DNA from: a virus
Direction: 5' to 3' (one strand)
DNA length: 64,000 bases
Virus record (IMG/VR): IMGVR_UViG_3300018019_000005
Location: 62,001-126,000 of that record
Position numbers and translations under genes: made by a program. Shown piece by piece: positions 1 through 64,000 of this stretch. Below the pieces are notes generated by a model that saw nothing but the letters and a program-made list of their open reading frames with translations, made no database searches and had not been told where the DNA came from. Position 1 is the stretch's first letter, and the number at the start of each line of letters is the position of its first letter.

Positions 1-1
1 T

Positions 2-79
2 GAAGGCATACTGGTTTTGGGCAAGCACCAGTTGACCCTGAATCTCTGGCATGATTCCTCCGCAAGTTTTCTAAAGTAG
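2..79 (+). CDS. C-terminal end of a truncated upstream gene
   Basis: An open frame runs in from the left edge and stops at a TAG at 77-79, giving 25 residues ending SASFLK. It is the only frame open from the edge that reads like protein, so it is probably the tail of a gene lying mostly outside the window. Nothing can be said about function. Confidence 0.4.
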   Translation, partial: EGILVLGKHQLTLNLWHDSSASFLK

Positions 80-107
80 AGACCCGAGTACAAAGGGTCA
101 TCACAAG

Positions 108-377
108 ATGATACTCACTTTTGCGGATTATAACCGGTTTTTCTTTACGGCGGAGATGGTATTATGGGGTATGGTTCCTACACACGATGACATGTTCCGG
201 TATCTCGATAGTCTCAAAAGCCACGGGCAGAGCGTTCACGATAAAGACTCTCGTAAGTTGGCGACGATGTTTGCCACTACCCTACATTACCCACCAATGT
301 ATACGGATGCCCCAATCGTCGCTTATGCGCAATGGGCGGATGAGTGGAAAGAACAGACCAGAGTCGGCTGCGTTTGA
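108..377 (+). CDS. Hypothetical protein, 89 aa
   Basis: Unrecognised small acidic/aromatic protein. The ATG follows the preceding stop by 28 nt with only a weak ribosome binding site. An overlapping frame (121-510) is longer but has an unlikely composition, so this frame is preferred. It precedes the Nudix gene. Confidence 0.55.
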   Translation: MILTFADYNRFFFTAEMVLWGMVPTHDDMFRYLDSLKSHGQSVHDKDSRKLATMFATTLHYPPMYTDAPIVAYAQWADEWKEQTRVGCV

Positions 378-520
378 CGTATTATCGCTATGTGGAGGGA
401 TGCCCGCTGCACTCTTAACAAGCCCCTGTGGATGGTCATTCCACCCGAGGGCGTCCACATTTCCTGTCCTGTGCATCCGGGCGGTCATCACATTTTTGGT
501 TCGCCAATAATGTGGTAAAA

Positions 521-533
521 ACTGGTATTATGT
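521..533 (+). promoter_or_regulatory. Extended -10 promoter (TGGTATTAT), leaderless arrangement
   Basis: TG-G-TATTAT matches an extended -10 element and the recurrent motif of this window. The hexamer ends 5 nt before the Nudix ATG at 537, so a start site 6-7 nt downstream would put the ATG at the mRNA 5' end. Confidence 0.5.
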
Positions 534-536
534 ACC

Positions 537-1070
537 ATGGGCTTAACCACAGAGTTGGACTTTTCCATCAAGCGTACCAACAACTTGATTGGTGAACTGC
601 AAGAGTTGGTCACAAAGAAGTGGTATGTCGTCGGCTATATGTTCAGCCCCGATTTCTCCAAGATTGTTCTCATTCGCAAAAACCGGCCATCATGGCAATA
701 TGGGTTGCTCAACGGAGTGGGCGGGAAGGTAGAGAAAGATGAAGACCCCCTCGGTGCCATGAGCCGGGAATTTTTCGAGGAGACAGGGGTTTGGCACACC
801 GATTGGAAAACCATCTGCACCTTGGACTTCCCCGAAGCACGAGTGTGGTTCTTCTGGACCGTCAGTCCCGCCTATGACAAGGTAGCAACTCAAACTGATG
901 AAACCGTGGGCATCCACGTGGTACGGGACCTACAAGACTACACCGACTTAGTTCACAACGCCAACTGGATTATCGCCATGGCACTCTCATTCCAGCGGGG
1001 CGAGCGGGCAGACAGCTTTAACGTTAAGGAGATTTATAATGTTCGACCGGATGGGGAAGTTTCCTCCTGA
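537..1070 (+). CDS. Nudix hydrolase
   Basis: The Nudix box G-x5-E-x7-R-E-U-x-E-E-x-G-U is complete at residues 63-85 (E69, R77, E78, E81, E82), so a metal-dependent nucleoside diphosphate-X pyrophosphohydrolase is expected. The substrate is not predictable; dNTP or oxidised-nucleotide cleanup fits the nearby ThyX and dCMP deaminase genes. At 177 aa it has normal length. The ATG lacks a ribosome binding site and sits just after a -10-like element, suggesting a leaderless transcript. The 3' end overlaps the next gene by 32 nt. Confidence 0.85.
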   Translation: MGLTTELDFSIKRTNNLIGELQELVTKKWYVVGYMFSPDFSKIVLIRKNRPSWQYGLLNGVGGKVEKDEDPLGAMSREFFEETGVWHTDWKTICTLDFPEARVWFFWTVSPAYDKVATQTDETVGIHVVRDLQDYTDLVHNANWIIAMALSFQRGERADSFNVKEIYNVRPDGEVSS

Positions 1071-1911
1071 GTATCGGGAGACGAAGTACATGCTGGAACC
1101 CCTGCACGTCGGAGTTAGCCGTGTGTTTGTACAGGGTGATGAAGAGAATGACCGGCTTATTGAAGACCTCAACAAAATGCCGCAGGTCAAGAACACCCTG
1201 AAATTGCATACCCGGTTGGAACACACCATGCGAGCCATGGTGATGAACCTGACGGCGTGGATTCTCCGGGATAGCAACAAACATGAGACCGGAACCAAAA
1301 CGGTCACAGAAACTCTGGCGCTGCCAGAGACGTGGTGGGATATGTTGAAACAACATCCGAAGTTCCCCAAGTGGTTTGTCAAACGGTATCCACCCAAGGT
1401 TATCACCAAGAGCTTTGATTTCACGGTGAATTTTGAGAAGGAAGTTCGGGTGTGTCCGCACGCCGATATAGAATTCCGGGACCCTATGCACATGTACTTC
1501 ATGGCCTTTGAAACGCCCTCGGGTCCACTAAAAATTCCCCCGGAGGCGGTTGCTGCGGACGGCTTCATTCACGTTGAAGTCTACGGAGACACTACCTGCG
1601 ACCAGAAACGGCACCTACAGGGATTCAGCGGCGAGATGGTCATCTACCCGACCTTCAATCGTGCCCGAGTCAAGATTCTTCTTGAACATGCTGATAAGGC
1701 AATCCGTTGGTTGAACTCCCAGTCTGACCTTCACTATGAAATCGTGATGCCCGATGCGGTGAAGGCGAAGAAGGAAAAAGAAACCTTTCCCATACATGAC
1801 GGTGTCCCATGTCCCAAGTGCGGTGTAGGAACTGACACCAACGGGGATGGAGATTGTCTCTTCTGTGGCGGGCATAACATCAGTATGCGAAAGGACTTAC
1901 TCCCCAAGTAA
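1039..1911 (+). CDS. Hypothetical protein with C-terminal zinc ribbon, 290 aa
   Basis: The start is set by AAGGAG about 8 nt before the ATG, inside the end of the Nudix gene. Most of the protein is unrecognised; residues about 258-280 contain CPKCG and CLFCG, a CxxC...CxxC zinc ribbon. Role unknown; probably co-transcribed with the neighbouring nucleotide-metabolism genes. Confidence 0.75.
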   Translation: MFDRMGKFPPEYRETKYMLEPLHVGVSRVFVQGDEENDRLIEDLNKMPQVKNTLKLHTRLEHTMRAMVMNLTAWILRDSNKHETGTKTVTETLALPETWWDMLKQHPKFPKWFVKRYPPKVITKSFDFTVNFEKEVRVCPHADIEFRDPMHMYFMAFETPSGPLKIPPEAVAADGFIHVEVYGDTTCDQKRHLQGFSGEMVIYPTFNRARVKILLEHADKAIRWLNSQSDLHYEIVMPDAVKAKKEKETFPIHDGVPCPKCGVGTDTNGDGDCLFCGGHNISMRKDLLPK

Positions 1912-1952
1912 GTGAACGACGACTCGCCAGATAAGTAGGCGAACGGTGACAT

Positions 1953-2270
1953 ATGAAAAATATCAAGGTCAAAGAGTTAATTGAACGTCTAAAGCGGGTT
2001 AACCCCGAGGCGGACTTCCAAGTTATCGCCTTGAACTACCCGCAGGAATTTACATTCACTTGTAGCGGTGGGGACGGATGCAGCAATAAAGATTGCGACA
2101 GCTTTGGTCCAGACATCAGTATGCTCCACCGGGGTGACGGAACTTATATCCGGGGGCGGGGGGATGAGGTGGAACAACCGAAGACCTACACCCACGATGA
2201 GTTTGTAGACAAGATTGCCGCCACGCTGGAGGAAGTAGCCAAACAACTACCCACGGAAGAAACGTTTTGA
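1953..2270 (+). CDS. Hypothetical protein, 105 aa
   Basis: Unrecognised acidic protein. The N-terminal segment (KELIERLKRVNPEADF) resembles the short helix seen in many phage proteins of unknown role. Its TGA overlaps the TTG start of thyX, which implies translational coupling. Confidence 0.7.
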   Translation: MKNIKVKELIERLKRVNPEADFQVIALNYPQEFTFTCSGGDGCSNKDCDSFGPDISMLHRGDGTYIRGRGDEVEQPKTYTHDEFVDKIAATLEEVAKQLPTEETF

Positions 2271-2920
2271 TTATCCGACTGGCAGAGGTCCACATTGAGG
2301 AAGACTACGACGGCGAGAAGATTCTCCGTCAGATAGAGAAGTACGCTCGCAACTGTTACAAGTCCGAAGCCAAGACCACGGACATGGATGGCACGAAGGC
2401 GTTCGTGAAGAAACTTCTCCATACCCTCAAACATGAGGGCATTGCCGACCACCATATGATTACCGTGCGGGTAGTCTGTGACCGGGGCATAAGCCATGAA
2501 ATAGTCCGGCACCGCATCGCCGCTTATCTGCAAGAGTCTACCCGCTATTGCGATTATACCAAGGCGGGGCAGATTCAAGTCATCGACATCAAACAGTTCA
2601 TGACCTCGGCGCAGTTCGATGTCTGGACCTATGCCATGAACGAAGCGGAAAAAGCTTACAATGAGCTTCGCCGCTTGGGGGCACGCCCGGAGATTGCTCG
2701 GTCGGTCCTTCCCAACAGTCTCAAGACCGAAATCATCATGAGCCTGAACCTCACAAGTTGGCGAAACTTCTTCAAGAAGCGGGCCTGCAACGCCGGGGCG
2801 CACGTTCAGATGAAAGAGATTGCTGTACCACTACTCAAGGAGTTCCAGAGAGTCATTCCCGTGATTTTTGATGACTTGATACCAATAATCATGCCGGAGC
2901 GACCAAAGGAGACCAGTTAG
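2267..2920 (+). CDS. thyX: FAD-dependent thymidylate synthase ThyX
   Basis: ThyX converts dUMP to dTMP using methylenetetrahydrofolate, FAD and NAD(P)H. The signature RHRx7S is present at residues 81-91 (RHRIAAYLQES), followed by TRY, and the C-terminal part has the expected LPNSLKTE and W-RNFF segments. Length (217 aa) is typical. Translation starts at TTG overlapping the previous stop as TTGA, behind GGAAGAAA. It sits with dCMP deaminase and a Nudix protein in a dNTP-supply cluster; an HNH gene is inserted directly downstream. Confidence 0.95.
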   Translation: MIIRLAEVHIEEDYDGEKILRQIEKYARNCYKSEAKTTDMDGTKAFVKKLLHTLKHEGIADHHMITVRVVCDRGISHEIVRHRIAAYLQESTRYCDYTKAGQIQVIDIKQFMTSAQFDVWTYAMNEAEKAYNELRRLGARPEIARSVLPNSLKTEIIMSLNLTSWRNFFKKRACNAGAHVQMKEIAVPLLKEFQRVIPVIFDDLIPIIMPERPKETS

Positions 2921-2943
2921 TCTAAAGACCCCAGCACATTTGA

Positions 2944-2971
2944 CTATGCAATCCTTATACAGAAGGTATAG
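2944..2971 (+). promoter_or_regulatory. SD-sequestering hairpin with internal promoter-like sequence
   Basis: CTAT (2944) pairs with ATAG (2968), and CCTT (2953) pairs with AAGG (2963-2966), which is the ribosome binding site of the HNH gene at 2974. TTGACT lies just upstream and TTATAC in the loop. The layout matches several other endonuclease leaders here. Confidence 0.5.
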
Positions 2972-2973
2972 CA

Positions 2974-3627
2974 ATGAATTACCAGAAAATCTACTACCAG
3001 CTTATAGATAAAGCTAAGAACAGCCCTCTTGAGCTAAGTAGATATTATGAATCTCATCACATAATCCCCCAATCCTTGGGTGGTAGCTCTCGGAAAGACA
3101 ACTTGGTGTGGCTAACTGGAAAGCAGCACTTCATTGCTCACCGTCTTCTAGCCAAGTTTACCGAAGGTAGAAACCGATGTAAAATGATTCTGGCTTTGCA
3201 TAGATTTCTACATAGCAAGAACTGTGAGCTTCATATAAATTCTAGGGAGTACGAGTATATAAGGCAGCAAGCCGCCATTTCTATAAGTATCCTAAACACA
3301 GGCAGAAGGTTTTCTGATAGAGCAAAAGAGAATATGTCCACAGCACAGCGGGAAAGATACTCCTCTGTTCCTACTCATTGGAAGGGGCGACATCATAGTG
3401 ACAAGACCAAAGAGAAAATGCGGGAAGCCCAAGGGGGAGCACGTAACCCCCAGTTTGGGAAATCTCGGACCAAGGACGAAAAACTCAGAATATCTTCGGC
3501 ATTAAGGGGAAGAAAATTGTCTCCCGAACAAGTATTAGAAAGATGTTCTCGGCGTCATAGTCCTAAAAGCAGAAGAAAGATTAGCCAGAGCATAAAGGAG
3601 TGGCATGTTCAACGAAAAATGGGATAG
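2974..3627 (+). CDS. HNH homing endonuclease with NUMOD3-like repeats
   Basis: Residues about 25-55 contain the HNH core (ESHHIIPQSLGG, then DNLVWLT and HFIAH), the histidine/asparagine metal-finger nuclease. Downstream lie basic NUMOD3-like DNA-binding repeats (NPQFGKSRTKDEK, SALRGRKLS). It is more AT-rich than its neighbours and lies between thyX and the dCMP deaminase gene, whose start it overlaps by 23 nt: a typical free-standing homing gene. Confidence 0.85.
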   Translation: MNYQKIYYQLIDKAKNSPLELSRYYESHHIIPQSLGGSSRKDNLVWLTGKQHFIAHRLLAKFTEGRNRCKMILALHRFLHSKNCELHINSREYEYIRQQAAISISILNTGRRFSDRAKENMSTAQRERYSSVPTHWKGRHHSDKTKEKMREAQGGARNPQFGKSRTKDEKLRISSALRGRKLSPEQVLERCSRRHSPKSRRKISQSIKEWHVQRKMG

Positions 3628-4072
3628 GCGATTTTTAGAACTAGCAGCACACATAGCCTCATGGTCAAAAGATACAAGTACTAAGACGGGGGCGGTAATC
3701 GTGCGCCCGAACAAGTCTGTCGTGGGTGTGGGATTCAACGGCTTTCCGCAGGGAGCCAAGGATGACCCCGAGCTTTACGCTGACCGGACGTACAAATATG
3801 ACCACGTGGTTCACTGCGAAATCAACGCCCTGCTTTTCGCCAATAGACCGGTAAACGGGTGCGTTCTTTACATGTGGCCTTTCATGAGTTGCATCCGTTG
3901 TGCCGTGCAGATGGCACAGGCAGGCATCTTCCACTTTGTGGCCCCCAACCCATCCGCCGACGCTCTGACCCGCTGGACAGCTTCCTTCAATGCTACGAGG
4001 AAATTCCTCGGTGAGTGTAACCTCGGCTTGACCGAAATCGGGATGGCGGAAGATTATGTGAGGAAACCTTAA
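3605..4072 (+). CDS. dCMP (deoxycytidylate) deaminase family
   Basis: Zinc-dependent deaminase signature: H70-C-E72 followed by C96-x2-C99, the HxE...CxxC layout of the cytidine/dCMP deaminase fold (the family usually has HAE; here the middle residue is Cys). At 155 aa it has the size of phage dCMP deaminases, which make dUMP for thymidylate synthesis. This fits thyX just upstream. The start overlaps the end of the HNH gene; the HNH insertion has apparently supplied its upstream region. Confidence 0.85.
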   Translation: MFNEKWDRRFLELAAHIASWSKDTSTKTGAVIVRPNKSVVGVGFNGFPQGAKDDPELYADRTYKYDHVVHCEINALLFANRPVNGCVLYMWPFMSCIRCAVQMAQAGIFHFVAPNPSADALTRWTASFNATRKFLGECNLGLTEIGMAEDYVRKP

Positions 4073-4084
4073 CGGAGGTGGGTT

Positions 4085-4324
4085 TTGACTAAAGCGCAAG
4101 TGAGACTTAGCGAGATGACTCTCCGAAAGATAGCCTCGGGAGAGACGGTGACTATCCGCATAGCCGAGGTTGCGGAGCTTTCCGTATCTTTAGCCCCAGC
4201 GCCCGGCAGTCCCCCGCAGCCTCAGACCGCTGGTGAGCGGTTTGTAGACCAGATATTCGGAAAAGATGGGGGAGACTTCGGTGATTTGTTTTCAAGCCTT
4301 TTCGGAAAACACCCACCCAAATAA
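4085..4324 (+). CDS. Hypothetical protein, 79 aa
   Basis: Starts at TTG behind a strong CGGAGGTG. It has an N-terminal helical segment, a proline-rich linker (about residues 38-48) and an F-D-LF-SLFG-like tail (residues about 55-74) that looks like a short interaction peptide. Unrecognised. Confidence 0.65.
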   Translation: MTKAQVRLSEMTLRKIASGETVTIRIAEVAELSVSLAPAPGSPPQPQTAGERFVDQIFGKDGGDFGDLFSSLFGKHPPK

Positions 4325-4335
4325 CAGATTTTGGA

Positions 4336-4349
4336 CCCCTTATTAGGGG
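4336..4349 (+). promoter_or_regulatory. Small hairpin masking a ribosome binding site
   Basis: CCCCT-TATT-AGGGG forms a 5-bp stem whose 3' arm is the GGGGG Shine-Dalgarno of the gene at 4356. It could modulate translation; there is no T-run, so it is unlikely to be a terminator. Confidence 0.45.
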
Positions 4350-4355
4350 GAAATT

Positions 4356-4982
4356 ATGGATTTCATGTGGATTGACGAAGACCGGCTGGCTACCCTTTAC
4401 GAGGGAATGAGGATAATGGAGAGCCTCAGTCACGGAAAAGTGTGGGAGATGGAGATTTTCCTGTACGGCATGACCTCTGACCGGGGTGTCATCAGTGCCG
4501 CCAAGGAATCCATCATTGACCTTTTGGAGGAGTACTGGGACGAAGACGGTGAAACCACCCTTCGAGAGGAAGAGATTGCCCTGAACGAGGTTGCCATCGC
4601 TATCCACCTTAACTCCGACACCATCTACACTCTGTTGGGCAGGCACGGACTTGATGTCTATCAAATGGATTTCGCCTACCTTGGAAAAGAGGGAGAAGGG
4701 GTCCGGGTTACCTCTTTCAGCACCGGAGCCGGAAGCCGAACCCGGCTAATGTTCAGCGGTCTCAAAAACATCGTCCTTGCCGAGGGAGACATTCATCTGC
4801 GGGAATATTTGACCCAGCAGAAGACCGGCCAACCCATGACAATCAATAAGCGAGTGGAGAGGGGTCAATCCGCCGTGGCTCCCCCGACCCCCACGACTCC
4901 ACAGGCTCCTCCCACGGGTGGAACTCCTCCGGTACAAAACATTGCCAGTGTTGTGGAGAAATTCCTTGACCGCCGCCGCTGA
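4356..4982 (+). CDS. Hypothetical protein, 208 aa, Pro-rich C-terminal linker
   Basis: Unrecognised. The N-terminal two thirds are acidic and mixed alpha/beta; residues about 174-195 are a Pro/Thr/Gln linker, and the end (ASVVEKFLDRRR) is a short helix. The SD is GGGGG in a hairpin arm. Confidence 0.75.
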   Translation: MDFMWIDEDRLATLYEGMRIMESLSHGKVWEMEIFLYGMTSDRGVISAAKESIIDLLEEYWDEDGETTLREEEIALNEVAIAIHLNSDTIYTLLGRHGLDVYQMDFAYLGKEGEGVRVTSFSTGAGSRTRLMFSGLKNIVLAEGDIHLREYLTQQKTGQPMTINKRVERGQSAVAPPTPTTPQAPPTGGTPPVQNIASVVEKFLDRRR

Positions 4983-5292
4983 AATCCCGGATACTAAAAT
5001 TGGCATCGCTTCCGTGATGCCCAATCACGTCAAAGTGCAGCTTCGCTATTTGACCAAGGAAGCCAAGCACTTGAGAAGCTTTCTCTTATCAGGATACACC
5101 GGCATTGGGGCACCCTACATGGAAGAGGTGTGCATTCTCATGCCCCACATGAGGGTGTTTCCCGTGATAGAGTGCTTTTTACCCCCCTTCGAGACCCTCA
5201 AGCAAGAGGGAGTGGTCCCCGAGGATGCCGAACTGCAAAGCTACCGCATCCTTGACCATGATGAATTAACTCTCGCCTATATTTTAAGATAA
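4966..5292 (+). CDS. Hypothetical protein, 108 aa
   Basis: The frame is open from 4918, but the best start is TTG at 4966, 6 nt after GGAGA and overlapping the previous gene by 17 nt. No recognised domain. The sequence is compact and hydrophobic/acidic mixed (EEVCILMPHMRVFPVIECF). Next downstream is a GIY-YIG gene with its own leader. Confidence 0.6.
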   Translation: MTAAAEIPDTKIGIASVMPNHVKVQLRYLTKEAKHLRSFLLSGYTGIGAPYMEEVCILMPHMRVFPVIECFLPPFETLKQEGVVPEDAELQSYRILDHDELTLAYILR

Positions 5293-5300
5293 TGGAAAAA

Positions 5301-5335
5301 TGAACTTTCCAAAGTATTTATAGGAGTAGAGTTCA
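5301..5335 (+). promoter_or_regulatory. GIY-YIG leader: promoter-like loop inside SD-masking hairpin
   Basis: TGAACT (5301) pairs with AGTTCA (5330); the enclosed segment holds GTATTTAT and the AGGAG ribosome binding site. Nearly the same leader precedes the related gene at 61507, so it appears to travel with the endonuclease. Confidence 0.5.
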
Positions 5336-5337
5336 AA

Positions 5338-6186
5338 ATGTTCATTTATCTTATCGTTAATCATAAGACCGGCAAATATTATGTCGGTCAGCATAAGGGA
5401 AACAATCTTAGAAAGTATCTTCAAACCAAGTTATCCGCTGCTCGGCATCAGCACAATGGAAGTTCTCACCTTTTCAATGCAATGAGAAAATATCCACAGT
5501 CTTCTCTCTGGTCTATTTACGCCCTACGTTCCGATATCCAGAATAAAACAGAGCTTGACCAGACCGAAAGAGACTTTATTAAGTTCCTGCGGTCGCAGGA
5601 CCCTGAGTGTGGGTACAACATATGCCGGGGAGGAGAGGGATTTACAGGGCCGCATTCTGAGGAATGGAAGCAAAATCAAAGCAAAATGAAAATGGCTTGG
5701 CACAGAGACCCTAGAAATTCTGAAACTAAAAGACTTTCTAATATAAAAATTAGTGAAACCAAGAAATTAAATAGTAGACCAAAGATAAACAAGGTCTGTC
5801 CGGTGTGTGGTAAATCATTTTCTGTTTCATTTGGAAGGAAAGAAAAAATATACTGTTCACATTTGTGTTATTCTAAACAACCAAAAAACGAAGAAAGTGA
5901 AATAAAAAGGTTAAAAAGTCTTCGTAGAGCTATTCAATCCCCACAATGTTATACTAATAGGTCAAATGCACAACTCCTTAGACGCAAAAGAGAGAAAGAA
6001 CAAGGCATTAAACCTGTGATGCCCATCCGTATATTAATGCCAAAAAGGATAAAAAGACCATACCTTTTAACTCCTAAACATTTGGAAGCTTCAAAGAACC
6101 TAGGTAAAAGTAACTTAGGAAACCATCAACGTTGGCATATAAATCGAGGAATTTCAGTTTTAAGATGCCAACATTGTCAAATATGA
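5338..6186 (+). CDS. GIY-YIG homing endonuclease
   Basis: Residues 1-95 form a GIY-YIG nuclease domain (IYLIVN then KYYVGQ). Residues about 153-180 hold a CxxC...CxxxC zinc finger and the rest is a basic, AT-rich DNA-binding tail. The N-terminal 100 residues are closely similar to the proteins at 44747 and 61507, so these are paralogous mobile genes. It sits between two unrelated small genes and is clearly more AT-rich than they are. Confidence 0.9.
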   Translation: MFIYLIVNHKTGKYYVGQHKGNNLRKYLQTKLSAARHQHNGSSHLFNAMRKYPQSSLWSIYALRSDIQNKTELDQTERDFIKFLRSQDPECGYNICRGGEGFTGPHSEEWKQNQSKMKMAWHRDPRNSETKRLSNIKISETKKLNSRPKINKVCPVCGKSFSVSFGRKEKIYCSHLCYSKQPKNEESEIKRLKSLRRAIQSPQCYTNRSNAQLLRRKREKEQGIKPVMPIRILMPKRIKRPYLLTPKHLEASKNLGKSNLGNHQRWHINRGISVLRCQHCQI

Positions 6187-6229
6187 TTTAATTTTCCCAT
6201 AAAACTGAGTATTTTATATGGGAGGTCCT

Positions 6230-6433
6230 ATGGACAAGCCTGCATGTAAGCATTGTGCGCCAGCCGGTAGCTGTGATGGATACCGGCATATTACTTGCCC
6301 GGAATGCGGGTGCTACGTTTGCGCCGGATGCGGCAGCTATGACCCCCGACTATTGGCTCCCGAACCGACCAAGCACAAAGTTTGTCCGACCTGTAACGGG
6401 TCGGGGCTAGTTCCGGTACCCAAGGAGAGTTAA
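6230..6433 (+). CDS. Small multi-zinc protein, 67 aa
   Basis: Start chosen at 6230, 4 nt after GGAGG; an in-frame ATG at 6218 lies upstream of that site. Several CxxC pairs (CKHC, CPEC, CAGC) and a final CPTCNGSG, as in DnaJ-type zinc repeats, point to a small zinc-binding protein. Function unknown. Confidence 0.7.
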   Translation: MDKPACKHCAPAGSCDGYRHITCPECGCYVCAGCGSYDPRLLAPEPTKHKVCPTCNGSGLVPVPKES

Positions 6434-6705
6434 TGGCAACCCGCAAACATGACGCCTTAAACATGGAGACGTTGATTGACTTCGCCAAAGTCTTAGCAAA
6501 CTGGAAGAAATTCTGTGTGCAAAGCGTCTCCGTCGCCAACCCCAAGGGGGTGGAAGCCAAGCCATGGGAGCTTGGCGGGATGCAGTGGGAGTCTTTACAG
6601 ACTTACCATCTGATAGAGGCATTACAGGTGTCTCTCTGGAACCACATGAAGATGGTGGGTCAGATTCAAGAATTCAAAGCAAGGGGGAAGAGAAATGCTA
6701 AGTGA
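6433..6705 (+). CDS. Hypothetical protein, 90 aa
   Basis: Starts at the ATG overlapping the previous TAA (TAATG), with AAGGAGAG upstream. Helical, Trp-containing, unrecognised. Confidence 0.7.
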   Translation: MATRKHDALNMETLIDFAKVLANWKKFCVQSVSVANPKGVEAKPWELGGMQWESLQTYHLIEALQVSLWNHMKMVGQIQEFKARGKRNAK

Positions 6706-6808
6706 AACTGCCTTGGTTGTAATCTGTATCATCTTCGTGAGTGGAGAGTTCCAAAATGCTTCGAGCGCTGGCTCTGTACCTGTGCCTGATGCATCGGGAA
6801 CAGGTTAA
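6695..6808 (+). CDS. Possible small membrane peptide, 37 aa
   Basis: ATG behind GGGGGAAG opens a short frame with one hydrophobic stretch (ALVVICIIFVSG) and then a Ser/Gly/Pro tail. It overlaps both neighbours in other frames, so it is only a candidate. Confidence 0.3.
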   Translation: MLSETALVVICIIFVSGEFQNASSAGSVPVPDASGTG

Positions 6809-6953
6809 GTCCATCATCCAGCTTTCAGCAATGCAGCCCCCGGCTCCCATCGTCATCACCAAGGAAATGCTGGATGACCCCCGGCTCATGTGGGTAAAAG
6901 ACCTCCCACAGGTGAAAGAAGCCATAGGGAAAGCTGAGAAGAAATCAGAATAA
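6756..6953 (+). CDS. Hypothetical protein, 65 aa
   Basis: Start taken at ATG 6756 behind GGAGAG rather than the GTG at 6741. Starts hydrophobic (RALALYLCL) and ends basic. Unrecognised. Confidence 0.55.
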   Translation: MLRALALYLCLMHREQVKSIIQLSAMQPPAPIVITKEMLDDPRLMWVKDLPQVKEAIGKAEKKSE

Positions 6954-6969
6954 AGCAGTATCTATAAAC

Positions 6970-7890
6970 ATGGAACAATTCAAAAAAAGTGCCACAGCAG
7001 AGACTATATATTCCACTGGAGCACAACGAGACAGTCGTATAGGCAAGGGAGCATTTCACTGGATGCCCTGGACAGCCGTTAAGATGGTTTCTCGCATCTA
7101 TGAAATAGGTAACAAACAACGAGACCTTCTCTCAGGTGGAACAGGTAATGGAGACACCCGTAATTGGGAGAACGGGATGAAGATTGCGGATTTGCTTGAT
7201 AGCGCTATAAGGCATATAACCGCTCATTTAGAGGGTGACAGAAGTGAACCCCATCTTTCACAAGCTATGTGGAACCTGCTTAACGCCCTACAAACATCTA
7301 TATGGGTATACACCGGACAGAGGCCCCCAGAACTTAATAATCTCCCCGACCATATCCACCCTTGGAAGCCGGGAAATCCGTCTCCATGTCCGCTTAGTTC
7401 TCAAGAGATAGAGTGGCTAGAAACCTGGGGAATACAAAGGAACGAGTTTCCAGACCTTAATGACCCCGTACAAAGTGCTTCTCATCTCGCTGCCCTCGTA
7501 GATGGAGAAGGGACCATTTCAATCGTAAAAAGGGAAACAAAGCGCCGGGAGGCTTACCGTCTATCCATAAGGGTCTATAATACTTCAGAAACCCTCAAAA
7601 ATTACCTTGAGAAAAGATGGGGAGCGACTACGGTTAGAAGAAAAGGGCGAAGGAAAATCCACAAGGACTGCTATACGATGATATGGACGAGTTCAAAAGC
7701 TGAAGATATTCTTCGTAGGATATGGCCGTACTTAATCATCAAGACCGCCCAAGCAAACTTGGCAGTGGCTTTTCAAACTTTGGTAAAAAACATCAATCCT
7801 GGATGCAAAGGAATACCAGAAAAAACTCTGCAACAACTGCGGTTTATGAAGGAGGAGATAAATCGTATGAACGAAAAAGGACCCAAGTAA
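6970..7890 (+). CDS. DUF5664-like dATP/dGTP diphosphohydrolase fused to LAGLIDADG endonuclease
   Basis: Residues about 25-125 match the layout of phage DUF5664 (dATP/dGTP diphosphohydrolase) proteins: a GDTRNWENG segment, then AIRHITAHLEGD and PHLSQAMWNLL. Residues 173-181 (LAALVDGEG) begin a LAGLIDADG-type homing endonuclease domain that continues to about residue 285 (a second similar block near YLIIKTAQANLAVAF). No hydrolase sequence resumes after it, so it is a C-terminal fusion rather than an intein. The hydrolase would act in dNTP pool control. No PurZ-like gene is seen, so a modified-base genome is not implied. Confidence 0.7.
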   Translation: MEQFKKSATAETIYSTGAQRDSRIGKGAFHWMPWTAVKMVSRIYEIGNKQRDLLSGGTGNGDTRNWENGMKIADLLDSAIRHITAHLEGDRSEPHLSQAMWNLLNALQTSIWVYTGQRPPELNNLPDHIHPWKPGNPSPCPLSSQEIEWLETWGIQRNEFPDLNDPVQSASHLAALVDGEGTISIVKRETKRREAYRLSIRVYNTSETLKNYLEKRWGATTVRRKGRRKIHKDCYTMIWTSSKAEDILRRIWPYLIIKTAQANLAVAFQTLVKNINPGCKGIPEKTLQQLRFMKEEINRMNEKGPK

Positions 7891-7975
7891 ACCACCTACC
7901 GGAGTCCTTAGTATGGATGTTACTTTTAAAGATGAACGAGGGGCTGTGCATTAGGCTGCCTAAAGGAGGTGCTTA

Positions 7976-8335
7976 ATGTCCCGCTCTTACCGCAAACCCT
8001 ACGTGGCTGTCTGTGGTGTCGGCTCCTGCAAGGACGACAAACGGATAGCTCACCGAGGTGTCCGTCGTTCTCAAAATGCTTGGGTCCACCAAGCTCTCAA
8101 AGACCCCGAAACCGATATTATATTCCCCCACTTCCGTGAATGCCACTGGAACGATGTCTACAACTGGAAGCGTGATGGCAAGCAACACTGGTGCTATCCC
8201 GATGCCCGTGCATGGGACCGTCACATGAAAGCGGTCAACAAGCTCTACCAATACCGCTTCGAGATGCGCCCCGGTTACCTAGACCCTGAACTTGAGTGGC
8301 CTCCCCATTGGTATTTGGAAGCTCTGCGGAAATAG
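7976..8335 (+). CDS. Hypothetical protein, 119 aa
   Basis: Strong AAAGGAGGTGCTTA site before the ATG. Begins MSRSYRKPY, like many small phage proteins with a basic N-terminus; rich in His, Trp and Tyr. Unrecognised. Confidence 0.75.
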   Translation: MSRSYRKPYVAVCGVGSCKDDKRIAHRGVRRSQNAWVHQALKDPETDIIFPHFRECHWNDVYNWKRDGKQHWCYPDARAWDRHMKAVNKLYQYRFEMRPGYLDPELEWPPHWYLEALRK

Positions 8336-8342
8336 CGGAAAA

Positions 8343-8353
8343 TCTAGTATTAT
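8343..8353 (+). promoter_or_regulatory. Promoter-like TAGTATTAT
   Basis: Resembles the extended -10 family of this window (TATTAT hexamer at 8348-8353), 14 nt before the TTG start at 8368. The SD lies only 4 nt after it, so a weak assignment. Confidence 0.3.
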
Positions 8354-8367
8354 TAGGTGGAGAATCA

Positions 8368-8655
8368 TTGCTGCCTAAAGACCAACTCGAACACGGTGCC
8401 TATTACACTGGCACTTGCCGCAACGCCAGCATTGCCCGGTGGAATGAGAAAGGATTCTTCATCCATTGGCGCACCAAGTTTTACGACACTTACCCGGAGT
8501 GCATCGGTTACTGGGTAGATGCGAAGCCGGGTGAGATTCGATTTGATGAGTTTCAACCTTTTGCCAAGTTGGATAACCCTCGATTCACCATTCCCTTGAC
8601 GGAGGAAGAATTTAACGCCAGTGGAGGATTTGTGTATGGCATTCCCAACGGATGA
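8368..8655 (+). CDS. Hypothetical protein, 95 aa (paralogue of the next gene)
   Basis: TTG start behind GGTGGAG; the frame is open further upstream (8296), but there it lies inside the previous gene. It shares LEHGAYY-G--RN-S/K-ARW and following positions with the gene at 8636, so the two form a tandem duplicated pair. Function unknown. Confidence 0.6.
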   Translation: MLPKDQLEHGAYYTGTCRNASIARWNEKGFFIHWRTKFYDTYPECIGYWVDAKPGEIRFDEFQPFAKLDNPRFTIPLTEEEFNASGGFVYGIPNG

Positions 8656-8926
8656 AGAAGAGAGAAAACAAGACCAGGTATGTATCCGATGCGGGAAAAT
8701 TAAGGTAGTCTCGGAGGGAAGGGGCTGGTGGGATGACCACTGCCCCGACCCCACCAAGGATGCCACGGAGCCAATACCTCTGGAGAAGCTTGAGCATGGC
8801 GCTTACTACTATGGGTGGGGAAGAAACGGCAAACTAGCCCGGTGGGACGCCAACAAGGAAGGTTTTCTGGTCCGTACGGGCAAAGTTCCGCTACACCTAC
8901 ACGGAGAACGTGTATTACGCCATTAG
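8636..8926 (+). CDS. Paralogue of 8368 gene with zinc motif; apparently frameshifted
   Basis: ATG behind GGAGG. N-terminal CxxC (CIRCG) and HCPD suggest a zinc knuckle; then LEHGAYYYGWGRNGKLARW matches the upstream paralogue. After about residue 82 similarity jumps to the +1 frame (from about 8877 to a TAA at 9024-9026), where KFRYTYTEN and NPVFEFPM align with KFYDTYPE and NPRFTIPL of the paralogue. The annotated end is therefore the product of a frameshift; the intact gene would be 8636-9026. Confidence 0.6.
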   Translation: MAFPTDEEERKQDQVCIRCGKIKVVSEGRGWWDDHCPDPTKDATEPIPLEKLEHGAYYYGWGRNGKLARWDANKEGFLVRTGKVPLHLHGERVLRH

Positions 8927-9046
8927 GCCGATGACTGGGGGGTTTGTACCCTACTGCAAGACGGAGAACCCGGTGTTCGAGTTCCCCATGGCGCACGACG
9001 GGTGGGACCCGCCGCTCGAAGAATAATCCTCAAAAATCCCTCTCAC

Positions 9047-9059
9047 TGTGGTATACTGA
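9047..9059 (+). promoter_or_regulatory. Extended -10 promoter TGTGGTATACT
   Basis: TG-G-TATACT at 9049-9057, preceded by AAAAATCCC at about 9034, an upstream element also seen at 25520. It would drive the membrane protein gene at 9074, whose GGAGG lies about 7 nt downstream of the hexamer. Confidence 0.6.
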
Positions 9060-9073
9060 GAGTGGAGGATATT

Positions 9074-9703
9074 ATGCGCACCGTTCTTGTCTTTCTGCTT
9101 GGTGGTCTGTCTTATGCCTTATTGGAACTCACCGTGGCGGCATCCGTTGTCCGCTGGTTTCCCGGCAAACTCCATTATTTCCAAAGCGTTGGAGATGCCC
9201 TCATCGGTTGGTTCAGAAAACCCACCCCTGACTTTTCCTGTGACACCGGTTCTGTAGATGACGAAGCCACAGAGGATGGGCTTTGTCAATGCCCGGTCTG
9301 CAAGAAAGAACGGGAAGAGGCTTGTCAAGTCCTTGATGACGGTGACCAAGTGGTTATGAACGATGACCGGCAAAGCTACGGCATCAGCGCTGGTGTAATA
9401 ACGGGCGTAATGGCAGACGGAGAAGTTTATGATTTTGCTCGCACCGAGTGTATGCCCGGTCCTGCTTTTGCTCCCGCCCTCCAACCAGTTCTAAGGTCCC
9501 AATTAGCTAAAGTAGAAAAGCTGATTCCCGAGGGAACCGCCGTGCGTTTTTACAACTCCAAAGATTGCATGACATACAACAACGGTGTGACCTTCAAAGC
9601 AAAGGTTGAAGATGGGAATCTCGTCTACACCGTGGAGTACGGAACAGTGGACGACGACGTAAGCCAGGTGGAAGTAACTTCGGACATGATTTGGGTCAAA
9701 TAA
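9074..9703 (+). CDS. Membrane-anchored hypothetical protein, 209 aa
   Basis: Start set by GGAGGATATT before ATG 9074 (the frame is open from 9002). Residues 3-25 (VLVFLLGGLSYALLELTVAA) are a transmembrane or signal-anchor segment, then a soluble domain with CQCPVCKKE, a CxCxxC metal-binding or disulfide motif. Unrecognised. Confidence 0.7.
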   Translation: MRTVLVFLLGGLSYALLELTVAASVVRWFPGKLHYFQSVGDALIGWFRKPTPDFSCDTGSVDDEATEDGLCQCPVCKKEREEACQVLDDGDQVVMNDDRQSYGISAGVITGVMADGEVYDFARTECMPGPAFAPALQPVLRSQLAKVEKLIPEGTAVRFYNSKDCMTYNNGVTFKAKVEDGNLVYTVEYGTVDDDVSQVEVTSDMIWVK

Positions 9704-9713
9704 AGAAAGGAAC

Positions 9714-10313
9714 ATGAGCGAAGTGAGAGTATCTCACGTAACGTGGCCTGCCATGGGGTTGGACTACGGCTGGAGGTTCGATATCCGGTCGGAGGATGAA
9801 CTCAACGCCTATTGGAAGGCTCGCCGTCCCAAACAGGTCCGAGCGGCCTTTGCGGAAGTAAAACGCTATCAGGACGCCAACAAGGTTGGTCCGAGCGAAA
9901 TGTCCACGGACGGCCCCTCTCACTTCGTTAATGGGCTGGCGGCGGTCTATTGTTACCATGGGATGGCACACGAGCAATCATTGTTCGAGTCCGCCTGCCG
10001 GGTAGACGATGGCATCATCAAATCCATGCTTGATTGCATTCAGAAACATGGACATGTCTACATCCATCACAATGGCTCTTACTTCGCTCACATGCAGGGG
10101 TTGGAACTTTTAGAAACCCACATGGTTAAAGGATTTGAGCTTCCTGAGTGCAATAAGATTGAAGTCACACAGTGGCCGAGAGGTATTCACTACTATGCCA
10201 AGGTGGATGGTGTAGAAGTGAACGTCCGGGGTGAGAACAAGTGGCTATCAAAGTTTTCCGCCGAACAAGCCGCAAAAGAGTGGATAAAACAAAAAGCGGG
10301 GAGGAACCCATGA
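9714..10313 (+). CDS. Hypothetical protein, 199 aa
   Basis: AAAGGA site before ATG. Unrecognised soluble protein with a basic C-terminal helix (SAEQAAKEWIKQKAG). Its TGA overlaps the ATG of the next gene. Confidence 0.75.
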   Translation: MSEVRVSHVTWPAMGLDYGWRFDIRSEDELNAYWKARRPKQVRAAFAEVKRYQDANKVGPSEMSTDGPSHFVNGLAAVYCYHGMAHEQSLFESACRVDDGIIKSMLDCIQKHGHVYIHHNGSYFAHMQGLELLETHMVKGFELPECNKIEVTQWPRGIHYYAKVDGVEVNVRGENKWLSKFSAEQAAKEWIKQKAGRNP

Positions 10314-10450
10314 ACCAGTTTCCTACAATCAAACCGAGTACGACATTCAAAGTCGCCTTTATTGTTTGGATTTTTGGCGTGCTAGCGAGCATCGCCGTGG
10401 GCGGCGGCTTGCTGTATGTAGCAATTCACTTCATCAAAAAATTCTGGTAG
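10310..10450 (+). CDS. Small membrane protein, 46 aa
   Basis: ATGA overlap with the previous gene and GGGGAGGAACCC before ATG fix this start; the frame is open upstream from 10241. One transmembrane helix (AFIVWIFGVLASIAVGGGLL), basic ends. Could be a small lysis-related or superinfection protein, but nothing shows this. Confidence 0.65.
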   Translation: MNQFPTIKPSTTFKVAFIVWIFGVLASIAVGGGLLYVAIHFIKKFW

Positions 10451-10458
10451 GAGGAACC

Positions 10459-10989
10459 ATGAGTCTTGTCATATCAAGCACCGGGGTGTGCCCGAGCAAC
10501 TCCGAACCCGGAGTGTTCCCCAATCTTGCCCGGTTAAGTAGTGAAGAGGTTGGCAGCGGCGAGGAGAGCGCCATTTTCAAAGAGGTTGACGACGCTATCA
10601 CGGCGGAATTGACGGCGGCGGGATTGCCCATGGGAACCTTGGATAGGGGTGAAGGAATAGTCGCCATGCCTGAGAGCTTCCGAGGATGCGGCAATGGCTA
10701 TTACAAGGAGGCCCCGACCAACATCTACGGTTTCTGGCATCACTGGAAGTTCGAGCGAGCGTGGTACTACTACCGGGCGAGCGGAAGGGGAATCCCCTCG
10801 GACATCGCCGAAGAGTTCCACAAGACTTGGGGTCGGCAGGTCCGGGTGAATGGACACTGCGGCTGCCCCTCTCCACTGGAACAGAACGAAGGCTTCGCCA
10901 TTGATTTCTACCACATCGACACGCCGGAAGGAATGGCCGCTTTCGTTAAATTTCTGAATTCCATCTACAAACCCCGACCGAAAGAGTAG
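10459..10989 (+). CDS. Hypothetical protein, 176 aa
   Basis: Start at ATG 10459 behind TAGGAGGAACC. Aromatic-rich middle (GFWHHWKFERAWYYY) and a conserved-looking HCGCPSPLE segment. Unrecognised. Confidence 0.75.
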   Translation: MSLVISSTGVCPSNSEPGVFPNLARLSSEEVGSGEESAIFKEVDDAITAELTAAGLPMGTLDRGEGIVAMPESFRGCGNGYYKEAPTNIYGFWHHWKFERAWYYYRASGRGIPSDIAEEFHKTWGRQVRVNGHCGCPSPLEQNEGFAIDFYHIDTPEGMAAFVKFLNSIYKPRPKE

Positions 10990-11011
10990 TATTAGTTGAA
11001 GGAGTGACCCG

Positions 11012-11362
11012 ATGAACGTCACTATCCCCGACGCACCGATAAAGGTACACGGTTTTCCGCTCTGCACACAGCACGATTGCCCACACGAGGTTGAAACCAA
11101 GGGGCAGGCGTGCGGCCTTCATGGCGGACCACCGGCTACAGTTGACATCATCCATCGCACCATTCACCGGCAGATTCGGACGGCATTGTGGGGAATGATT
11201 GACTGTCCAGACTGCCGATACACGGCTTTGGATGATATTCGTTGCATTCGGTGCTGCTGGTACCGGGGGTCGATAATGGGCATGGCGGGTATCGCCGAAC
11301 AACTGGGGTGGGGGGAAGAGATGGTCCGCTACTTGGAACTGATTGCCCACCGCCGAGAATAG
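11012..11362 (+). CDS. Cys-rich hypothetical protein, 116 aa
   Basis: AAGGAGTGACCCG before ATG. CDCPDCR and CIRCC-type pairs in the middle suggest a zinc ribbon (DCPDC...CIRCC). Unrecognised. Confidence 0.7.
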   Translation: MNVTIPDAPIKVHGFPLCTQHDCPHEVETKGQACGLHGGPPATVDIIHRTIHRQIRTALWGMIDCPDCRYTALDDIRCIRCCWYRGSIMGMAGIAEQLGWGEEMVRYLELIAHRRE

Positions 11363-11368
11363 AGGCAT

Positions 11369-11599
11369 ATGGGCACATGTGAGGGGACGTACAATTTTGA
11401 AGGTTTCGGTCACCGAGTATTTATCGACCGGGCCTGTTTTCGGGACGAAACTAAAGTTACGTTGTGGGGGGAAAATGGTACTCTTGTTTCCGCCCACACC
11501 ATCACCATATCCACCGACCAGCTTCGGCGCTTTCTGGTCCAAGTAGAAAAAGAAGCCGCCGAAGAGCGCAGGAAGCTGGAGGAAGCGAAGGCAGAATGA
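11369..11599 (+). CDS. Hypothetical protein, 76 aa
   Basis: Starts 6 nt after the previous stop. Beta-rich N-terminal part and a C-terminal charged helix (LVQVEKEAAEERRKLEEAK). Unrecognised; ends in ATGA overlap with the next gene. Confidence 0.65.
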   Translation: MGTCEGTYNFEGFGHRVFIDRACFRDETKVTLWGENGTLVSAHTITISTDQLRRFLVQVEKEAAEERRKLEEAKAE

Positions 11600-11934
11600 G
11601 CAACCTCATCACCGGCAAACAACTATGGGAGGTTTTGGTGCCCGCCTCGGACGGCAGGGGAATTCCGCTCTTGCTTAACCACCACCGAATATGGGACGAG
11701 AAAGTCCGGGAGCTTACGGGCGGCGGGATGACTATCTCCGCCCCGGCGAAGGATGAATGGGGTAACGGCAAGGAGGGCAACGCCATCCTCCGAGAACCGA
11801 TGATTCCCGTCCGGCTTCTCACCGACAAGGTTACCATGGACAAAGTCGCTATCATGACCATGGAGCATTACGACCAGAAGGCGGTGTTGTACTACATGGT
11901 TTCTGACACCGTCTACATGCTAGACAAGGAGTAG
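11596..11934 (+). CDS. Hypothetical protein, 112 aa
   Basis: ATGA overlap with the preceding gene sets the start. Unrecognised; followed 1 nt later by the next ATG. Confidence 0.65.
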   Translation: MSNLITGKQLWEVLVPASDGRGIPLLLNHHRIWDEKVRELTGGGMTISAPAKDEWGNGKEGNAILREPMIPVRLLTDKVTMDKVAIMTMEHYDQKAVLYYMVSDTVYMLDKE

Positions 11935-11935
11935 T

Positions 11936-12328
11936 ATGCCAATCACACCCAAGACCGAAGAGCAGGTTAAGGCTCAAGCCGCTCTGCTATCGGAGATGAA
12001 GCCCCGCATCCGCCGTTACAGCTTTTTCGGGGATGACAACTGGGCGAAAATCGACGTGCAGATTAAAGTCCTCGAAGAGGATATGAGCGAGGACGAACTC
12101 AACGATTACGTTGACGAACAGCAGGGGGAATTGGACCTGACTGACGACCAGAAGTACGAACTGTCCAGCGTTGGCTTTGAAGCCATCGACTGGCGGGACG
12201 GAACTTTGGATGAACCGCCCTCGGACGGCTGGAAGAGCTTGCTGCCTCACGATGAACCCAAGACCGAGGCCAAGCCCGCCAAGAAAGCCGTCAAGAAGGC
12301 CAAGAAAACTACCAAGAAAAAGAGGTAA
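11936..12328 (+). CDS. Acidic hypothetical protein with Lys-rich tail, 130 aa
   Basis: AAGGAGTAGT before ATG. An acidic body is followed by a tail of alternating Lys/Ala/Pro (about residues 107-130), typical of nucleic-acid-binding tails in phage proteins. No domain recognised. Confidence 0.7.
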   Translation: MPITPKTEEQVKAQAALLSEMKPRIRRYSFFGDDNWAKIDVQIKVLEEDMSEDELNDYVDEQQGELDLTDDQKYELSSVGFEAIDWRDGTLDEPPSDGWKSLLPHDEPKTEAKPAKKAVKKAKKTTKKKR

Positions 12329-12329
12329 C

Positions 12330-12857
12330 ATGAAAGCCGACCTGTCGGACTTCAAAGGTACGAGCGAGGATATCAACGCCCTGCCGCAGCGCCTCCGAGA
12401 TTTCATTCACCACTTGGAAGCCAACTGCGACCCGGCCCACGTAATGCAGGAGAACTTCATCCTCCGGGAAATGTACGGCGGGATGTGCGAAGTCATGGCG
12501 GATGTCCGGGCGGGCATGTACGTCAGGTGTATCTATTGCCAGACCACCTTTGAACCCGGAGACAAAGACACCCCGGAGACCATGGCGGAGAAGGTCAAGA
12601 AGCATATCACCGAGTGTTCCAAACATCCCACAAGTCTCTTGGTAAAGCGGTGCCGGTACTTGGAGCGCATAATCAAAGCGATGCGGCACGGAACCTTGGC
12701 ACCCAATCAAGACTTGCCCGCCAAGGAATGCAACCGGGCGAGTGGACAGGTGCCTTGTGAGGTTTGCGGACTGGAACTTGACCAACACTTCCAGCCACTC
12801 CCTACGTCCTGCCCCACGATAGTGGAAGACTGTCACGGGAAGTGGTGGAAACTGTAG
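12330..12857 (+). CDS. Hypothetical protein with two zinc motifs, 175 aa
   Basis: ATG 12330 starts 1 nt after the previous stop. RCIYCQTTF...HITECSKH (residues about 68-98) resembles a CCHC/C2H2 finger, and CEVCGLELDQH near the C-terminus is a second Cys/His cluster. Unrecognised. Confidence 0.7.
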   Translation: MKADLSDFKGTSEDINALPQRLRDFIHHLEANCDPAHVMQENFILREMYGGMCEVMADVRAGMYVRCIYCQTTFEPGDKDTPETMAEKVKKHITECSKHPTSLLVKRCRYLERIIKAMRHGTLAPNQDLPAKECNRASGQVPCEVCGLELDQHFQPLPTSCPTIVEDCHGKWWKL

Positions 12858-12865
12858 GAGGTACC

Positions 12866-13186
12866 ATGGGATTGATTCTGGATACCGACGACCCCATTCT
12901 CGGATTGGAGAAGCGCCGGGAGTCCTTCAACATCTGTGACCTCCAGCGCAAGTATCCCAACGACATTGACCAGCCCGGCATAAAGGATGAGGACAAGTAC
13001 CGGCAGGTCTTGGCAGTGAAGTCCGAACACATCTTCGCTTACGCAGACGGGGAGATTGAGATATCCAAGGACTTCCTGCGCAGGCTGGTAAAGTTCTTCG
13101 ATAAACCGGAACGCCGAAGGATGTTGGAAGAAGAGTTACCGGAGACCTCGCCGATGCGGTGGTTTCCCAAGAAATGGGGGGAGTGA
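12866..13186 (+). CDS. Hypothetical protein, 106 aa
   Basis: Start at ATG 12866 behind TAGGAGGTACC, not the upstream in-frame 12842. Charged, unrecognised; TGATG overlap with the next gene. Confidence 0.7.
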   Translation: MGLILDTDDPILGLEKRRESFNICDLQRKYPNDIDQPGIKDEDKYRQVLAVKSEHIFAYADGEIEISKDFLRRLVKFFDKPERRRMLEEELPETSPMRWFPKKWGE

Positions 13187-13497
13187 TGCTACCCGTACAA
13201 GTGTTCAGGGCAGAGGTAGTCCGGCTGGAGAACGAACTTCAATCAGCGAAGATACGGCTGGCGGAGGCGGAGTTGCGGTGCTGCCATGCGTGGAGTAAAC
13301 CGGTGTATGACCCCATCATCCACGAAGCGTACCATATCGCTGGCGACCCGCCCGGCACCATGGGGGTTGACCGGCAACTTCCCACGGATGTGCCCCGGCA
13401 GGAAATTCCCCGTTGGATAAGGACTTGTGGACGGTGCGGGGTGGTGGAGACAACGCAGCAAACCAAGGAAAATATCACAAAGGTACCGGTGTTCTAA
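13186..13497 (+). CDS. Hypothetical protein with coiled-coil and zinc motif, 103 aa
   Basis: TGATG overlap and GGGGGGAG set the start. The N-terminal heptad-like helix (VVRLENELQSAKIRLAEAE) is followed by CCHAW...TCGRCG, which could bind zinc. Common phage layout of unknown function. Overlaps the next gene as TAATG. Confidence 0.65.
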   Translation: MLPVQVFRAEVVRLENELQSAKIRLAEAELRCCHAWSKPVYDPIIHEAYHIAGDPPGTMGVDRQLPTDVPRQEIPRWIRTCGRCGVVETTQQTKENITKVPVF

Positions 13498-14435
13498 TGG
13501 AATTCTACGGAAAGCTCAAACAAGCGTTGGTGGAGATTGGGGAGGTTGCCCCCAATAGCCTGATTCTCGCCTTCGCCTCCGGGAGTTGGCAGCATGGTGC
13601 CCGGATGGACGACAAGGCCGACCTTGATGTGTCCGGCGTGTTTGTGGGTCGCCCGGAAGAAGAACTCCAACTTGACAACGAGAACCCTCGTAAAATGGGT
13701 CATGCGAGCGCTAGCACGGCAGGAGACAAGCGCAAGAACACCAAGGCGGACGTTGACATCAAAGCTTACTCCCTACGCCGTTGGGCGGGTCTGGCGCTTA
13801 AGGGCAATCCTTCGGCGCTTTCCTTCCTGTTTGTCCCGGACAGCATCAAGGACCTATCCTTGGAGCCAAAGGCACGCTGGTCCTGCCCCTATGATGCGCA
13901 GCAGTGTGAGTATCCAAGCTGCATAAGCGACCATGAGGGCTACCGGGACAGCACGTGCGTGAGGCGTAACCGGGAGGCGCATACAAACACGGTGTGGGAC
14001 ACCATGATTCTGCCCAACACCAATGACTTCCTGTCCGCACGGGCGGCGAAAGCCTTTATCGGGTTGGCGGATAACCAGTTCCACCGGATGCTTGGGGAGG
14101 GCACGGGTAAGCACGGGACCCGGAAAGCCGAGAAGGAAGAGTACGGCTACGACCCCCAAGCGGCTATGCACATGATTCGAGGCATCCAAGAATGTCTTGA
14201 GCTTTTGCGGACCGGCAGGATGACTTTCCCCCGACCGGAGAAGACCCTCCTGCTTAACATTCGCACCGGAAAACTTGGTCTAAAAGAAGTATTAGACCTA
14301 TATGGGGTTTTACGGAATGAAGTACCCGAAGCAGAGAAGAACACCCCGCTTCCCCCGGAATGTGACCGGGATAAGGTCAGCAAGCTCGTCGCCGGGGCCA
14401 TCGTGAAACATTGGAAAGAGAGGAAGTGGCTATGA
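13497..14435 (+). CDS. Nucleotidyltransferase-superfamily protein, 312 aa
   Basis: Residues about 28-48 (ASGSWQHG...ADLDVSGVFV) fit the pol-beta nucleotidyltransferase pattern GS-x-x-x-G followed by an acidic D-x-D pair, and a later KADVDIKAYSL gives a third acidic strand. Phage homologues are annotated as nucleotidyltransferases of unknown substrate. Start from TAATG overlap. It ends in ATGA overlap with the next gene. Confidence 0.65.
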   Translation: MEFYGKLKQALVEIGEVAPNSLILAFASGSWQHGARMDDKADLDVSGVFVGRPEEELQLDNENPRKMGHASASTAGDKRKNTKADVDIKAYSLRRWAGLALKGNPSALSFLFVPDSIKDLSLEPKARWSCPYDAQQCEYPSCISDHEGYRDSTCVRRNREAHTNTVWDTMILPNTNDFLSARAAKAFIGLADNQFHRMLGEGTGKHGTRKAEKEEYGYDPQAAMHMIRGIQECLELLRTGRMTFPRPEKTLLLNIRTGKLGLKEVLDLYGVLRNEVPEAEKNTPLPPECDRDKVSKLVAGAIVKHWKERKWL

Positions 14436-14893
14436 GGGCAGCGGAAGCAAGGGCGCTCGCTGAGACCAACGCTGAACGTATTGCTCGGGAGAAAGTGGAG
14501 GAGTCCGCCAAGCGCAAGGTTCAGCGGGCGGCTGCGGAAGAGAAAAAGCGGAAAGAGTACTACGCCAAAACTCTCGAAGACATTCAATGGCGTATTGACG
14601 CCCGTATAAAAGACGGCATAACAAAAATTGAAGACTACCGGCTATCCACGGAGAATTGGACTGACCGCCCGCTTGCCGGGGAACAGAAGTTTTTCAAGAA
14701 TTTTGAGTTCGCTGCCGAGCTAAAGAAAATCATCACCAAGCTACGCCGAGACGGCTACAAAGTCACGGTCAAAGAAGGGTGGGTGGAGCATGATGACAGT
14801 GCCGCTTATTTGAACAGCGGCGGCGAATGCGGCTCCGAGACACCCTACAACATGTATCATACTTGGTTGGAAATTTCATGGGAGGGAACCTGA
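14432..14893 (+). CDS. Coiled-coil hypothetical protein, 153 aa
   Basis: ATGA overlap with the nucleotidyltransferase gene. Residues 1-55 are an Ala/Glu/Arg/Lys-rich long helix, then a globular part. Unrecognised. Confidence 0.7.
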   Translation: MRAAEARALAETNAERIAREKVEESAKRKVQRAAAEEKKRKEYYAKTLEDIQWRIDARIKDGITKIEDYRLSTENWTDRPLAGEQKFFKNFEFAAELKKIITKLRRDGYKVTVKEGWVEHDDSAAYLNSGGECGSETPYNMYHTWLEISWEGT

Positions 14894-14900
14894 ATACATT

Positions 14901-15023
14901 ATGGTTCCCACGATGCCGCTTTACTCTAATCCGGTCATTAACTCCAATCGGCTTATCCGGGGTTACAAAGGAAGTGACGGGTTTGTTGACCGGTGGGAAG
15001 TATTTGGACAGCCCTTGAGGTAA
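14901..15023 (+). CDS. Possible small protein, 40 aa
   Basis: Short frame with plausible composition (NRLIRGYKGSDGFVDRWEVF). ATG 14901 or in-frame ATG 14913; GGAGGG lies upstream but rather far. It is the last candidate gene before the non-coding RNA zone. Confidence 0.35.
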   Translation: MVPTMPLYSNPVINSNRLIRGYKGSDGFVDRWEVFGQPLR

Positions 15024-15140
15024 TACCGGGGATATACGGGCTGAACGGCTAACCAATGGAAATCAGACAAGTTATCGGGAACTAAAGTTAGGTTCACAGT
15101 AAATAAATGGCCGATTAAAAAAATCCCCATATTCTCCCAA

Positions 15141-15155
15141 AACCGTGGTATTATG
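15141..15155 (+). promoter_or_regulatory. Extended -10 promoter CCGTGGTATTAT
   Basis: TG-G-TATTAT at 15146-15154 with AAAAAAATCCCC about 25 nt upstream. Downstream there is no coding gene for over 700 nt on this strand, only the structured segment ending in a terminator. Confidence 0.6.
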
Positions 15156-15500
15156 TAAGTGAAGGAAGAAAACGAACTACCGACCCTATACTTGTAGGGG
15201 TAAAATTGAGGCGGGGAGCCGGACGATATTGTTACCCGGTCAGCCTCACAAGATTCCGGGCCGAAAGGCCCACCAGTTTGAGGGGGCGAAAGCCCCTACC
15301 ATTTTACGCCCCGAAAGGGGCACCAGTTTTGGAGAGACATGCGAAATAGGAAACCAAACCCGATGCAGTGGCAGCCTAAGCGGCATTTTAGCCGCCCAAG
15401 CTTCGGTGGGCTTCCGTTCGCAGGAGTCGCATAGCGAAAAAGCGAACAGAGTGCAAGGATGCCCACCGAACTCAAGGTTCTGTGGGCTTTTTTATTTTGC
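15156..15500 (+). ncRNA. Candidate structured RNA with tandem GAAA hairpins
   Basis: Bounded by an extended -10 promoter and a strong intrinsic terminator. Three consecutive 5-bp stems with GAAA tetraloops lie at 15258-15271, 15282-15297 and 15308-15321; each has a different stem sequence but the same fold and is followed by ACCAGTTT or ACCATTTT. Further stems include GCGGC-ATTTTA-GCCGC near 15379 and CCCAAGC-TTCG-GTGGG near 15395. No convincing open frame. Position next to a tRNA array recalls large phage RNAs such as GOLLD and ROOL, but I cannot match it to either. Confidence 0.5.
15461..15500 (+). terminator. Intrinsic terminator
   Basis: GCCCAC...GTGGGC with an inner GAAC-TCAA-GGTTC stem, followed by TTTTTTATTTT. 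It ends the preceding non-coding segment, and its 3' side overlaps the end of the minus-strand HNH gene. Confidence 0.8.
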
Positions 15501-15849
15501 ACTTGCAGTGAATGAGTCGGTGACAACATACGCATAGAGGACGGAGGTTCTCTGGCTGATTGTTAGCGTGGTTGTCATCAATGTGATGGATGTCAATCTG
15601 GCACGAGCATTTAGCAACAAAGCCGCATTCATCGCAGACTCTCGGGGGGTTTGACTTATCTCGGTATGGATGAGAGGGGTAGTTACACCTTCCAGTCCAA
15701 CGGGCTTGTGAGTTACGGCAAAGATACTTACCACCTTTGAGTCGCACTTTAACATCTCCACAGGCGGCACAAAGCCCGGTTTTAGTTTCTTTGTTAACAA
15801 AAAGCATTCTATGAATCCACTGTCCCATATTAAAGACAGTGGAAGTCAT
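15472..15849 (-). CDS. HNH endonuclease, 125 aa
   Basis: C-terminal HNH core (CQIDIHHIDDNHANNQPEN then LRPLCVCCHRLIH) with zinc-binding CxxC pairs earlier (CAACGD, CDECGF). It is the only minus-strand gene in the RNA zone and ends inside the terminator hairpin. The ATG at 15849 is used; in-frame ATGs at MGQW and MLFV are alternatives. Confidence 0.75.
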   Translation of the reverse strand: MTSTVFNMGQWIHRMLFVNKETKTGLCAACGDVKVRLKGGKYLCRNSQARWTGRCNYPSHPYRDKSNPPRVCDECGFVAKCSCQIDIHHIDDNHANNQPENLRPLCVCCHRLIHCKCKIKKPTEP

Positions 15850-15883
15850 AAGATGGGTTTTTGGGTGGGTTTTTTGCGTTTAT

Positions 15884-15958
15884 GGTGACTGTAACTCAGT
15901 GGCAGAGTGCCTGACTGTGAATCAGGATACGGGGGTTCGATTCCCCTCAGTCACCCCA
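15884..15958 (+). tRNA. tRNA-His (GTG)
   Basis: Cloverleaf with G-1 (15884), acceptor GTGACTG/CAGTCAC, discriminator C and encoded CCA, the His-specific G-1:C73 arrangement. Anticodon stem CCTGA/TCAGG, loop CTGTGAA. Confidence 0.93.
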
Positions 15959-15963
15959 AGTTT

Positions 15964-16035
15964 GGTGAGTGAACCCCACAGGGTACTCGGTCTGGTCCGA
16001 GGGGGCGGGGGCAGCCCACTTCGTCATTCACCCCA
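15964..16035 (+). other. tRNA-sized element with His-like acceptor but non-canonical core
   Basis: 72 nt beginning with G plus GTGAGTG pairing CATTCAC, then C and CCA, as in the adjacent tRNA-His. Inside are only mini-hairpins (ACCC-CACA-GGGT; CTCGG-TCTGGT-CCGAG; GGG-CAG-CCC) and no TTC T-loop. Either a decayed tRNA copy or a tRNA mimic. Confidence 0.4.
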
Positions 16036-16041
16036 ATATAT

Positions 16042-16119
16042 GGTCCCGTAGCTCAGCCCGTATAGAGCAACTCCCTCCGAAGGAGAAGGTCGTCGGTTAA
16101 AATCCGACCGGGACTTCCA
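16042..16119 (+). tRNA. tRNA-Arg (CCG)
   Basis: Acceptor GGTCCCG/CGGGACT, D-arm GCTC/GAGC, anticodon loop CTCCGAA, T-loop TTAAAAT (atypical, no TTC), encoded CCA. Anticodon CCG reads CGG. Confidence 0.8.
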
Positions 16120-16125
16120 GATTAG

Positions 16126-16201
16126 GCCCCTGTAGCTCAGTGGACAGAGCGCCCGGTTTCGACCCGGATGGTCGCAGGTCCGAATCCTGTCAGGGGTTCC
16201 A
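16126..16201 (+). tRNA. tRNA-Arg (TCG)
   Basis: Acceptor GCCCCTG/CAGGGGT, anticodon loop TTTCGAC, encoded CCA. T-loop begins TCCGAAT. Confidence 0.85.
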
Positions 16202-16240
16202 AGATTTGAAAACAGTAATTGGACTTCGTAGTCCTTTAGT

Positions 16241-16657
16241 ATGAGGTCTAAGAACTGTTACAAATGTGGTAAGGAAAAAGAGCACCGGTCAGCACCATAC
16301 TGCCTCGAATGCCAGCGAGGCTACAATAAGCAAAACTACGAGAGGAATAAGACCTCGTATGTTGAAAAAGCGAAACGGAATGGTGCAAGGTATAGGAAAG
16401 AAGCCATAGAGTGGGTCTTACAGTATTTGATGACTCACCCCTGTATCGACTGTGGAGAATCTGACCCGATAGTCCTTGAGTTTGACCATCGGGAAGGAGA
16501 AAAGAAATTAGCAGCCGTTTCAACTTTAATGACACAAATGAAGGCATCATTAAAGACGATAAAGGCTGAGATAGTTAAGTGCGACGTGCGATGCGCCAAC
16601 TGTCACCGTCGTAAAACAGCGAAAGAAAGAGGTTGGTACAAGATTGAGGCCCCGTAG
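16241..16657 (+). CDS. HNH endonuclease, 138 aa
   Basis: HPCIDCGESDPIVLEFDHR and later CDVRCANCHRRKT form the C-HNH-C core of small phage HNH proteins; an N-terminal CxxC pair (CYKCGK, CLEC) may be another finger. No clear SD. The stop codon lies inside the following tRNA-Arg gene, so insertion is tight against the tRNA. Confidence 0.8.
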   Translation: MRSKNCYKCGKEKEHRSAPYCLECQRGYNKQNYERNKTSYVEKAKRNGARYRKEAIEWVLQYLMTHPCIDCGESDPIVLEFDHREGEKKLAAVSTLMTQMKASLKTIKAEIVKCDVRCANCHRRKTAKERGWYKIEAP

Positions 16658-16727
16658 CTCAGCCCGGACTAGAGCAGCGGTCTACGAAACCGAAGGTCAG
16701 TGGGTTCAAATCCCCTCGGGGCTTCCA
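16648..16727 (+). tRNA. tRNA-Arg (ACG)
   Basis: Acceptor GGCCCCG/CGGGGCT, anticodon stem GCGGT/ACCGA, loop CTACGAA, T-loop TTCAAAT, encoded CCA. The TAG of its D-region is also the stop codon of the preceding HNH gene. Confidence 0.88.
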
Positions 16728-16732
16728 AGATT

Positions 16733-16870
16733 GAGACCACGTGACGCACCCAAAGGGATGGCGAGTCTGATGGGTTCGGTGGTAAGCAGGGCACCAGTTC
16801 TTCGGAACAGGCGAGGTCCCCAGCTATGCACTTCCCGCCCCTGCGGAGGGCGGTTGTCACTGGTCACTGT
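16733..16870 (+). other. Structured spacer between tRNAs
   Basis: No gene. ACCA-c-GTGAC near the 5' end pairs with GTCAC-TGGT near the 3' end, enclosing GTTC-TTCG-GAAC and CGCCC-CTGCGGA-GGGCG hairpins. The segment 16749-16782 resembles 20172-20205. Probably part of a structured RNA. Confidence 0.35.
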
Positions 16871-16874
16871 TTGT

Positions 16875-16948
16875 TGGGATGTCATCCAATGGTAAGATGC
16901 CCGGCTGTTACCCGGAGAATGCAGGTTCGAGTCCTGCCGTCCCAGCCA
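16875..16948 (+). tRNA. tRNA-Asn (GTT), copy 1
   Basis: Acceptor TGGGATG/CGTCCCA, anticodon loop CTGTTAC, T-arm GCAGG-TTCGAGT-CCTGC, discriminator G, CCA. Confidence 0.9.
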
Positions 16949-17113
16949 GTTTGAGGTCGTATGAGCGAGTGTCGCTGGTGTGATGAGGGTCGCCCTTGGT
17001 TGGCAGGTTGTGAGGGCAAACAGCACCAGCCGTTGTATGGTTCAGGCGAGCACTCAGGGACGATGTGTCATAACAACTCGTCTATATATCCGCCTGAGAA
17101 GGAGACAGTTTCT
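16949..17113 (+). other. Structured spacer between tRNA-Asn genes
   Basis: 165 nt with no gene. GCTGGTG pairs CACCAGC around an AGGG-TCG-CCCT hairpin; a second unit has TCAGGC/GCCTGA around GACGA/TCGTC. Unknown role. Confidence 0.3.
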
Positions 17114-17188
17114 TCTGGAGTAGCTCAACGGTAGAGCGTTCGGCTGTTAACCGAATGGTTGGGGGTTCGATTCCCTCCTCCAGAGCCA
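17114..17188 (+). tRNA. tRNA-Asn (GTT), copy 2
   Basis: Acceptor TCTGGAG/CTCCAGA, anticodon TTCGG-CTGTTAA-CCGAA, T-loop TTCGATT, discriminator G, CCA. Different sequence from copy 1, so not a recent duplicate. Confidence 0.93.
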
Positions 17189-17194
17189 AAATAT

Positions 17195-17274
17195 GGAGTC
17201 GTGACGCAGATGTGGTTAAGCGTAGCCGCCTTTTAAGCGGACGGTCGTGGGCACCCAATCCACCGGCTCCACCA
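17195..17274 (+). tRNA. tRNA-Lys (TTT) with atypical T-loop
   Basis: Acceptor GGAGTCG/CGGCTCC, anticodon CCGC-CTTTTAA-GCGG, CCA encoded. The T-loop reads CACCCAA instead of TTCGANT, so the T54-T55 pair needed for the usual D/T-loop contact is absent. Confidence 0.75.
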
Positions 17275-17280
17275 AGATGT

Positions 17281-17357
17281 GCCGCCGTAACTCAACTGGA
17301 CAGAGTACTCGGCTCTTGCCCGAGGAGTTGGAGGTTCGAGTCCTCTCGGCGGTACCA
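17281..17357 (+). tRNA. tRNA-Lys (CTT), copy 1
   Basis: Acceptor GCCGCCG/CGGCGGT, anticodon CTCGG-CTCTTGC-CCGAG, T-loop TTCGAGT, CCA. Confidence 0.9.
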
Positions 17358-17362
17358 AATTT

Positions 17363-17438
17363 GGGTCGGTAGCTTAACTGGCAGAGCAGGGGCCTCTTAA
17401 GCCCAAGGTTGAGGGTTCGATTCCCTCCCGACCCACCA
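17363..17438 (+). tRNA. tRNA-Lys (CTT), copy 2
   Basis: Acceptor GGGTCGG/CCGACCC, anticodon loop CTCTTAA in stem GGGC/GCCC, T-arm GAGGG-TTCGATT-CCCTC, CCA. Confidence 0.92.
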
Positions 17439-17445
17439 AGATGCT

Positions 17446-17482
17446 CTTGAGAGCGTATTATAGGACTTAAGGTGCTCTCAAG
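17446..17482 (+). repeat. 9-bp inverted repeat in tRNA spacer
   Basis: CTTGAGAGC and GCTCTCAAG pair perfectly around a loop containing GTATTATAG. No T-run follows; could be a processing hairpin or carry a promoter in its loop. Confidence 0.5.
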
Positions 17483-17513
17483 ATAATGCCGAGAAGTTTG
17501 AAAGTTTGGTTTT

Positions 17514-17590
17514 GCCTCTTTAGCTGATGCGGTGCATAGCGCCCGCCTGAAGAGCGGGAGAACAGAGTTCGACTCTCTGGGGAGGCACCA
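17514..17590 (+). tRNA. tRNA-Phe (GAA)
   Basis: Acceptor GCCTCTT/GGGAGGC, anticodon CCCGC-CTGAAGA-GCGGG, T-arm CAGAG-TTCGACT-CTCTG, CCA. Confidence 0.92.
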
Positions 17591-17596
17591 AGTTAT

Positions 17597-17670
17597 AGCG
17601 GAGTAGAGCAGTCAGGTAGCTCGGTTGGCTCATAACCAACAGGCCGCTGGTTCAAATCCAGCCTCCGCAA
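17597..17670 (+). tRNA. Initiator-like tRNA-fMet (CAT)
   Basis: Body matches bacterial initiator tRNA: position 1 (A) does not pair with 72 (A), then GCGGAG/CTCCGC; the D-arm GAGCAGTCAGGTAGCTC and ending CGCAACC follow the bacterial initiator pattern. Anticodon stem GTTGG/CCAAC has two rather than three G:C pairs next to the loop. The last base of CCA is T in the genome, so the end must be completed. The phage also encodes peptide deformylase. Confidence 0.72.
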
Positions 17671-17675
17671 CCTTG

Positions 17676-17718
17676 ATACGCTACAGCGTATTAGCAACAG
17701 ATATGCGGTGTAGCGTAT
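17676..17718 (+). repeat. 10-bp inverted repeat in tRNA spacer
   Basis: ATACGCTACA and TGTAGCGTAT are perfect complements flanking 23 nt. Same type of spacer hairpin as at 17446. Confidence 0.5.
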
Positions 17719-17725
17719 GGTTTGA

Positions 17726-17802
17726 TGCGGGGTATAACTCTGGTGAGTTTCGGAGTCTCATAAGCTCTGTAAAGGTGGGTTCAATTCCCATCCCCGCTAC
17801 CA
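17726..17802 (+). tRNA. tRNA with CAT anticodon (Met or Ile2), irregular
   Basis: GCGGGG/CCCCGC acceptor with an unpaired T at each side, D-arm AACTC/GAGTT, anticodon loop CTCATAA in a stem with two G.U pairs, T-loop TTCAATT, CCA. Identity (Met, initiator or lysidine-modified Ile) cannot be told from sequence. Confidence 0.65.
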
Positions 17803-17809
17803 TCTTAGG

Positions 17810-17883
17810 GTTGTCTTGTAGCTCAGCGGAAGAGCGACCGGGGTACCGGGAGGTCGGTGGTTCGATTCCACCCATGCAACTCA
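17810..17883 (+). pseudogene. Degenerate tRNA
   Basis: D-arm GCTC/GAGC and T-arm GGTGG-TTCGATT-CCACC are intact, but the anticodon arm is only CCGG-GGTA-CCGG and the acceptor GTTGTCT/ATGCAAC has a mismatch and an offset. No assignable anticodon. Confidence 0.5.
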
Positions 17884-17886
17884 AGC

Positions 17887-17995
17887 CGTACGTGAGTGCC
17901 CCTTAAAAGGCCATTGTTTGGGCGGCGTAATTGTCGGGTAACATACTCATGGTGTGGCGCAGCGCAACCATCATGGCTCCCAAACACCACGTACG
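17887..17995 (+). other. Nested-hairpin RNA element in tRNA array
   Basis: Outer stem CGTACGTG/CACGTACG (8 bp) encloses a 74-nt unit, 17916-17989, with GTTTGGG/CCCAAAC followed by A and CCA, the exact size and end of a tRNA. Its inside folds as a long CATGGT/ACCAT-CATG hairpin rather than a cloverleaf. Possibly a small structured RNA or tRNA mimic. Confidence 0.4.
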
Positions 17996-17999
17996 TTCT

Positions 18000-18074
18000 G
18001 GCTCGCTAGTTCAGTGGCAGAACGCCGCTCTCATAAGGCGGATGTCACAGGTTCGATTCCTGTGCGAGCTACCA
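18000..18074 (+). tRNA. tRNA with CAT anticodon (Met or Ile2)
   Basis: Acceptor GGCTCGC/GCGAGCT, D-arm GTTC/GAAC, anticodon CCGCT-CTCATAA-GGCGG, T-arm ACAGG-TTCGATT-CCTGT, discriminator A, CCA. Normal cloverleaf; elongator Met or Ile2. Confidence 0.85.
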
Positions 18075-18079
18075 AGTTA

Positions 18080-18230
18080 TGGCGGAAGCATACTGGACTG
18101 GCAAGGCTAACCGGTTTGAGTATGTGGGCTGAGGCCCGAGAGGTGAAAACCTCCCATTGTCCGTCACCGTTTGGAGGTTGACGAGTACTGGCTCTGATTA
18201 GCTGGGGGAGTACTGCCAAACCTCCATTAT
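18080..18230 (+). other. Structured spacer between tRNAs
   Basis: About 150 nt without a gene. Stems: CATACT/AGTATG; GGGC-TGAG-GCCC; GAGGT-GAAA-ACCTC; and an 8-bp TGGAGGTT (18172)/AACCTCCA (18219) enclosing two AGTACT palindromes. Likely transcribed structured RNA. Confidence 0.35.
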
Positions 18231-18305
18231 CAGGTCCTAGCATAATGGTAATGCCCTAGTCTGGGGGACTAGTGATTGGCAGTTCGACTCTGCCGGACCT
18301 GACCA
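18231..18305 (+). tRNA. tRNA-Pro (GGG)
   Basis: Acceptor CAGGTCC/GGACCTG, D-stem GCAT/ATGC, anticodon CTAGT-CTGGGGG-ACTAG, T-arm GGCAG-TTCGACT-CTGCC, CCA. Confidence 0.92.
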
Positions 18306-18312
18306 AAGTTTA

Positions 18313-18342
18313 CGGGCTGTAGCTGAACGGCCTAACTTGTGC
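18313..18342 (+). pseudogene. Fragment resembling a tRNA 5' half
   Basis: CGGGCTG-TA-GCTGAACGGC looks like an acceptor strand plus D-arm with no 3' half before tRNA-Pro(TGG) begins. Confidence 0.3.
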
Positions 18343-18417
18343 CGGGGCGTAGGGTAACGGTAACCCACTTGCTTTGGGAGCAAGTCGTTGGAGGTTCAAA
18401 TCCTCTCGCCCCGACCA
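18343..18417 (+). tRNA. tRNA-Pro (TGG)
   Basis: Acceptor CGGGGCG/CGCCCCG, D-arm GGGT/ACCC, anticodon CTTGC-TTTGGGA-GCAAG, T-loop TTCAAAT, CCA. Confidence 0.93.
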
Positions 18418-18461
18418 AAAATATCACTCCGACCAATCTTCTGACTTCAGTATCTATTAGT

Positions 18462-19052
18462 ATGAAGAGTCAAGAAGTTGGTGGAGTGAATGTAAGACTT
18501 CCACACATCTGCAAAAAATGTGGGAAGGCATTAACTGAGGACGGTAAGAACTTCCCAACACGTTGGTCTAATGGGAATAAGTATTACCGATTTCTATGCC
18601 GTATTTGCTTTAATAAGCATAACAAACGTTGGAAACCTCGACATGGAATGACCGAGGGGGTTTACGAGCGAAGGAAACAGACTCTAAGCACCCAAAGGTA
18701 TAAAGGCGAAGCAAGGCATGTTACAAACGACTGCAAGAGTTGGGATAAACGCCATGGGTTTGCCTGCGACCTTGACCGGAACTACGTAGCTGCTCTTATA
18801 TCCACTGGCTGCCGATACTGTGGAGTAACCCAAAGAGAACTACGCATTGGGTTGGACCGATTAGATAACATGCGGGGTCATTTGAAAAGTAACGTAATTC
18901 CCTGTTGCACAAGATGTAACATTGTTCGAGGAAATATGCCCTACAAAGCGTGGTTACTAATCGCTGATACAATGCGAAAAGTTAGGGAGCTTGGGTTATT
19001 TGCGGATTGGGTTCCGGGAAATAAAAGCAAAGATTATTCCGGGGTCGTCTGA
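18462..19052 (+). CDS. HNH homing endonuclease, 196 aa
   Basis: Start taken at ATG 18462, since upstream in-frame sequence runs into tRNA-Pro. N-terminal zinc pairs (CKKCGK, CRICF), then the core: CRYCGVTQRELRIGLDRLDN and VIPCCTRCNIVRGNM, an HNH variant found in phages (LDRLDN in place of HH). Sits between two tRNA-Pro genes. Confidence 0.8.
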   Translation: MKSQEVGGVNVRLPHICKKCGKALTEDGKNFPTRWSNGNKYYRFLCRICFNKHNKRWKPRHGMTEGVYERRKQTLSTQRYKGEARHVTNDCKSWDKRHGFACDLDRNYVAALISTGCRYCGVTQRELRIGLDRLDNMRGHLKSNVIPCCTRCNIVRGNMPYKAWLLIADTMRKVRELGLFADWVPGNKSKDYSGVV

Positions 19053-19062
19053 TTTAAATTTT

Positions 19063-19141
19063 CGGTGTGTAGCTCAGCCCGGTTTAGAGCACTCCGTTCG
19101 GGGCGGAGGGGTCGGGAGTTCAAATCTCCCCACGCCGACCA
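19063..19141 (+). tRNA. tRNA-Pro (CGG)
   Basis: Acceptor CGGTGTG/CACGCCG, anticodon CTCCG-TTCGGGG-CGGAG, T-arm GGGAG-TTCAAAT-CTCCC, CCA. With GGG and TGG it completes coverage of the Pro codons. Confidence 0.92.
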
Positions 19142-19152
19142 AGATTGATTTA

Positions 19153-19191
19153 TACGTCAAGTTTACCCCTCTGGGGCTAAAAGTTGACGTA
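19153..19191 (+). repeat. Inverted repeat in tRNA spacer
   Basis: TACGTCAA/TTGACGTA (8 bp) encloses CCCC-TCT-GGGG. Fourth long hairpin of this sort between tRNA genes. Confidence 0.5.
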
Positions 19192-19204
19192 AATAGCAAG
19201 ATAT

Positions 19205-19279
19205 TCCAGAGTCCTCTAACGGTAGGAGAACCGGCTCTGACCCGGTTAATGAGAGGTTCGAGTCCTCCCCTCGGAGCCA
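19205..19279 (+). tRNA. tRNA-Gln (CTG), imperfect acceptor
   Basis: Anticodon ACCGG-CTCTGAC-CCGGT and T-loop TTCGAGT are good, CCA is encoded, but TCCAGAG/CCTCGGA has two mismatches. May be functional or starting to decay. Confidence 0.65.
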
Positions 19280-19283
19280 AGCT

Positions 19284-19321
19284 AGCCCGGAAAATGTGGG
19301 TTCGAGTCCCACCGGATAATC
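19284..19321 (+). pseudogene. Fragment resembling a tRNA 3' half
   Basis: Contains an isolated T-arm GTGGG-TTCGAGT-CCCAC with no D- or anticodon arm upstream and no CCA. Confidence 0.35.
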
Positions 19322-19359
19322 GCATGGAGTAGCCTTCCCGTCAGGCAGAACGCCCCCAG

Positions 19360-19437
19360 CGACCCGTCATTCAATGGTAGGATACCGGGGATTGATTCAG
19401 GGAGAAGGTTGCGGGTTCGAGTCCCGTCGCCCCGCCA
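19360..19437 (+). pseudogene. tRNA-like element A (3' half fits element B)
   Basis: D-arm ATTC-AATGGTA-GGAT and T-arm GCGGG-TTCGAGT-CCCGT are intact and CCA is encoded, but CGACCCG does not pair with CGCCCCG, and the anticodon arm is too long with no valid stem. Its 3' strands pair perfectly with the 5' strands of the next element. Confidence 0.5.
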
Positions 19438-19438
19438 T

Positions 19439-19520
19439 GCGGGGCGTAGCTCAATGGTAGAGCGTCTCCCATGATGCAGCCGGAAAAACGGGGTTCGAGT
19501 CCCCGTAGGACATGGTACAG
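19439..19520 (+). pseudogene. tRNA-like element B (5' half fits element A)
   Basis: Acceptor strand CGGGGCG, D-arm GCTC/GAGC and a T-arm CGGGG-TTCGAGT-CCCCG are present, but no downstream acceptor strand pairs. CGGGGCG and TCTCC instead complement CGCCCCG and GGAGA of element A, giving a canonical tRNA only in permuted order. Confidence 0.5.
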
Positions 19521-19608
19521 CGTAGCCTCATGGTAGCTGTGACCAAGATAACCATGGTACTCTTGGTCTTGACCTTCGTTTATTTGGATAAGACACCGGC
19601 GTGAGTTT

Positions 19609-19698
19609 AGGGGTGACGGGCAATCTGGTTCGGCCCAGCGGTCTCCAAAACCGTCTTCCTTCGGGATACTGGGGGTTCAAATCCCTCCACCCCTGCCA
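19609..19698 (+). tRNA. tRNA-Trp (CCA) with long variable arm
   Basis: Acceptor AGGGGTG/CACCCCT, G73 and the GGT-CTCCAAA-ACC anticodon arm match bacterial tRNA-Trp. Unlike normal tRNA-Trp it has an enlarged D-loop and a 16-nt variable region containing TCC-TTCG-GGA, as in class II tRNAs. CCA encoded. Confidence 0.82.
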
Positions 19699-19732
19699 AG
19701 ATTCTAATGTAAATTTTTGGTGCAGATAGAGT

Positions 19733-19767
19733 CTCCAAATCTACGCTATGCAACTCATATATTGGAG
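19733..19767 (+). promoter_or_regulatory. SD-masking hairpin before HNH gene
   Basis: CTCCAA (19733) pairs with TTGGAG (19762), the ribosome binding site of the HNH gene at 19774; the loop contains CATATATT. Confidence 0.45.
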
Positions 19768-19773
19768 GATTGT

Positions 19774-20118
19774 ATGGCGACAGAAGCTTGGAAAACATCT
19801 CATCAAGAAGAAATGAAAGCATACAGGAGAAAACATTATCAAAATCACAAAGAGCCATATCTTATCCGAGCAAAGAACCAAAGGAAAGAAATTAGAGATT
19901 GGTTCAAGGAGTTCAAACGCTCTCTAAAATGTGCTCGTTGCCCGGAAAATCATCCTGCATGTTTAGATTTTCATCATAGAGATTCAAGCAAAAAAGACAT
20001 GTCAATAAGGCAAGCTGTGAACCAAGGTTGGGGAAAGAAACGAATCCTTGCTGAGATAAGAAAATGCGAAATACTATGCTCTAACTGTCACAGGAAGGAG
20101 CACCATCCTGAAATTTAA
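19774..20118 (+). CDS. HNH endonuclease, 114 aa
   Basis: Start at ATG 19774 behind TTGGAGG. CARCPENHPACLDFHHRD and CEILCSNCHRKEHH give the HNH/zinc core shared with the gene at 16241. Basic N-terminal half. AT-rich relative to the flanking RNA genes. Confidence 0.82.
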   Translation: MATEAWKTSHQEEMKAYRRKHYQNHKEPYLIRAKNQRKEIRDWFKEFKRSLKCARCPENHPACLDFHHRDSSKKDMSIRQAVNQGWGKKRILAEIRKCEILCSNCHRKEHHPEI

Positions 20119-20141
20119 TTATTCGTTTGTTTCTCAATCTC

Positions 20142-20152
20142 TGTGGTATTAC
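20142..20152 (+). promoter_or_regulatory. Extended -10 promoter TGTGGTATTAC
   Basis: Same core as the other sites (TGGTATTA), located exactly where the structured non-coding segment begins. Confidence 0.5.
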
Positions 20153-20730
20153 CAAGAATGGCGTGCAAGGTCCCGTAGGGTCGGCAAGACTGATGGGAAC
20201 GGTTGTCGTGGCAGAAATCGGGATACCGTGCCTGCACAAGCGGCTTCCGGGCGACGAGGGGGACCGGTCATTAACCCCGTAGAAAGCGAAGCCAAACCGC
20301 CAGTACGCTGGCTGCACGCCGTTGGGTTTAAGTTGGTGCTCCTGACCGACCTAAGTCTCTGGTGAGTTGACATAACCGGGGGCGATGTCTTAAGGGCGTG
20401 GTCACAGGGGCGCTGTTCGGGCGGGGTGAGAGCGTTAGGACAACGCAGTGGGCCTCGGGGTGAGACACCATAAGAAACCCGACCACATCAACCCGTATGG
20501 TGTACGGCAATGAGACCGGCCAATTCGATGGATATGAACCTGAGAGAAGACCGGTTACACCCCGCCCAAACCCTAAAAGCTTGACTCGCCGCCTAGTCCT
20601 ATGGGCGGATACCGGAGTGCGAAGAGCGATGGACGGCTATAGGGGTCGTGCGCAGGCTTACCGGCAATTAGCCATCGATCACATTCGGTGTGGCAACGAG
20701 CGAGGATTAACGGTTTTCCGAATCTTAGAT
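20153..20730 (+). ncRNA. Candidate large structured RNA, about 580 nt
   Basis: No convincing open frame on the forward strand although GC is high. Many local stems: CCC-GTA-GGG; GCCAG-TACG-CTGGC; GACAT/ATGTC; GCGTT-AGGAC-AACGC; CCGTA-TGGTG-TACGG; CCGCC/GGCGG; CGATGG/CCATCG, plus GTGCA/TGCAC. Begins at a promoter and ends just before an HNH gene with its own GGAGG. Size and setting resemble GOLLD or ROOL class phage RNAs; identity not established. Confidence 0.45.
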
Positions 20731-20741
20731 AAGGAGGCTCT

Positions 20742-21293
20742 ATGGGATACGCTGACGTACTTGTACTAGACATGAACTGGATACCCGTGGGCTTCATGGG
20801 CTGGCAGAACGCCGTCAAGCTCTGGTTCGAGGACCGTGCCAAGATTGTCAAGGAGGACGAGGGCGGGAAGGTCCTGCACTCACCGTCCTTTGAAATGGGC
20901 ATGCCAAGGGTGATAGTCGTTCGCAACGCTTGGCATCGCCGTAAGAAGCAGTCCGTCCCCTGCACCCGGCGCAACCTGTTAGTGCGTGACAATGCAACAT
21001 GCCAGTACTGCGGCAAGGTGGTCCACACCTCGGAATACACGATTGACCACGTCATCCCGCTTTGCCAGAAGGGCAAGTCCGACTGGGACAACCTTGCCAT
21101 CGCCTGTATGCCGTGCAACAAGGAAAAGGCCGGACGTACCCCGGCGCAGGCGGGCATGACCTTGCTCAGCAAGCCCTATACGCCGAAGCCCACGGACCCC
21201 CGCTTCAACTTCAAGCTGCATATCAGCAAGATAAGGAACGAGTGGAAAGATTACGCACCGTACCTATACTGGAATGTTGTACTTGATAAATGA
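20742..21293 (+). CDS. HNH endonuclease, 183 aa
   Basis: AAGGAGGCTCT before ATG. Residues about 82-126: CQYCGKVVHTSEYTIDHVIP and NLAIACMPCNKEKAGRT, the classic CxxC-HNH-CxxC core of the stand-alone HNH family found in phages and bacteria. Could be a homing gene or a functional phage nuclease; its base composition is closer to the core genes than to the AT-rich homing genes. Confidence 0.88.
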   Translation: MGYADVLVLDMNWIPVGFMGWQNAVKLWFEDRAKIVKEDEGGKVLHSPSFEMGMPRVIVVRNAWHRRKKQSVPCTRRNLLVRDNATCQYCGKVVHTSEYTIDHVIPLCQKGKSDWDNLAIACMPCNKEKAGRTPAQAGMTLLSKPYTPKPTDPRFNFKLHISKIRNEWKDYAPYLYWNVVLDK

Positions 21294-21326
21294 ACTACTT
21301 ACCCCATTCATTGAAGGAGAGTTTAA

Positions 21327-22124
21327 GTGGAGCCATATGGGGAAGTATACATTATCGTAAACCAAGTCAACAACAAGGTATATATCGGGCAAACCATAAG
21401 AACCCTGCACGAGCGATGGCTGGCTCATTGTAGGAGAGCCAAAGCGGGTGGGACAAATTGTGCATACTTCTATAATGCCATCCGAAAATATGGAGAAGGT
21501 AGCTTCAAAGCCTATCGTATAAATGTTGCCTTCTCCAAAGAAGAATTGGATACCCTTGAGGTCTCCTATATTGAAAAGTTTAAGGCGTGCGACCCTGAAT
21601 ATGGATACAACTCAACTCTTGGAGGCGGAGGGGTAGTTGCGAATGAGGCTACTCGTCAAAAATTCAAAGAGGCGAACAAAGGCGAAAGAAATCCAATGTT
21701 TGGTAAGCATTGTTCAGAGCAGACTAGACAAAGGATGAGTGCCTCCCAAAGGGGACACTCAGTCCCAGAAAGCACTAGAAAGGCTGTTGCAGAATCAAAC
21801 AGGAGAAGAGCTGGAAAACCACAAGCTCCCCACAAGTCTGGCTGGAAACACTCCGATACCAGTAAGCAAAAAATGCGGGAAGCATTAAAAGGAAGAACCT
21901 CGGCTTGGAATAAAGGCAAAAAAATGCCAGAAGGCTTTGGTGAAAAAATAGCCAAGGCAAAGCGTGGGAAACCACGACCGGTGCATGTAATAGCAGCCTT
22001 GAGGGAAGCTAATAGAAAAAGACCACCTGTGCGCTGGTTATGTAAAGATGGCGTAGCAATCAAAATTGCGGCATCCGAAGTTATTAACCGCCTCTGTGAT
22101 GGTTGGAGGCTAGGAAGGAAATAA
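21327..22124 (+). CDS. GIY-YIG homing endonuclease, 265 aa
   Basis: GTG start behind AAGGAGAG. GIY-YIG domain in residues 5-95 (VYIIVNQ, KVYIGQT, catalytic R at HERW, E in LEVSYIEKF). Then several NUMOD3 repeats (NPMFGKHCSEQTRQ, GWKHSDTSKQK) and a C-terminal helix-turn-helix-like end. AT-rich insertion between the HNH gene and the last two tRNAs. Confidence 0.9.
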   Translation: MEPYGEVYIIVNQVNNKVYIGQTIRTLHERWLAHCRRAKAGGTNCAYFYNAIRKYGEGSFKAYRINVAFSKEELDTLEVSYIEKFKACDPEYGYNSTLGGGGVVANEATRQKFKEANKGERNPMFGKHCSEQTRQRMSASQRGHSVPESTRKAVAESNRRRAGKPQAPHKSGWKHSDTSKQKMREALKGRTSAWNKGKKMPEGFGEKIAKAKRGKPRPVHVIAALREANRKRPPVRWLCKDGVAIKIAASEVINRLCDGWRLGRK

Positions 22125-22134
22125 ACAAGTTTAC

Positions 22135-22224
22135 GCCCCCGTGAGCGGAGATGGACATCGCAACAGTTTCCTAAACTGTCTATGCCGAAAGGCATCGCAG
22201 GTTCGAGTCCTGCCGGGGGTACCA
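22135..22224 (+). tRNA. Class II tRNA with CCT anticodon (Arg by anticodon)
   Basis: Acceptor GCCCCCG/CGGGGGT, D-arm of the Leu/Ser type, anticodon ACAGT-TTCCTAA-ACTGT, long variable arm ATGCC-GAAA-GGCAT, T-arm GCAGG-TTCGAGT-CCTGC, CCA. The anticodon reads Arg AGG, but the architecture is that of Leu/Ser tRNAs, so the amino acid is uncertain. Confidence 0.75.
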
Positions 22225-22231
22225 AATTTAC

Positions 22232-22306
22232 GGGGGAATCGTCTAACGCAAAAGGCACCCGTCTTCTAAACGGGCAATCCGGGTTGGACTCCCGGTTCCC
22301 CTTCCA
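22232..22306 (+). tRNA. tRNA-Arg (TCT)
   Basis: Acceptor GGGGGAA/TTCCCCT, anticodon CCCGT-CTTCTAA-ACGGG, T-arm CCGGG-TTGGACT-CCCGG (C56 replaced by G), CCA. Confidence 0.88.
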
Positions 22307-22324
22307 ATTCCCAAGGAACACCAT

Positions 22325-22537
22325 ATGCTGCTCGATTGCGATAAGCGAAACGTGAGGGTCGTAGCCTCCTTGAACGATGCCAAGGGGCACTCGGAGAACC
22401 TCGGGCGTGTCGTATGGGCGCAGGTAGACGACCGCCCGGAGTGGCTGTACAAGGTCTACCCTGGAGGGCGGGTAATCCAGTACCCCGTGGCGAAGACCTG
22501 GACGAAGGGTCGCCCGGAGGGATTGGAGACCGCATGA
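22325..22537 (+). CDS. Hypothetical protein, 70 aa
   Basis: AAGGAACACC before ATG. Small beta-rich protein, unrecognised; its TGA overlaps the ATG of the next gene. Confidence 0.65.
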   Translation: MLLDCDKRNVRVVASLNDAKGHSENLGRVVWAQVDDRPEWLYKVYPGGRVIQYPVAKTWTKGRPEGLETA

Positions 22538-22923
22538 GGATTCTTTGCTGCTACTACGGTGGAAACAGCAGGTCGGTATCGTTGGCTATGCTGCTAAAGC
22601 TGAACCATGGTCAGCGAGACGTTCTATCAGTAGGATTGGGATACACCTCCGAGGCTACCAAGCGAGTGCTGTTCGATTGGTCGGATGTTATTGTTATTGT
22701 CGGGGAACGCTTCCTCTTTGACCTTGTACCGGGAGACCAGCAACGTAAGATTGTTTGGGTCAACATTGGACCGGACAGGTGGTACAATCCAACCCATCCC
22801 GAACTCGTGGGGAAGTTGCTTAAAGTTCTGGATTTTTGGGGAAAAAACGGAGCCATTCTATTTTATACCGACCCCGAGCTTCCCCCGGAGTTGCTGGACA
22901 TCAAAACCAACCCATGTCCATAG
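22534..22923 (+). CDS. LMW-phosphatase-like protein, 129 aa
   Basis: The pattern GGNSRS near the N-terminus, then GLGYTSEATKRVL and WSDVIVIV, and PTHPELVGKL near the end follows the predicted protein tyrosine phosphatases of the COG4551 type. The catalytic Cys spacing to Arg is one residue longer than C-x5-R, so activity is doubtful. ATGA overlap with the preceding gene. Confidence 0.45.
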   Translation: MRILCCYYGGNSRSVSLAMLLKLNHGQRDVLSVGLGYTSEATKRVLFDWSDVIVIVGERFLFDLVPGDQQRKIVWVNIGPDRWYNPTHPELVGKLLKVLDFWGKNGAILFYTDPELPPELLDIKTNPCP

Positions 22924-22958
22924 GGAGTTCCAAGTTTGCAGCAGAAGACTGGAGAGCC

Positions 22959-23351
22959 ATGAGCAAAAAGAAGGACGCTGAGTCGGAGCACAGGGTACTG
23001 GTTTCATTCTTTTGGGATGAAGAACGGATGGGCGATGTTGAAGGCTTGTTCGTCACCACCAAGGAAAAAATCGAGAAGTCCCTCGGCAAGGAAGTTTACT
23101 TCGGGGAAATTCTCGGCAAGCATTCGGAAATTTTTGGGACGCTGAAAAAGGAAGACTTCACAGTGAAGTCCGACGACCCGGCGTTCATTGACAAGTTGGT
23201 CGAAATCATCGGGGCCGAAACCATCTCTGGATACAACCCGTTCGATTACCTTGAAGAAGAACCGGAACTGGACGAGGGATTCATCACAGTAACGGGAACT
23301 CTCCCACTCATTTCCTACTACGTCTTAGACATTGAATTTGTAGAGCTATAA
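22959..23351 (+). CDS. Hypothetical protein, 130 aa
   Basis: Start at ATG 22959 behind TGGAGAGCC; the frame is open upstream. Acidic, unrecognised. Ends just before a strong hairpin that separates it from the convergent gene. Confidence 0.7.
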   Translation: MSKKKDAESEHRVLVSFFWDEERMGDVEGLFVTTKEKIEKSLGKEVYFGEILGKHSEIFGTLKKEDFTVKSDDPAFIDKLVEIIGAETISGYNPFDYLEEEPELDEGFITVTGTLPLISYYVLDIEFVEL

Positions 23352-23364
23352 CGCCAAGCTGAAA

Positions 23365-23386
23365 CCCCGGAGGCTGCCCTCCGGGG
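23365..23386. terminator. Hairpin between convergent genes
   Basis: CCCCGGAG-GCTGCC-CTCCGGGG, an 8-bp perfect GC-rich stem in the 42-nt gap between the + gene ending at 23351 and the - gene ending at 23394. No T-run; likely a bidirectional pause or RNA-end stabiliser. Confidence 0.5.
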
Positions 23387-23393
23387 ATGTCAG

Positions 23394-23702
23394 TTACGCA
23401 TTGTTGAGGCGGTCCTCGAAGTCAGCCCGGCGTGCGTCAAGCTCTTCCTGCCGCTCGTTCAGTTCCGCCTGCTCAGCGTCAATCTCCGCCTGCTCGGCTT
23501 CGATTTCATCCTCTTCTTCGGCGAACTCTTCGGTCTCTCCATCCACTTCCACGTCGGCGGAGACTTCACCGTCTTCGGCTACTTCTTCAACCTCGGCAAC
23601 CTCTTCACCTTCGGTCACCTCATCCAACTCCTCCAGTTCAGCATCACTCATGACCGTCATGGTGCCTTCCCAGAGGTCTACCTCTATCATAATTGAAGCC
23701 AT
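23394..23702 (-). CDS. Highly acidic coiled-coil protein, 102 aa
   Basis: AGGAGGAATT before ATG. Residues 20-95 are Glu/Asp/Ala with heptad-like spacing (EAEQAEIDAEQAELNERQ). Low-complexity acidic composition; could be a DNA-mimic or scaffold-type protein, but nothing proves it. Confidence 0.75.
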   Translation of the reverse strand: MASIMIEVDLWEGTMTVMSDAELEELDEVTEGEEVAEVEEVAEDGEVSADVEVDGETEEFAEEEDEIEAEQAEIDAEQAELNERQEELDARRADFEDRLNNA

Positions 23703-23811
23703 AATTCCTCCTGTGGTTTGAATTAGAGGATAGGGACCGCATCCTCTGGCGGATTCACTAAAGGGGTGGGTAGTTGTTAATTTTGGTGTAAAGAAAACCG
23801 GCTAATTTTCA

Positions 23812-24081
23812 TCAGAATTTAACCGGCCAATCTTGCATAATAGGGGTGGGAAATTTCCAACCGGTTAGGATAGGCTGGGTCTGTTTTTGCTGCCCACATC
23901 CGCACTCTTCACATATCGCCGGGCGCTTGCGATTGTCCCGGCAAAGCCAAATCCACACGCCATTTTCGTACAGTACCTCATGCTCACACTGATAGCATCC
24001 CCGGCAGCGGGAACACCGGTACAATTTCCATCCGCATTGCCAGCAGGTTACGTCATGTACCGGACAATTCTCTCGGGACAT
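23812..24081 (-). CDS. Cys-rich zinc protein, 89 aa
   Basis: Start at the Met of MSREN behind TTTGGAGACCCG. Many CxxC pairs (CWQCG, CSRC, CYQC, CEECGCG) suggest several zinc sites. Unrecognised. Confidence 0.65.
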   Translation of the reverse strand: MSRENCPVHDVTCWQCGWKLYRCSRCRGCYQCEHEVLYENGVWIWLCRDNRKRPAICEECGCGQQKQTQPILTGWKFPTPIMQDWPVKF

Positions 24082-24445
24082 CGGGTCTCCAAAATACACA
24101 CAGGTTGTCGGTCATGGGTTGGTAGGACGAACAGCACTCGGGGCGGTTCTCATAGATGGAGCATCGGCCCTCGGGGGTAATCTTGGGGCAGTAGTACCAA
24201 AGCTTCACAATTTCCCCCTCCTTGGATTGAAACTCCTCCTCTATCCCTCCCACCTTAAAAGGCATCCCGGCAGCGGTCAGCATCGCCTGCCCATCTTCAA
24301 ACATGGAAACTTTCCAGAAAGTCTCGGGGATGACCGGGTCTTTCTCATGGAAAGGCAGGCAAAACCTGCGACAACAAGCTCCCGGTTCCGGGCAGATGGA
24401 ACACAGCCAACTACTCTTTTCGATTTTTGCGAGCGCTGCTGGCAC
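24053..24445 (-). CDS. YkgJ/UPF0153-like metal-chelating protein, 130 aa
   Basis: Cys pattern CSICPEPGACCRRFC followed by CPKITPEGRCSIYENRPECC matches the CxxC...CC and CPxL-x-G-x-C-x-IYexRP signature of the YkgJ zinc/iron-chelating family. The frame is open upstream to 24622; GTG 24445 with GGAGG 9 nt before is preferred. Overlaps both neighbours. Confidence 0.65.
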   Translation of the reverse strand: MPAALAKIEKSSWLCSICPEPGACCRRFCLPFHEKDPVIPETFWKVSMFEDGQAMLTAAGMPFKVGGIEEEFQSKEGEIVKLWYYCPKITPEGRCSIYENRPECCSSYQPMTDNLCVFWRPDVPRELSGT

Positions 24446-24734
24446 GTTGCTTCGCCTCCCACAGCAAGTTGAAATACTCCCCATGCTGGGGGATGTGTTC
24501 ACTCTTCTCCAGCCCCAGCGCCTCCCACATCCGGTCCACGCACAGACCGCAGATGACTGTGGCACTCTCACCAACAAGAAATCCGTCCCGCTTGTCCTCT
24601 TTCGATTGAACAATCTTGACATCGCCGAAATGGCTGCGGCAATCGAGGGCGGCTCGTATCACGTCCAGCAGCTTATACTGTGACGCTGGCTTTCCTACCA
24701 GCTTTGGTTTTTTTACCGGTGCTGATTTCCGCAT
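24411..24734 (-). CDS. Hypothetical protein, 107 aa
   Basis: GGGAGGCACAG before ATG. Basic ends; central ATVICGLCVDRMWEALG. Unrecognised. Confidence 0.65.
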   Translation of the reverse strand: MRKSAPVKKPKLVGKPASQYKLLDVIRAALDCRSHFGDVKIVQSKEDKRDGFLVGESATVICGLCVDRMWEALGLEKSEHIPQHGEYFNLLWEAKQRASSARKNRKE

Positions 24735-24843
24735 TCTGTGCCTCCCGTAACGAAATGGCGTTGGACTTCGCCGTGGATATGCCCGTCAAGGCGTACTCTC
24801 GGCTGGTGGGGTCAAGGTGATTTTCCTTGGCGTAACCCTCCAC
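24673..24843 (-). CDS. Possible small protein, 56 aa
   Basis: Frame open from a TTG at 24864; GTG at 24843 is another start. No good ribosome binding site, and it overlaps the next gene by 62 nt in another frame. Basic C-terminus. Weak candidate. Confidence 0.3.
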   Translation of the reverse strand: MEGYAKENHLDPTSREYALTGISTAKSNAISLREAQNAEISTGKKTKAGRKASVTV

Positions 24844-24899
24844 TATAAAATACTCTACAAACAAAATATACGTTGACTATGACTTTCATATAGTGGGGG
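24837..24899 (+). promoter_or_regulatory. 11-bp SD-masking stem with promoter in loop
   Basis: CCTCCACTATA (24837) pairs with TATAGTGGGGG (24889-24899), which contains the ribosome binding site of the HNH gene at 24905. The loop holds TTGACTATGACTTTCATATA. Transcripts starting upstream would hide the SD; transcripts from inside would not. Confidence 0.6.
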
Positions 24900-24904
24900 T
24901 GATT

Positions 24905-25489
24905 ATGCCTGACGTAATTTGTAGTGGTTGCAACAAAACGTTTTCAAAGTCTGAAAATCGGATACAAACGTGGTTAAAACGTAGGAATCAGAGGCACTTT
25001 TGCAGTAAAAAATGTCGGCGGGAATTAACTGTAAAGACCCACACAGTGGGGTGTTCCGTATGCAAAAACTACTTCATCAAGGTCGGGATGCCAACTGATA
25101 GGATAAAAAACCACTATTGCCCCAACTGTCGAGGTAAAGTTGAATTTAAGTGTTGCATCTGTGGGAAATCATATAAACGATATAAATCGGCCATTCGTTT
25201 CCGAAAAAGAAAGAAGAACTATTGTTCAAAACAGTGCAAAAATGTTGGACAACGCATGGATTGGGGTGTCATTACTAATCGAGCTAGTCTTAGATTAAAG
25301 TGGGTTCGTCAGTTCGGCAAGGCTGCCCTTATTTGTGTTCGATGTAAGTATGACAAACCCTATAATATCGAACTTCACCACAAAATTTATGTTGTAGATG
25401 GGGGAAGTAACAATCCCGATAACCTAGAACCACTATGTAAAAATTGCCATGGAGAAGAACACTACAAAGTCAAGCCGGACGATGATTGA
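24905..25489 (+). CDS. HNH homing endonuclease with zinc fingers, 194 aa
   Basis: ATG 24905 behind GGGGGTG (in-frame GTG at 24893 rejected). Three zinc-finger-like units (CSGCNKTF...CSKKC; CSVC...CPNC; CCICGKSYKR...CSKQC) precede the nuclease core (CVRCKYDKPYNIELHHKI, NLEPLCKNCHGEEH). AT-rich, lies between divergent unrelated genes. Confidence 0.87.
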   Translation: MPDVICSGCNKTFSKSENRIQTWLKRRNQRHFCSKKCRRELTVKTHTVGCSVCKNYFIKVGMPTDRIKNHYCPNCRGKVEFKCCICGKSYKRYKSAIRFRKRKKNYCSKQCKNVGQRMDWGVITNRASLRLKWVRQFGKAALICVRCKYDKPYNIELHHKIYVVDGGSNNPDNLEPLCKNCHGEEHYKVKPDDD

Positions 25490-25520
25490 CGGCTGTATAA
25501 ATAATACACAAAAATTGGAA

Positions 25521-25535
25521 AAATCCCAGTATTAT
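25521..25535 (+). promoter_or_regulatory. Promoter AAATCCCAGTATTAT, leaderless arrangement
   Basis: TATTAT at 25530-25535 preceded directly by AAAAATCCC. The ATG at 25541 is 5 nt downstream with no SD, the same geometry as at 537. Confidence 0.55.
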
Positions 25536-25540
25536 TCTTT

Positions 25541-26599
25541 ATGAAACTTACTCCCGTGATGGTTCACCGGTCGGACTTCGACACCGACCAGATTATCCAC
25601 GCCCGGTGGGACCGGCTATTTGAGTTCGAGTCATTGACATGGGATGCTGAATTCCTCGCCATGGGTTACCACCACCCGCATCAACCCGGAGAAATGCCGG
25701 GGTACGCCAGCGGCGTGGTTCTGGGACTAAGCACTATTTTCACCGACATTCCTAAGAAATTTCCCATCAAAGACCTTCTCACCCTTCTGCAAGAAAAAGC
25801 GCAATCCTGCTGCATGGAAGAAGTGGAGCAACGTCTCACCTTAATGGCAAGACGTTGTTCTCAGCTTGATTGTGCGGGGGATAGCCCGAACCCCACAGAT
25901 GAGGAGAAGAAAACGGCGGAGTTAGCCGATAATATGATAGACCACTTGAGTCTCATCGAAGCTACCGAACGTGCCTGCGGGGAAACCACCCTCGTGGATG
26001 CACTGGCGTGGATTTGCGTCTGGGAGAGCGAGCGGGCTATCCGGCAAGCATTCGATAGCTGCCGTGCATCAGGCAACACTGTAGTCAACTTCGAGACGGC
26101 AACGTGGGAGACCTGCTTTAAGGTATGCATCAAGGCGGTAATGGAAGAGTGGGACAAACGACACCCCAAGAAGAGATGGGGACCGAATGCAACACAGGAA
26201 ACCCCGGAGGAGCGGCTTACCCGTCTGGAGGGCAAGGTACACGAGTTGGAAAAGGTCCACCCGGATTTGAATGCTTTGGCATCCAAGGTGGACAAGAGCA
26301 GTGCCGAAATGGGTCGTCTCCGGGTCCTCGTTGGCGAGAAGTTGCCGGGTTTGGAGGATATCAGGGACCAATGCCGCCACGCACACGCTGTAGGTAAAGA
26401 AGAAGTGACGGGAGTAAGACGGCTCGCTGACGCCTGTGCCACAAGGCTGGAATTAAATCACGTAAGAGACAAGATAACTTCCGTACTCAAAGAGTTGGGA
26501 TGGACCATCGCATGGGACGAGGATGGACAACCAATATGGAACGGAAGTAGAGAGAGGCATAATGGACCGGTCGATTCAAAAATTATTGGGTATAGCTGA
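25541..26599 (+). CDS. Hypothetical protein, 352 aa
   Basis: Unrecognised. Residues about 220-300 include heptad-like segments (LTRLEGKVHELEKVHPDLNAL), probably a coiled coil. Appears leaderless. The last 38 nt overlap the next gene. Confidence 0.75.
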   Translation: MKLTPVMVHRSDFDTDQIIHARWDRLFEFESLTWDAEFLAMGYHHPHQPGEMPGYASGVVLGLSTIFTDIPKKFPIKDLLTLLQEKAQSCCMEEVEQRLTLMARRCSQLDCAGDSPNPTDEEKKTAELADNMIDHLSLIEATERACGETTLVDALAWICVWESERAIRQAFDSCRASGNTVVNFETATWETCFKVCIKAVMEEWDKRHPKKRWGPNATQETPEERLTRLEGKVHELEKVHPDLNALASKVDKSSAEMGRLRVLVGEKLPGLEDIRDQCRHAHAVGKEEVTGVRRLADACATRLELNHVRDKITSVLKELGWTIAWDEDGQPIWNGSRERHNGPVDSKIIGYS

Positions 26600-28076
26600 T
26601 GATGCCAAGCGCATCTATCGTTTCATCGAAGGTGATGTGCAGAAAGAAGAGTACCAGTACTGCCAGATGTTGGACCAACTGGTATTTGGCGACAAGGGCT
26701 ACGTGGATACCCTCGGACAGACGTGGGAGATGATTCACGACCCTCGTTTCCAGAAGATTGAGAACCTGTTCCTCACCGAGCGCAAAGCAGTATTCGGCGG
26801 CAACGCCAGCATTGGACGCCAGTACATGACAGCGGATGGTATCTTCGTATCCATCACCACGGCGGACTTGGAAGAATACACGGAAATCCTTGGGGAAGGC
26901 CGGTATTTCCATACCATCATTGCCCACCCCAACGAAACCTGCCCCGTGCGTCTATGGAATTTCCGGCTCTACCCGGATATGCTCGCCGCCAACAAGTGGG
27001 AAGTCCCGAAGCCCGAACCAGACCTGAAATGCACCTGTAGCGAGAAACAAGAGGGTCTGGTCATCAACGCCGACTCTCAATTGGTAGCATGGGTCAAGGA
27101 CCCCCGGCAGCTTAAAGATGCCTCCGACGACTTCCTGTGGGCGTTCATTAGACGGGAATGCCCCAACTACTTCTCACAGGGAGGCAGCCCCAATCCATTG
27201 GCAAGACGGTTATTCGACTTGTTCCGGGCGGACCTCTTGGGGCTTATCGCCGACTACACACCCACGCCATTAGTGGACGCCTTCATCGAACTCGAAACCG
27301 GGGATATAACCACCGGGGCTACAGAGGATGAAAAACCCAAGGTCTTCCTCGAAGCCGACATCTTGGAGAAGGCGCTGACTTACCGGGCAACCATGCGAGC
27401 CACGGCGGCAAAGATTTTGAAGCAGGTGGGAATCGTGGCACAACTGCGGTCACTACCTGACCCCCGGCTCACCGATTTTGAACGGGACCACATGCTCCGC
27501 ATGGTCTATCAGTCTGACTGGCCTGACGAGAAGGTCCCTCTGGTCATGAATTTGATGACCTATTTAAGCGGCGTAACAAGAAGGCCCTATGAGGACCGGT
27601 TAAGGGAACAACTTGCTCGTGCCTCCGAGGATGCGCTCGAAGACTGCCGGGACCTGCAATCCGGCAAGCTCGAACCTATCAATCAAGAAACCGAACCGGC
27701 TGTGGAAACCGACCTTGACCCCCACGCCGCTGTATTGGAGTCCATCCTCCGCAACCCCATCAAGGCGGAACTGTTTCTTATTTGGGTAGGGGCGGAAGAA
27801 CGGGGAGAGAATGGTAAGACCGAGGAAGAGAAACTCAACATGCGCCGGTTGAACTCCATCCTCACTCCCATGTTCACGGACCCGGAGTTCGAGTTGGACG
27901 AAAAGAAGTACTGGGAATACATGGACCAAGCCAACCGGCTCGGCTACTATGGTAAACCCACTGTGCAGGTTGTCAAGGAGACGGTCCTCGGCGGCGGCAA
28001 ACCCGGTGACCCTTGTCTCCTCAAGGAAGTCTACGAGCAAAAGAAGAAAGACGAACCCACCGAGGAGGCAAAATGA
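26562..28076 (+). CDS. Hypothetical protein, 504 aa
   Basis: Start at ATG 26562 behind AGAGAGG, inside the previous gene. Large acidic protein; a CTC motif lies at about residue 170. No domain recognised. ATGA overlap with the next gene. Confidence 0.78.
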   Translation: MDRSIQKLLGIADDAKRIYRFIEGDVQKEEYQYCQMLDQLVFGDKGYVDTLGQTWEMIHDPRFQKIENLFLTERKAVFGGNASIGRQYMTADGIFVSITTADLEEYTEILGEGRYFHTIIAHPNETCPVRLWNFRLYPDMLAANKWEVPKPEPDLKCTCSEKQEGLVINADSQLVAWVKDPRQLKDASDDFLWAFIRRECPNYFSQGGSPNPLARRLFDLFRADLLGLIADYTPTPLVDAFIELETGDITTGATEDEKPKVFLEADILEKALTYRATMRATAAKILKQVGIVAQLRSLPDPRLTDFERDHMLRMVYQSDWPDEKVPLVMNLMTYLSGVTRRPYEDRLREQLARASEDALEDCRDLQSGKLEPINQETEPAVETDLDPHAAVLESILRNPIKAELFLIWVGAEERGENGKTEEEKLNMRRLNSILTPMFTDPEFELDEKKYWEYMDQANRLGYYGKPTVQVVKETVLGGGKPGDPCLLKEVYEQKKKDEPTEEAK

Positions 28077-28339
28077 GGGAAGTAGGTATACGGGTAGGAG
28101 CAATTTGCAGTGGTGATGAAAAGACCAAAATCCTGAAATTTTTCGGGTACGGCGTGTACGAGGGAGACTTCGTTCCCCCAGCCGGGGCCGGGGGTTTTGC
28201 TCAGATGTGCCACGAGGCCGAAGTCACCAACCCCCGCATCAAGCTAGACAATGGAAACACCGTGTGGGGCGGCGAATGCTGGTGGGGACCGGAAGAGCAA
28301 ATCAAGAAGAAGGTCGATGCCTGCATTGCCGCTGGATAG
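28073..28339 (+). CDS. Hypothetical protein, 88 aa, with in-frame TAG before a longer end
   Basis: GAGGAGGCAAA and ATGA overlap define the start. Ends at TAG 28337-28339, but the same frame continues with 22 sense codons of Lys/Ala/Glu type to a TAA at 28406 that overlaps the next ATG as TAATG, the normal junction in this genome. The stop may be a nonsense mutation or a readthrough site. Confidence 0.65.
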   Translation: MREVGIRVGAICSGDEKTKILKFFGYGVYEGDFVPPAGAGGFAQMCHEAEVTNPRIKLDNGNTVWGGECWWGPEEQIKKKVDACIAAG

Positions 28340-28407
28340 AAAATTGAGGAAGTCGGCATTAAGAAGCTGCGGACCGCCGAGAAGAAAGCAAAGAAAGCGA
28401 GAAAATA

Positions 28408-28773
28408 ATGGCAATCGTTCAGTACGAGCATCACGGAGTAAAGGTGTTTGTGGAAGACCGGCTCAAGGGAACGCACCGGGGCAACTGTCTGTGCTTCAAG
28501 TGCGCCTCCTTCAAGCCGGGGACCCCGGAAAACTGCCCCAAGGAGCAGGAGCTTTATGAATACTGTGTCAAGCATGGCATGACCACGCCGGTCTATGAGT
28601 GCCCGGTGTTCGTGGAAATCAAGCCGGAAATAAAGAGGGTGGAAAAATTCCCGGATTGTCAGTATTGTCAAATGGGTGTGGAACACACCCACAGCAAGAC
28701 CACCAAATCATCGGCGGTTGCAACCCAGCCGCTCATCAACGTAAAGGCCACTGCTTACAAAGAGCAGAGCTAG
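28408..28773 (+). CDS. Cys-containing hypothetical protein, 121 aa
   Basis: TAATG start. Cys pairs CLCFKC, CQYCQ and a PENCPKE segment suggest metal binding. Its 3' end overlaps the convergent gene by 66 nt. Confidence 0.7.
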   Translation: MAIVQYEHHGVKVFVEDRLKGTHRGNCLCFKCASFKPGTPENCPKEQELYEYCVKHGMTTPVYECPVFVEIKPEIKRVEKFPDCQYCQMGVEHTHSKTTKSSAVATQPLINVKATAYKEQS

Positions 28774-29019
28774 GAGACCACCCTGGCGATTGTAGCCGCT
28801 CCCGAGGGAGCAGTAGTTCAAGACGGCGACGGCATGGGCGTACCCTTGACCGAGGATACGTCGTAGTTTGTTACGGACAGCCCAATGCTCATCGCAGTAG
28901 AACCAGAGTTGTCCCCAACCCTGTAGAGGAAACCAGTTTCCCTCTATGTTATAGGCGGGCTTGCCACAGATTTTTCCCTTAATAAAAAGCCCGCACTTTC
29001 TGTTCTTGGCTACAGGCAC
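28708..29019 (-). CDS. Hypothetical zinc protein, 103 aa
   Basis: GTG start behind AAAGGAGTAGCCT. CGLFIKGKICGKPAYNIEG then WFYCDEHW looks like a C-C-C-H zinc site of the type seen in small phage proteins. Overlaps the convergent gene tail to tail. Confidence 0.6.
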   Translation of the reverse strand: MPVAKNRKCGLFIKGKICGKPAYNIEGNWFPLQGWGQLWFYCDEHWAVRNKLRRILGQGYAHAVAVLNYCSLGSGYNRQGGLLALLFVSSGLYVDERLGCNRR

Positions 29020-29022
29020 AGG

Positions 29023-29994
29023 CTACTCCTTTGAAGCGGGGTCACTTCTTGACCCCTCTGCCAACTGAATCACACCACCATCCAAATAAGGCTCGATAGC
29101 ATGGCGTAAGTTGTAACTGTTGTCGTCATGCACCACGAGGATGGAACTCATTCTCGGGACGATGATGCACGTCTCGTTTGCCACATCGTGAGCACAGAAA
29201 ATGTTGTAGGCCATACGGCGGGAGAACAGAACTTGATTGAGGATTTCTCCGCCCGACTTGGAACGGAACACATAGGGAATACCTTCCGCTTGGAAAGTGA
29301 TGTGGTCAGAAGACGCCGGGGGAATAGTTGCCATGGTCGGCCCGCTCCCCGGCCCCCAAAAGACATAAGAGGCCCGCAGGCCGGGCATCACCTTAAGATA
29401 CCTGTCCGCCCCGATACCAAGGCTGCTGACATTATTGCTGTCCACCAGCGCCGGGGTGCTGCCCTTGGGGCTGACCCGCCATGAAAGGTTGGGGGTAAAG
29501 TTGGCGATGATTTTCAATGACCGGATGGTGCTGAGGTCCTGATTGAACTTCTCATCCTCCGTCGTCATGTTGGCGGAAAGCTTCACCATTTTCGACCCCG
29601 GCATGAAGGGGCTACGCTTGTTGTTCTTCCACCACTCTTCCATGGTCTTGAGGTCCTGTTCGGCGCTCAAAGCTTGGTATGCCATGCCAACATACGATTG
29701 CAGGTTGAGCATCACCTGTGTGAAGAGGTTGTAGTCCAGCAGGGTTGTGAGCTTCTTGAGAACTACACTCCGGTCATAGCCGGTCGGCTCCGCCTTAACT
29801 TCTGGCCCGGCCTCCAGCCAAGAATCTCTAAAAAGCAGGTAAATAAGACCACCCCAGTTATTTGTTCGGTCAAAGGTAAGGTTAGAAAAGTGTTTTAAAA
29901 ACCAATCCTTGAGGGTTTGTTCAGACTCAAATACCTCATTAACCTTCTCTGAAAAACTTACCGCTACTCGGTCATAAATTTCAGTCGATTCCAT
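29023..29994 (-). CDS. Hypothetical protein, 323 aa
   Basis: AAAGGATGAAAGCCC before ATG. Unrecognised; middle part beta-rich. Adjacent to and slightly overlapped by an HNH gene, so it may be the target gene of that element. Confidence 0.75.
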   Translation of the reverse strand: MESTEIYDRVAVSFSEKVNEVFESEQTLKDWFLKHFSNLTFDRTNNWGGLIYLLFRDSWLEAGPEVKAEPTGYDRSVVLKKLTTLLDYNLFTQVMLNLQSYVGMAYQALSAEQDLKTMEEWWKNNKRSPFMPGSKMVKLSANMTTEDEKFNQDLSTIRSLKIIANFTPNLSWRVSPKGSTPALVDSNNVSSLGIGADRYLKVMPGLRASYVFWGPGSGPTMATIPPASSDHITFQAEGIPYVFRSKSGGEILNQVLFSRRMAYNIFCAHDVANETCIIVPRMSSILVVHDDNSYNLRHAIEPYLDGGVIQLAEGSRSDPASKE

Positions 29995-30718
29995 GGGCTT
30001 TCATCCTTTCTATAAGCCTTTCAAGCTCTTTCCGGCTGGCGTTATTTTTTAACAAGTTAGCTCTAAAACTCACCACCCAAACATTACTTTTAACATACCC
30101 GGATGAGGGGTTTTTCCTATCTAACGAGGGAGTATTTCCATCCCAACCATGTTTTTTATGGGTAAGTTTTATATCCAAGAGGGGGCAAACCTCTGGAATG
30201 ATGATGTCATCTGGAGAAATGTTGAATAAAATCCCCCGCTTTTTGGCACGGCTCTTAGCTTTTTCCCACAGCCTGAATTCCGGGGTAGACTTATGTTTTT
30301 CCAACCTATATTTGTTTCGTCTTGGTGAACAAGCCTTACACCCCCCTGATTGACTACGGGGATAAAAATTGAGATTCCCTGTTGTAGCAATCAAGGTGTT
30401 TCCACAATCACATCGGCATAACCAATATTGTGCATTTTTGCTTTTATAATGTGGGGGTGCCTTGGTTCTTTCTACCACAACTAATTTTCCGAAACGTTTA
30501 CTAGTCAAATCCATACGCTGCTTTCGCCTGCATCCGCAGCTTGTAGATACCCCTTGATGGAGGACACTAGCGGACACCAGCTTTTCAGTGCCACATTTGC
30601 ACCTGCATTTATAAACTACTCCCGAGTGACTTGAACCTACGGGTTGACGTTCCCCCACCGTCCACCACCCAAATTGTTGTCCAGTTAAATCCTCACGATG
30701 GTATTTTCCGTTGTTCAT
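29981..30718 (-). CDS. HNH homing endonuclease with zinc-ribbon repeats, 245 aa
   Basis: Start at the second Met (30718) behind GGGGGATACGGTA. Two to three modules of the type DLTGQQFGWWTV...CRCKCGTE...SCGCR precede a C-terminal HNH-like core (SLDRKNPSSGYVKSNVWVV). The same module architecture is seen in the gene at 53493. AT-rich. Confidence 0.82.
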   Translation of the reverse strand: MNNGKYHREDLTGQQFGWWTVGERQPVGSSHSGVVYKCRCKCGTEKLVSASVLHQGVSTSCGCRRKQRMDLTSKRFGKLVVVERTKAPPHYKSKNAQYWLCRCDCGNTLIATTGNLNFYPRSQSGGCKACSPRRNKYRLEKHKSTPEFRLWEKAKSRAKKRGILFNISPDDIIIPEVCPLLDIKLTHKKHGWDGNTPSLDRKNPSSGYVKSNVWVVSFRANLLKNNASRKELERLIERMKAHGID

Positions 30719-30757
30719 TACCGTATCCCCCACTAATTAATCCAATAGTTCGGATTT

Positions 30758-31372
30758 TCATTCCGTGGGGTCACCACCGGGAGCATCCACCACCTCTTGT
30801 GCCAACTCATACAGCGGCTCCCGCTCTCCCGGAGGAATGATGCTATCCTCATTCATTAAGTCATAGAGAGGGTCATCAACCCATTGCGGGTGGAAACACA
30901 GCTTGAAGTTGAACCACTTGAGCTTCAACCAATCCAGAGCCTTGAAGAACTTCTCCCTCCGTTGTAGCCAGCGGGAAATGGGCGGTGCCGGGCGGATAAT
31001 GACCGGTATGGAAGTTCCAATTACGTTTTTGTAAACAACGCTCTGAATTTCGGATAAGCGGCCATTTACGATGAATGGTTCCTTACCTCTCCCGTCAGTA
31101 CCAACTAACATCTGAGGAGGGCGGTCTAAAAGCTCCGCTTGCCGGGCAGCGGCTTGTCCCGCTCTACCGGGGAGAGTGGCTTCAACCTTCCCATCCCCGC
31201 CGCAGCACTCACAGGTCTTGTAATTGTAGCAGGAGCAAGGCTGCTCACAACCGCAGCGCTCCTCATCGGTGAGAGGGACTTCCCCCTCCCCTTTACAATC
31301 GGGGCACTGGTCGGTAAACCCCAAATGTTTGCTGTTCTCGTAAACTTGCAGGGAATCGTCTTGGTTACCCAT
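30758..31372 (-). CDS. Protein with DnaJ-like zinc repeats, 204 aa
   Basis: CPDCKGEGEV and CECCGGDGKV (residues about 23-62) match the CxxCxGxG repeats of the DnaJ zinc domain, with a CGCEQPCSC insert between them; there is no J domain. The rest is unrecognised. AAAGGA before ATG. Confidence 0.7.
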   Translation of the reverse strand: MGNQDDSLQVYENSKHLGFTDQCPDCKGEGEVPLTDEERCGCEQPCSCYNYKTCECCGGDGKVEATLPGRAGQAAARQAELLDRPPQMLVGTDGRGKEPFIVNGRLSEIQSVVYKNVIGTSIPVIIRPAPPISRWLQRREKFFKALDWLKLKWFNFKLCFHPQWVDDPLYDLMNEDSIIPPGEREPLYELAQEVVDAPGGDPTE

Positions 31373-31829
31373 TTTTATCCTTTCCTTCCCCCATCTGAAT
31401 GAACGGAAGGGGACTCAATCCCGCTTCCATGGCATGAGTGGGGAGATTATGACGCATGTATCTTTGTAGAAGGGATTCGTCGTCAACCTTGAAATGCCGG
31501 GCGACGGGCTTGAGGAAATACATCAATCGTTTCTGCCATGTGTCCAACTTGGCTTCTTTCATGAACGGATGGTCTTTCTCATCCACGATGGACTCCAAAG
31601 ATTCACGAGCGTTCATCTCGTCTTCTTCCTTGCGCCAATCCTCTTGCGTGGCGTTGCTCTTCTCTCTGATGCAGAACTCATGCCCGTGAATAACCAGGCA
31701 CCCCGGATTGCAAGCCAACTTGACCATCTCGAAGAAGAGGTCTGTATTTTCCTTTGTTGTGAGGACACGTCCGGTCCTGTCTATCTCCATAATCTTGTCG
31801 ATGAACATCTGCTGGGCACTGTTACTCAT
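31365..31829 (-). CDS. Hypothetical protein, 154 aa
   Basis: TGGAGATAAAAG before ATG. Helical, charged, unrecognised; overlaps both neighbours by 8 nt. Confidence 0.72.
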   Translation of the reverse strand: MSNSAQQMFIDKIMEIDRTGRVLTTKENTDLFFEMVKLACNPGCLVIHGHEFCIREKSNATQEDWRKEEDEMNARESLESIVDEKDHPFMKEAKLDTWQKRLMYFLKPVARHFKVDDESLLQRYMRHNLPTHAMEAGLSPLPFIQMGEGKDKNG

Positions 31830-32013
31830 CTTTTATCTCCAGAACGTGTTTCAACAGACTAGCCTCCATACGCTGGATAGATTGCTGGATTTCCCGATAG
31901 GTGCTGGGATTAGCCCAATCCTTGGGGTCCTGCAATAGCCGGACAAGGTGCCGCTTGGCGGGACCCAAGTCTCCGAGAATGAACTCAGCTTGCGCAAGGG
32001 TGATTGTCGCCAT
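31822..32013 (-). CDS. Hypothetical protein, 63 aa
   Basis: Small helical protein (TPR-like AKRHLVRLLQD segment). GAAGGGTCAAC before ATG. Overlaps the preceding gene by 29 nt. Confidence 0.6.
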   Translation of the reverse strand: MATITLAQAEFILGDLGPAKRHLVRLLQDPKDWANPSTYREIQQSIQRMEASLLKHVLEIKDE

Positions 32014-32665
32014 GTTGACCCTTCATGGGATACTTGTAGATGGCATCCCGGATTTCGTCGGCGAGGCGGGCGAACTGACGTAGGAAATAACCTCCGTCCC
32101 TACCTTCCAGAACGGCCTGCCCGCCATATGAGCAGCCGTCCAGAGCTTCCTGATAAAGGTCTTTGAGGCAATCCCTGCCGTTATGGGGACGAAGCCGCTG
32201 ACCGTATTTTTTCTCCCCCCACACGATACGAGCCTCATGGTCCTCGGCGACCCGCTTGAGGTGCATCTCAGTCATCACCCGCTGTACATACCGGCCCACG
32301 TCTTCTTCATTGGGTGGGGCGGTGGGCATGGGTTCGGCGAGCGTGGGGTCCAGTTTTTCAGGGAGAGTAACTACGTTCTTGCCATGAAGGTCACCACCCT
32401 CCTGATATCGAACATAAGTCGGCGGCTGGTATCTAAGGTGTGAACGAATATTCCGGTCGCCTTGAGGGATATTGGAGATGGTCTCATATTTTCTCCCCGG
32501 TCCCACCTCTATCATTCCACCATGCTCATTGATGATGGGGATGACTTCCCAATCCGGCGTAATAGACTGGCTAAACGCTTCCCACGCCTCCGGCTCTCCC
32601 GGCGCTTCGATGAAATACTGAGTGTAGTTGTCTTGACAAAAGAACGTGCGGTACCCTTTGCTCAT
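31985..32665 (-). CDS. Hypothetical protein, 226 aa
   Basis: GAGGAGGGCAG before ATG. Unrecognised. The C-terminal helical part (DCLKDLYQEALDGCSYGGQ) resembles helical segments in phage nucleotide-pyrophosphatase-like proteins, but there is no complete MazG signature. Confidence 0.72.
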   Translation of the reverse strand: MSKGYRTFFCQDNYTQYFIEAPGEPEAWEAFSQSITPDWEVIPIINEHGGMIEVGPGRKYETISNIPQGDRNIRSHLRYQPPTYVRYQEGGDLHGKNVVTLPEKLDPTLAEPMPTAPPNEEDVGRYVQRVMTEMHLKRVAEDHEARIVWGEKKYGQRLRPHNGRDCLKDLYQEALDGCSYGGQAVLEGRDGGYFLRQFARLADEIRDAIYKYPMKGQHGDNHPCAS

Positions 32666-32768
32666 CTGCCCTCCTCATCCTCTTATTACTCAAATTTTTG
32701 AGCTTTCTAGAGTAACAAATGACAATGACCGAATAACTTAACTTTCTATTTCTTATGTAGGGGGAGCT

Positions 32769-33482
32769 ATGTTCACCGTTTACAAAATCACTTGCCTTGA
32801 GAATGGAAAATTGTACATCGGCTACACAAAACTTTCCTTGAAGGAACGATGGTGGAATCATATAAAGTATACAAACCGTGGGGCAACCACCAAACTGGCT
32901 AATGCCATAAGGAAACATGGCAAAGATGCCTTTAGGATTGAGCCTATTGTACGTACCCCCGACAAATCTGAAGCCATTGAGCTGGAAATCTCATTGATAG
33001 CTGAAAACCACACACGGGGAAATGGATACAACATAACACCCGGTGGTGATGGTGGTCCCACATCACGGGCACCGTTCAGTGCTGAGCGCCGTAAGCATAT
33101 GAGCGAGGTTCTCAAGGGAATTCCTAAATCTCTTGAGCATCGTGCTCACCTGTGTGGACCACGGCCTTGTATAACAGGCAAAAACAACCCGTTCTACGGG
33201 AAACACCACACTGAAGAAACTTGTAAGAAAATTGGTAACCGAAAGTATGCCCGTGGCAAAAACCACCATCTGTACGGAAAACCAACCGTTACCTCATTCA
33301 AGTCTGGATTCCTTCACCCAAGGTCAATACCGATAACGATAAACGGAAAGAATTATGGGTCTATTTCTCTTGCAGCCAAGGACCTTAACATAACACGTCC
33401 TAAACTAATGAGGCGGTTGAAATCGGGTAAGCCTATTCCACCCGTCCAGAACTCTTTAAACTCTCTAAGTATTCCAACCTAG
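32769..33482 (+). CDS. GIY-YIG homing endonuclease, 237 aa
   Basis: GIY-YIG domain in residues 1-90 (VYKITC, LYIGYT, KERWWNH, E in ELEISLIAE). NUMOD repeats follow (NPFYGKHHTEETCKK, ISLAAKDLNITRPKLMRRL as a NUMOD1-like HTH). Opposite strand to its neighbours; its 3' end overlaps the end of the metallophosphoesterase gene by 50 nt. Confidence 0.88.
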   Translation: MFTVYKITCLENGKLYIGYTKLSLKERWWNHIKYTNRGATTKLANAIRKHGKDAFRIEPIVRTPDKSEAIELEISLIAENHTRGNGYNITPGGDGGPTSRAPFSAERRKHMSEVLKGIPKSLEHRAHLCGPRPCITGKNNPFYGKHHTEETCKKIGNRKYARGKNHHLYGKPTVTSFKSGFLHPRSIPITINGKNYGSISLAAKDLNITRPKLMRRLKSGKPIPPVQNSLNSLSIPT

Positions 33483-34050
33483 TAGGCATCTTGGACTCCA
33501 TTCTCTGTATAACTTGTTCGATAGAAACAGGGTAGAAGTTATTGCAATCAACTCCTACATCCATAGAGAGAAGGTGCGGCTCATCAGGGAGCATTCCATG
33601 AGAATGCCCATAAAGATGATAGCTGTTATAGCAAGAATTTCTCCACGTGCGCATGGCATAGTGGCAGAGCGTAACCATCTTCTTGCTCTTGTCATCAAAC
33701 CATGGCTGACCAATTTTGATTTCCTCAAGCTGGCGTATCCAGACAAAAGAGTTGTGTTTCTTCATCATCTGAACAGCAATACCGTCGTGGTTTCCCTGTA
33801 TGACGTAGAAGTTGCCGTTGAGTCGTTTCTGGATTTCCACGCACTGCTCCAGTTTCATCTGGAGGTAGAGGTCCCCGAGAACGTAGACAAGGTCCCCCTT
33901 CTTAACTACAGCGTTGTGGTTGGCGATGTACGCCTCGTTCATTTCCTCCACGCTGGAGAAGGGCCGCTTCTTGGTGGTGATAAAGTACCGGTATCCCAAG
34001 TGCCAGTCGGCGGTGACCCATAGATTCGGTTGTCCGTTAAGGATTATCAC
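33433..34050 (-). CDS. Calcineurin-like metallophosphoesterase, 205 aa
   Basis: Metal-binding motifs in order: ADWHLGY, GDLVYVLGDLYL, QGNHDG, LCHYAMRTW and LYGHSHG. This is the small single-domain phosphoesterase type found in phages and bacteria; substrate unknown. GTG start. The C-terminal 50 nt are shared with the convergent GIY-YIG gene. Confidence 0.88.
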   Translation of the reverse strand: MIILNGQPNLWVTADWHLGYRYFITTKKRPFSSVEEMNEAYIANHNAVVKKGDLVYVLGDLYLQMKLEQCVEIQKRLNGNFYVIQGNHDGIAVQMMKKHNSFVWIRQLEEIKIGQPWFDDKSKKMVTLCHYAMRTWRNSCYNSYHLYGHSHGMLPDEPHLLSMDVGVDCNNFYPVSIEQVIQRMESKMPTRLEYLESLKSSGRVE

Positions 34051-34370
34051 GCTATGTTCGTACCTTTCTTCGGTCTCGCATCCTCGGGCGGTGGGATAGT
34101 GGGAAGCTGCGGCATCGCATTGCCAAAAGGCGGCATCAGGAATGGACGCAGCATCTTAAACGCATCCTGTATGCACTCGCCCTGTGTCTCCACCTTAATG
34201 GTATCAGGATGAGCATTCTTCCACGCCCGGAGGTAGATAAGCTCGGCGTGTTCAGCCGCCTGCTCGCACTGCCCGGCGTACTCGCTGTATTGGTACGTCA
34301 CCATGACAAGCAAGAGAGTGAGAATTATCAAGACAGCGGAGACTACCTTCATGATTTTTTCGCTGTTCAT
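34047..34370 (-). CDS. Membrane-anchored protein, 107 aa
   Basis: GAGGAGCCAA before ATG. Transmembrane helix at residues about 8-26 (VVSAVLIILTLLLVMVTY), then a soluble part with two Cys and a Pro-rich C-terminus. Could be a spanin-like inner-membrane protein but lacks other evidence. Confidence 0.65.
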   Translation of the reverse strand: MNSEKIMKVVSAVLIILTLLLVMVTYQYSEYAGQCEQAAEHAELIYLRAWKNAHPDTIKVETQGECIQDAFKMLRPFLMPPFGNAMPQLPTIPPPEDARPKKGTNIA

Positions 34371-34855
34371 GGCATTTGGCTCCTCATATCCTTTGCTATC
34401 TTATCTATTTCGTCATAAGCAAGGTCAAGGCCGGGCACGATGACATCAGCGTGAGCGACCAGCCAAGGACTTGGATTGTCATCATCGCAGATGACAACAA
34501 TCCACTTGTCCAATTCGTGAGCGTACATGATTTCCATTGCCGTGCCCCAGCTTGGCACAGGACAGTAAGTGAGGACGATATCCGACTGAGTAATGGAAAT
34601 CTTATCCCGTTTGATTACCCAAAGAGAAGCGGACTTGAGGTCAACATCATCTCGATATTGCATACGGCTGGGGACAATGATATTCACTCCGTAGTGAAGG
34701 CATTTGCTGGAGGCTTGAAGCTCCTCCGGGGCCATACCGCTGTGCCCAAAGCCCCCTGTGGCAAGTTGATAGTGCTTAATGACGGCCTTTCGCCAGCCGT
34801 AAGCTTGCTCGTCAGTTAACCCCTTAATGCCGCCCGATAGATAGATGTTTATCAA
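34367..34855 (-). CDS. Nucleoside 2-deoxyribosyltransferase-like protein, 162 aa
   Basis: TTG start 34855 behind GAAGGAGACTAT; the frame is open further up. INIYLSGGIKGL at the N-terminus, then SDIVLTYCPVPSWGTAMEIMYAHELDKWIVVI, follows the N-deoxyribosyltransferase fold (substrate loop then S-D-x-V and G-T-x-x-E). Expected role is nucleoside or base salvage. Confidence 0.7.
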   Translation of the reverse strand: MINIYLSGGIKGLTDEQAYGWRKAVIKHYQLATGGFGHSGMAPEELQASSKCLHYGVNIIVPSRMQYRDDVDLKSASLWVIKRDKISITQSDIVLTYCPVPSWGTAMEIMYAHELDKWIVVICDDDNPSPWLVAHADVIVPGLDLAYDEIDKIAKDMRSQMP

Positions 34856-34866
34856 ATAGTCTCCTT

Positions 34867-35067
34867 CTACCTTTGCCCGAAAGTATCCCGTGATACCGCT
34901 ACCAGCGTGAGCTTGTTGAGGCTGCGGACCATCACCGAGAGTCCCTTCATGTAAAAACCCTTGACGATATTCCACAGTTGTTCCTCGGCTACTTCAATGA
35001 CCTCGTTATGCTTGTAGGGAAGCACCAAGTCTTCTTCACCGAACCACGAGTAGATGCTGATTTTCAT
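34867..35067 (-). CDS. Hypothetical protein, 66 aa
   Basis: Start ambiguous between ATG 35076 and ATG 35067 (AAAGGAG is 2 or 11 nt upstream); 35067 chosen. Unrecognised. Confidence 0.5.
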   Translation of the reverse strand: MKISIYSWFGEEDLVLPYKHNEVIEVAEEQLWNIVKGFYMKGLSVMVRSLNKLTLVAVSRDTFGQR

Positions 35068-36068
35068 AGGCCGCATAGCTCCTTTACCAGCATTAGCAAC
35101 CGGATATCTTCCTTGGGGCAAAGCTCCCTGAGAACCTCGCCGGGGTCGGATGTTTCCACACCACCCACGGCTACTTCCATCTGCGTCAAGAACTGTTTGA
35201 CTTCCTCCGACTTGTCGATATGACGGACTTCCCGGTCGGCAGTAACGAACGCCTCCGCCAATGGCTTTACGGGCAGGGCGATTTCCTTGTACTTCGGTCC
35301 CTGCTCGGAGAATGACAGCACGGCTACAGACACGGGGCGCTCCGCTTGGTCGCTGTCTAATGCCGCTCGTGCGAGACTCCCCAAATGCACATGGGTGGTG
35401 TTACCCACCTTCTTGGTTTCCTGCCGCCCGTGGTCATGACCCCAAAGCAAAAAATCAAAGTCTGAGCCAGCAAGTTCGTCGTAGCCGATGACCCGTTCAC
35501 CAAAGTAATCGCTGGGTCCGCCCGGCTGACCATAGGCATGAACGATGCCCACAAAGTAGTTGGCATCCCCATGTCTGTGGGAAGCCTTTATCCTATGCAG
35601 CGTCTCCTGACCGTGGTCATAGGGAAAGGACTGTACCTGTACCTTCAAGGAAGCAAACTGCGAACTCACCATCAGGCACTCTTCGGTCAGGTCCGCATAG
35701 GCCCCGGAAGCGATAAGAAGGCCGAGGGGCTGACCCGAGAGCGAATCCATCCGCTCGCCCCATGCCAAGTCGTGATTGCCCACCGCCCCATACACCCGGC
35801 CCATGGGGAACTTCCGCAATGTCCGCAGCGTCCGCACAAGGAGAGACAGACTGTTAGCAGGGTGGTGGGCCTTTTTCACGTGGAATACATCCCCACCACA
35901 GAGTGCGAAACCCTTAACCTTTTCGGTCAAGTCCCGGATGAAATCAAGCTTCTCCAAAATGACCGATTCATAGTCATCGCCACGTTGTCCGGGCGGAATG
36001 GCGCTAAGATGCCAATCTGTTGACCAAACAAAATTGATTTTCACATATTCCGACTTTTCGATTCTCAT
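35064..36068 (-). CDS. SbcD/Mre11-like metallophosphoesterase
   Basis: 334 aa with all phosphoesterase motifs: STDWHL, CGGDVFH, VGNHDL, GIVHAY and WGHDHG, in the spacing of SbcD/Mre11/T4 gp47. Such proteins form the nuclease subunit of a DNA end-processing complex with an SbcC/gp46 ATPase, which is not seen in this window. The start is uncertain (TTG 36077, ATG 36068 or GTG 36044) because a GIY-YIG gene begins on the other strand here. Confidence 0.8.
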   Translation of the reverse strand: MRIEKSEYVKINFVWSTDWHLSAIPPGQRGDDYESVILEKLDFIRDLTEKVKGFALCGGDVFHVKKAHHPANSLSLLVRTLRTLRKFPMGRVYGAVGNHDLAWGERMDSLSGQPLGLLIASGAYADLTEECLMVSSQFASLKVQVQSFPYDHGQETLHRIKASHRHGDANYFVGIVHAYGQPGGPSDYFGERVIGYDELAGSDFDFLLWGHDHGRQETKKVGNTTHVHLGSLARAALDSDQAERPVSVAVLSFSEQGPKYKEIALPVKPLAEAFVTADREVRHIDKSEEVKQFLTQMEVAVGGVETSDPGEVLRELCPKEDIRLLMLVKELCGL

Positions 36069-36070
36069 AT

Positions 36071-36769
36071 ATGACAACTCGTTGTGGAATCTATCGTATA
36101 GTTAATACTGTCACGGGGGTGTTTTACATTGGAAGTTCTAAAAACATCCCCTGTCGATGGAGAACTCACCTTAAACAACTGAGACATAATACACATGGAA
36201 ACCAAAAATTACAAAACTCTTGGAATAAGCATGGAGAACAAGCCTTTTCTTTTGAGGTAATCGAACCATGTCCAGAACAAGGGATGAGGGAACGAGAAAC
36301 CTATTGGATTCAGGCGACATGGATGTTCAACTACAATTTGAGCGAAAAAGGAACCGGGAATGTAAGGCGAGGTTGGCACCACACCCCCGAAACAATAGCT
36401 AAGATGAAAAGTAAAAAACACCGTCCATACACGGAAAAAGAAAAATTAGCACAATCTTTGCGTCTAAGGGGTATACCTAAAACTTATGAGCATAGACAAA
36501 ATATATCTAAAGCAAAAAAGGGCAAGGATTCCCTCTCCCCAGAAGCCCACAAACGACAAGCTATAAGCCTAAGCCAAACCATTAAAGGAGAAAACAATCC
36601 TAACTTTGGGCATAGGTGGGGTGAAAAACAAAGGAACAAGATGTCTCATACCTTAGCTACCAAAACATATAACTTTACCTGTGACCATTGTAGCCGGATA
36701 TTTACGGGAGTGACTCGTTCTTCCTATGGGGGACATCGTAGAAAATGTCTCCTTTATTCAAGCACCTAA
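36071..36769 (+). CDS. GIY-YIG homing endonuclease, 232 aa
   Basis: GIY-YIG domain in residues 5-90 (GIYRIVN, VFYIGSS, CRWRTHL, E in RERETYWI). NUMOD3-like repeats and a C-terminal zinc finger (CDHCSRIF...HRRKC). No clear SD; divergent from, and overlapping, the start of the SbcD-like gene. Confidence 0.87.
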   Translation: MTTRCGIYRIVNTVTGVFYIGSSKNIPCRWRTHLKQLRHNTHGNQKLQNSWNKHGEQAFSFEVIEPCPEQGMRERETYWIQATWMFNYNLSEKGTGNVRRGWHHTPETIAKMKSKKHRPYTEKEKLAQSLRLRGIPKTYEHRQNISKAKKGKDSLSPEAHKRQAISLSQTIKGENNPNFGHRWGEKQRNKMSHTLATKTYNFTCDHCSRIFTGVTRSSYGGHRRKCLLYSST

Positions 36770-36819
36770 TCACCGCTTCTCTGATATCGACCGATACGGT
36801 AATCATAAGGGTTATTACT

Positions 36820-37011
36820 CTATTCTGAAGAATTTTCCGGTTTGGCGTGAGCAATAGCGTATTCGATGGCGTCAACGTCTTTCCAAGCGTCTAAGTACTG
36901 TTGCCCCACCACCACATCACATTTGGCAAACCGGGCGATAATCAGCAGGTAGTTGTATCTGCGTAAGGTTGCAAGCCCGAAGAACTCTCCATATTCCTTC
37001 GGGACCTGCAC
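36820..37011 (-). CDS. Hypothetical protein, 63 aa
   Basis: GTG start with AGAGG about 9 nt upstream. Small helical protein, unrecognised. Confidence 0.5.
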   Translation of the reverse strand: MQVPKEYGEFFGLATLRRYNYLLIIARFAKCDVVVGQQYLDAWKDVDAIEYAIAHAKPENSSE

Positions 37012-37034
37012 CCTATCAACCTCTGTCCAATCCG

Positions 37035-37511
37035 TCAGTCACCACTTTTTCCACGGTACAGGGCATCGGCGGCTACGCTTACTTCCCCCTCTCCCTCTCC
37101 ATGTAAGCCGGGGGAAGTAGAAGAGTCCCCCGCCTCAAACCATGCTTTGGGAACTTGGGGGAAAGCATACTCGATACCGACGAAGTTACCGTAATCCAAC
37201 ACATACTCCCGGTTTCCCGGTTTGACGATTCCTCCACGGGTTTCTCCCCCTGCTGTATAAAGAAGCAGGCGTTTGAATCCTGAGAGGATGGCGTTGGCGT
37301 TCGCTGTAGTGCCCTTATCGTCTTTCCACCGCCCCATCAAGGCCCCGATGGTATCATTCAGGTCTTTAAGGAATGCCCGGCTGTAACGTCCCCGGTAGTT
37401 GTTCTTGTAATCCCCGTAGGAATAAAACGCCATTTCCATACGGTCAGTCATGCCCTTCAAATACTCGAAACTGATTTGGTCATTCTTACTTACTAAAGTG
37501 ATTTCAGACAC
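37035..37511 (-). CDS. Hypothetical protein, 158 aa
   Basis: GTG start behind AGGAGGGTACCATC. Unrecognised; C-terminal Ser/Gly-rich. Confidence 0.7.
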   Translation of the reverse strand: MSEITLVSKNDQISFEYLKGMTDRMEMAFYSYGDYKNNYRGRYSRAFLKDLNDTIGALMGRWKDDKGTTANANAILSGFKRLLLYTAGGETRGGIVKPGNREYVLDYGNFVGIEYAFPQVPKAWFEAGDSSTSPGLHGEGEGEVSVAADALYRGKSGD

Positions 37512-37570
37512 GATGGTACCCTCCTGTTGAGATACAAGCCGACGCCCTCCGGGGGCACCCTCGCCCTGCT

Positions 37571-38137
37571 CTACTGCTGCGGTTGCACTGACGCCGGGTC
37601 AGTGGTCCGACTAAGCTCTTCCGCATCCCACTTCTCATGCCGTGCAATCTCTTTTTCCACCCACTCATATTGACTGGGGTCATGAGCAAACTTCTGGCGA
37701 GCTTCTTCTAGCGTAAGCTCTAAATCTACCACCCGCTCACCGACGAAGTGTTTCCATATCGCCTGAAAGACCGGCTCACAGATGTACAGATGCCAGAGGC
37801 TCCCCACATCATCTCCGAACCACTCTCCGAAGGTGCAGGGGTGCTCTTTGTCGTCCTCATCATAACTTCCTTGAATGTTGGTGATAAACTTGGGTAGGGG
37901 AACCTCACCGAGCCAATGACAGAGCCACTGTTGCCAACCCCACAGCCAGTCGGCAAATGCCCAATGCCAGAGGCGGGATTCGCACATTACGATAACCCGG
38001 ACTTCATCCCCCTTCCAGCCCTTCATGGAGGTATGCCAATTCTGAACACGGCGGCTGAGAATGTAGTCCGGCACGGTGCCAAACATAAACCGCAGCGGGG
38101 AGTACAGGATGTTTCCGAATTCTGCCAGTTTACCCAT
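37571..38137 (-). CDS. Trp-rich hypothetical protein, 188 aa
   Basis: TAATG overlap with the preceding gene. The WHWAFADWLWGWQQWLCHW stretch (about residues 57-75) is unusually tryptophan-dense and amphipathic, so membrane-surface association is possible. No family recognised. Confidence 0.7.
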   Translation of the reverse strand: MGKLAEFGNILYSPLRFMFGTVPDYILSRRVQNWHTSMKGWKGDEVRVIVMCESRLWHWAFADWLWGWQQWLCHWLGEVPLPKFITNIQGSYDEDDKEHPCTFGEWFGDDVGSLWHLYICEPVFQAIWKHFVGERVVDLELTLEEARQKFAHDPSQYEWVEKEIARHEKWDAEELSRTTDPASVQPQQ

Positions 38138-38478
38138 TAGATGTTGATGATTCTGCCCGGCAGATTATCGCTGACGGGGGGCTTGCGCAGGTTAACGAAC
38201 CCCGGCTCAAAGTTGAATATGCGGATGATTCCCGCCGCCGCTCCATCGGCTATACCAGCAATGCCGGAATAGATGATGTCTTGGTCTGCTCGAACCCGCT
38301 GTGCCAACACCAGAAAATTTGCTGCCCGGATGGCGGTCAGTATGCGGTCACGAACCTCCGACTCCATGTCGGGACCGGCCTTGGGAAACGCCAGATGGGT
38401 GTTTTGCTGACCCGCTAGAACCTCGGGTTCCGCAACCTGCTTCTCTTCTTTGTAAACATCAAGCTTGGTAACTGCCAT
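38137..38478 (-). CDS. Hypothetical protein, 113 aa
   Basis: TTAGGGGGCTAAT before ATG. Unrecognised; Ala/Ile-rich middle. Confidence 0.68.
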   Translation of the reverse strand: MAVTKLDVYKEEKQVAEPEVLAGQQNTHLAFPKAGPDMESEVRDRILTAIRAANFLVLAQRVRADQDIIYSGIAGIADGAAAGIIRIFNFEPGFVNLRKPPVSDNLPGRIINI

Positions 38479-38506
38479 ATTAGCCCCCTAAGAATATTAC
38501 TGAACT

Positions 38507-39277
38507 TTAACTCTTTTCTTTTAGCTCCGTGGCTAAAGCGGTCAGTCCGGCGTTCTTGAGCATCAGGTCAAGAGCATCGGCTATCTCCCGTGCATATTTG
38601 GCGGCGGGGGCAATGTGTTTGACCTCGTACTCCATCTCTGTCAGTGCTTTGACCGCCAACGCTACATTACCAAGGCTCCAGCGGTCAGCAATCTTGACCC
38701 CCGAGACAGCCTCGAACTTGTCTACTTCCCCCCTGAGACGCTTGTAATCGCCGCCCACGCACTTCTTCCCATACTCCACCCCCTCTGCGTACTGTTTCTT
38801 GGCTTCTTCATCCGGGCAGTAGGCTTGGTTACGGAGGAGTGAGGCTACAAACAGCCGGTCAAGGGGAACGGGGGTTAGAGGCAATGCCGGGGCGTCAACA
38901 CGCAGAACCCCACCATGCATGGAGAGTTGCCCCCATGTCGATGGAAGCTCCCCGGTCTTGACTATGGTGGGGTCGGACAATACCAACCACCAGCGGTCAC
39001 AGTACTTGGCAATAGACTCAGCCTTGTCAGGGTTCTTGAGTTCATTGAGAAAATCGTTGCGGCTGGTCTTAACCTCGAAGCCATGCACTTCCAACCCCCG
39101 GCTGGGGTAGCAGTTCATCGCTACGGCGGCGGCGGTGAGGGGCAACTGAGCGAACCCGGTGCCATTCCTTAACTGCGGGAAGAAGGCCCACTCCGGGGCT
39201 GGATGCCGCTTAAGAAGGGCGGCGACAATGTCTTGCTCAGACCAACGAACAGCGGGAATTGGGGGTATTTTAGGCAT
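38507..39277 (-). CDS. PD-(D/E)XK-like nuclease (MmcB-like), 256 aa
   Basis: Residues about 60-105 contain RGLEVHGFEVKTSRNDFLNE and KAESIAKYCDRWWLV; the E-x-K of FEVKTS with a preceding acidic residue fits the PD-(D/E)XK nuclease core, as in MmcB-like and phage proteins. A role in DNA repair or recombination is plausible. The helical C-terminal half is unrecognised. Confidence 0.6.
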   Translation of the reverse strand: MPKIPPIPAVRWSEQDIVAALLKRHPAPEWAFFPQLRNGTGFAQLPLTAAAVAMNCYPSRGLEVHGFEVKTSRNDFLNELKNPDKAESIAKYCDRWWLVLSDPTIVKTGELPSTWGQLSMHGGVLRVDAPALPLTPVPLDRLFVASLLRNQAYCPDEEAKKQYAEGVEYGKKCVGGDYKRLRGEVDKFEAVSGVKIADRWSLGNVALAVKALTEMEYEVKHIAPAAKYAREIADALDLMLKNAGLTALATELKEKS

Positions 39278-39728
39278 AGGCAGTGCGTATCAGAATGTCA
39301 GCATCGGTAGCATTTACTTTTCCAAGCAGAGCATCGGAGGCAACTCTCGCCAGCTTGGGACGAAGCCCCTGCCGGACGGCGTTTGCCGCCAGTTTGACTA
39401 CTATGCTTTTAGTGACCGTGGGACCATTATCCCCGGTAAACCTTTTCCAATTATAGGTTTTCTTATTGATAAGAGCGTCCTTGCCTTCGGCAAGAATCTT
39501 ATCTCCCAGTTGAAGGGGGGTTCCAAAGATAAAGGCAACCGTGCTCATCTCCACGAGACTGGGAACGACCACAATGAAAGCCCGGTCACTGCTCTCCAGA
39601 AGTTTGATTTCCGTCTTGGTGCCTCCCCACCGAACCCGCACTGGGTCTTCCTTGATGTCGGCTAATGTAGAGGCTATCTCGGCAATCGTGGGTCCATGAA
39701 ATTGGGGGTCAACTTCCAGTGTTACCAT
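39270..39728 (-). CDS. Hypothetical protein, 152 aa
   Basis: AAGAGGATAA before ATG. Unrecognised alpha/beta protein; its stop overlaps the next start. Confidence 0.68.
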   Translation of the reverse strand: MVTLEVDPQFHGPTIAEIASTLADIKEDPVRVRWGGTKTEIKLLESSDRAFIVVVPSLVEMSTVAFIFGTPLQLGDKILAEGKDALINKKTYNWKRFTGDNGPTVTKSIVVKLAANAVRQGLRPKLARVASDALLGKVNATDADILIRTAYA

Positions 39729-39912
39729 TTATCCTCTTCCACTTTTCGTAGACCAAGATTAGCCACGAGATAAGAAACCCAATGAACACGACGATGGGAG
39801 CAACCCAAAACCACCTCAGTGGGAGGTGGTAGATAAGAAACATCCCCACCCCTCCCCCTATCCATAGCGGGGTGAGAAGCACAAGAAAGAATCGGCACCA
39901 GCCCGGCTTCAT
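39709..39912 (-). CDS. Small membrane protein, 67 aa
   Basis: Two hydrophobic helices (FFLVLLTPLWIGGGVGMFLI and FWVAPIVVFIGFLISWLILV) with a basic tail. Small inner-membrane protein; role unknown. Confidence 0.65.
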   Translation of the reverse strand: MKPGWCRFFLVLLTPLWIGGGVGMFLIYHLPLRWFWVAPIVVFIGFLISWLILVYEKWKRINGNTGS

Positions 39913-40751
39913 ACTCGTTCATCCTCCTCATCCGAAGGTGGGAGCCGCTCGTCATCGGTAATCAGGTGTATGGGACGGGCGTCTCCGGTCTTCTTAAATG
40001 CCCACTCTTTTTCAGGCGGCGGTTCCTCGGGAACAAAATCCTCCGGGGCTAGTGCCTCTTCAAGCTGGGGGTTGTGTTCGCCCAACAGCTTGCCGGGGGT
40101 GTCCGTCGTGATTTCGCCGCTGCCGTTGAATAGTGGCATGTGGGAAGTCCAACTGGCATTCACTTGGTCTTTCCCCATGTTGTACTTGTCGGCCTGCGTG
40201 CGCTTATGCTCTTTGATTTCCCCCCGGAGAGACTTCACGGTGTTGATGAGGCTCTCCATGGTGACATCAAGGTCGTTAGTCAAACGGGAAAACTCAGCGT
40301 CGGCAAGCTGTTTGACCTGTGCGGCATTCAGGCGGATGTATGCTTCTTCTTCCATGAGCTTGCTGGCGGCAAGAGAGTACCATGCCCCAAACTCCCCATG
40401 CAGCCGCTTGAGCTTGCCCTGTGCTTCTCGAATCTTGCTCTCGAACTTGCTCACCTTATGGGATACCCGGTCGCAGTCGTCGGCGACCGTCTCCATCGCC
40501 ATGGTAAGCTGGATGCTGTATTGGGACTCACCGCCCGGAGGGACCGACAATTCCAATTTGAGCTTAGGCAGCTTGTCAACCTCGGCAGCGAGGTCGGAAT
40601 ACATGTCCTCGTAGGAAATGGCGTCCCCGTTGGACTGGTAGGCAATTTTGGTGACCACCCCTTCGATATGCTCCAAGATGTAAGCTCCGACCAATAGCCG
40701 TTCCGCTTGGAAGGAGTCTATAGCCGCTTTGACATTGATAAGTCCCGTCAT
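39909..40751 (-). CDS. Coiled-coil hypothetical protein, 280 aa
   Basis: AGAGGGAACTTC before ATG. Residues about 90-195 are long charged helices; the C-terminal 60 residues are acidic and Pro-rich. Unrecognised. Confidence 0.72.
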   Translation of the reverse strand: MTGLINVKAAIDSFQAERLLVGAYILEHIEGVVTKIAYQSNGDAISYEDMYSDLAAEVDKLPKLKLELSVPPGGESQYSIQLTMAMETVADDCDRVSHKVSKFESKIREAQGKLKRLHGEFGAWYSLAASKLMEEEAYIRLNAAQVKQLADAEFSRLTNDLDVTMESLINTVKSLRGEIKEHKRTQADKYNMGKDQVNASWTSHMPLFNGSGEITTDTPGKLLGEHNPQLEEALAPEDFVPEEPPPEKEWAFKKTGDARPIHLITDDERLPPSDEEDERV

Positions 40752-41110
40752 GAAGTTCCCTCTGATTGACCCTCTGTTCCTGCCGGGGGTCCGTTTGTGA
40801 TTGGTTCACTCCCATCTTCTTTCCTGAGATAGGCTTGAACCTTCGTTGTCCGCTTGATAACCTTCCGTACTTCATCCTGCATGGTTTTGCCGTCAATCTT
40901 GCCCTGCGCACACTTACTTCCGAGCAAAGATTTCCAAGCGGCCATAAACATGGTCAGGCTGTCATCGACCACATCAGCGACCTCTTCCAAGGGAGTGTCG
41001 CCCTCTTGGTAAGCCCCCTTGATATTGAAGAACCGGCTCATGCCGTTGCCAAACTCCTTGTCGGCAAGCTCCAAGGAGATAGTCACCGACCTAACCACCA
41101 TATTGCTCAT
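40748..41110 (-). CDS. Hypothetical protein, 120 aa
   Basis: AGGGGAATGCA before ATG. Unrecognised. An HNH gene lies directly upstream and overlaps the start by 20 nt. Confidence 0.7.
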   Translation of the reverse strand: MSNMVVRSVTISLELADKEFGNGMSRFFNIKGAYQEGDTPLEEVADVVDDSLTMFMAAWKSLLGSKCAQGKIDGKTMQDEVRKVIKRTTKVQAYLRKEDGSEPITNGPPAGTEGQSEGTS

Positions 41111-41630
41111 TGCATTCCCCTTTATTATTACTGGATTTCTTTGAATTTTTCAAGATTTTTAGCAACTTTCCAATTTTCTTCATTTCATAATATGAATATA
41201 CATTCCCCCTTACCCGGTTACATTCCCAACAACAAACAACACAGTTATCTTTAGAATATCCAAGGCTATTGTTTTTTCTATCTAGGTTTGTTGCATGGGT
41301 ACAACGCTTAAATGATTTTCTTGACTCCCATGAGACCAATGAGCCACAATATTCACAGGTTTCTATATGTGTGAATTCCAACAATTCTTCGTAGGATAAG
41401 AAAACGGGGTGATTTTGTCTTTTCAGATAGGTTAAGATGTGCTCAAATGGTTGAAGTTTGCAACTCCAAATTTTTCTATTTCCGCACGTGTGACAGTACC
41501 CAGGAGAGTCGTTTTTAGAAAGATAGCAACCTCGTCTCCAAATTTCCCGACCGCAACCTCTACACAAGAAGGCGTACTCAGTGTTATGCCCCCGTTTTTT
41601 CTTATTTATTGCCATGGATGGATTAATCAT
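41091..41630 (-). CDS. HNH endonuclease, 179 aa
   Basis: Zinc pairs CRGCGRE and CHTCGN, then CEYCGSLV...ATNLDRKNNSLGYSKDN and CVVCCWECNRVRGN, the same L-D-R HNH variant as at 18462. Overlaps the end of the helicase gene by 8 nt and the start of the next gene. AT-rich. Confidence 0.82.
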   Translation of the reverse strand: MINPSMAINKKKRGHNTEYAFLCRGCGREIWRRGCYLSKNDSPGYCHTCGNRKIWSCKLQPFEHILTYLKRQNHPVFLSYEELLEFTHIETCEYCGSLVSWESRKSFKRCTHATNLDRKNNSLGYSKDNCVVCCWECNRVRGNVYSYYEMKKIGKLLKILKNSKKSSNNKGECNEQYGG

Positions 41631-43539
41631 CCATTACTCTTTCGTCTTCTTTGCTAGAAATTCCCAGAAACTCCCCCTTTAAGAACTTCCCCAGACTAAG
41701 TTTTTTGCAATGCGCCTTGAGTAGAGAACGAAACTCATTATCGGAGGCGGCGGACTCTATACTACCAGCATCTAAATCAAGGCACTCCTCATTATCTAAC
41801 AAGCCTGTTGTATAAGACCCCCCCAGAATCTTTGCAAAGACCCCCCTCTTGTTCTTAAGCGTATCTATGGCATATTCATCCACTGTTCCCCTTGCCGGAA
41901 GAATGTGTAGAGTACACACTGTGTGTGGAGACGCCATCCTTACCATCCTACCAACTAGTTGGAGCATGTCTCCAAACGACCAGGGGACATCAAGACATAC
42001 CATATTGGGAGCTTGCTGAAGGTTAATACCCTCGAATCCAGCGGAGTTTATAACGATTAGGTCGTAGCCGGAATCAGGAGATTGAAACAACCGCTTACTT
42101 TCATTTCTTTGCTTCTCATTTTCCCGTCCTGTAATTCTGAGAAACTTGCGGCTAGTAAAGTGCCCATTTTTCGTCAGCCAGTCAAGCCGGTCTATAAAGG
42201 TTCGGTATTTAGTGAAAACAATAACTTTTTCCCCCAACAAATCACCATCCAGAAGGTCAAGCAACGACTCTTCTTTGGGGCTTAATGTTTTTATATGAAA
42301 GTCCTTCTCATTTGACGGGTCAAGCAATGCCCAATGATTTGCAACCAATTGCTGAACTGAAAGCTGAGTCATTTGGTTATCAGGGTCCCTCTCCTGCTCA
42401 TAGACTTCCCCCGCTACTTTAACCAAGGATGGAGGAAGTTGGAATTTACCTGAAGGTATATCCTCCAGCAAAAGCTTTTTCTGTCTTTCGTCCAGTTCCA
42501 CCGGATGGTAGATGGTGACTAGACGTGGAAGCGGCTCCTTGACTTGCCTCTGACTCCTACCTAAGTAAAAGGGACGAATACCCTGCTTAAATTTCTCTAC
42601 ATTCTTATACCCAGCAAGAACCCGGATATGACGGCCTCTTCCAATATACTGCTTTCGGAATAGACAAAATTCCTCATCAAAGTCCCATAAGCTCCCAAAT
42701 GGCTTGATTCCGATTGCTGAAGCCACATTATAAAACTCATCGAGAGAGTTCTTCATAACAGTTCCGGTAAGCCCCCACACCCACCGCCCCTGCTTGGCTA
42801 AAGCCATAACTAAGGCACGGGTCTGGGTGCCCCGACTTTTGAATCTATGGCATTCGTCAAATATCAGAATAGTCTTGTCTTTGTACTCTTTGAGAATCTC
42901 TGAAAATGTCTTTATCTCTTGCGAAATCCTCTCTTTTCCATTATTTACGGGATTTCCATCTTCATCAAACCGTCCCTCTACTCTCTTCCTTACCCCTATC
43001 ATAGAAGAGTATTTGCATATAAGTACATCCTTCTTATTTCCCATCAAGAAATCACGAAGTTGCTGATACCTGGATTCGGAGGATTTCTTCCCTCGATAAA
43101 TATCCCGCATCACAAAAGGACGTAGGTTGCTGAATCGAGATAATTCATCGAACCACTGGTGGGTAGTACTCCTAGTCGTAATTACTACGGTCTTTATGTC
43201 TGGTAATCTATCCTTTAGCCAACAACAGGCAGCGATGGCATCAATGGTCTTTCCAAGTCCGACATTATCTCCATTTATAAAGCGGTTCATCCGTGATAGA
43301 TGATGAATTTGAACCTTCTGATATTCCCTGATATTAAGGGGCTCCTCCTCTTGCCCGGTATCAAAGTTGAGTACTTTGGTCCTTAGAAGAGACGGCCATT
43401 TGAATGGTATGGGAGTGATTTCTGGGTGGTTGGGGTCAATGTCCCACTTTCGGATAAGATACAGTCTTTCAAGCACTTGCGGGTCTATTCCCAATTCGTT
43501 AGTGTATTGGGTTATAAGAGGACAAATGGATTCGCTCAT
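41623..43539 (-). CDS. SNF2-type DNA helicase/translocase, 638 aa
   Basis: Superfamily 2 motifs in order: DNVGLGKT (94-98 core), FDECH (228-231), LTGT, then SAGFEGINLQ and QLVGRMVRM in the second lobe. The DECH box and GFEGINLQ pattern fit SNF2/RapA-like ATPases, found in phages as DNA translocases or replication/recombination helicases. An HNH gene is inserted right after it. A CAGTATTAA element ends 6 nt before the ATG, with no SD. Confidence 0.9.
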   Translation of the reverse strand: MSESICPLITQYTNELGIDPQVLERLYLIRKWDIDPNHPEITPIPFKWPSLLRTKVLNFDTGQEEEPLNIREYQKVQIHHLSRMNRFINGDNVGLGKTIDAIAACCWLKDRLPDIKTVVITTRSTTHQWFDELSRFSNLRPFVMRDIYRGKKSSESRYQQLRDFLMGNKKDVLICKYSSMIGVRKRVEGRFDEDGNPVNNGKERISQEIKTFSEILKEYKDKTILIFDECHRFKSRGTQTRALVMALAKQGRWVWGLTGTVMKNSLDEFYNVASAIGIKPFGSLWDFDEEFCLFRKQYIGRGRHIRVLAGYKNVEKFKQGIRPFYLGRSQRQVKEPLPRLVTIYHPVELDERQKKLLLEDIPSGKFQLPPSLVKVAGEVYEQERDPDNQMTQLSVQQLVANHWALLDPSNEKDFHIKTLSPKEESLLDLLDGDLLGEKVIVFTKYRTFIDRLDWLTKNGHFTSRKFLRITGRENEKQRNESKRLFQSPDSGYDLIVINSAGFEGINLQQAPNMVCLDVPWSFGDMLQLVGRMVRMASPHTVCTLHILPARGTVDEYAIDTLKNKRGVFAKILGGSYTTGLLDNEECLDLDAGSIESAASDNEFRSLLKAHCKKLSLGKFLKGEFLGISSKEDERVMDD

Positions 43540-43545
43540 TAACGG

Positions 43546-43554
43546 TTAATACTG
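43546..43554 (-). promoter_or_regulatory. Promoter-like CAGTATTAA before helicase
   Basis: TATTAA followed by 6 nt and ATG 43539, with no ribosome binding site: the same close geometry as at 537, 25541 and 44677. Confidence 0.35.
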
Positions 43555-43572
43555 TGGTTTGCTTACTTTTAA

Positions 43573-43833
43573 TTACAGTTCATCCCAGTCCAGTACTACC
43601 GGCGAGTCCTCTTCTTCGTCATCTTCCCGGCGACCCCGCTTGTGGTGCGGACGGATGTGTCCGTTTTCTCCAATTTCAAGCTCGGGGATAAGTTCTTCCT
43701 CTTCCTCTTCGTCAGACTCTTGGGATTCCTCCTCCGGGTCGTCAAAGAGAAGGTCGTCCCTCTCCTCCTCGGGAGGGGTTTCGTCTTGGAAAAGAAGCTC
43801 GTCTAGCTCGGGTTGTCTCTTCTTCTTAGCCAT
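43573..43833 (-). CDS. Highly acidic protein, 86 aa
   Basis: Basic first six residues, then Glu/Asp-rich with blocks EEEEEELIPELE and REDDEEEDS. Unrecognised; overlaps the preceding gene by 8 nt. Confidence 0.68.
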   Translation of the reverse strand: MAKKKRQPELDELLFQDETPPEEERDDLLFDDPEEESQESDEEEEEELIPELEIGENGHIRPHHKRGRREDDEEEDSPVVLDWDEL

Positions 43834-44104
43834 TTGGTTTTCCAGCCAAAATCGCTTTAAGTTCAGGAATACTTACGGTTCTCCAATCGCCGTTCCCTTG
43901 CTTTACCTCTAACTTAAAATCAGGAAGTCCGGGAATTCTAGCATCTTCCAAAGTTATCTCCCCCAAGCCGGGCATATGCTCCATGGGAGGTACTTCGATA
44001 ACCACTTCACTGCCGCCAAAGGGGGAGCCATTGACCAGTTTGTTCCGCACTCGGGCCTTAGATATGTCAATGCCGTTTGCCCTGAGATAGAGCTTGTTTA
44101 CCAC
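43826..44104 (-). CDS. Hypothetical protein, 92 aa
   Basis: GTG start behind GGAGGCGGCAA. Beta-rich, unrecognised. Confidence 0.68.
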   Translation of the reverse strand: MVNKLYLRANGIDISKARVRNKLVNGSPFGGSEVVIEVPPMEHMPGLGEITLEDARIPGLPDFKLEVKQGNGDWRTVSIPELKAILAGKPNG

Positions 44105-44149
44105 TTGCCGCCTCCAGTCCGTCTATAAAAGATACTGATAGGGCAAACT

Positions 44150-44677
44150 TTACTGTTGGGGTTGGGAGAGCTTTTCTTGCAGGACGCCAATCCGGCGTTG
44201 ATACCAGCGGATAAGGGACTTATTAGTCTTGCGGGCATTGGTGGTGGGGGCTATTCGCATCTCTTTCCGCAACTCAAAAAGAGACTTTGGCAACCACTCC
44301 TTCTCCCCGGAGGCTACCCGGTATGCTGTGATGCGGGCACGTCCGCTTCGGAGGAGCATCTTGTAGGCGTCCCGGTGAGTAATGACCAGTCCTGCCTCAG
44401 CCTGTTGGTCGATGTCTGATTGCTGGTCCTTAGCCGCTCCCTGCAACATAATCAAGCTGGCTACCAGACCGGTGTAGACCGCAGGATTGACCTCTTTGAG
44501 CTTGAGGAAACAACATTCGCCGATGGGCAGGGTTCCGCCCCACGGGTCCTTAAGCAGAAAGACAAATTGGATGGGTTGAGAACAGAATCGACACTTCATC
44601 CCGGAAGTCGGCCCGGCGTCATAGTACTGGCGGCGGTAGGAAAGCTCGGAAGCGATAACCTGTGGAATAGTCTCCAT
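44150..44677 (-). CDS. Hypothetical protein with zinc knuckle, 175 aa
   Basis: CRFCSQ and GECC near the N-terminus may bind zinc; the C-terminal half is basic and helical. The ATG lies 6 nt after a TATACT element, so the mRNA is probably leaderless. Confidence 0.72.
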   Translation of the reverse strand: METIPQVIASELSYRRQYYDAGPTSGMKCRFCSQPIQFVFLLKDPWGGTLPIGECCFLKLKEVNPAVYTGLVASLIMLQGAAKDQQSDIDQQAEAGLVITHRDAYKMLLRSGRARITAYRVASGEKEWLPKSLFELRKEMRIAPTTNARKTNKSLIRWYQRRIGVLQEKLSQPQQ

Positions 44678-44683
44678 ACCTAC

Positions 44684-44696
44684 AGTATACCACGAA
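44684..44696 (-). promoter_or_regulatory. Extended -10 promoter TTCGTGGTATACT
   Basis: Identical 13-mer core to the site at 51347. TATACT ends 6 nt before ATG 44677. Confidence 0.62.
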
Positions 44697-44746
44697 ACTC
44701 CATCATTTTAGTGAAAAACCAAAAATCTACAGTTATCCTTAATGTT

Positions 44747-45481
44747 CTACGTTTTTGTTATGTGTTTAGTTACTCTCTTGTTATACTTACCATCTATCCA
44801 AGCTCTTCTTATTCCCCCACTTATTTTCTTTCGTGATTCATCGGTTAGCTTTATACCCATATGATACCTTTTTATTTTTTCAAGTCCTTGAGGAGTTAAC
44901 TTCCATTTTTTACCCCTCTTTCTGCTTTCTTTAACCATTTTTCTAAAGTCGGAATTATCCCACAGTTTTTTGCTAATTTCTGAACGAAGGGTACGAAGTT
45001 CCGAGTTAGCCCATGTTTTAATTACGGCTTTAGTGACTTTAGCACGAAGGGTTGGATTTTTAGCCCACACCTCTCTACTGGTTTCACTTTTCTCGGCACG
45101 AAGTTTATTGTCAGACCATCTTTTTTTCTGAGCTTGGGACATTCTTTGGCGACTTTCTTGAGATACAGGCCCCGTAAATCCTTCCCCTTCTCGGCAGATG
45201 TTATAGCCATACTCTGAGTCTTGAGACTTTAGAAACTTAATAAAATCTTGTTCAATTTCATTAAGTTCTTTTCTTGTCTGGATATCCGACCGGAGAGCAT
45301 GAATAGACCAGACTTTAGGGTCAGGGTGTGCTCTCATTGAATTATAGAGGTGGGAACGGGTGGAGATTCCCGTCTGGGCATGATTGAATTTTTGCTGTAG
45401 ATACTTTGTTAAGTTATTTCCCTTGTGCTGCCCAACATAGTATTTTCCTGTTATACTATTGACGATTAGATAAATGAACAT
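44747..45481 (-). CDS. GIY-YIG homing endonuclease, 244 aa
   Basis: Start at the internal Met 45481 behind GGGGGAGGTTGTT. First 100 residues nearly match the paralogues at 5338 and 61507 (FIYLIVN, GKYYVGQHKG, WSIHALRSDIQ, GYNIC). The rest is basic with NUMOD-like repeats. Very AT-rich. Confidence 0.9.
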   Translation of the reverse strand: MFIYLIVNSITGKYYVGQHKGNNLTKYLQQKFNHAQTGISTRSHLYNSMRAHPDPKVWSIHALRSDIQTRKELNEIEQDFIKFLKSQDSEYGYNICREGEGFTGPVSQESRQRMSQAQKKRWSDNKLRAEKSETSREVWAKNPTLRAKVTKAVIKTWANSELRTLRSEISKKLWDNSDFRKMVKESRKRGKKWKLTPQGLEKIKRYHMGIKLTDESRKKISGGIRRAWIDGKYNKRVTKHITKT

Positions 45482-45516
45482 AACAACCTCCCCCATAATA
45501 GTATTAGGAAGTTGTT
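45482..45516 (-). promoter_or_regulatory. 10-bp SD-masking hairpin with promoter-like loop
   Basis: On the minus strand AACAACTTCC pairs with GGAGGTTGTT (10 bp, one G.U), hiding the GGAGG directly before the ATG. The loop reads TAATACTATTATGGG. Confidence 0.6.
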
Positions 45517-45517
45517 T

Positions 45518-45751
45518 TTAACAATTAAACCAGATTATGTGGGTGTAAAGCTCGTCAAAGTTGTGGTCCCACACGCAGGGGTTGATGCGCTCGTCTGACA
45601 TCAAGGGAGGCCGGGCGTAGTATCCTATACCGTCGCTTCCCACCACGGGGGCAATGTTGCGATAAAAATCCTCAATGGTGTATACGTCCCCGTAATCCGG
45701 TATTGGACGCCACTCAGGTTCCCGTTTTGTCGGCGGTGGTCCCTGTATCAT
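45518..45751 (-). CDS. Hypothetical protein, 77 aa
   Basis: ATG overlaps the previous stop by 4 nt. Aromatic-rich, unrecognised. Confidence 0.62.
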   Translation of the reverse strand: MIQGPPPTKREPEWRPIPDYGDVYTIEDFYRNIAPVVGSDGIGYYARPPLMSDERINPCVWDHNFDELYTHIIWFNC

Positions 45752-46287
45752 AACTTTCTCATTTCCGGCAGTAAGTCCTCTTCTTGCATGTACTTGTCCA
45801 CCAAGTAGGCGATGGCATAGAACGCCAGTTGGGGACCATGCTGGAGGGACGGGATGCCAAAGGTCTGCGTGTGCGGCACATGGTACTTCTCAATGGGAAG
45901 GGAGTACACGCCTTCCTTGGAGCCGTACAGCACCGCTCTTGGACCTCCTGCGGGGGCAAGGCTGAGGCCGGGCGGCGGACAGACGGCGATGAGGGATACA
46001 CCTTCAAACTCTTTCTCAAGCTGCAATCGGTAACCGAACAAGCCGCCGACACCAATGCCAATGAGCAGAACCTTAGAATTCTCCACCGGCTTCCACGTCA
46101 GGGTAGTGCGGTCCATACCGGGCGTACCGGGGAGGTTGGGATTCATGACTTCCGGGGTGAATTTCTGGAAGAACGTGTCCGCAGGAAAGCGCTCCCGGAG
46201 TAGCTTACAAAGCTTGTCGGAAAACTCGATGGATTCCTCCCCCTTGTCAGTCAGAATATAGTGGATATAGAATCGGCTCTGTTTCAT
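45748..46287 (-). CDS. Hypothetical protein, 179 aa (esterase-like fold possible)
   Basis: TTGCGGAGCAACAT-type SD before ATG. VLLIGIGVGGLFGYRLQ resembles the strand-turn-helix of alpha/beta hydrolases, but the nucleophile Ser of GxSxG is replaced (GIGVGG), so a catalytic hydrolase is not supported. Confidence 0.65.
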   Translation of the reverse strand: MKQSRFYIHYILTDKGEESIEFSDKLCKLLRERFPADTFFQKFTPEVMNPNLPGTPGMDRTTLTWKPVENSKVLLIGIGVGGLFGYRLQLEKEFEGVSLIAVCPPPGLSLAPAGGPRAVLYGSKEGVYSLPIEKYHVPHTQTFGIPSLQHGPQLAFYAIAYLVDKYMQEEDLLPEMRKL

Positions 46288-46499
46288 ATGTTGCTCCGTT
46301 CCCGAACGGGAACATCTGTCTCATTTGTCTCGTTTACAGGGCATTTGTTCCCGAGCGGTAACTTGAGGTTCTCGGGGTGTACCCACAACCCGAATCCATC
46401 GGGACACCTGAGAAAAAATCTCCCAAATATCACATCGTAATCAGTCAGCGTCCCGGAGAGACCGGTTGTGGTTTCCGCTTTGTCTCCCACCTTGAACAT
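46284..46499 (-). CDS. Hypothetical protein, 71 aa
   Basis: Start at ATG 46499 (MFKVGDK) behind TTGGAG; the frame is open to 46607. Begins like a small SH3/KOW-type barrel (FKVGDKAETTTGLSGTLTDY), useful as a structural hint only. Confidence 0.58.
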   Translation of the reverse strand: MFKVGDKAETTTGLSGTLTDYDVIFGRFFLRCPDGFGLWVHPENLKLPLGNKCPVNETNETDVPVRERSNI

Positions 46500-46594
46500 A
46501 CCCATCTCCAAGTCTGAAAGGCTCGGTAGCGCCAATATCTCCACCAAGTCATCCCTATTGCCGTGCTGGCGGCGACCGCCGCCGCTGTCTGAGG

Positions 46595-47443
46595 TCAAAG
46601 AGCGCACATTATGTTTCCTATGCCGAGACGGCTACATGCCTTCAACTTTTGATACCATCCCGGAAGCCAATCACGTATCTCGTCCAAGGTCAAGTCCTGC
46701 TTGACGGCGTTTGCCTTGTAGGTACACAGGACTACATTGCTCTCCTCATACCCCCGCTCTGGAACTACCTTGTCAAAGGACAATGATGTTCTTAAGCCCG
46801 CCACCTTTGAACGGGGGGCAAGCGCCATCTGTTCGCCTGTGTAAAAGCACTTACCCCTTTGTTCAGTATATATCCTCCAAGCGTCTTCTACCGTCAGTCT
46901 GAAAATGACCCCGAGTTTCCGGGACCTTGCCGCCAAGTCGTTCACCCGCTTGCGGAGATAGGTTAACGGGTCGGATAGCCGCTTGAAGGTCTTATCTCTC
47001 TGGCACTCCTTGCAGAACGATGACTCGGATATCGTCCTTCCGTTTGACCTTGGAGAGCCGAACTCATCAGAGGACTTGGAGTGCTTGCATATAGAACAGA
47101 TGATGTGACCATCCCCCGTGTATTGCCTTCTTGGCTTATGGTTGATGACCCGCTTCCCAAGCAAAAATGAGGAGACTGTGCTCTTTCCTATATCAAGTTC
47201 GCTGGCAATCTCCCAATCATTCAGGCCCCCAGCATGCAACTGGATAATCTGTCTCCGTATATCATCGGTTATGGGGGTTTTGTCACCCTTCTTGCGCCTA
47301 TGGACGACCCTCCTGCCCTCCAGATAATGCTGGACGTTGGTCTTGCTCGTTCCGAGCTTATCGGCAATCTCCTTGTCCTTCAGCCCTTGCTGGTGCAGAC
47401 TCAGGATTTGTGCGATTATACTATCATTAGTCTTAGTCGGCAT
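46595..47443 (-). CDS. HNH endonuclease with two HTH segments, 282 aa
   Basis: Two helix-turn-helix units (LKDKEIADKLGTSKTNVQHYL and LNDWEIASELDIGKSTVSSFL), a zinc unit (CSICKHSKSSDEF...CKECQ), then a core with CFYTGEQMAL, SFDKVVPERGYEESNVVLC and a conserved C-terminus. Shares the last 90 residues' pattern with the gene at 49411. Flanks the RNA ligase gene. Confidence 0.78.
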   Translation of the reverse strand: MPTKTNDSIIAQILSLHQQGLKDKEIADKLGTSKTNVQHYLEGRRVVHRRKKGDKTPITDDIRRQIIQLHAGGLNDWEIASELDIGKSTVSSFLLGKRVINHKPRRQYTGDGHIICSICKHSKSSDEFGSPRSNGRTISESSFCKECQRDKTFKRLSDPLTYLRKRVNDLAARSRKLGVIFRLTVEDAWRIYTEQRGKCFYTGEQMALAPRSKVAGLRTSLSFDKVVPERGYEESNVVLCTYKANAVKQDLTLDEIRDWLPGWYQKLKACSRLGIGNIMCAL

Positions 47444-47447
47444 TTAT

Positions 47448-47492
47448 GAACCCACCTAGTGAATTTGCATTTATCTAAGCACTGGGTAGTTC
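47448..47492 (-). promoter_or_regulatory. SD-masking hairpin before HNH gene 47443
   Basis: On the minus strand GAACTACCCA pairs with TGGGTTC (with a 3-nt bulge), covering the GGTGGG upstream of the ATG. Confidence 0.4.
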
Positions 47493-47504
47493 ATTTTTTG
47501 ATAT

Positions 47505-48758
47505 TCATTCTCCCTTGCCATCGAAATAGTATGTTTCCTCCCGACCATAGGGACGAACCATCTTCCATAAAATCTCATAGGCTCCAACAATGTTGCCGTT
47601 CTCTAGCTTGATGGCAGCATTGACAATATCAACGGGAAAACACCCATGCAAGTAGTGCAGCCTGTTTCGGTGCTCAGGGTAGATGCCACGCTCTAACTCG
47701 TTGTAAGCCTTCTGTGCTTTCAGGGCTTGCAAAAGCTTATCGTGGAACGCCTTGTACAATCCCATCTGCCAACCTTTGACCCATTTGGCAAAGTCCCTTG
47801 GAACAGACAAATCGTAGAGGACTTCACCTGTATTATGGTTCAGCTTGCTGTTATGGTCAAGCCAGGGAGACATGGGATTGTGCATTTCTTGCCAGATTTT
47901 CTGGGGTGTGACTCCCGTGACAATCCTGTGGATTCTACAGTACTCGGCGAGCTTCACCTTCGCCCGGACAGGCGGGAAGTGAGGCCGGTAGACGGCAGCA
48001 ACATAGCCCTCCTCCGTCATGTCCTTGTCCGCCATGCACTCTTCCACCGACATGTCGAACTTCGGCACCAACCGGCACCAGTCCCGGTCCTTGGCATAGC
48101 TGTTTAGCTGCTTGTGGAAAGCCTCAAGCTCGGGGTATTCCAATTCCTCCCCGGTCTCGTTGGCAATGGCAGCAATAAGCACCAGCCCCTCGAAGTTGTA
48201 GGGGACAACCACCTTGGTAATCTTGGAGATAATCTCAAAGAACAGAGTGGTATCCTCGGGAAGGAAATCAGCGAACGCCCTATACTTGACGAACTTCTGC
48301 ACCTTCTCCGTGGCATACTGCGCCCCCGGCGAGTCAAAGGAACCCCGGCTGGCGACCCCGTAGATGCCCTCGTAGTGCCACGAGATTCCCGCCCACCCAT
48401 CCAGCTTGCGGGTGATGGTTATAGGAGACCTCCACATCTTCGCCTGCCCGAGGAGGAACTCTGGGGTGAACGTCTCGTCTTGAACTTCCAACTCCCCCTG
48501 ATTGTTGCGGAAAATGTGGGGTCCTCTTTGGTTGAGGTTGAAAAATTTTGATGGGGGTCTGGATACAATCACCCCGGCGTCATCCACAATCAGACCACGG
48601 CAGATACAAGCTTCAAGAGACCAGTGATTCTCGAAAGTACAACGATTCGAGTAATTCAGGATTCGCAGGGGCAGTGCGGGGTGACGGCGCTCATTGATAA
48701 AACCCTCCCTGATTTGCTTGTTCAGTTCGTCAATGTTTAGCAGATTTTCAAGCTTCAT
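47505..48758 (-). CDS. rnlA: T4 Rnl1-type RNA ligase
   Basis: 417 aa. Motif I KLDGWAG with nucleophile Lys118; upstream RGLIVDD and SRPPSKFFNLNQ as in Rnl1; TLFFEIIS (motif IIIa region), EGYVAAVY (IV) and KVKLAEY (V). ATP-dependent joining of 5'-phosphate and 3'-OH RNA ends; in T4 it reseals tRNA cut by host anticodon nucleases after Pnkp heals the ends. Its Pnkp partner lies 1.5 kb upstream in the same direction, separated by two HNH genes. Confidence 0.88.
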   Translation of the reverse strand: MKLENLLNIDELNKQIREGFINERRHPALPLRILNYSNRCTFENHWSLEACICRGLIVDDAGVIVSRPPSKFFNLNQRGPHIFRNNQGELEVQDETFTPEFLLGQAKMWRSPITITRKLDGWAGISWHYEGIYGVASRGSFDSPGAQYATEKVQKFVKYRAFADFLPEDTTLFFEIISKITKVVVPYNFEGLVLIAAIANETGEELEYPELEAFHKQLNSYAKDRDWCRLVPKFDMSVEECMADKDMTEEGYVAAVYRPHFPPVRAKVKLAEYCRIHRIVTGVTPQKIWQEMHNPMSPWLDHNSKLNHNTGEVLYDLSVPRDFAKWVKGWQMGLYKAFHDKLLQALKAQKAYNELERGIYPEHRNRLHYLHGCFPVDIVNAAIKLENGNIVGAYEILWKMVRPYGREETYYFDGKGE

Positions 48759-49414
48759 AAATCCATCTCTTGTGCTTTAAGCAAGGCTTTCAGTCGTTCT
48801 ATTTCTTTCTCCATTGCTAAAGGGTTACATTTTGGGTGGGCGAATCCATAGATTTCGCCTGTTTTATGGTCATGATGAAGGTGGGGAGTTTTTCCACGTG
48901 CTAACACTTTCCATGACAGTGTTTCTCCACAACATTCGCAGTTAGGCTCCTCCATCAATTTACGAATTACCGTATGAGGGGTATCTTGAAAAATGGGTTG
49001 GTATCTCCCCTTTTTTGCTCTGTCATTAGAACCCTTGATAATGAAAGACACACGACAAACATATTGTCTTTTCCCTCGATGAGTTCCTGCCATAGAAAAC
49101 TTGTTTGAACCTTCTACAGGGAGAACTCCACTGCACCCACACGGAAAAGCGTGAAATTCTCCGGGATTCTGGACATTAAGTGGTTGGCTACCACGGTCCT
49201 TCCTGCACCGTTCTTTTTTACAAACTTTACACTCTCCTTGTCCACGGTTAGCAACAGAAAAACTAGATGTTAAAGATGTCAGTTTAATACCGCATCCGAA
49301 ACAAGTGCCGTTGCCGTGACAACCACCTTTGGGACCATGATTATGTGGTCTAGTGCAGATTCCCCGGTCGGCTCCATTCCTCGCTTTCGGCATTGGCTTG
49401 CCACAGATGCTCAT
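48755..49414 (-). CDS. Endonuclease VII-like HNH protein, 219 aa
   Basis: Start at ATG 49414 behind AGAGGGTCTT. C-terminal CECCGETL...HLHHDHKTGEIYGFAHPKCN matches the recombination endonuclease VII type (H-x-D-H-x-TG). Earlier CFGCGI, CKVCKKE and PCGC form further zinc sites. Overlaps both the ligase start and the preceding HNH gene by 4 nt; likely a homing gene in the RNA-repair locus. Confidence 0.78.
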   Translation of the reverse strand: MSICGKPMPKARNGADRGICTRPHNHGPKGGCHGNGTCFGCGIKLTSLTSSFSVANRGQGECKVCKKERCRKDRGSQPLNVQNPGEFHAFPCGCSGVLPVEGSNKFSMAGTHRGKRQYVCRVSFIIKGSNDRAKKGRYQPIFQDTPHTVIRKLMEEPNCECCGETLSWKVLARGKTPHLHHDHKTGEIYGFAHPKCNPLAMEKEIERLKALLKAQEMDL

Positions 49415-50184
49415 AAGACCCTCTTGAACTTTTCCGCCCGAGCATACCAATCGGGCATCCAAGTCATCATTTCCTCCAAGGTTACATCATTTTTTATGGT
49501 GTTCACCCGTTTACCACAGAGCACGACATTTCCTTTGACATACCCCCCTTCCGGGACTACCCTGTCAACCGAAAGGGTTAAAGCTGCATTAGGCTCCAAA
49601 CTGAGTGGATAGTCGGTATAGAAACACCTACCATCCTGTTCTTCATACTGTCGATATAGGTCCTCTGGGTTGATGCTGAAAAGCACCTTGTTTTTCTCAG
49701 AACTTTTTCTAAGCCTGCCCCATCTTGCTTTCAGGTATTTACGAAAATCAGAGGCCATTCTGAGAGTGCTTTCTTTTTCTCGGCATCCACGGCACACCGA
49801 CTCCCTGTATGGGTCATTTCCCGGTCGAGCAACCAACTTGAAATCACCGACAGGCTTCACTTCTTTACACTTCCAACATCTCGCCCGTTCGGCATCTATG
49901 ATATCCAGCCTATGCCTGATACGGGAGCTTGACCTTAGTCCGTGCTTACTCAGTGTTTCTCTGACCGTGTTTCTCGATACGCCAAATTGCAGAGCAATCT
50001 TACGATTAGACACCCCGTCTTTGTTGAGGCTTACTGCTTGTTCTTCTTGTTCTGGCGTCAAAGCACGGCTCTTGATTCCTGAACAAGTTTGGCATATTGA
50101 GCCGTCTTTAATCGCTTGCCAATAGGAGCTATACCGCTTGTATTCCCTTTCCTTCCCACAGCGTGGGCAGTTCAGTTTCCACAT
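49411..50184 (-). CDS. HNH endonuclease with HTH, 257 aa
   Basis: N-terminal zinc unit (CPRCGKERE, CQTCSG), HTH (VSNRKIALQFGVSRNTVRETL), second zinc unit (CWKCKE, CRGC) and the same C-terminal core as at 46595 (CFYTDYPLSL, SVDRVVPEGGYVKGNVVLC, TWMPDWYARAEKF). No SD is visible. Confidence 0.78.
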   Translation of the reverse strand: MWKLNCPRCGKEREYKRYSSYWQAIKDGSICQTCSGIKSRALTPEQEEQAVSLNKDGVSNRKIALQFGVSRNTVRETLSKHGLRSSSRIRHRLDIIDAERARCWKCKEVKPVGDFKLVARPGNDPYRESVCRGCREKESTLRMASDFRKYLKARWGRLRKSSEKNKVLFSINPEDLYRQYEEQDGRCFYTDYPLSLEPNAALTLSVDRVVPEGGYVKGNVVLCGKRVNTIKNDVTLEEMMTWMPDWYARAEKFKRVL

Positions 50185-50241
50185 AGTCTATGAATGCTCT
50201 ATTGGAGCACCCCCCAATATAGGCATCCAATAGTTCAGTCG

Positions 50242-51330
50242 TCAAAAATCTTCGTAGGCTCCGCATCGGGGGCAATGCCTCCAACCTTTCTTTTCCGGCT
50301 TGAACTGGCAAGTAGCAGAGTGGTCCGTGGTTCCGCCCACAGGGTAAACCTTGAACCCCATGTCCTTCCACATACGGATTACTTGCCATCTGTCATCAAT
50401 CAAAAAAGCTATTCGTTCCTTCGGAATGACCCGGAGTATCGTCTCCATAATCCGTCGCTTGACGATATAATCGTGGTCAAAGTTGGTAGCCGGGCGCATC
50501 AAGAGGAGGTCGAATGGCACCCGATAACAACTCAGCCAAGAACAAGTGTCTGTCGAGCAGGAGTCGTGTCTTCCACTGAGAATTCCGATATTGTGGGTGC
50601 TGTACAGTCCCCGGACCCACTTCGCCACGCCCTCCCGGCAGGAGTCCAGCAGGACCTTCGTCTCGTCGAACTGGTTCCGCTCGCCCTCGTTCTCGGCAAG
50701 GCTGCCGTCCACGTCGCAGAACACCCACGGTGCGCCCGGCAGGCGCTCGTGAAAGTCCCTGCCCCCGGCGATGACGGCGTTAAGCTCGTTCCAGTCGTCT
50801 ACCGCCCGGTTGGTTTCATCCAGACCGTAGCCAGCCGGGCGGACGGTTGTTTCCCGCAGCCGCTTGAACTGTTGGTCGATGGCTTCCTCGGGCACGCATT
50901 CTTTGCCGGTGCGTAGGGCGTTCCGCCGCTTACACTCTTCCTTGTCCACGTTCATGACATGCAGGCAGAACTTTACCCGAGCGCCACGGGCAATCTCTTC
51001 CAGCTTTTGCCGGGTGCGGGACACGCAGTTGGTGTCATCCACGATGACGTTGAGTCCCATGGCGAGGAACATACGGATGCCCTCTTCCTCATACTTGCGG
51101 ACCACATCTTCCTTCGAGTGGTTCCACGGGGAATCACAGTAGAGCATGGCACGGATGGTGTCCCGGTTTACCCGGACGGTCGCTCCCGCTGCCCAGTTGA
51201 CAAGACTGCGGGCATGGGTGGACTTTCCTGAGCCAGCCGGGCCGACCATAACGGTCAGCGTGGGGGCATTTTCCTTACCCCCGGAGTAATCCATGTACTG
51301 TTCACTGTGCGATGTCTTTTCGAGTTCCAT
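50242..51330 (-). CDS. pseT: Polynucleotide kinase 3'-phosphatase (Pnkp/PseT type)
   Basis: 362 aa. P-loop GPAGSGKST at 30-38, then VNRDTIRAML and VIVDDTNC of the 5'-kinase; DVDGSLAE at about 206-213 begins the HAD 3'-phosphatase domain, with ILSGRHDSCS and FLIDDRWQVI as later HAD motifs. Same domain order as T4 Pnkp (about 300 aa), plus a C-terminal zinc-like CPRCGAY. It heals RNA ends for the Rnl1-type ligase. Preceded by a clear extended -10 promoter and GAGGAG. Confidence 0.92.
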   Translation of the reverse strand: MELEKTSHSEQYMDYSGGKENAPTLTVMVGPAGSGKSTHARSLVNWAAGATVRVNRDTIRAMLYCDSPWNHSKEDVVRKYEEEGIRMFLAMGLNVIVDDTNCVSRTRQKLEEIARGARVKFCLHVMNVDKEECKRRNALRTGKECVPEEAIDQQFKRLRETTVRPAGYGLDETNRAVDDWNELNAVIAGGRDFHERLPGAPWVFCDVDGSLAENEGERNQFDETKVLLDSCREGVAKWVRGLYSTHNIGILSGRHDSCSTDTCSWLSCYRVPFDLLLMRPATNFDHDYIVKRRIMETILRVIPKERIAFLIDDRWQVIRMWKDMGFKVYPVGGTTDHSATCQFKPEKKGWRHCPRCGAYEDF

Positions 51331-51346
51331 AGGTCTCCTCAGTAAC

Positions 51347-51359
51347 AGTATACCACGAA
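51347..51359 (-). promoter_or_regulatory. Extended -10 promoter TTCGTGGTATACT
   Basis: Drives the Pnkp gene; TATACT is about 17 nt upstream of the ATG, leaving room for the GAGGAG site. Confidence 0.65.
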
Positions 51360-51360
51360 G

Positions 51361-51633
51361 TCAGGCGGCAGTGGAGGAAAATGTGCTGCGTTTCTTTGCC
51401 CACGCCTTTTTGTCCTTGGGGGTGCTGGTCAGGCCATGGGAGATAACGTCCTTCAAAACCCCCATAAGTTCAAGAATCTTAGCAACATCCGCCTCTTCAA
51501 GGTAGACATTGTTGCCGTCCCGGCTGATGACTCGGGCGTAAATGGTGTTGGGCGCTCCAAAGCAGTCATCGCCCCGTTTGTTGATTTGGACGCTGTTACA
51601 TCCCACGGTGCAAGTCAGTGTTCCAGTGCTCAT
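51361..51633 (-). CDS. Hypothetical protein, 90 aa
   Basis: GGAGGTTGT before ATG. Unrecognised. The Pnkp promoter overlaps its end. Confidence 0.68.
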   Translation of the reverse strand: MSTGTLTCTVGCNSVQINKRGDDCFGAPNTIYARVISRDGNNVYLEEADVAKILELMGVLKDVISHGLTSTPKDKKAWAKKRSTFSSTAA

Positions 51634-51917
51634 ACAACCTCCTTGGCCCTGATAGCCGCCCGAGTTTCCTCCGGGTCGATGATGCGCATATGACGCATGT
51701 TCCCCATGATATCCATGGGCATGAAATCATCCTGCCGCAGGTCCTGGTAATCTGGCAGACCCTTCCACTTGTGGGTGTCGGCGGTCCGATGGCAGCATGG
51801 TGTTTTGAATACGTCACAGTCGGCGTGGCGGGCGATTGGTTCCGTGGCACACAGGTCGTAGACCGCTCCGCAATGCAAGCAGACCACCGGGCTTAACATC
51901 TGAATTTTCTTTCCCAT
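51630..51917 (-). CDS. Hypothetical zinc protein, 95 aa
   Basis: Start at ATG 51917 behind TAGGAGACGT. VCLHCGAVYDLC and FKTPCCHRTAD form a Cys/His cluster. ATGA overlap with the next gene. Confidence 0.65.
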   Translation of the reverse strand: MGKKIQMLSPVVCLHCGAVYDLCATEPIARHADCDVFKTPCCHRTADTHKWKGLPDYQDLRQDDFMPMDIMGNMRHMRIIDPEETRAAIRAKEVV

Positions 51918-51924
51918 ACGTCTC

Positions 51925-52347
51925 CTACTGGTAATTCTCGTCTTGAATGATTCCAAACTTGCTGAAATAGCGTAAAGGACGCCACTTGTGCCCCTTCACG
52001 TAGAATCCCCACTTATGGTAGGGCCGACCACAGAAGAGCAAAGTCCAAGCCCCGCCTTTGGGAATGTCCAAGTAGTGACGGCGCAAGGCGTCCGATTTCC
52101 AGATAGACCCGGCCTTAACCTCGAAGGTCCCATCCGGGGTCACATTCTTGTAATGACCTTTGAGAATAATAGATACGAAATTGCTGGCATGGTCGTGGAA
52201 AAAACGCCGGTCATCTGACCGGAGCCAGTGATGGAGCCGGATGGAGAACCCGAAGATGATAAGCGTCCACCGATAAAGGTAGGGGCACTCGGGTCTGCCG
52301 AGTGCCTCCTTCCAACGGATTTGGAACACCTTTCCAAACGGGGTCAT
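51925..52347 (-). CDS. Cupin-like protein, 140 aa
   Basis: AAGGACAACC before ATG. FFHDHASNFVSIILKGHYKN...KSDALRRHYL and WTLLFCG follow the double-stranded beta-helix layout of cupins (H-D-H in the first motif, H in the second). Substrate unknown. Confidence 0.6.
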   Translation of the reverse strand: MTPFGKVFQIRWKEALGRPECPYLYRWTLIIFGFSIRLHHWLRSDDRRFFHDHASNFVSIILKGHYKNVTPDGTFEVKAGSIWKSDALRRHYLDIPKGGAWTLLFCGRPYHKWGFYVKGHKWRPLRYFSKFGIIQDENYQ

Positions 52348-52355
52348 GGTTGTCC

Positions 52356-52643
52356 TTAACCACCGGCACGCTCGCAGGGTCCTTCATTGTACCAAGCCCA
52401 AAATCCCTTGCCATAAAGGGTACTCATGACTTGCTCGAACACATAGTGCTCGAAGTCCTTGGCATAGCCGTCTGGCTTGGAGATTTCCTCAATCTGGCTC
52501 ACCACGAAAGCTTTCAGATTGTTCCAGTCGGGTTTCTCAAGCAGCGGGGGAGGCGCATTTCCCTCCGCTTCCCGAGCTTCAAGTTCGGCTTCCAACTCCT
52601 CGGTGCTCAACCTTGATAGATGGGGATTACGCTTCGATGCCAT
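52356..52643 (-). CDS. Hypothetical protein, 95 aa
   Basis: AAGGAGGCTGT before ATG. Helical N-terminus with Glu/Ala repeats; unrecognised. It is the first gene downstream of the non-coding segment. Confidence 0.68.
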   Translation of the reverse strand: MASKRNPHLSRLSTEELEAELEAREAEGNAPPPLLEKPDWNNLKAFVVSQIEEISKPDGYAKDFEHYVFEQVMSTLYGKGFWAWYNEGPCERAGG

Positions 52644-52659
52644 ACAGCCTCCTTGAAAT

Positions 52660-53013
52660 TTGGGCGGGCTTAGGGTTACCAGCCCTTTGATACGGAGATT
52701 GGAAATCTCACTCCGCCCTCATGTGAATGAGGGTGCTCTCTACCCGATTCCGAAAAGGCTATGGTCACTAGCCTCCCCGGCCTCGAATAAGTCTCAGACT
52801 GGCAACGATGGCCTATCGCCCTCCAGTCTAAGAACTCCAACTGAGCTACCCGCCGAAAACTCTGCGCCCATGGTCGGCGGCTCCATCCGAGTCGAACGGA
52901 TGCCGGAAGGTTATGAGGCTTCTGGCTTTCCTAAAAGAGCCGTCCCTGTTTCCCCACCGTAACGTCAGACCCGTGGCGATGCGAGTCCTACAAACCGGCA
53001 GGGGCCGGGCAAC
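52660..53013 (-). ncRNA. Structured non-coding segment with tRNA-like parts
   Basis: 354 nt between two minus-strand genes, with no open frame of note. Minus-strand stems: CCCTCAT-TCAC-ATGAGGG; GAGATT-TCC-AATCTC; GGGCT/AGCCC; AGACTGG/CCAGTCT around CGAT-AGGCC-ATCG; GGCTA-GTGACCA-TAGCC. It also contains a tRNA T-arm, a D-arm in permuted order, and GTCTGA...CGGTGG...CAGGG resembling 16765-16790. Confidence 0.45.
52871..52942 (-). pseudogene. tRNA-like with CAT anticodon, D-arm missing
   Basis: CGGCTCT pairs GGAGCCG, anticodon loop CTCATAA in a GAAG/CTTC stem, and T-arm ATCCG-TTCGACT-CGGAT are present, but there is no D-arm, and CCA follows only after extra bases. Either a decayed tRNA-Met/Ile2 or a piece of the surrounding structured RNA. 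Confidence 0.4.
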
Positions 53014-53493
53014 TTAATGCTTTTTGCTCCATTCCTTCAAAAGCTTTTTGCGATAATGCTTCGGCATCCTCTGAATAAAAAGAATTCCGTTGATGTGGTC
53101 CTCTTCGTGTTGAGCGCAATGAGCGTCTAAACCCGTGAGTTCCAAAGTCGTTTCTTTCCCGCTCATTGGCTCTTGATAGATAATTGTACATTCATCCCGT
53201 CGAGAAACAGGTCCGTAAAAATTTGGGAAGGACAAGCAACCCTCCTCAATAATCTTATACTCACCTTTAGGCGTAATTTTTGGGTTGACAGCAATTATTT
53301 TTTTACCGTCCGCAAGTTTCATGATAAAGACTCTTCGACTAACACCCACTTGGGGAGCAGCTAAACCCAAACCGTTGTAAGATAACATTATTTCTATCAT
53401 TTCATTGCACAGTTTTACTAAAAATTCGCCAAATTCCGTAACCGTCTCAGACCTTTGGAGTAAAATCTCTGTGGGATAGTATAGGATATTCAT
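53014..53493 (-). CDS. def: Peptide deformylase
   Basis: 159 aa from ATG 53493 (an upstream in-frame extension to 53535 lacks support). All three motifs are intact: GLGLAAPQ (41-48), EGCLS (84-88) and QHEEDH (128-133), supplying the Cys and two His metal ligands and the catalytic Glu. Removes formyl groups from new proteins. Phage versions are known in cyanophages and others. An HNH gene adjoins its 5' end. Confidence 0.95.
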   Translation of the reverse strand: MNILYYPTEILLQRSETVTEFGEFLVKLCNEMIEIMLSYNGLGLAAPQVGVSRRVFIMKLADGKKIIAVNPKITPKGEYKIIEEGCLSFPNFYGPVSRRDECTIIYQEPMSGKETTLELTGLDAHCAQHEEDHINGILFIQRMPKHYRKKLLKEWSKKH

Positions 53494-54200
53494 TATTTTA
53501 ACCCCAATCTGTATTTCGCTATGCGCTCCACCCAATGCAGAAACTCATCAACGGAATCCGCTTTCTTCCTCTCATTACATTTCTTACAAGCGGGAACGAT
53601 ATTATCTTTTAAATATCCGAGGTCGTTGTTTAAGCGGTCGATTCCATTGCACATAAAGTATCCGTATCCCGTTGCGAGCCGCACTTCCCGCTGTGGTGGA
53701 GACCCACAGTACCAACAGTCTTTTTTAAGGATATCAATCGCTTCCTCATTAGTAAGACCAAAAACAAGGTTTCTCGCCACGGCGTTACGTTCATACTGTC
53801 TTACAGTTTTTCTGGCAGCGGATGCACCAAAGGCTTTACGCTCGCTCTCTCGGGTTTGCGTGTACAAGCACCCGCAACTCCTTGTGTGACTGTCCAACAA
53901 CTTGCATCTACCGACAACGGTTATTTTTCCACAATCACAAAGACATTCAAAGAAAGTTTTTTGATTGTGTATCTCCTTTAATCCAAGGACGGTAAGGTAT
54001 CCGAATCGTTTACCGACAATGTTTTCAAACCCCCTACAACCACAGCTACTCCTGACCCCGGAGTTTAGCTTTCTTCCCTCAACGCAGCATTCTTTGCCGC
54101 AATCACATTTGCATACCCACTTTCGGGGTATAAATTCATCTCTTCTTAATGCAACTAAATGCCCCAACCTCCTGTTTGTCAAATCTCCAACTCTTTTCAT
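53493..54200 (-). CDS. HNH homing endonuclease with zinc-ribbon repeats, 235 aa
   Basis: Two modules (LTNRRLGHLVAL...CKCDCGKE...SSCGCR and GKRFGYLTVL...CLCDCGK...RSCGC), then a core with CWYCGSPPQ, GIDRLNNDLGYLKDN and CKKCNERK. Its last base is the first base of the deformylase ATG. Related architecturally to the gene at 29981. AT-rich. Confidence 0.84.
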   Translation of the reverse strand: MKRVGDLTNRRLGHLVALRRDEFIPRKWVCKCDCGKECCVEGRKLNSGVRSSCGCRGFENIVGKRFGYLTVLGLKEIHNQKTFFECLCDCGKITVVGRCKLLDSHTRSCGCLYTQTRESERKAFGASAARKTVRQYERNAVARNLVFGLTNEEAIDILKKDCWYCGSPPQREVRLATGYGYFMCNGIDRLNNDLGYLKDNIVPACKKCNERKKADSVDEFLHWVERIAKYRLGLK

Positions 54201-54276
54201 ATAACCTCCTATAAAGGATATACATAGTTGGAAATTGGACTAGCTACCCCTTAGATGGGTGGAACTTTTTATAAAT

Positions 54277-54756
54277 TTATAATCGCCCTCCAATCAGGCG
54301 CTCAATTTCGGATTTCTCAACGCCCCACCAGCCGGGGTCGCTGTAGTACTTGTAACTGCCTTTTTCGCCTTTGAATTCCATGATGGAGTAGTCATCCCGG
54401 TCGGGATGGCTGGAATAGCTCCGGTTATCATAGTGTTCCACAAGGATGTTGGTGCGGTCGGACGTGGGGCCGAATACGTGCCCAAGGCTAAACTGCTCTT
54501 CGACGGCATCAGCGACCATTTCAATTCCATTGGTGATGGAACAACCGGGGTTGGTGTCAATCTCCGTGGCGATAAAGACTTTGCGGTCGGGGCCTACATA
54601 GGCGTCCAGATGACAGGCAGCGATTTGTCTGCCGTAGCCCTTGTAGTTGAACTTTCCTGAAAAAATTAGGGCGAGGGGTTTGCTGGAAGGTTCCAGCTTT
54701 AGGTCTTCCAATGTGATAGGCGATACAGCCTGCGCTTTGGTAAAAGCCATAGACAT
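54277..54756 (-). CDS. Hypothetical protein, 159 aa
   Basis: GAGGAG lies just upstream; starts at the first or third codon are both possible. Unrecognised beta-rich protein, driven by a clear promoter at 54772. Confidence 0.7.
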   Translation of the reverse strand: MSMAFTKAQAVSPITLEDLKLEPSSKPLALIFSGKFNYKGYGRQIAACHLDAYVGPDRKVFIATEIDTNPGCSITNGIEMVADAVEEQFSLGHVFGPTSDRTNILVEHYDNRSYSSHPDRDDYSIMEFKGEKGSYKYYSDPGWWGVEKSEIERLIGGRL

Positions 54757-54771
54757 GTTCTCCTCAATTAT

Positions 54772-54784
54772 AGTATACCACGAG
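54772..54784 (-). promoter_or_regulatory. Extended -10 promoter CTCGTGGTATACT
   Basis: TGGTATACT core with AAAAAAATCCC about 20 nt further upstream. Fires toward the gene at 54756. Confidence 0.63.
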
Positions 54785-54795
54785 AAGAGAGGAAT

Positions 54796-57123
54796 TTAGG
54801 GATTTTTTTCAAGCGGTAGGATTCTCTTGGGGTTGAGCAAGTCGTTGGAGGCCACTCGATTGGTCAGGGAGGTGTAGTACTTCCCTTGTGCCTTCGCCTC
54901 CCGGCGCTTGGCATCACGGAAATCTTCCAATTTATTCAACAGGATAACGCCTTCGGGCCAGTCCTCACCATTTTGACGAAGCCAGCGTACATACTCGGCA
55001 ATCTCGTGCGCCGGATACCACAAGGGGTCATCCCGGTCAGGTTCGGGGTAAGTGGTCTCCTGTCGATACTCAGCCTCGGCAATCCGTTCCAGCTTATCCT
55101 CATAAGGTTGGCTACGCTGTTTCAGGATGTCTTCACCATCCGGCCATACCCCCACAACCGGCTCCATGGGCTTATTCCAGTTGGGAACCTCATAGGTGTG
55201 CTTTTCGGGCTTAAGCAGATTGAGATACCCGGCAACCAAAGCTTGGTTGCTCTGCCACATGTCGGGATAATCCTTGTATCTTTGAAGAAGAACCGCCTCC
55301 AACTCAGGCCAGCGGCCCTTGATGACATCTTTGATATATCCCCCCATGGCACCGGGGAACTTGTCATCGTGGTATGAGTTACGCTCCAGACGCTCAAAAT
55401 CATCCGGGATGAGTTCATTCTTTTTATCCCTCATCTCGTTGAGGTATCGCTCCTCCAACTCAGGCCAGCGACCCTTGATAATCTGCTCAGCGTAGTCGGC
55501 CCTCACGGCATCTTTATTGACATATTTCGTGGTCGATTTCGTGGCGGGGACCACAGGATTTCCGGGATTATCACGCATCCACTGCCTCCGGTCCCGCTTA
55601 TCCATAGGCTCTTGAACATTGTAGAAAACTAACTTGGGTTGGGTGAGCATGGCTTCCAACCGGGGGTCTCTCGCTCCCCCTTTCATGTTATTCAAATAGT
55701 CAAAGTAGGTGGTATAGTTGTGGTCAGCAAGCAGAATTTCTCCCAACTCGTCCCACGATTCAATGTGAAACGCCTTGGCATACTCCATGGCTTCCTTGGG
55801 AGCATACTTGCACATGAGCATTTCAGGCCGGGGCATACCGCCGAACTCGAAAGACCGTTGCGTGGATATTTCCCGCCACGGCTTTTTGATAATCTTCAAG
55901 GCATACTGAACAGCCAGTTTACCCATGGTCTCATTGCCAGCGGTAGTCCAGAACTTGTGCTCCAACGCTGTCCAACGTCCTTTGATGACCGTGGCAGCAT
56001 AATTCAGTGCCCGTGTGGCGTTGTCGTTGTCTATCGCCGCCCGGCGCAGGAGGGTGGGTTCAATGGCAGGCCAGCGACCACGGATATGGTCATTGACATA
56101 TTCTACAGCCGTTCCAATGTACTTGCCAAGGTTCTTAAGCAGAACATACTCGAACAACTCCCACCGCTGCCTCGGATAGAACTTGTCTGCATACCTCTTA
56201 AGCTTGGGGATTCCCACCGAAGGCCACTGGATTTTAAGATACTCCATCTCCTCTGGGGTGAGCGGGGTGCCGGTCAGTATATGACCATCTATCCAGTGGT
56301 CATTACTGGTGAGAAGCTGTTGACCCAGTATCACTGGGTCACTAAGGCTCTGCTTCTTCATCCACGCATCCACCTGCGGGTCCACAGCAGCGATGTAGTC
56401 CGCTGCTTCCCGAGCTACCGGATGGGTGATGGCGGTACCAATGAGGGGTCCCGGAACGTCCTCGTAGTGCCCCCAACCCTTGTAACGCTTGCTCGTACTC
56501 GGCTGATGATATTGCACGATGAGAGACTCATCCCTGCGGTCCTTGTACTGATTGCTGGAGGGGTGAAGCTGAGCGAAGGGAAGTCCTCGGTAGAAAATCA
56601 CATAGCTGGGTCCGGTTCTGAGGTAGCTGCTGGCGGCACCATGGCGGGTACACCATTCCGTTGAGTCGGAGAGAATGCGGAGCGCCTCGGGATTGGTCAC
56701 CTTGAAGATAACGAAGTCACCCTTTTGAACGATGATTTGCTGTCCCGGCAAGTTCTTGAAGGTGTCAAAATTCTTGGAGCGAATGACCGTCATGGCATTC
56801 GCTTCGAGGGTCCGGGCAAGGTCTCCGGGGGTCTTATAACTGTTGATGTCCTTGTTGCCGCCAAAGCCCGGCTGGCGCTTCTGCGTCTGAAAACGGGAGA
56901 GGTTCTCCTTGATACCCTCGGCGTCCTCGGGGAGACGGATGAGACCACCCTTCACCATCCGGGCAAGCCAAGTCACAAAATCCGTTTGATTGGGGCTGGG
57001 GTCGGCGGCGATGCACATTTCCACCTGTTCCTTGGAAAGCTGCATCTGCCTCGTGAGGAGGTCGATTTTGGCATCCGAAGGGCGGGATGTGATGAGAAAG
57101 CTGGCTGTAAAGCTTAGGCCCAT
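54796..57123 (-). CDS. Large repeat protein with VIKGRWPELE motifs, 775 aa
   Basis: Contains at least five copies of a helical repeat with the core I-x-G-R-W-x-x-L/I-E (HIRGRWPAIE, VIKGRWTALE, IIKGRWPELE, VIKGRWPELE and the variant IIKKPWREIS), each followed by a short hydrophobic run. The same core occurs in large phage proteins of unknown role. The N-terminal region has SDSTEWCTRHGAASSYL and YVIFYRGLPFAQLH, also typical of phage proteins. Function unknown; length and repeats suggest a scaffold or interaction role. Confidence 0.78.
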   Translation of the reverse strand: MGLSFTASFLITSRPSDAKIDLLTRQMQLSKEQVEMCIAADPSPNQTDFVTWLARMVKGGLIRLPEDAEGIKENLSRFQTQKRQPGFGGNKDINSYKTPGDLARTLEANAMTVIRSKNFDTFKNLPGQQIIVQKGDFVIFKVTNPEALRILSDSTEWCTRHGAASSYLRTGPSYVIFYRGLPFAQLHPSSNQYKDRRDESLIVQYHQPSTSKRYKGWGHYEDVPGPLIGTAITHPVAREAADYIAAVDPQVDAWMKKQSLSDPVILGQQLLTSNDHWIDGHILTGTPLTPEEMEYLKIQWPSVGIPKLKRYADKFYPRQRWELFEYVLLKNLGKYIGTAVEYVNDHIRGRWPAIEPTLLRRAAIDNDNATRALNYAATVIKGRWTALEHKFWTTAGNETMGKLAVQYALKIIKKPWREISTQRSFEFGGMPRPEMLMCKYAPKEAMEYAKAFHIESWDELGEILLADHNYTTYFDYLNNMKGGARDPRLEAMLTQPKLVFYNVQEPMDKRDRRQWMRDNPGNPVVPATKSTTKYVNKDAVRADYAEQIIKGRWPELEERYLNEMRDKKNELIPDDFERLERNSYHDDKFPGAMGGYIKDVIKGRWPELEAVLLQRYKDYPDMWQSNQALVAGYLNLLKPEKHTYEVPNWNKPMEPVVGVWPDGEDILKQRSQPYEDKLERIAEAEYRQETTYPEPDRDDPLWYPAHEIAEYVRWLRQNGEDWPEGVILLNKLEDFRDAKRREAKAQGKYYTSLTNRVASNDLLNPKRILPLEKNP

Positions 57124-57131
57124 ATTCGTCT

Positions 57132-57764
57132 CTAATTTTGAAACGAATAGTTATTTACACTCATTTTACTCCTGTATTCTATCACCGCCTTCATTGCTAC
57201 TTTCATTTCTTCGTGGGTAAGGTACTTGTTTTTTATTCTATTGCAAATCACACAACAAGGTACAACGTTTTGTAGAGTATACCCGCTTTTAGGAATTTTC
57301 TTGTCTAACCCGTGTCCAGATTCATTTAGCAACCCACCACAATACCAACAAGGGTTTTTAATGAGGTTAGAATATGCGGGCAGGTCTATGTCTGAAGGAA
57401 CCCCACTACACTTTATTGCTCTCTTCAAGTTGCTCCAACGTCCCTTAAGACTGCGAAGCCACTTTTTGCCGATAGCCGATAGCTCTTCCTTGTATTTCTC
57501 ATAGTAATGCTGTTGACACAGTCCTCGGCCCACTGCCCTAAGCCCACAATGACAGAACACTCGGTCCTTACGGTTTCTGCCTGCGCACAGACGACACCTA
57601 CCTGTGTGGGTTTTTAGTTTTTGGGGATATACTGAAATTTCTTTTCCACAGCCTAACACACAGGGGAATATATATCGTAGTCTTTTAACAAGCTTCTTTA
57701 TTCCATGTGAATTCCCCTGTTTTAAGATACTTTCAACTCGGATAGCATTTTCTCGTAGTAACAT
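57132..57764 (-). CDS. HNH endonuclease, 210 aa
   Basis: Start at ATG 57764 behind GGGGGTTCT. Zinc units CVLGCGKE, CRLCAGRN and CHCGL precede CWYCGGLLNESGHGLDKK and NVVPCCVICNRIKN, the core of the phage HNH type. Directly upstream of the large repeat gene. AT-rich. Confidence 0.82.
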   Translation of the reverse strand: MLLRENAIRVESILKQGNSHGIKKLVKRLRYIFPCVLGCGKEISVYPQKLKTHTGRCRLCAGRNRKDRVFCHCGLRAVGRGLCQQHYYEKYKEELSAIGKKWLRSLKGRWSNLKRAIKCSGVPSDIDLPAYSNLIKNPCWYCGGLLNESGHGLDKKIPKSGYTLQNVVPCCVICNRIKNKYLTHEEMKVAMKAVIEYRSKMSVNNYSFQN

Positions 57765-57766
57765 AG

Positions 57767-57787
57767 AACCCCCATACAAAGGGGGTT
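57767..57787 (-). promoter_or_regulatory. 7-bp hairpin masking SD of HNH gene
   Basis: AACCCCC-TTTGTAT-GGGGGTT: the 3' arm is the ribosome binding site of the HNH gene at 57764. Confidence 0.55.
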
Positions 57788-57896
57788 TATAGTTCATTTT
57801 TAGGTTACAACTTTTGTTTCTTCCCCCTTCGGTGTATCTTAGTCTTAATATTTCCGCTGAGGGGTTTCTTACAATAATGGCACACTGGTCGCCTAC

Positions 57897-58592
57897 TCAC
57901 TTCTCCTCCTCAATCCCCCCATCCTTGTCCACGTTGTACATCCGCACACCGTGCTTATCAACAGTAAGAAAAGTACTGGGGATGTCCATCCAACACCCGG
58001 AGTTGTAATACATGACCTGCCCCTTTTTCTTACTTATCCGGTGGGTATGACCGCAGATGATGTGCCGTCCCCTCATCTCCCCGTAGGCCAGAGCCTTCGT
58101 GGCAACCTCCGTAGACAGGCGGAGCCATTTCTTGCTAACCTTCTTGACGAACCGGCTGAACCGATGAGTCTTCTTATCCATCATCTGCAACGTGAAGTAG
58201 ATAGCGCACGCCACGTTAGTGACAGTCTTATACTTGTTGATGAAGTGGTCAAAGCGGTCGCCATGCTCGGCGTGGTATCTCTCCTCGCCTTCCTCCCATT
58301 CATACTCCTGCACAAGCTCTATGCCGAGCAAGTGGGCTACAACCTCTGCTACAGGGTCATCGTGGTTTCCTTTCACCCATATGACCTTGGCGTGCTTGGT
58401 TAGCTTACGAAGATAGGATAGGAGTTTCCAATCCTCCTTTGTCAACCGGGTGAAAGCGAGGTCATTAAACAGGTCGCCATCTATCAACAAGGTGTCGAAC
58501 TCCACCTTATCCAGAAGTTCTATGAGTTCTCTCGCCCGGCTTACAGGAGAACCGACATGGATATCTAACACTACGAGGATGTGGGTTTTCAA
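57897..58592 (-). CDS. LpxH-like metallophosphoesterase, 231 aa
   Basis: TTG start behind AAGGACTAATT. Motifs LDIHVGS, DGDLFND, KGNHDD, EHGDRFD and CGHTHR, with YYNSGCW near the end, as in the UDP-2,3-diacylglucosamine hydrolase-like family. The substrate in a phage is unknown. Third metallophosphoesterase in the window. Confidence 0.82.
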   Translation of the reverse strand: MKTHILVVLDIHVGSPVSRARELIELLDKVEFDTLLIDGDLFNDLAFTRLTKEDWKLLSYLRKLTKHAKVIWVKGNHDDPVAEVVAHLLGIELVQEYEWEEGEERYHAEHGDRFDHFINKYKTVTNVACAIYFTLQMMDKKTHRFSRFVKKVSKKWLRLSTEVATKALAYGEMRGRHIICGHTHRISKKKGQVMYYNSGCWMDIPSTFLTVDKHGVRMYNVDKDGGIEEEK

Positions 58593-58594
58593 AA

Positions 58595-59023
58595 TTAGTC
58601 CTTACCCCGTTTGGCTTCCGCCATCAGGATGGCAATGAAGTAATCAATGATTTGGTCCCACTCAAAGTTCTCGCAGAAGATGAGCAACTTGCCTTTGAAG
58701 GTGGTGCAGTTCGCCTTGTGAGGCCGGTCATCAATCAGGAAGTCCCCATGGTCGCCGAGCAGGCCCTTGTCATGCGTCAGGATGATGTGACGCTGCATCT
58801 CAGGCATGTGGTTCAACACCCACTGCGCCTTCTCAGCGTAGGCGTGCGACACGCCCGTAGGCGGCTTGGTAGCGATGATGGGTTCGTATCCCATCTTGGC
58901 AAGATGTCGGATAGCGGCGACGGCTCCGGGGATTTCCTCCATAGCGAGGTACGCCCCCGGCTGCATCTTAATCCACTCACCCGGCTTGCCGTGTTCCCGC
59001 TTGTAGCGGTCGAAGTCCACCAC
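58595..59023 (-). CDS. 5'-(deoxy)nucleotidase-like HAD protein, N-terminal problem
   Basis: The open frame from GTG 59023 gives VDFDRYKREHGKPG..., and continues with PIIATKPP and FLIDDRPHKA, as in the HAD-type 5'-deoxynucleotidase family. The nucleophile motif IDLDGVVVDF lies partly upstream of this GTG in the same frame. A well-placed ATG at 59056 (GGTGGAGAAA-ATG) reaches it, but codon 3 is TGA. Either a rare start (ATA or ATT at 59047 or 59041), a nonsense mutation, or a sequence error. Confidence 0.65.
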   Translation of the reverse strand: MVDFDRYKREHGKPGEWIKMQPGAYLAMEEIPGAVAAIRHLAKMGYEPIIATKPPTGVSHAYAEKAQWVLNHMPEMQRHIILTHDKGLLGDHGDFLIDDRPHKANCTTFKGKLLIFCENFEWDQIIDYFIAILMAEAKRGKD

Positions 59024-59036
59024 GACACCGTCAAGG

Positions 59037-59285
59037 TCAATGAATATTCAATTCATTTTCTCCACCTTTCCCGTAAGCCTGACACTCCGCACAAGTAAAG
59101 ACTCTCCACCTGAAATGCTGGCAATGGCAATTATGCCCAAGGCAATCAATGTGCTTGCCTTCTTTACAAGGCGGGCATACCACGTGCCCGGTCATTATGG
59201 CGTTGCACTCTGCGTCATCACATTCGCAGTAATGCCCCACACACATGAAGTGGTTGCCTCGCTCACAGCCTTCGCAGAGCCGCAT
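59037..59285 (-). CDS. Cys-rich hypothetical protein, 82 aa
   Basis: Contains two similar units (CEGCERGNHFMCVGHYCECD and CPPCKEGKHIDCLGHNCHC) and a final CAEC, suggesting repeated metal-binding modules. Overlaps the presumed start of the nucleotidase-like gene. Confidence 0.65.
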   Translation of the reverse strand: MRLCEGCERGNHFMCVGHYCECDDAECNAIMTGHVVCPPCKEGKHIDCLGHNCHCQHFRWRVFTCAECQAYGKGGENELNIH

Positions 59286-59292
59286 ACGCCCC

Positions 59293-60129
59293 CTATTCCT
59301 CTCTCACAAACTGTCCGGCAAGCTCTTTGAGACGCCCCCGGAACCGATTGAACTCCTTCTGGTCAATACCAAGCTGGTGACCAGAATGCAAGCCGGACTG
59401 GACTTCTTTCTCGGTCGCCAACCAGTCACAGGTGGTACACCAAAAACGCCGGGTATCCGCAAAGCTGCCCCCGGAGCGAAGAACGGCGGTCAAAAGCGGG
59501 GCAACCTCCGGGTTCCTATCAACAACAAAGTCAATGAACTCCCCGGTAAACATTTGGTCGTCCTGCGATTTGGCTTCCTTATCAGTGCCCAAGGAAAGCT
59601 CGGTGGAATTCTTGTAGACGTACTCGTCCACACCACCCGACTGCATGATGAATTCGTCCTGTTCCGCTGCCGACAAAGACACGTTATCCATACGGCTCAA
59701 GGGGTTGCGGAAGAATTTGCTTCCCACTGTGAGAAACTTCCGCATGAGGCACACGTTCAGGAAGTGACGGAACCGGCGCTCGCTCGCTCCATACTGACGG
59801 AAGGGGTCGAACACCTGCACAAGGTCTGTCTTGCCCGCATCCCGGTGCTTGGATTCGTCAGGAAGAGATTGTAGGTGGATAAGAAGGTCCTGTGTCCAAT
59901 CCTCTACTTCATTGTTCGGCTGAGTGGACAGGCGCTTCTTGACCCAATTGCGAACCATGGTCGGGAACCGCTCGTAGAACTCCACAAAGTTCTTGGGAAC
60001 TACGAAACCATCATCCCCGATGTAGTGCCCGTCTTTGGCAATGTAAATGATGTCCCCCGTATACCCGTCTTGAGTAGCTACCACCGCTCCCTCGGGTGGA
60101 GGTACGGTGGGAGCAAAAACAACCTTCAT
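59293..60129 (-). CDS. Sigma-factor-like protein, 278 aa
   Basis: Residues about 50-150 look like sigma region 2: NNEVEDWTQDLLIHL (2.2-like), then FDPFRQYGASERRFRHFL and a basic segment. A C-terminal block (HQLGIDQKEFNRFRGRLKELAG) resembles a region 4 helix-turn-helix. This is the general pattern of small phage ECF-type sigma factors, but the match is by eye. If right, it may recognise the recurrent GTGGTATACT promoters. Confidence 0.5.
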   Translation of the reverse strand: MKVVFAPTVPPPEGAVVATQDGYTGDIIYIAKDGHYIGDDGFVVPKNFVEFYERFPTMVRNWVKKRLSTQPNNEVEDWTQDLLIHLQSLPDESKHRDAGKTDLVQVFDPFRQYGASERRFRHFLNVCLMRKFLTVGSKFFRNPLSRMDNVSLSAAEQDEFIMQSGGVDEYVYKNSTELSLGTDKEAKSQDDQMFTGEFIDFVVDRNPEVAPLLTAVLRSGGSFADTRRFWCTTCDWLATEKEVQSGLHSGHQLGIDQKEFNRFRGRLKELAGQFVREE

Positions 60130-60173
60130 TGGAGCTTGTTTGATTTTACCCTAAGTCTCTTGTTTTAAGGTAA

Positions 60174-60914
60174 TTAGCCATCCTCCAGAGGAGCGGGTGC
60201 GACCGGTTCCGTCTTGGGAACCTGTCCCGTCTCTGGAGGATGCTTGAGGTAATAGGTAGCTTCAAACTCCGCTTTGGGAATAGGAGGAAGCCCCTTGTTC
60301 TTGCGCAGAAGATTTGCCTGCGCCCACAACTTACGGCACTTGTAATGAACGCTCTCCGTGTCGCTCTTGTAGGTCGCCGGACGACCACCCTTCCGGGGCG
60401 GCTTAGGCACTTTGACTTTCGTGGGTTTCCTACCCCGCTTGGGTTTCTCAGGCGGTGGTTGTGGCGGCGGTGGGTCACCCGGCTGAGTCCATGGAGCAGG
60501 CGGCGGCTCGGGGACGGTTTCTTCCACCGGCTCCGGGACCACCACTGGTTCAGGGGGAACCTCTATCACCGGTTCAGGAGTAACTTCAATTACCGGCTCC
60601 GGGGTTGGGGCAGGCGGAACGGCTGGTGCTGCCTCGGGAATCTGTATAGGCACAATGCCCGGAAGAACAACAGGTGGGGTGGGTACAACTTCCTCCACAA
60701 TGGGTCCAAAATGCCAATCGGATATGATGGCCGGTGTGGGGGTTTTAACCAAACCGGTCAATTCGTTGAGAACCTCGGCCTTGACTTCATCTTTAAGCTG
60801 CTGCTTAAGCTTCATCAAAAAGGGAGCTAGAAGCGAGAGCAACTCATTGATTTCAGGCGGGTACTCCTCGGGAACAAGCCTAATGATAGGTGGACCCTTG
60901 CGAGTAATTTCCAT
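60174..60914 (-). CDS. Proline-rich AT-hook protein, 246 aa
   Basis: Start at ATG 60914 behind TGGGAGGATTGAGT. A helical N-terminus is followed by a Pro/Glu/Val-rich linker (about residues 95-160) and a basic AT-hook-like KPKRGRKPTKVKVPKPPRK. Likely a DNA-binding, non-globular linker protein; no family. Confidence 0.7.
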   Translation of the reverse strand: MEITRKGPPIIRLVPEEYPPEINELLSLLAPFLMKLKQQLKDEVKAEVLNELTGLVKTPTPAIISDWHFGPIVEEVVPTPPVVLPGIVPIQIPEAAPAVPPAPTPEPVIEVTPEPVIEVPPEPVVVPEPVEETVPEPPPAPWTQPGDPPPPQPPPEKPKRGRKPTKVKVPKPPRKGGRPATYKSDTESVHYKCRKLWAQANLLRKNKGLPPIPKAEFEATYYLKHPPETGQVPKTEPVAPAPLEDG

Positions 60915-60972
60915 ACTCAATCCTCCCAAGCTAATAGTGGATACCGGGGAATAAAGACACTCCCGGCTAATA

Positions 60973-60981
60973 ATAATACCA
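60973..60981 (-). promoter_or_regulatory. Extended -10 promoter TGGTATTAT
   Basis: CTCTGGTATTATTATTAG in the 5' region of the AT-hook gene, about 60 nt upstream of its ATG. Confidence 0.5.
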
Positions 60982-61090
60982 GAGAAATCATGGAAAAATC
61001 GGCAATTCCTTAGACGCATCAGAGGCGCATAAAGTTTCACCCTCCTTTCCACGGACTGCCAAGCAGCCCGGAAAACATCTTCCCACTTAC

Positions 61091-61103
61091 AGTATACCTC
61101 GAA
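61091..61103 (-). promoter_or_regulatory. Extended -10-like TTCGAGGTATACT
   Basis: Second promoter for the AT-hook gene, with one change (GAGG for GTGG). It gives a long 5' leader of about 170 nt. Confidence 0.55.
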
Positions 61104-61158
61104 ATTGGGGTAAAAAACCGAAATTTTAACTACCTACCCCATCTAATAGGAGAGTGTC

Positions 61159-61455
61159 ATGGGTAAGCTGCGGATGCAAGTGCCCTTTGGACTAGAAACA
61201 TCAAGGCTTTTCAACTTTCTACCCTCCTCGGGAATCCCGAGGGAGTTGTTGCGTAAAGCTGCCTCTCTCGGGCTTTCCCGCTGTGCTGGGAACACGTTCA
61301 TCTGCGAAAGCAGCAAGGACTTCTGGCAGATACGGGGCAACAAAATTGTTCGGCTGGTAGGAGATGAGGTTGATAACGGTGACCATCTCCCGGCTGCACC
61401 GGAAGACAATCCGGCTGGTTTTATGGATGAAATATTGGGAGATTTAACCTTTTAG
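61159..61455 (+). CDS. Hypothetical protein, 98 aa
   Basis: ATAGGAGAGTGTC before ATG. Unrecognised; divergent from the AT-hook gene. Confidence 0.7.
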   Translation: MGKLRMQVPFGLETSRLFNFLPSSGIPRELLRKAASLGLSRCAGNTFICESSKDFWQIRGNKIVRLVGDEVDNGDHLPAAPEDNPAGFMDEILGDLTF

Positions 61456-61472
61456 CCTTGTAAAGTAAAAAT

Positions 61473-61504
61473 GGACTTTCCACAGTGTTATTAAAGGAGA
61501 GTTC
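61473..61504 (+). promoter_or_regulatory. 9-bp SD-masking hairpin with promoter-like loop
   Basis: GGACTTTCC (61473) pairs with GGAGAGTTC (61496), covering the ribosome binding site of the GIY-YIG gene at 61507; the loop reads ACAGTGTTATTAAA. Nearly identical to the leader at 5301. Confidence 0.6.
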
Positions 61505-61506
61505 AA

Positions 61507-62205
61507 ATGTTTATCTATTTGATTGTTAATCATAAGACTGGAAAGTACTATGTCGGTCAGCATAAAGGAAGGAATCTAAGGGCTTACTTGCAACGGAAGT
61601 TGTCCGCTGCAAAACACAATGAAGGAAAGGGTGGTTCTTATTTATTCGCTTCCATGCGCAAGCACCCGGACCCCCAAGTCTGGTCCATTCATGCCCTTCG
61701 TTCGGATATCCAGACCCGTGAGGAGCTTGATGAGTGCGAACGGGAGTTCATTCGGTTTTTGCGGGCGCAAGACCCCGAGTATGGATATAACATCTGCCGG
61801 GGAGGGGAGGGGTTTACGGGACCACATAACCCATCTTTTGGAATTAACCAAAGCCGTATCATGAAAGAAATTTGGGAACGACCAGATTTCCGGGAAAAGA
61901 TGGCAAAAAGAAAAGGACGTTTGGGGAGTAAAGCTTCGGAGAAAACACGAGAGAGGTTGAGACTCAGTCATTTAGGTATAAAGCCCACAACAGATGCTTT
62001 GAAAAAACGGGCTGAAACAAGGAAGTTGAAAGGAATAAGGTCGCCAATGTTAGGAAGACACCACTCGAATGAAACTAGAAAGAAGATGGTTGAAGCTCAT
62101 TCCCATAGAGTGTGGTCCGATGAACAAAGGGAATCTCTTGCTATTAGGATGCGTGAAGTGAGAAAACTAAGTCCAAGAGGAAACAAGGGAGTGGAGGCGG
62201 TATAA
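61507..62205 (+). CDS. GIY-YIG homing endonuclease, 232 aa
   Basis: Residues 1-95 as in the paralogues (IYLIVN, GKYYVGQHKG, WSIHALRSDIQ, GYNICRGGEG), followed by NUMOD-like repeats (SPMLGRHHSNETRKK). Placed between an unrelated small gene and a larger cysteine-motif protein gene. Confidence 0.9.
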   Translation: MFIYLIVNHKTGKYYVGQHKGRNLRAYLQRKLSAAKHNEGKGGSYLFASMRKHPDPQVWSIHALRSDIQTREELDECEREFIRFLRAQDPEYGYNICRGGEGFTGPHNPSFGINQSRIMKEIWERPDFREKMAKRKGRLGSKASEKTRERLRLSHLGIKPTTDALKKRAETRKLKGIRSPMLGRHHSNETRKKMVEAHSHRVWSDEQRESLAIRMREVRKLSPRGNKGVEAV

Positions 62206-62206
62206 G

Positions 62207-63853
62207 ATGGCACAACAAAAGGTTTATAGTTCAATCATTGACGAATTTCTCTCAGACCGGAAACCCGACTGGGATTTGGTCGGTCTCAAGGACGCCGTAA
62301 AGTCTGGCGAGGAGCAACAGGACCGTACCCAGCAGTACGTTGATGAGAGTTTCCTTGACGACCTCGCCGGGGAGTCCAAGCATACCGAACTTCCGTCCGA
62401 CTCTAAGTCCGCCACGCTCCTCAACCGTATGGCAGAGAAGGAAGCGGCCCTCCCCCGGCTGGGTGCCGGACAAACGGGAAGGACCCGGCTCGCCACTCAT
62501 GCCGAGGACTACAAGAATGAACGGGGCAGCGATGAATCTCTATTCGATGAAATCACCATGGACTTCGAGAAGGCCCACAGTGAAGCAACCTCCAAGGATG
62601 AGCATGGACGGGAAGGGGTCGCCAACCGTAACCGGTCTGACGCCGAAATCCTTGCCTATGTGAAGAAACTCCTCAATCAAGGAACGCCGCCCGCACGGGT
62701 TGCCGCCCTTGTTCAGAAAGTCGCTGAAATCGAGCTTCTGGACAAAAAGGACAACATGGGGATGTCCTATCTGAATAATAACGCCGGGGTTCTGGGCCTC
62801 GCCTACATGGAACCCGGTTCCTCCGAGGGTTTCCTCCCCAACTCCCAGATGGACATGGAAAGCCCGGCCTACGAGAAGAACAACCAAGTCATCGCCTCGG
62901 AAAAGAAGAACTTCTGCCGTCACTGCAACAAGGAAGTCAAGCCGAAGTTCCGGGACGCCGTAGCGCTCTGCCCGGAATGCTCCAAGCCGGTGTTCACCAT
63001 CCCCAAGCAGGGGTCTCGACCGGTAAGCTCCGCCGACTGCGTCCGGCAGTTCAACGCTTGGAAAGCCGCAGGAATCAAGCCCCGTGCCGCCTCCGTGAAG
63101 AAGGTAGCCGGGTGCGAGGGCTGCGCTTTCTTTAAGGCCAAGACTTGCAACCTCTACCACCTACCCGTGGTAGCAAATGCCAAGGAGCTTGCCACGGTTG
63201 TCAACCGGCTGACCGCAGGCGTGCCAGCCGGGTCCAAGAAAGCGGCTTTGGTCGCTCTTGCCAACCGGGATGGTATGCGGGTAGAACCCAAGCACTTTGC
63301 CAACCGTCAGGTTCAGAAGACCTCGGCAAAGACCATAGAGAGCCTACGGGTGGAGAGGGAAGAACAGCACAAGACAGCCTCCGCTCCATTCACTGTCGCT
63401 ACCATTGAAAAGATGCACAAGGAAGGAAAGTCCCTTGAGTCCATCTACCAGCATGGTATCAATAAGATAGGGTCGGTACACGCCGGGAGAGCAATCAAGG
63501 AATTCGTCGCCTCTCTTAAGGCGAAGGGCCTCAAGATTGCCCTTTCTCAAATCGACTGCAAACTCCTTAAGCAGAAGCTTGCGGTCAACAACGCCATCAT
63601 CGGAGCGGTCAAGTGCGCCGATTGCGTCTACCGGCAAGATATGCACTGCGGGTTGACGGGCGGAACCTTGGTATCCTTCCCCGGTATGGAAAAGACGGGA
63701 AAGGTAGCCTCGGCAAAGGCTCCCACCGATGCCAAGAAGCTCATGGAAGAGTATGACTTGACTTCCCGGAGTGAGGTGGGGGATATCGAATACAACACCC
63801 CCGAGCGGCTTGATGTAGAGATAGGCAATGTGCCCACAGCAGGAGATATCTAA
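62207..63853 (+). CDS. 548-aa protein with Cys motifs
   Basis: GGAGGCGGTATAAG before ATG. Acidic N-terminal half; a zinc ribbon CRHCNKEVK...CPECSK at about residues 236-258; then two C-x2-C-x6/7-C units, CEGCAFFKAKTC and CADCVYRQDMHC, likely metal sites. Could be a virion-associated or late protein, but no family is recognised. TAATG overlap with the next gene. Confidence 0.75.
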   Translation: MAQQKVYSSIIDEFLSDRKPDWDLVGLKDAVKSGEEQQDRTQQYVDESFLDDLAGESKHTELPSDSKSATLLNRMAEKEAALPRLGAGQTGRTRLATHAEDYKNERGSDESLFDEITMDFEKAHSEATSKDEHGREGVANRNRSDAEILAYVKKLLNQGTPPARVAALVQKVAEIELLDKKDNMGMSYLNNNAGVLGLAYMEPGSSEGFLPNSQMDMESPAYEKNNQVIASEKKNFCRHCNKEVKPKFRDAVALCPECSKPVFTIPKQGSRPVSSADCVRQFNAWKAAGIKPRAASVKKVAGCEGCAFFKAKTCNLYHLPVVANAKELATVVNRLTAGVPAGSKKAALVALANRDGMRVEPKHFANRQVQKTSAKTIESLRVEREEQHKTASAPFTVATIEKMHKEGKSLESIYQHGINKIGSVHAGRAIKEFVASLKAKGLKIALSQIDCKLLKQKLAVNNAIIGAVKCADCVYRQDMHCGLTGGTLVSFPGMEKTGKVASAKAPTDAKKLMEEYDLTSRSEVGDIEYNTPERLDVEIGNVPTAGDI

Positions 63854-64000
63854 TGGAAGAGTTGGGAACAATACCGGAGATGGAAAAACCACAGGAGCCA
63901 GTGGAAGCCAAGGTGGAATCCACGGCAGAGATAAAGCCCATCGACTTCGATGAGGCTGGAAACTTCAAGGCTCCCGTATCTTTGGACGTTAAGGTCCTAT
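63853..64000 (+). CDS. N-terminal part of a gene cut by the window edge
   Basis: ATG overlaps the previous stop (TAATG) with AGGAGATATC upstream. Begins MEELGTIPEMEK with a Pro/Glu-rich start; continues beyond the window. Confidence 0.7.
   Translation, partial: MEELGTIPEMEKPQEPVEAKVESTAEIKPIDFDEAGNFKAPVSLDVKVL

Follow-up and report, generated by a model that had tools for sequence, protein, structure and literature searches.

Ribosome-mediated leader-peptide attenuators of the trp, his and pheST type have been modelled (PMC1183508), and the his leader has been used as an assay of codon speed (PMC4046918). The phage leaders described here resemble these attenuators in having a short ORF with control codons, a competing antiterminator and terminator, a region 2 located behind the control codons, and an intrinsic terminator before the first gene. 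They differ in that the regulated genes would be tRNA genes, the leaders are borne by phages, and the product of the operon would itself be the sensed molecule. Moreover, up to nine amino acids are covered at once, and several leaders of the related phage G001 split the full set of 20 amino acids between four operons. T-box leaders, too, attenuate transcription from a 5' leader in response to tRNA. In a T-box the uncharged tRNA is bound directly, whereas the phage leader would sense tRNA via the translating ribosome, and no T-box covariance model of Rfam was matched above or below the gathering score. GOLLD and ROOL are likewise structured RNAs near phage tRNA genes, but the phage leader has an ORF and an attenuator and matched no Rfam family. 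Phage tRNAs counter tRNA-cutting defences (PMC10264068, PMC11555353), and tRNA supply answers tRNA loss in both cases; these two papers concern the tRNAs themselves, and PMC10264068 makes no mention of leaders, operons or attenuation. The open literature searched, in which subscription papers and bioRxiv are largely missing, yielded no account of tRNA operons or phage tRNA arrays controlled by leader-peptide attenuation. The mechanism class is known, and its use on tRNA operons and the polling of up to nine amino acids by one leader appear to be new.

The window, i.e., the whole stretch of 64,000 nucleotides that was analysed, covers positions 62001–126000 of a 140-kb IMG/VR phage record (G000:C1:62001-126000). 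The element considered here is very probably a ribosome-mediated transcription attenuator controlling the phage tRNA operon downstream of it. The ORF, its conservation, the leader–array match, the alternative pairings and the modelled switch site were computed, and the coordinates of the features are given in Table 1. The extended -10 promoter and the strong terminator named in a preliminary description of the locus were both located, and the leader transcript would start at about 15161. Elements of the type (GG)TATTAT/TATTAG, resembling the -10 element of the window, were also present upstream of several other leaders. Shared promoter features were noted at L068, L070, L046 and window positions 15120–15160, namely a TTGACA-like -35 element, ACTACCGA/CCGACT within the spacer and (GG)TATTAT/TATTAG at -10. 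The HNH endonuclease ORF between the attenuator and tRNA-His does not belong to the switch. The locus L005 lacks this ORF and its flanks, and there the T-run of the terminator ends close to tRNA-His, which follows shortly after. A second GGGTGGGTTTTTTGCG stretch persists immediately 5' of tRNA-His in the window.

Table 1. Coordinates of the leader features and of the downstream tRNA array in the window
Feature	Position	Strand	Basis
Extended -10 element of the leader promoter, TGGTATTAT	15146–15154	+	Sequence; also conserved in L005
5' UTR helix GAGGC/GCCTC around GCCGGACGA....GTTACCCGGTC	15205–15250	+	Comparison with G005
GNRA hairpin 1, GGGCC-GAAA-GGCCC (GGCCC-GCAA-GGGCC in L005)	15258–15271	+	Sequence, relative
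GNRA hairpin 2, GGGGC-GAAA-GCCCC	15283–15296	+	Sequence
GNRA hairpin 3, GCCCC-GAAA-GGGGC	15308–15321	+	Sequence
Shine-Dalgarno GGAG of the leader ORF	15331–15334	+	Sequence
Leader ORF, 31 codons, MRNRKPNPMQWQPKRHFSRPSFGGLPFAGVA*	15339–15434	+	Conserved in G001/G002 and G005
Control codons 1–17, MRNRKPNPMQWQPKRHF	15339–15389	+	Match to downstream tRNA set
Region 2, 5' half of the antiterminator, TTCGGTGGGCTTCC-GTTCGC, within the ORF tail	15402–15421	+	Inverted repeat, duplex energy
Region 3, 3' half of the antiterminator, GCGAAC...GGATGCCCACCGAA, overlapping the terminator 5' arm	15442–15470	+	Inverted repeat, duplex energy
Intrinsic terminator, regions 3:4, GCCCACCGAAC-loop-GTTCTGTGGGC-T6	15461–15493 (stem 15461–15487)	+	Sequence, folding
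Homing-type HNH endonuclease ORF inserted between the attenuator and tRNA-His	15472–15849	-	Absent from L005
Regulated tRNA array	15885–22306	+	ARAGORN, Rfam tRNA

The preliminary description had stated that the transcript held no coding frame, and had named a conserved protein in one frame among the observations that would refute its reading of the locus. A conserved short ORF of 31 codons with a ribosome-binding site directly upstream was found near the 5' end of the transcript, and its translation is predicted. In the comparison with the homologue in G005, a 157-kb record, codons 1–15 had four synonymous and no non-synonymous differences, and codons 16–31 had four synonymous and seven non-synonymous differences. 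Hence, the statement was wrong, because the first 15 codons differ only synonymously. The first 17 residues, MRNRKPNPMQWQPKRHF, are made up of H, R, N, K, F, M, P, Q and W only, and each of these nine amino acids is used. The same nine amino acids form the complete set carried by the downstream array, in which His, five Arg, two Asn, two Lys, Phe, three Met, three Pro, Gln and Trp tRNAs were called by ARAGORN, and the ORF codons read all 15 anticodon types of this array.

The match was evaluated by scoring each upstream region against its own and all other tRNA sets, and a nearly block-diagonal matrix was obtained for the leaders. The mean own-set score was 11.38 over 70 arrays, compared with 7.28 ± 0.31 for permuted sets (maximum 8.63 in 20,000) and 6.80 for the reverse strand; some of the 70 arrays come from related phages or are internal sub-arrays produced by a gap rule, and thus not all are independent, and many are not expected to have a leader. 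According to the exact match in the window and the 70-array permutation, the control codons correspond to the operon product. All starts were used in the final ORF scan; a first-start rule overlooks Tunturi_5 array 1 and phiCbK array 3. Every anticodon type of the array was read by leader codons in 10 of 12 leaders. Synonymous recodings covered the anticodons nearly as well, and individual leaders did not go beyond them, so that codon choice adds little beyond the choice of amino acids.

Leaders matched to the other arrays of these phages were predicted before those arrays were examined, and the prediction held. In the window phage (G000), the leader MKNLSSNSLSYSSSLLLSGLVLPDGWDG stands before the Tyr/Leu/Ser array and includes each of the six Leu codons. 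In G001, MNMKTAITNPVDLIEAVAAVCEGGDTSPSGGLG, a peptide containing EAVAAVCEGGD, lies upstream of the Val/Gly/Ala/Asp/Glu/Cys array, and MLTITMPHTQTQTTISSGGGACLA, containing TQTQTTI, upstream of the Ile/Thr/Gln array; the four arrays of this phage jointly cover all 20 amino acids. Matched leaders in the 455-kb relative G006 were found for Ser/Leu, for Ile/Thr/Gln, for Gln/His/Arg/Asn/Lys and for Val/Gly/Ala/Cys/Asp/Glu, and several of its arrays had no matching leader. The Tyr/Leu array of G004 also had a matched leader. A wider search of IMG/VR with B-type and A-type leaders returned known phages only, plus chance matches. A permuted tmRNA and tRNAs with a CTA anticodon (amber-reading, called Pyl by ARAGORN) were observed in G006, at L047:13868-14272 (-) and L047:8853-9053 (-). 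The RlaP protein beside the tRNA block was 93% identical between G000 and G001, and the helicase was 62% identical; judged from these identities, the two are mosaic phages that perhaps exchange the tRNA block.

Among tRNA-rich phages without close kinship to this group, matched leaders were found in Caulobacter, Brevundimonas and Agrobacterium phages, in Tunturi_5, and in two huge uncultured phages. The 634-kb LR745206 had matching leaders at three arrays, among them a Pro/Asp/Gln array preceded by ...PQPQDQDP... and an Asn/Arg/Leu/Val/Ile/Thr/Met array. Small tRNA groups with tiny matching ORFs were observed in LR745208 (L102–L104), e.g., a Tyr/Cys/His group preceded by MNQHLHHHCY, 67 nt upstream; a search for a clear terminator at these sites found none. 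The Val/Ile/Gln/Asn/Arg array of CcrColossus is preceded by ...RNNVRQIRVRQ..., and matching leaders were also present in Atu_ph07, phiCbK and the Brevundimonas/Caulobacter phages Kabachok, Bajun, Kikimora, CcrPW, C1 and BL47. The Leu/Cys/Tyr/Ser array of Tunturi_5 is preceded by MKTLCLSSYCLSSSLSLS...; this array is a Leu/Tyr/Ser array with an extra tRNA-Cys, and its leader carries two Cys codons. Tunturi_5 is a cultured Acidobacteriota phage with 43 tRNAs (PMC11924767), and at least two matched leaders were observed in it (L052, L053). Matching leaders were looked for at the arrays of KVP40, T5, GAP32, S-CRM01 and Bacillus phage G and none was found, and no convincing one was found at the arrays of XacN1.

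The RNA switch was explored through the pairings available to the tail of the ORF. An inverted repeat at 15402–15415 and 15457–15470 allows this tail to pair with the 5' arm of the terminator, and the antiterminator 2:3 and the terminator 3:4 are mutually exclusive. The 2:3 duplex of the window had an energy of -33.9 kcal, compared with -23.4 for synonymous recodings (p=0.017), and in 17 of the 20 leaders the ORF tail paired with region 3 more strongly than synonymous recodings did (p<0.03), the terminator arms having been entered by hand in the duplex and occupancy analysis. In the window lineage, the tail of the ORF changes its amino acids and the pairing is retained. The inner antiterminator helix GTTCGC/GCGAAC becomes GTTTGC/GCAAAC in G001, and one A-T pair of the terminator GCCCAC/GTGGGC becomes G-C in G005; according to this comparison of three homologues, which were read by eye, the pairings survive two-sided changes. 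For CcrColossus and phiCbK, a Rho-independent terminator separating the leader from the first tRNA had already been predicted, independently, by the genome annotators. Duplex or terminator evidence was weak for phiCbK gp335, LR206_3, G001_D and Tunturi_5.

In the switch model, the 3' arm of the terminator was left untranscribed, and the occupancy of the 5' arm by upstream RNA was calculated for each ribosome position. For the window leader, the 5' arm was held at 99% up to codon 18 and at 26% from codon 21, and the matched segment ends at codon 17. The modelled antiterminator occupancy was high with the ribosome on the control codons and dropped at the end of the matched segment, a drop that was seen in 19 of 20 leaders. 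The position of the drop followed the end of the matched segment (r=0.96, n=19, mean offset 0.3 ± 2.6 codons), both values being read off by the analyst. For 16 chosen representatives, r was 0.92 (randomisation p=5e-5). Throughout, manual choice or a single rule fixed part of the array boundaries, segment ends and switch codons. In these modelled profiles, a stall on the control codons frees region 2, and a ribosome finishing the ORF covers it. When region 4 was present, equilibrium folding favoured the terminator for several leaders, the window leader included. The model hence relies on the antiterminator forming before region 4 is transcribed, and a terminator that wins at equilibrium would be expected of a kinetic attenuator. 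Equilibrium folding by itself reported the switch poorly, and folding before region 4 is made was used instead.

A sequence of events can be proposed from these features. RNA polymerase would start near 15161, and a ribosome would translate the leader behind it. If a tRNA for control codons 1–17 (M, R, N, K, P, Q, W, H and F) were scarce, uncharged or cleaved, the ribosome would stall there; region 2 would then be free to pair with the emerging region 3, the terminator would not form, and the polymerase would continue into the tRNA genes. If all these tRNAs were plentiful, the ribosome would cover region 2, the 3:4 terminator would form, and the tRNAs would not be made. The operon product would be the sensed molecule, which would close a feedback loop, and this loop would be self-limiting because the product relieves the stall. 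Other arrays in these phages would be governed in the same manner by leaders of their own, matched to their own tRNA sets. Since the leader peptide is spelled with the amino acids of the array and is joined to an RNA switch, the phage probably activates its tRNA genes when ribosomes lack those tRNAs. We infer the stalling itself, the rise in tRNA transcription caused by it, and a trigger by tRNA shortage during infection, e.g., through host tRNA-cutting defences. An RlaP-family nucleotidyltransferase (13413–14435, +) is located just upstream of the leader, and the window further encodes a T4-Rnl1-type RNA ligase (47505–48758, -) and a PNKP-like polynucleotide kinase (50242–51330, -). These RNA-repair genes fit a phage that meets tRNA damage, and such damage may be the trigger.

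The strong structure of the transcript could be read in another way, as a structured noncoding RNA of the GOLLD/ROOL kind with its own function, whose GNRA loops dock in receptors or bind protein and whose position next to the tRNAs is due to chance. The 340-nt fold had an energy of -129.1 kcal/mol, compared with -105.6 ± 5.3 for shuffles (z=-4.4, 0/100), and it adjoins a phage tRNA array. The three GAAA-loop stems of the preliminary description were present at a spacing of 25 nt, followed by ACCAGTTT, TACCATTTT and ACCAGTTTT. Furthermore, GGGCC-GAAA-GGCCC of hairpin 1 is replaced by GGCCC-GCAA-GGGCC in a relative with 94% identity over this element (contigs of 317 and 238 kb); the stem appears to be maintained by selection, as had been proposed, because both sides changed and the GNRA loop was kept. 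However, no Rfam family, GOLLD, ROOL and other phage RNAs included, was matched at gathering or permissive thresholds, and the ORF is conserved with synonymous changes only in its control half. The homologue in G005 lacks the tandem hairpins yet retains the ORF, the terminator switch and, at 73% identity over 172 nt, much of the 3' half, which pointed away from a noncoding RNA and indicates that the hairpins are lineage-specific and the ORF and switch conserved. The other arrays also have an ORF and a switch without such a hairpin cluster. A selected, structured transcript thus stands from the preliminary description, and a free-standing noncoding RNA, given the ORF and the missing Rfam match, is highly improbable. 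Among 54 sequences searched on both strands, this locus and its homologues alone had clusters of three GNRA hairpins (at least 5 bp, at least 3 GC). Pattern searches of IMG/VR and relatives gave no tandem hairpins beyond close kin, and no real match was obtained when phage records were searched at the nucleotide level with the RNA or with 25 kb of window sequence. In the sequences searched, the hairpins are a part of the 5' UTR between the promoter and the leader ORF that is confined to one lineage; possible roles include stabilising the 5' end, insulating the ribosome-binding site and binding some partner. A tmRNA-like or tRNA-minihelix reading of the ACCA tails was rejected; there is no tRNA-like domain, the tails are lineage-specific, and ARAGORN reported no tmRNA (tRNA-like domain with tag ORF) in the window. 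Alternatively, the terminator could be set from within the 5' UTR, for instance at the GCCGGACGA...GTTACCCGGTC helix, by a ligand riboswitch or a protein-binding attenuator, with the ORF being secondary. This model was considered because of a P1-type pairing; in the MFE fold of the window, TCGGTGG of region 2 has a possible partner in CTACCGA (15177). The 5' UTR helix is also conserved between the window and G005, where the outer stem is GACGGT/ACCGTC and the inner motif is retained. Such a switch is nevertheless very unlikely, as the sequences upstream of the A-, C- and D-type leaders showed no conserved counterpart of the helix and the leader–array match would be left unexplained. The CTACCGA pairing, which was not evident in G005, can cover part of region 2 in untranslated RNA and, in the modelled fold, would keep the operon switched off as long as the leader goes untranslated.

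The ORFs themselves might encode trans-acting micro-proteins, with the terminator only ending their transcript and the tRNAs transcribed from another promoter. The peptides are conserved, and two of them are annotated as hypothetical proteins (Atu_ph07 FDI40_gp469 and phiCbK gp335). However, the peptides before different arrays share no sequence relationship and track the tRNA set, the tail in the window lineage changes its residues without loss of the pairing, and region 2 exceeds synonymous recodings; this explanation was considered the least probable of all. The same anatomy could also work with the opposite sign or another trigger, stalling being a sensor of a general block of translation (host shut-off, antibiotics) and not of specific tRNAs. 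A stall at any codon of the segment yields the same output, and leaders of the ermC type sense general slowing (PMC2965389). A general sensor, on the other hand, would not need an amino-acid match array by array, and this reading is unlikely. The attenuator that responds to its own tRNAs is hence preferred.

Why phages carry tRNA genes has been an open question for decades, with codon compensation and the replacement of tRNAs destroyed by host defences as the competing answers. A leader that spells the amino acids of its operon indicates what the phage measures, namely a shortage of those tRNAs at the ribosome, and the leader–array match predicts, array by array, when each array switches on. 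The question is directly testable in the cultured phages phiCbK, CcrColossus, Atu_ph07 and Tunturi_5. Moreover, the match provides a reading-frame signature for annotating unexplained small ORFs 5' of phage tRNA clusters, and attenuation would be extended from amino-acid and synthetase operons to tRNA operons. On balance, tRNA-rich large phages seem to commonly split the genetic code among leader-gated operons, each polling the supply of exactly its own tRNAs. Together, these operons would form a circuit that senses and repairs the tRNA pool, possibly as an inducible answer to host tRNA-cutting immunity.
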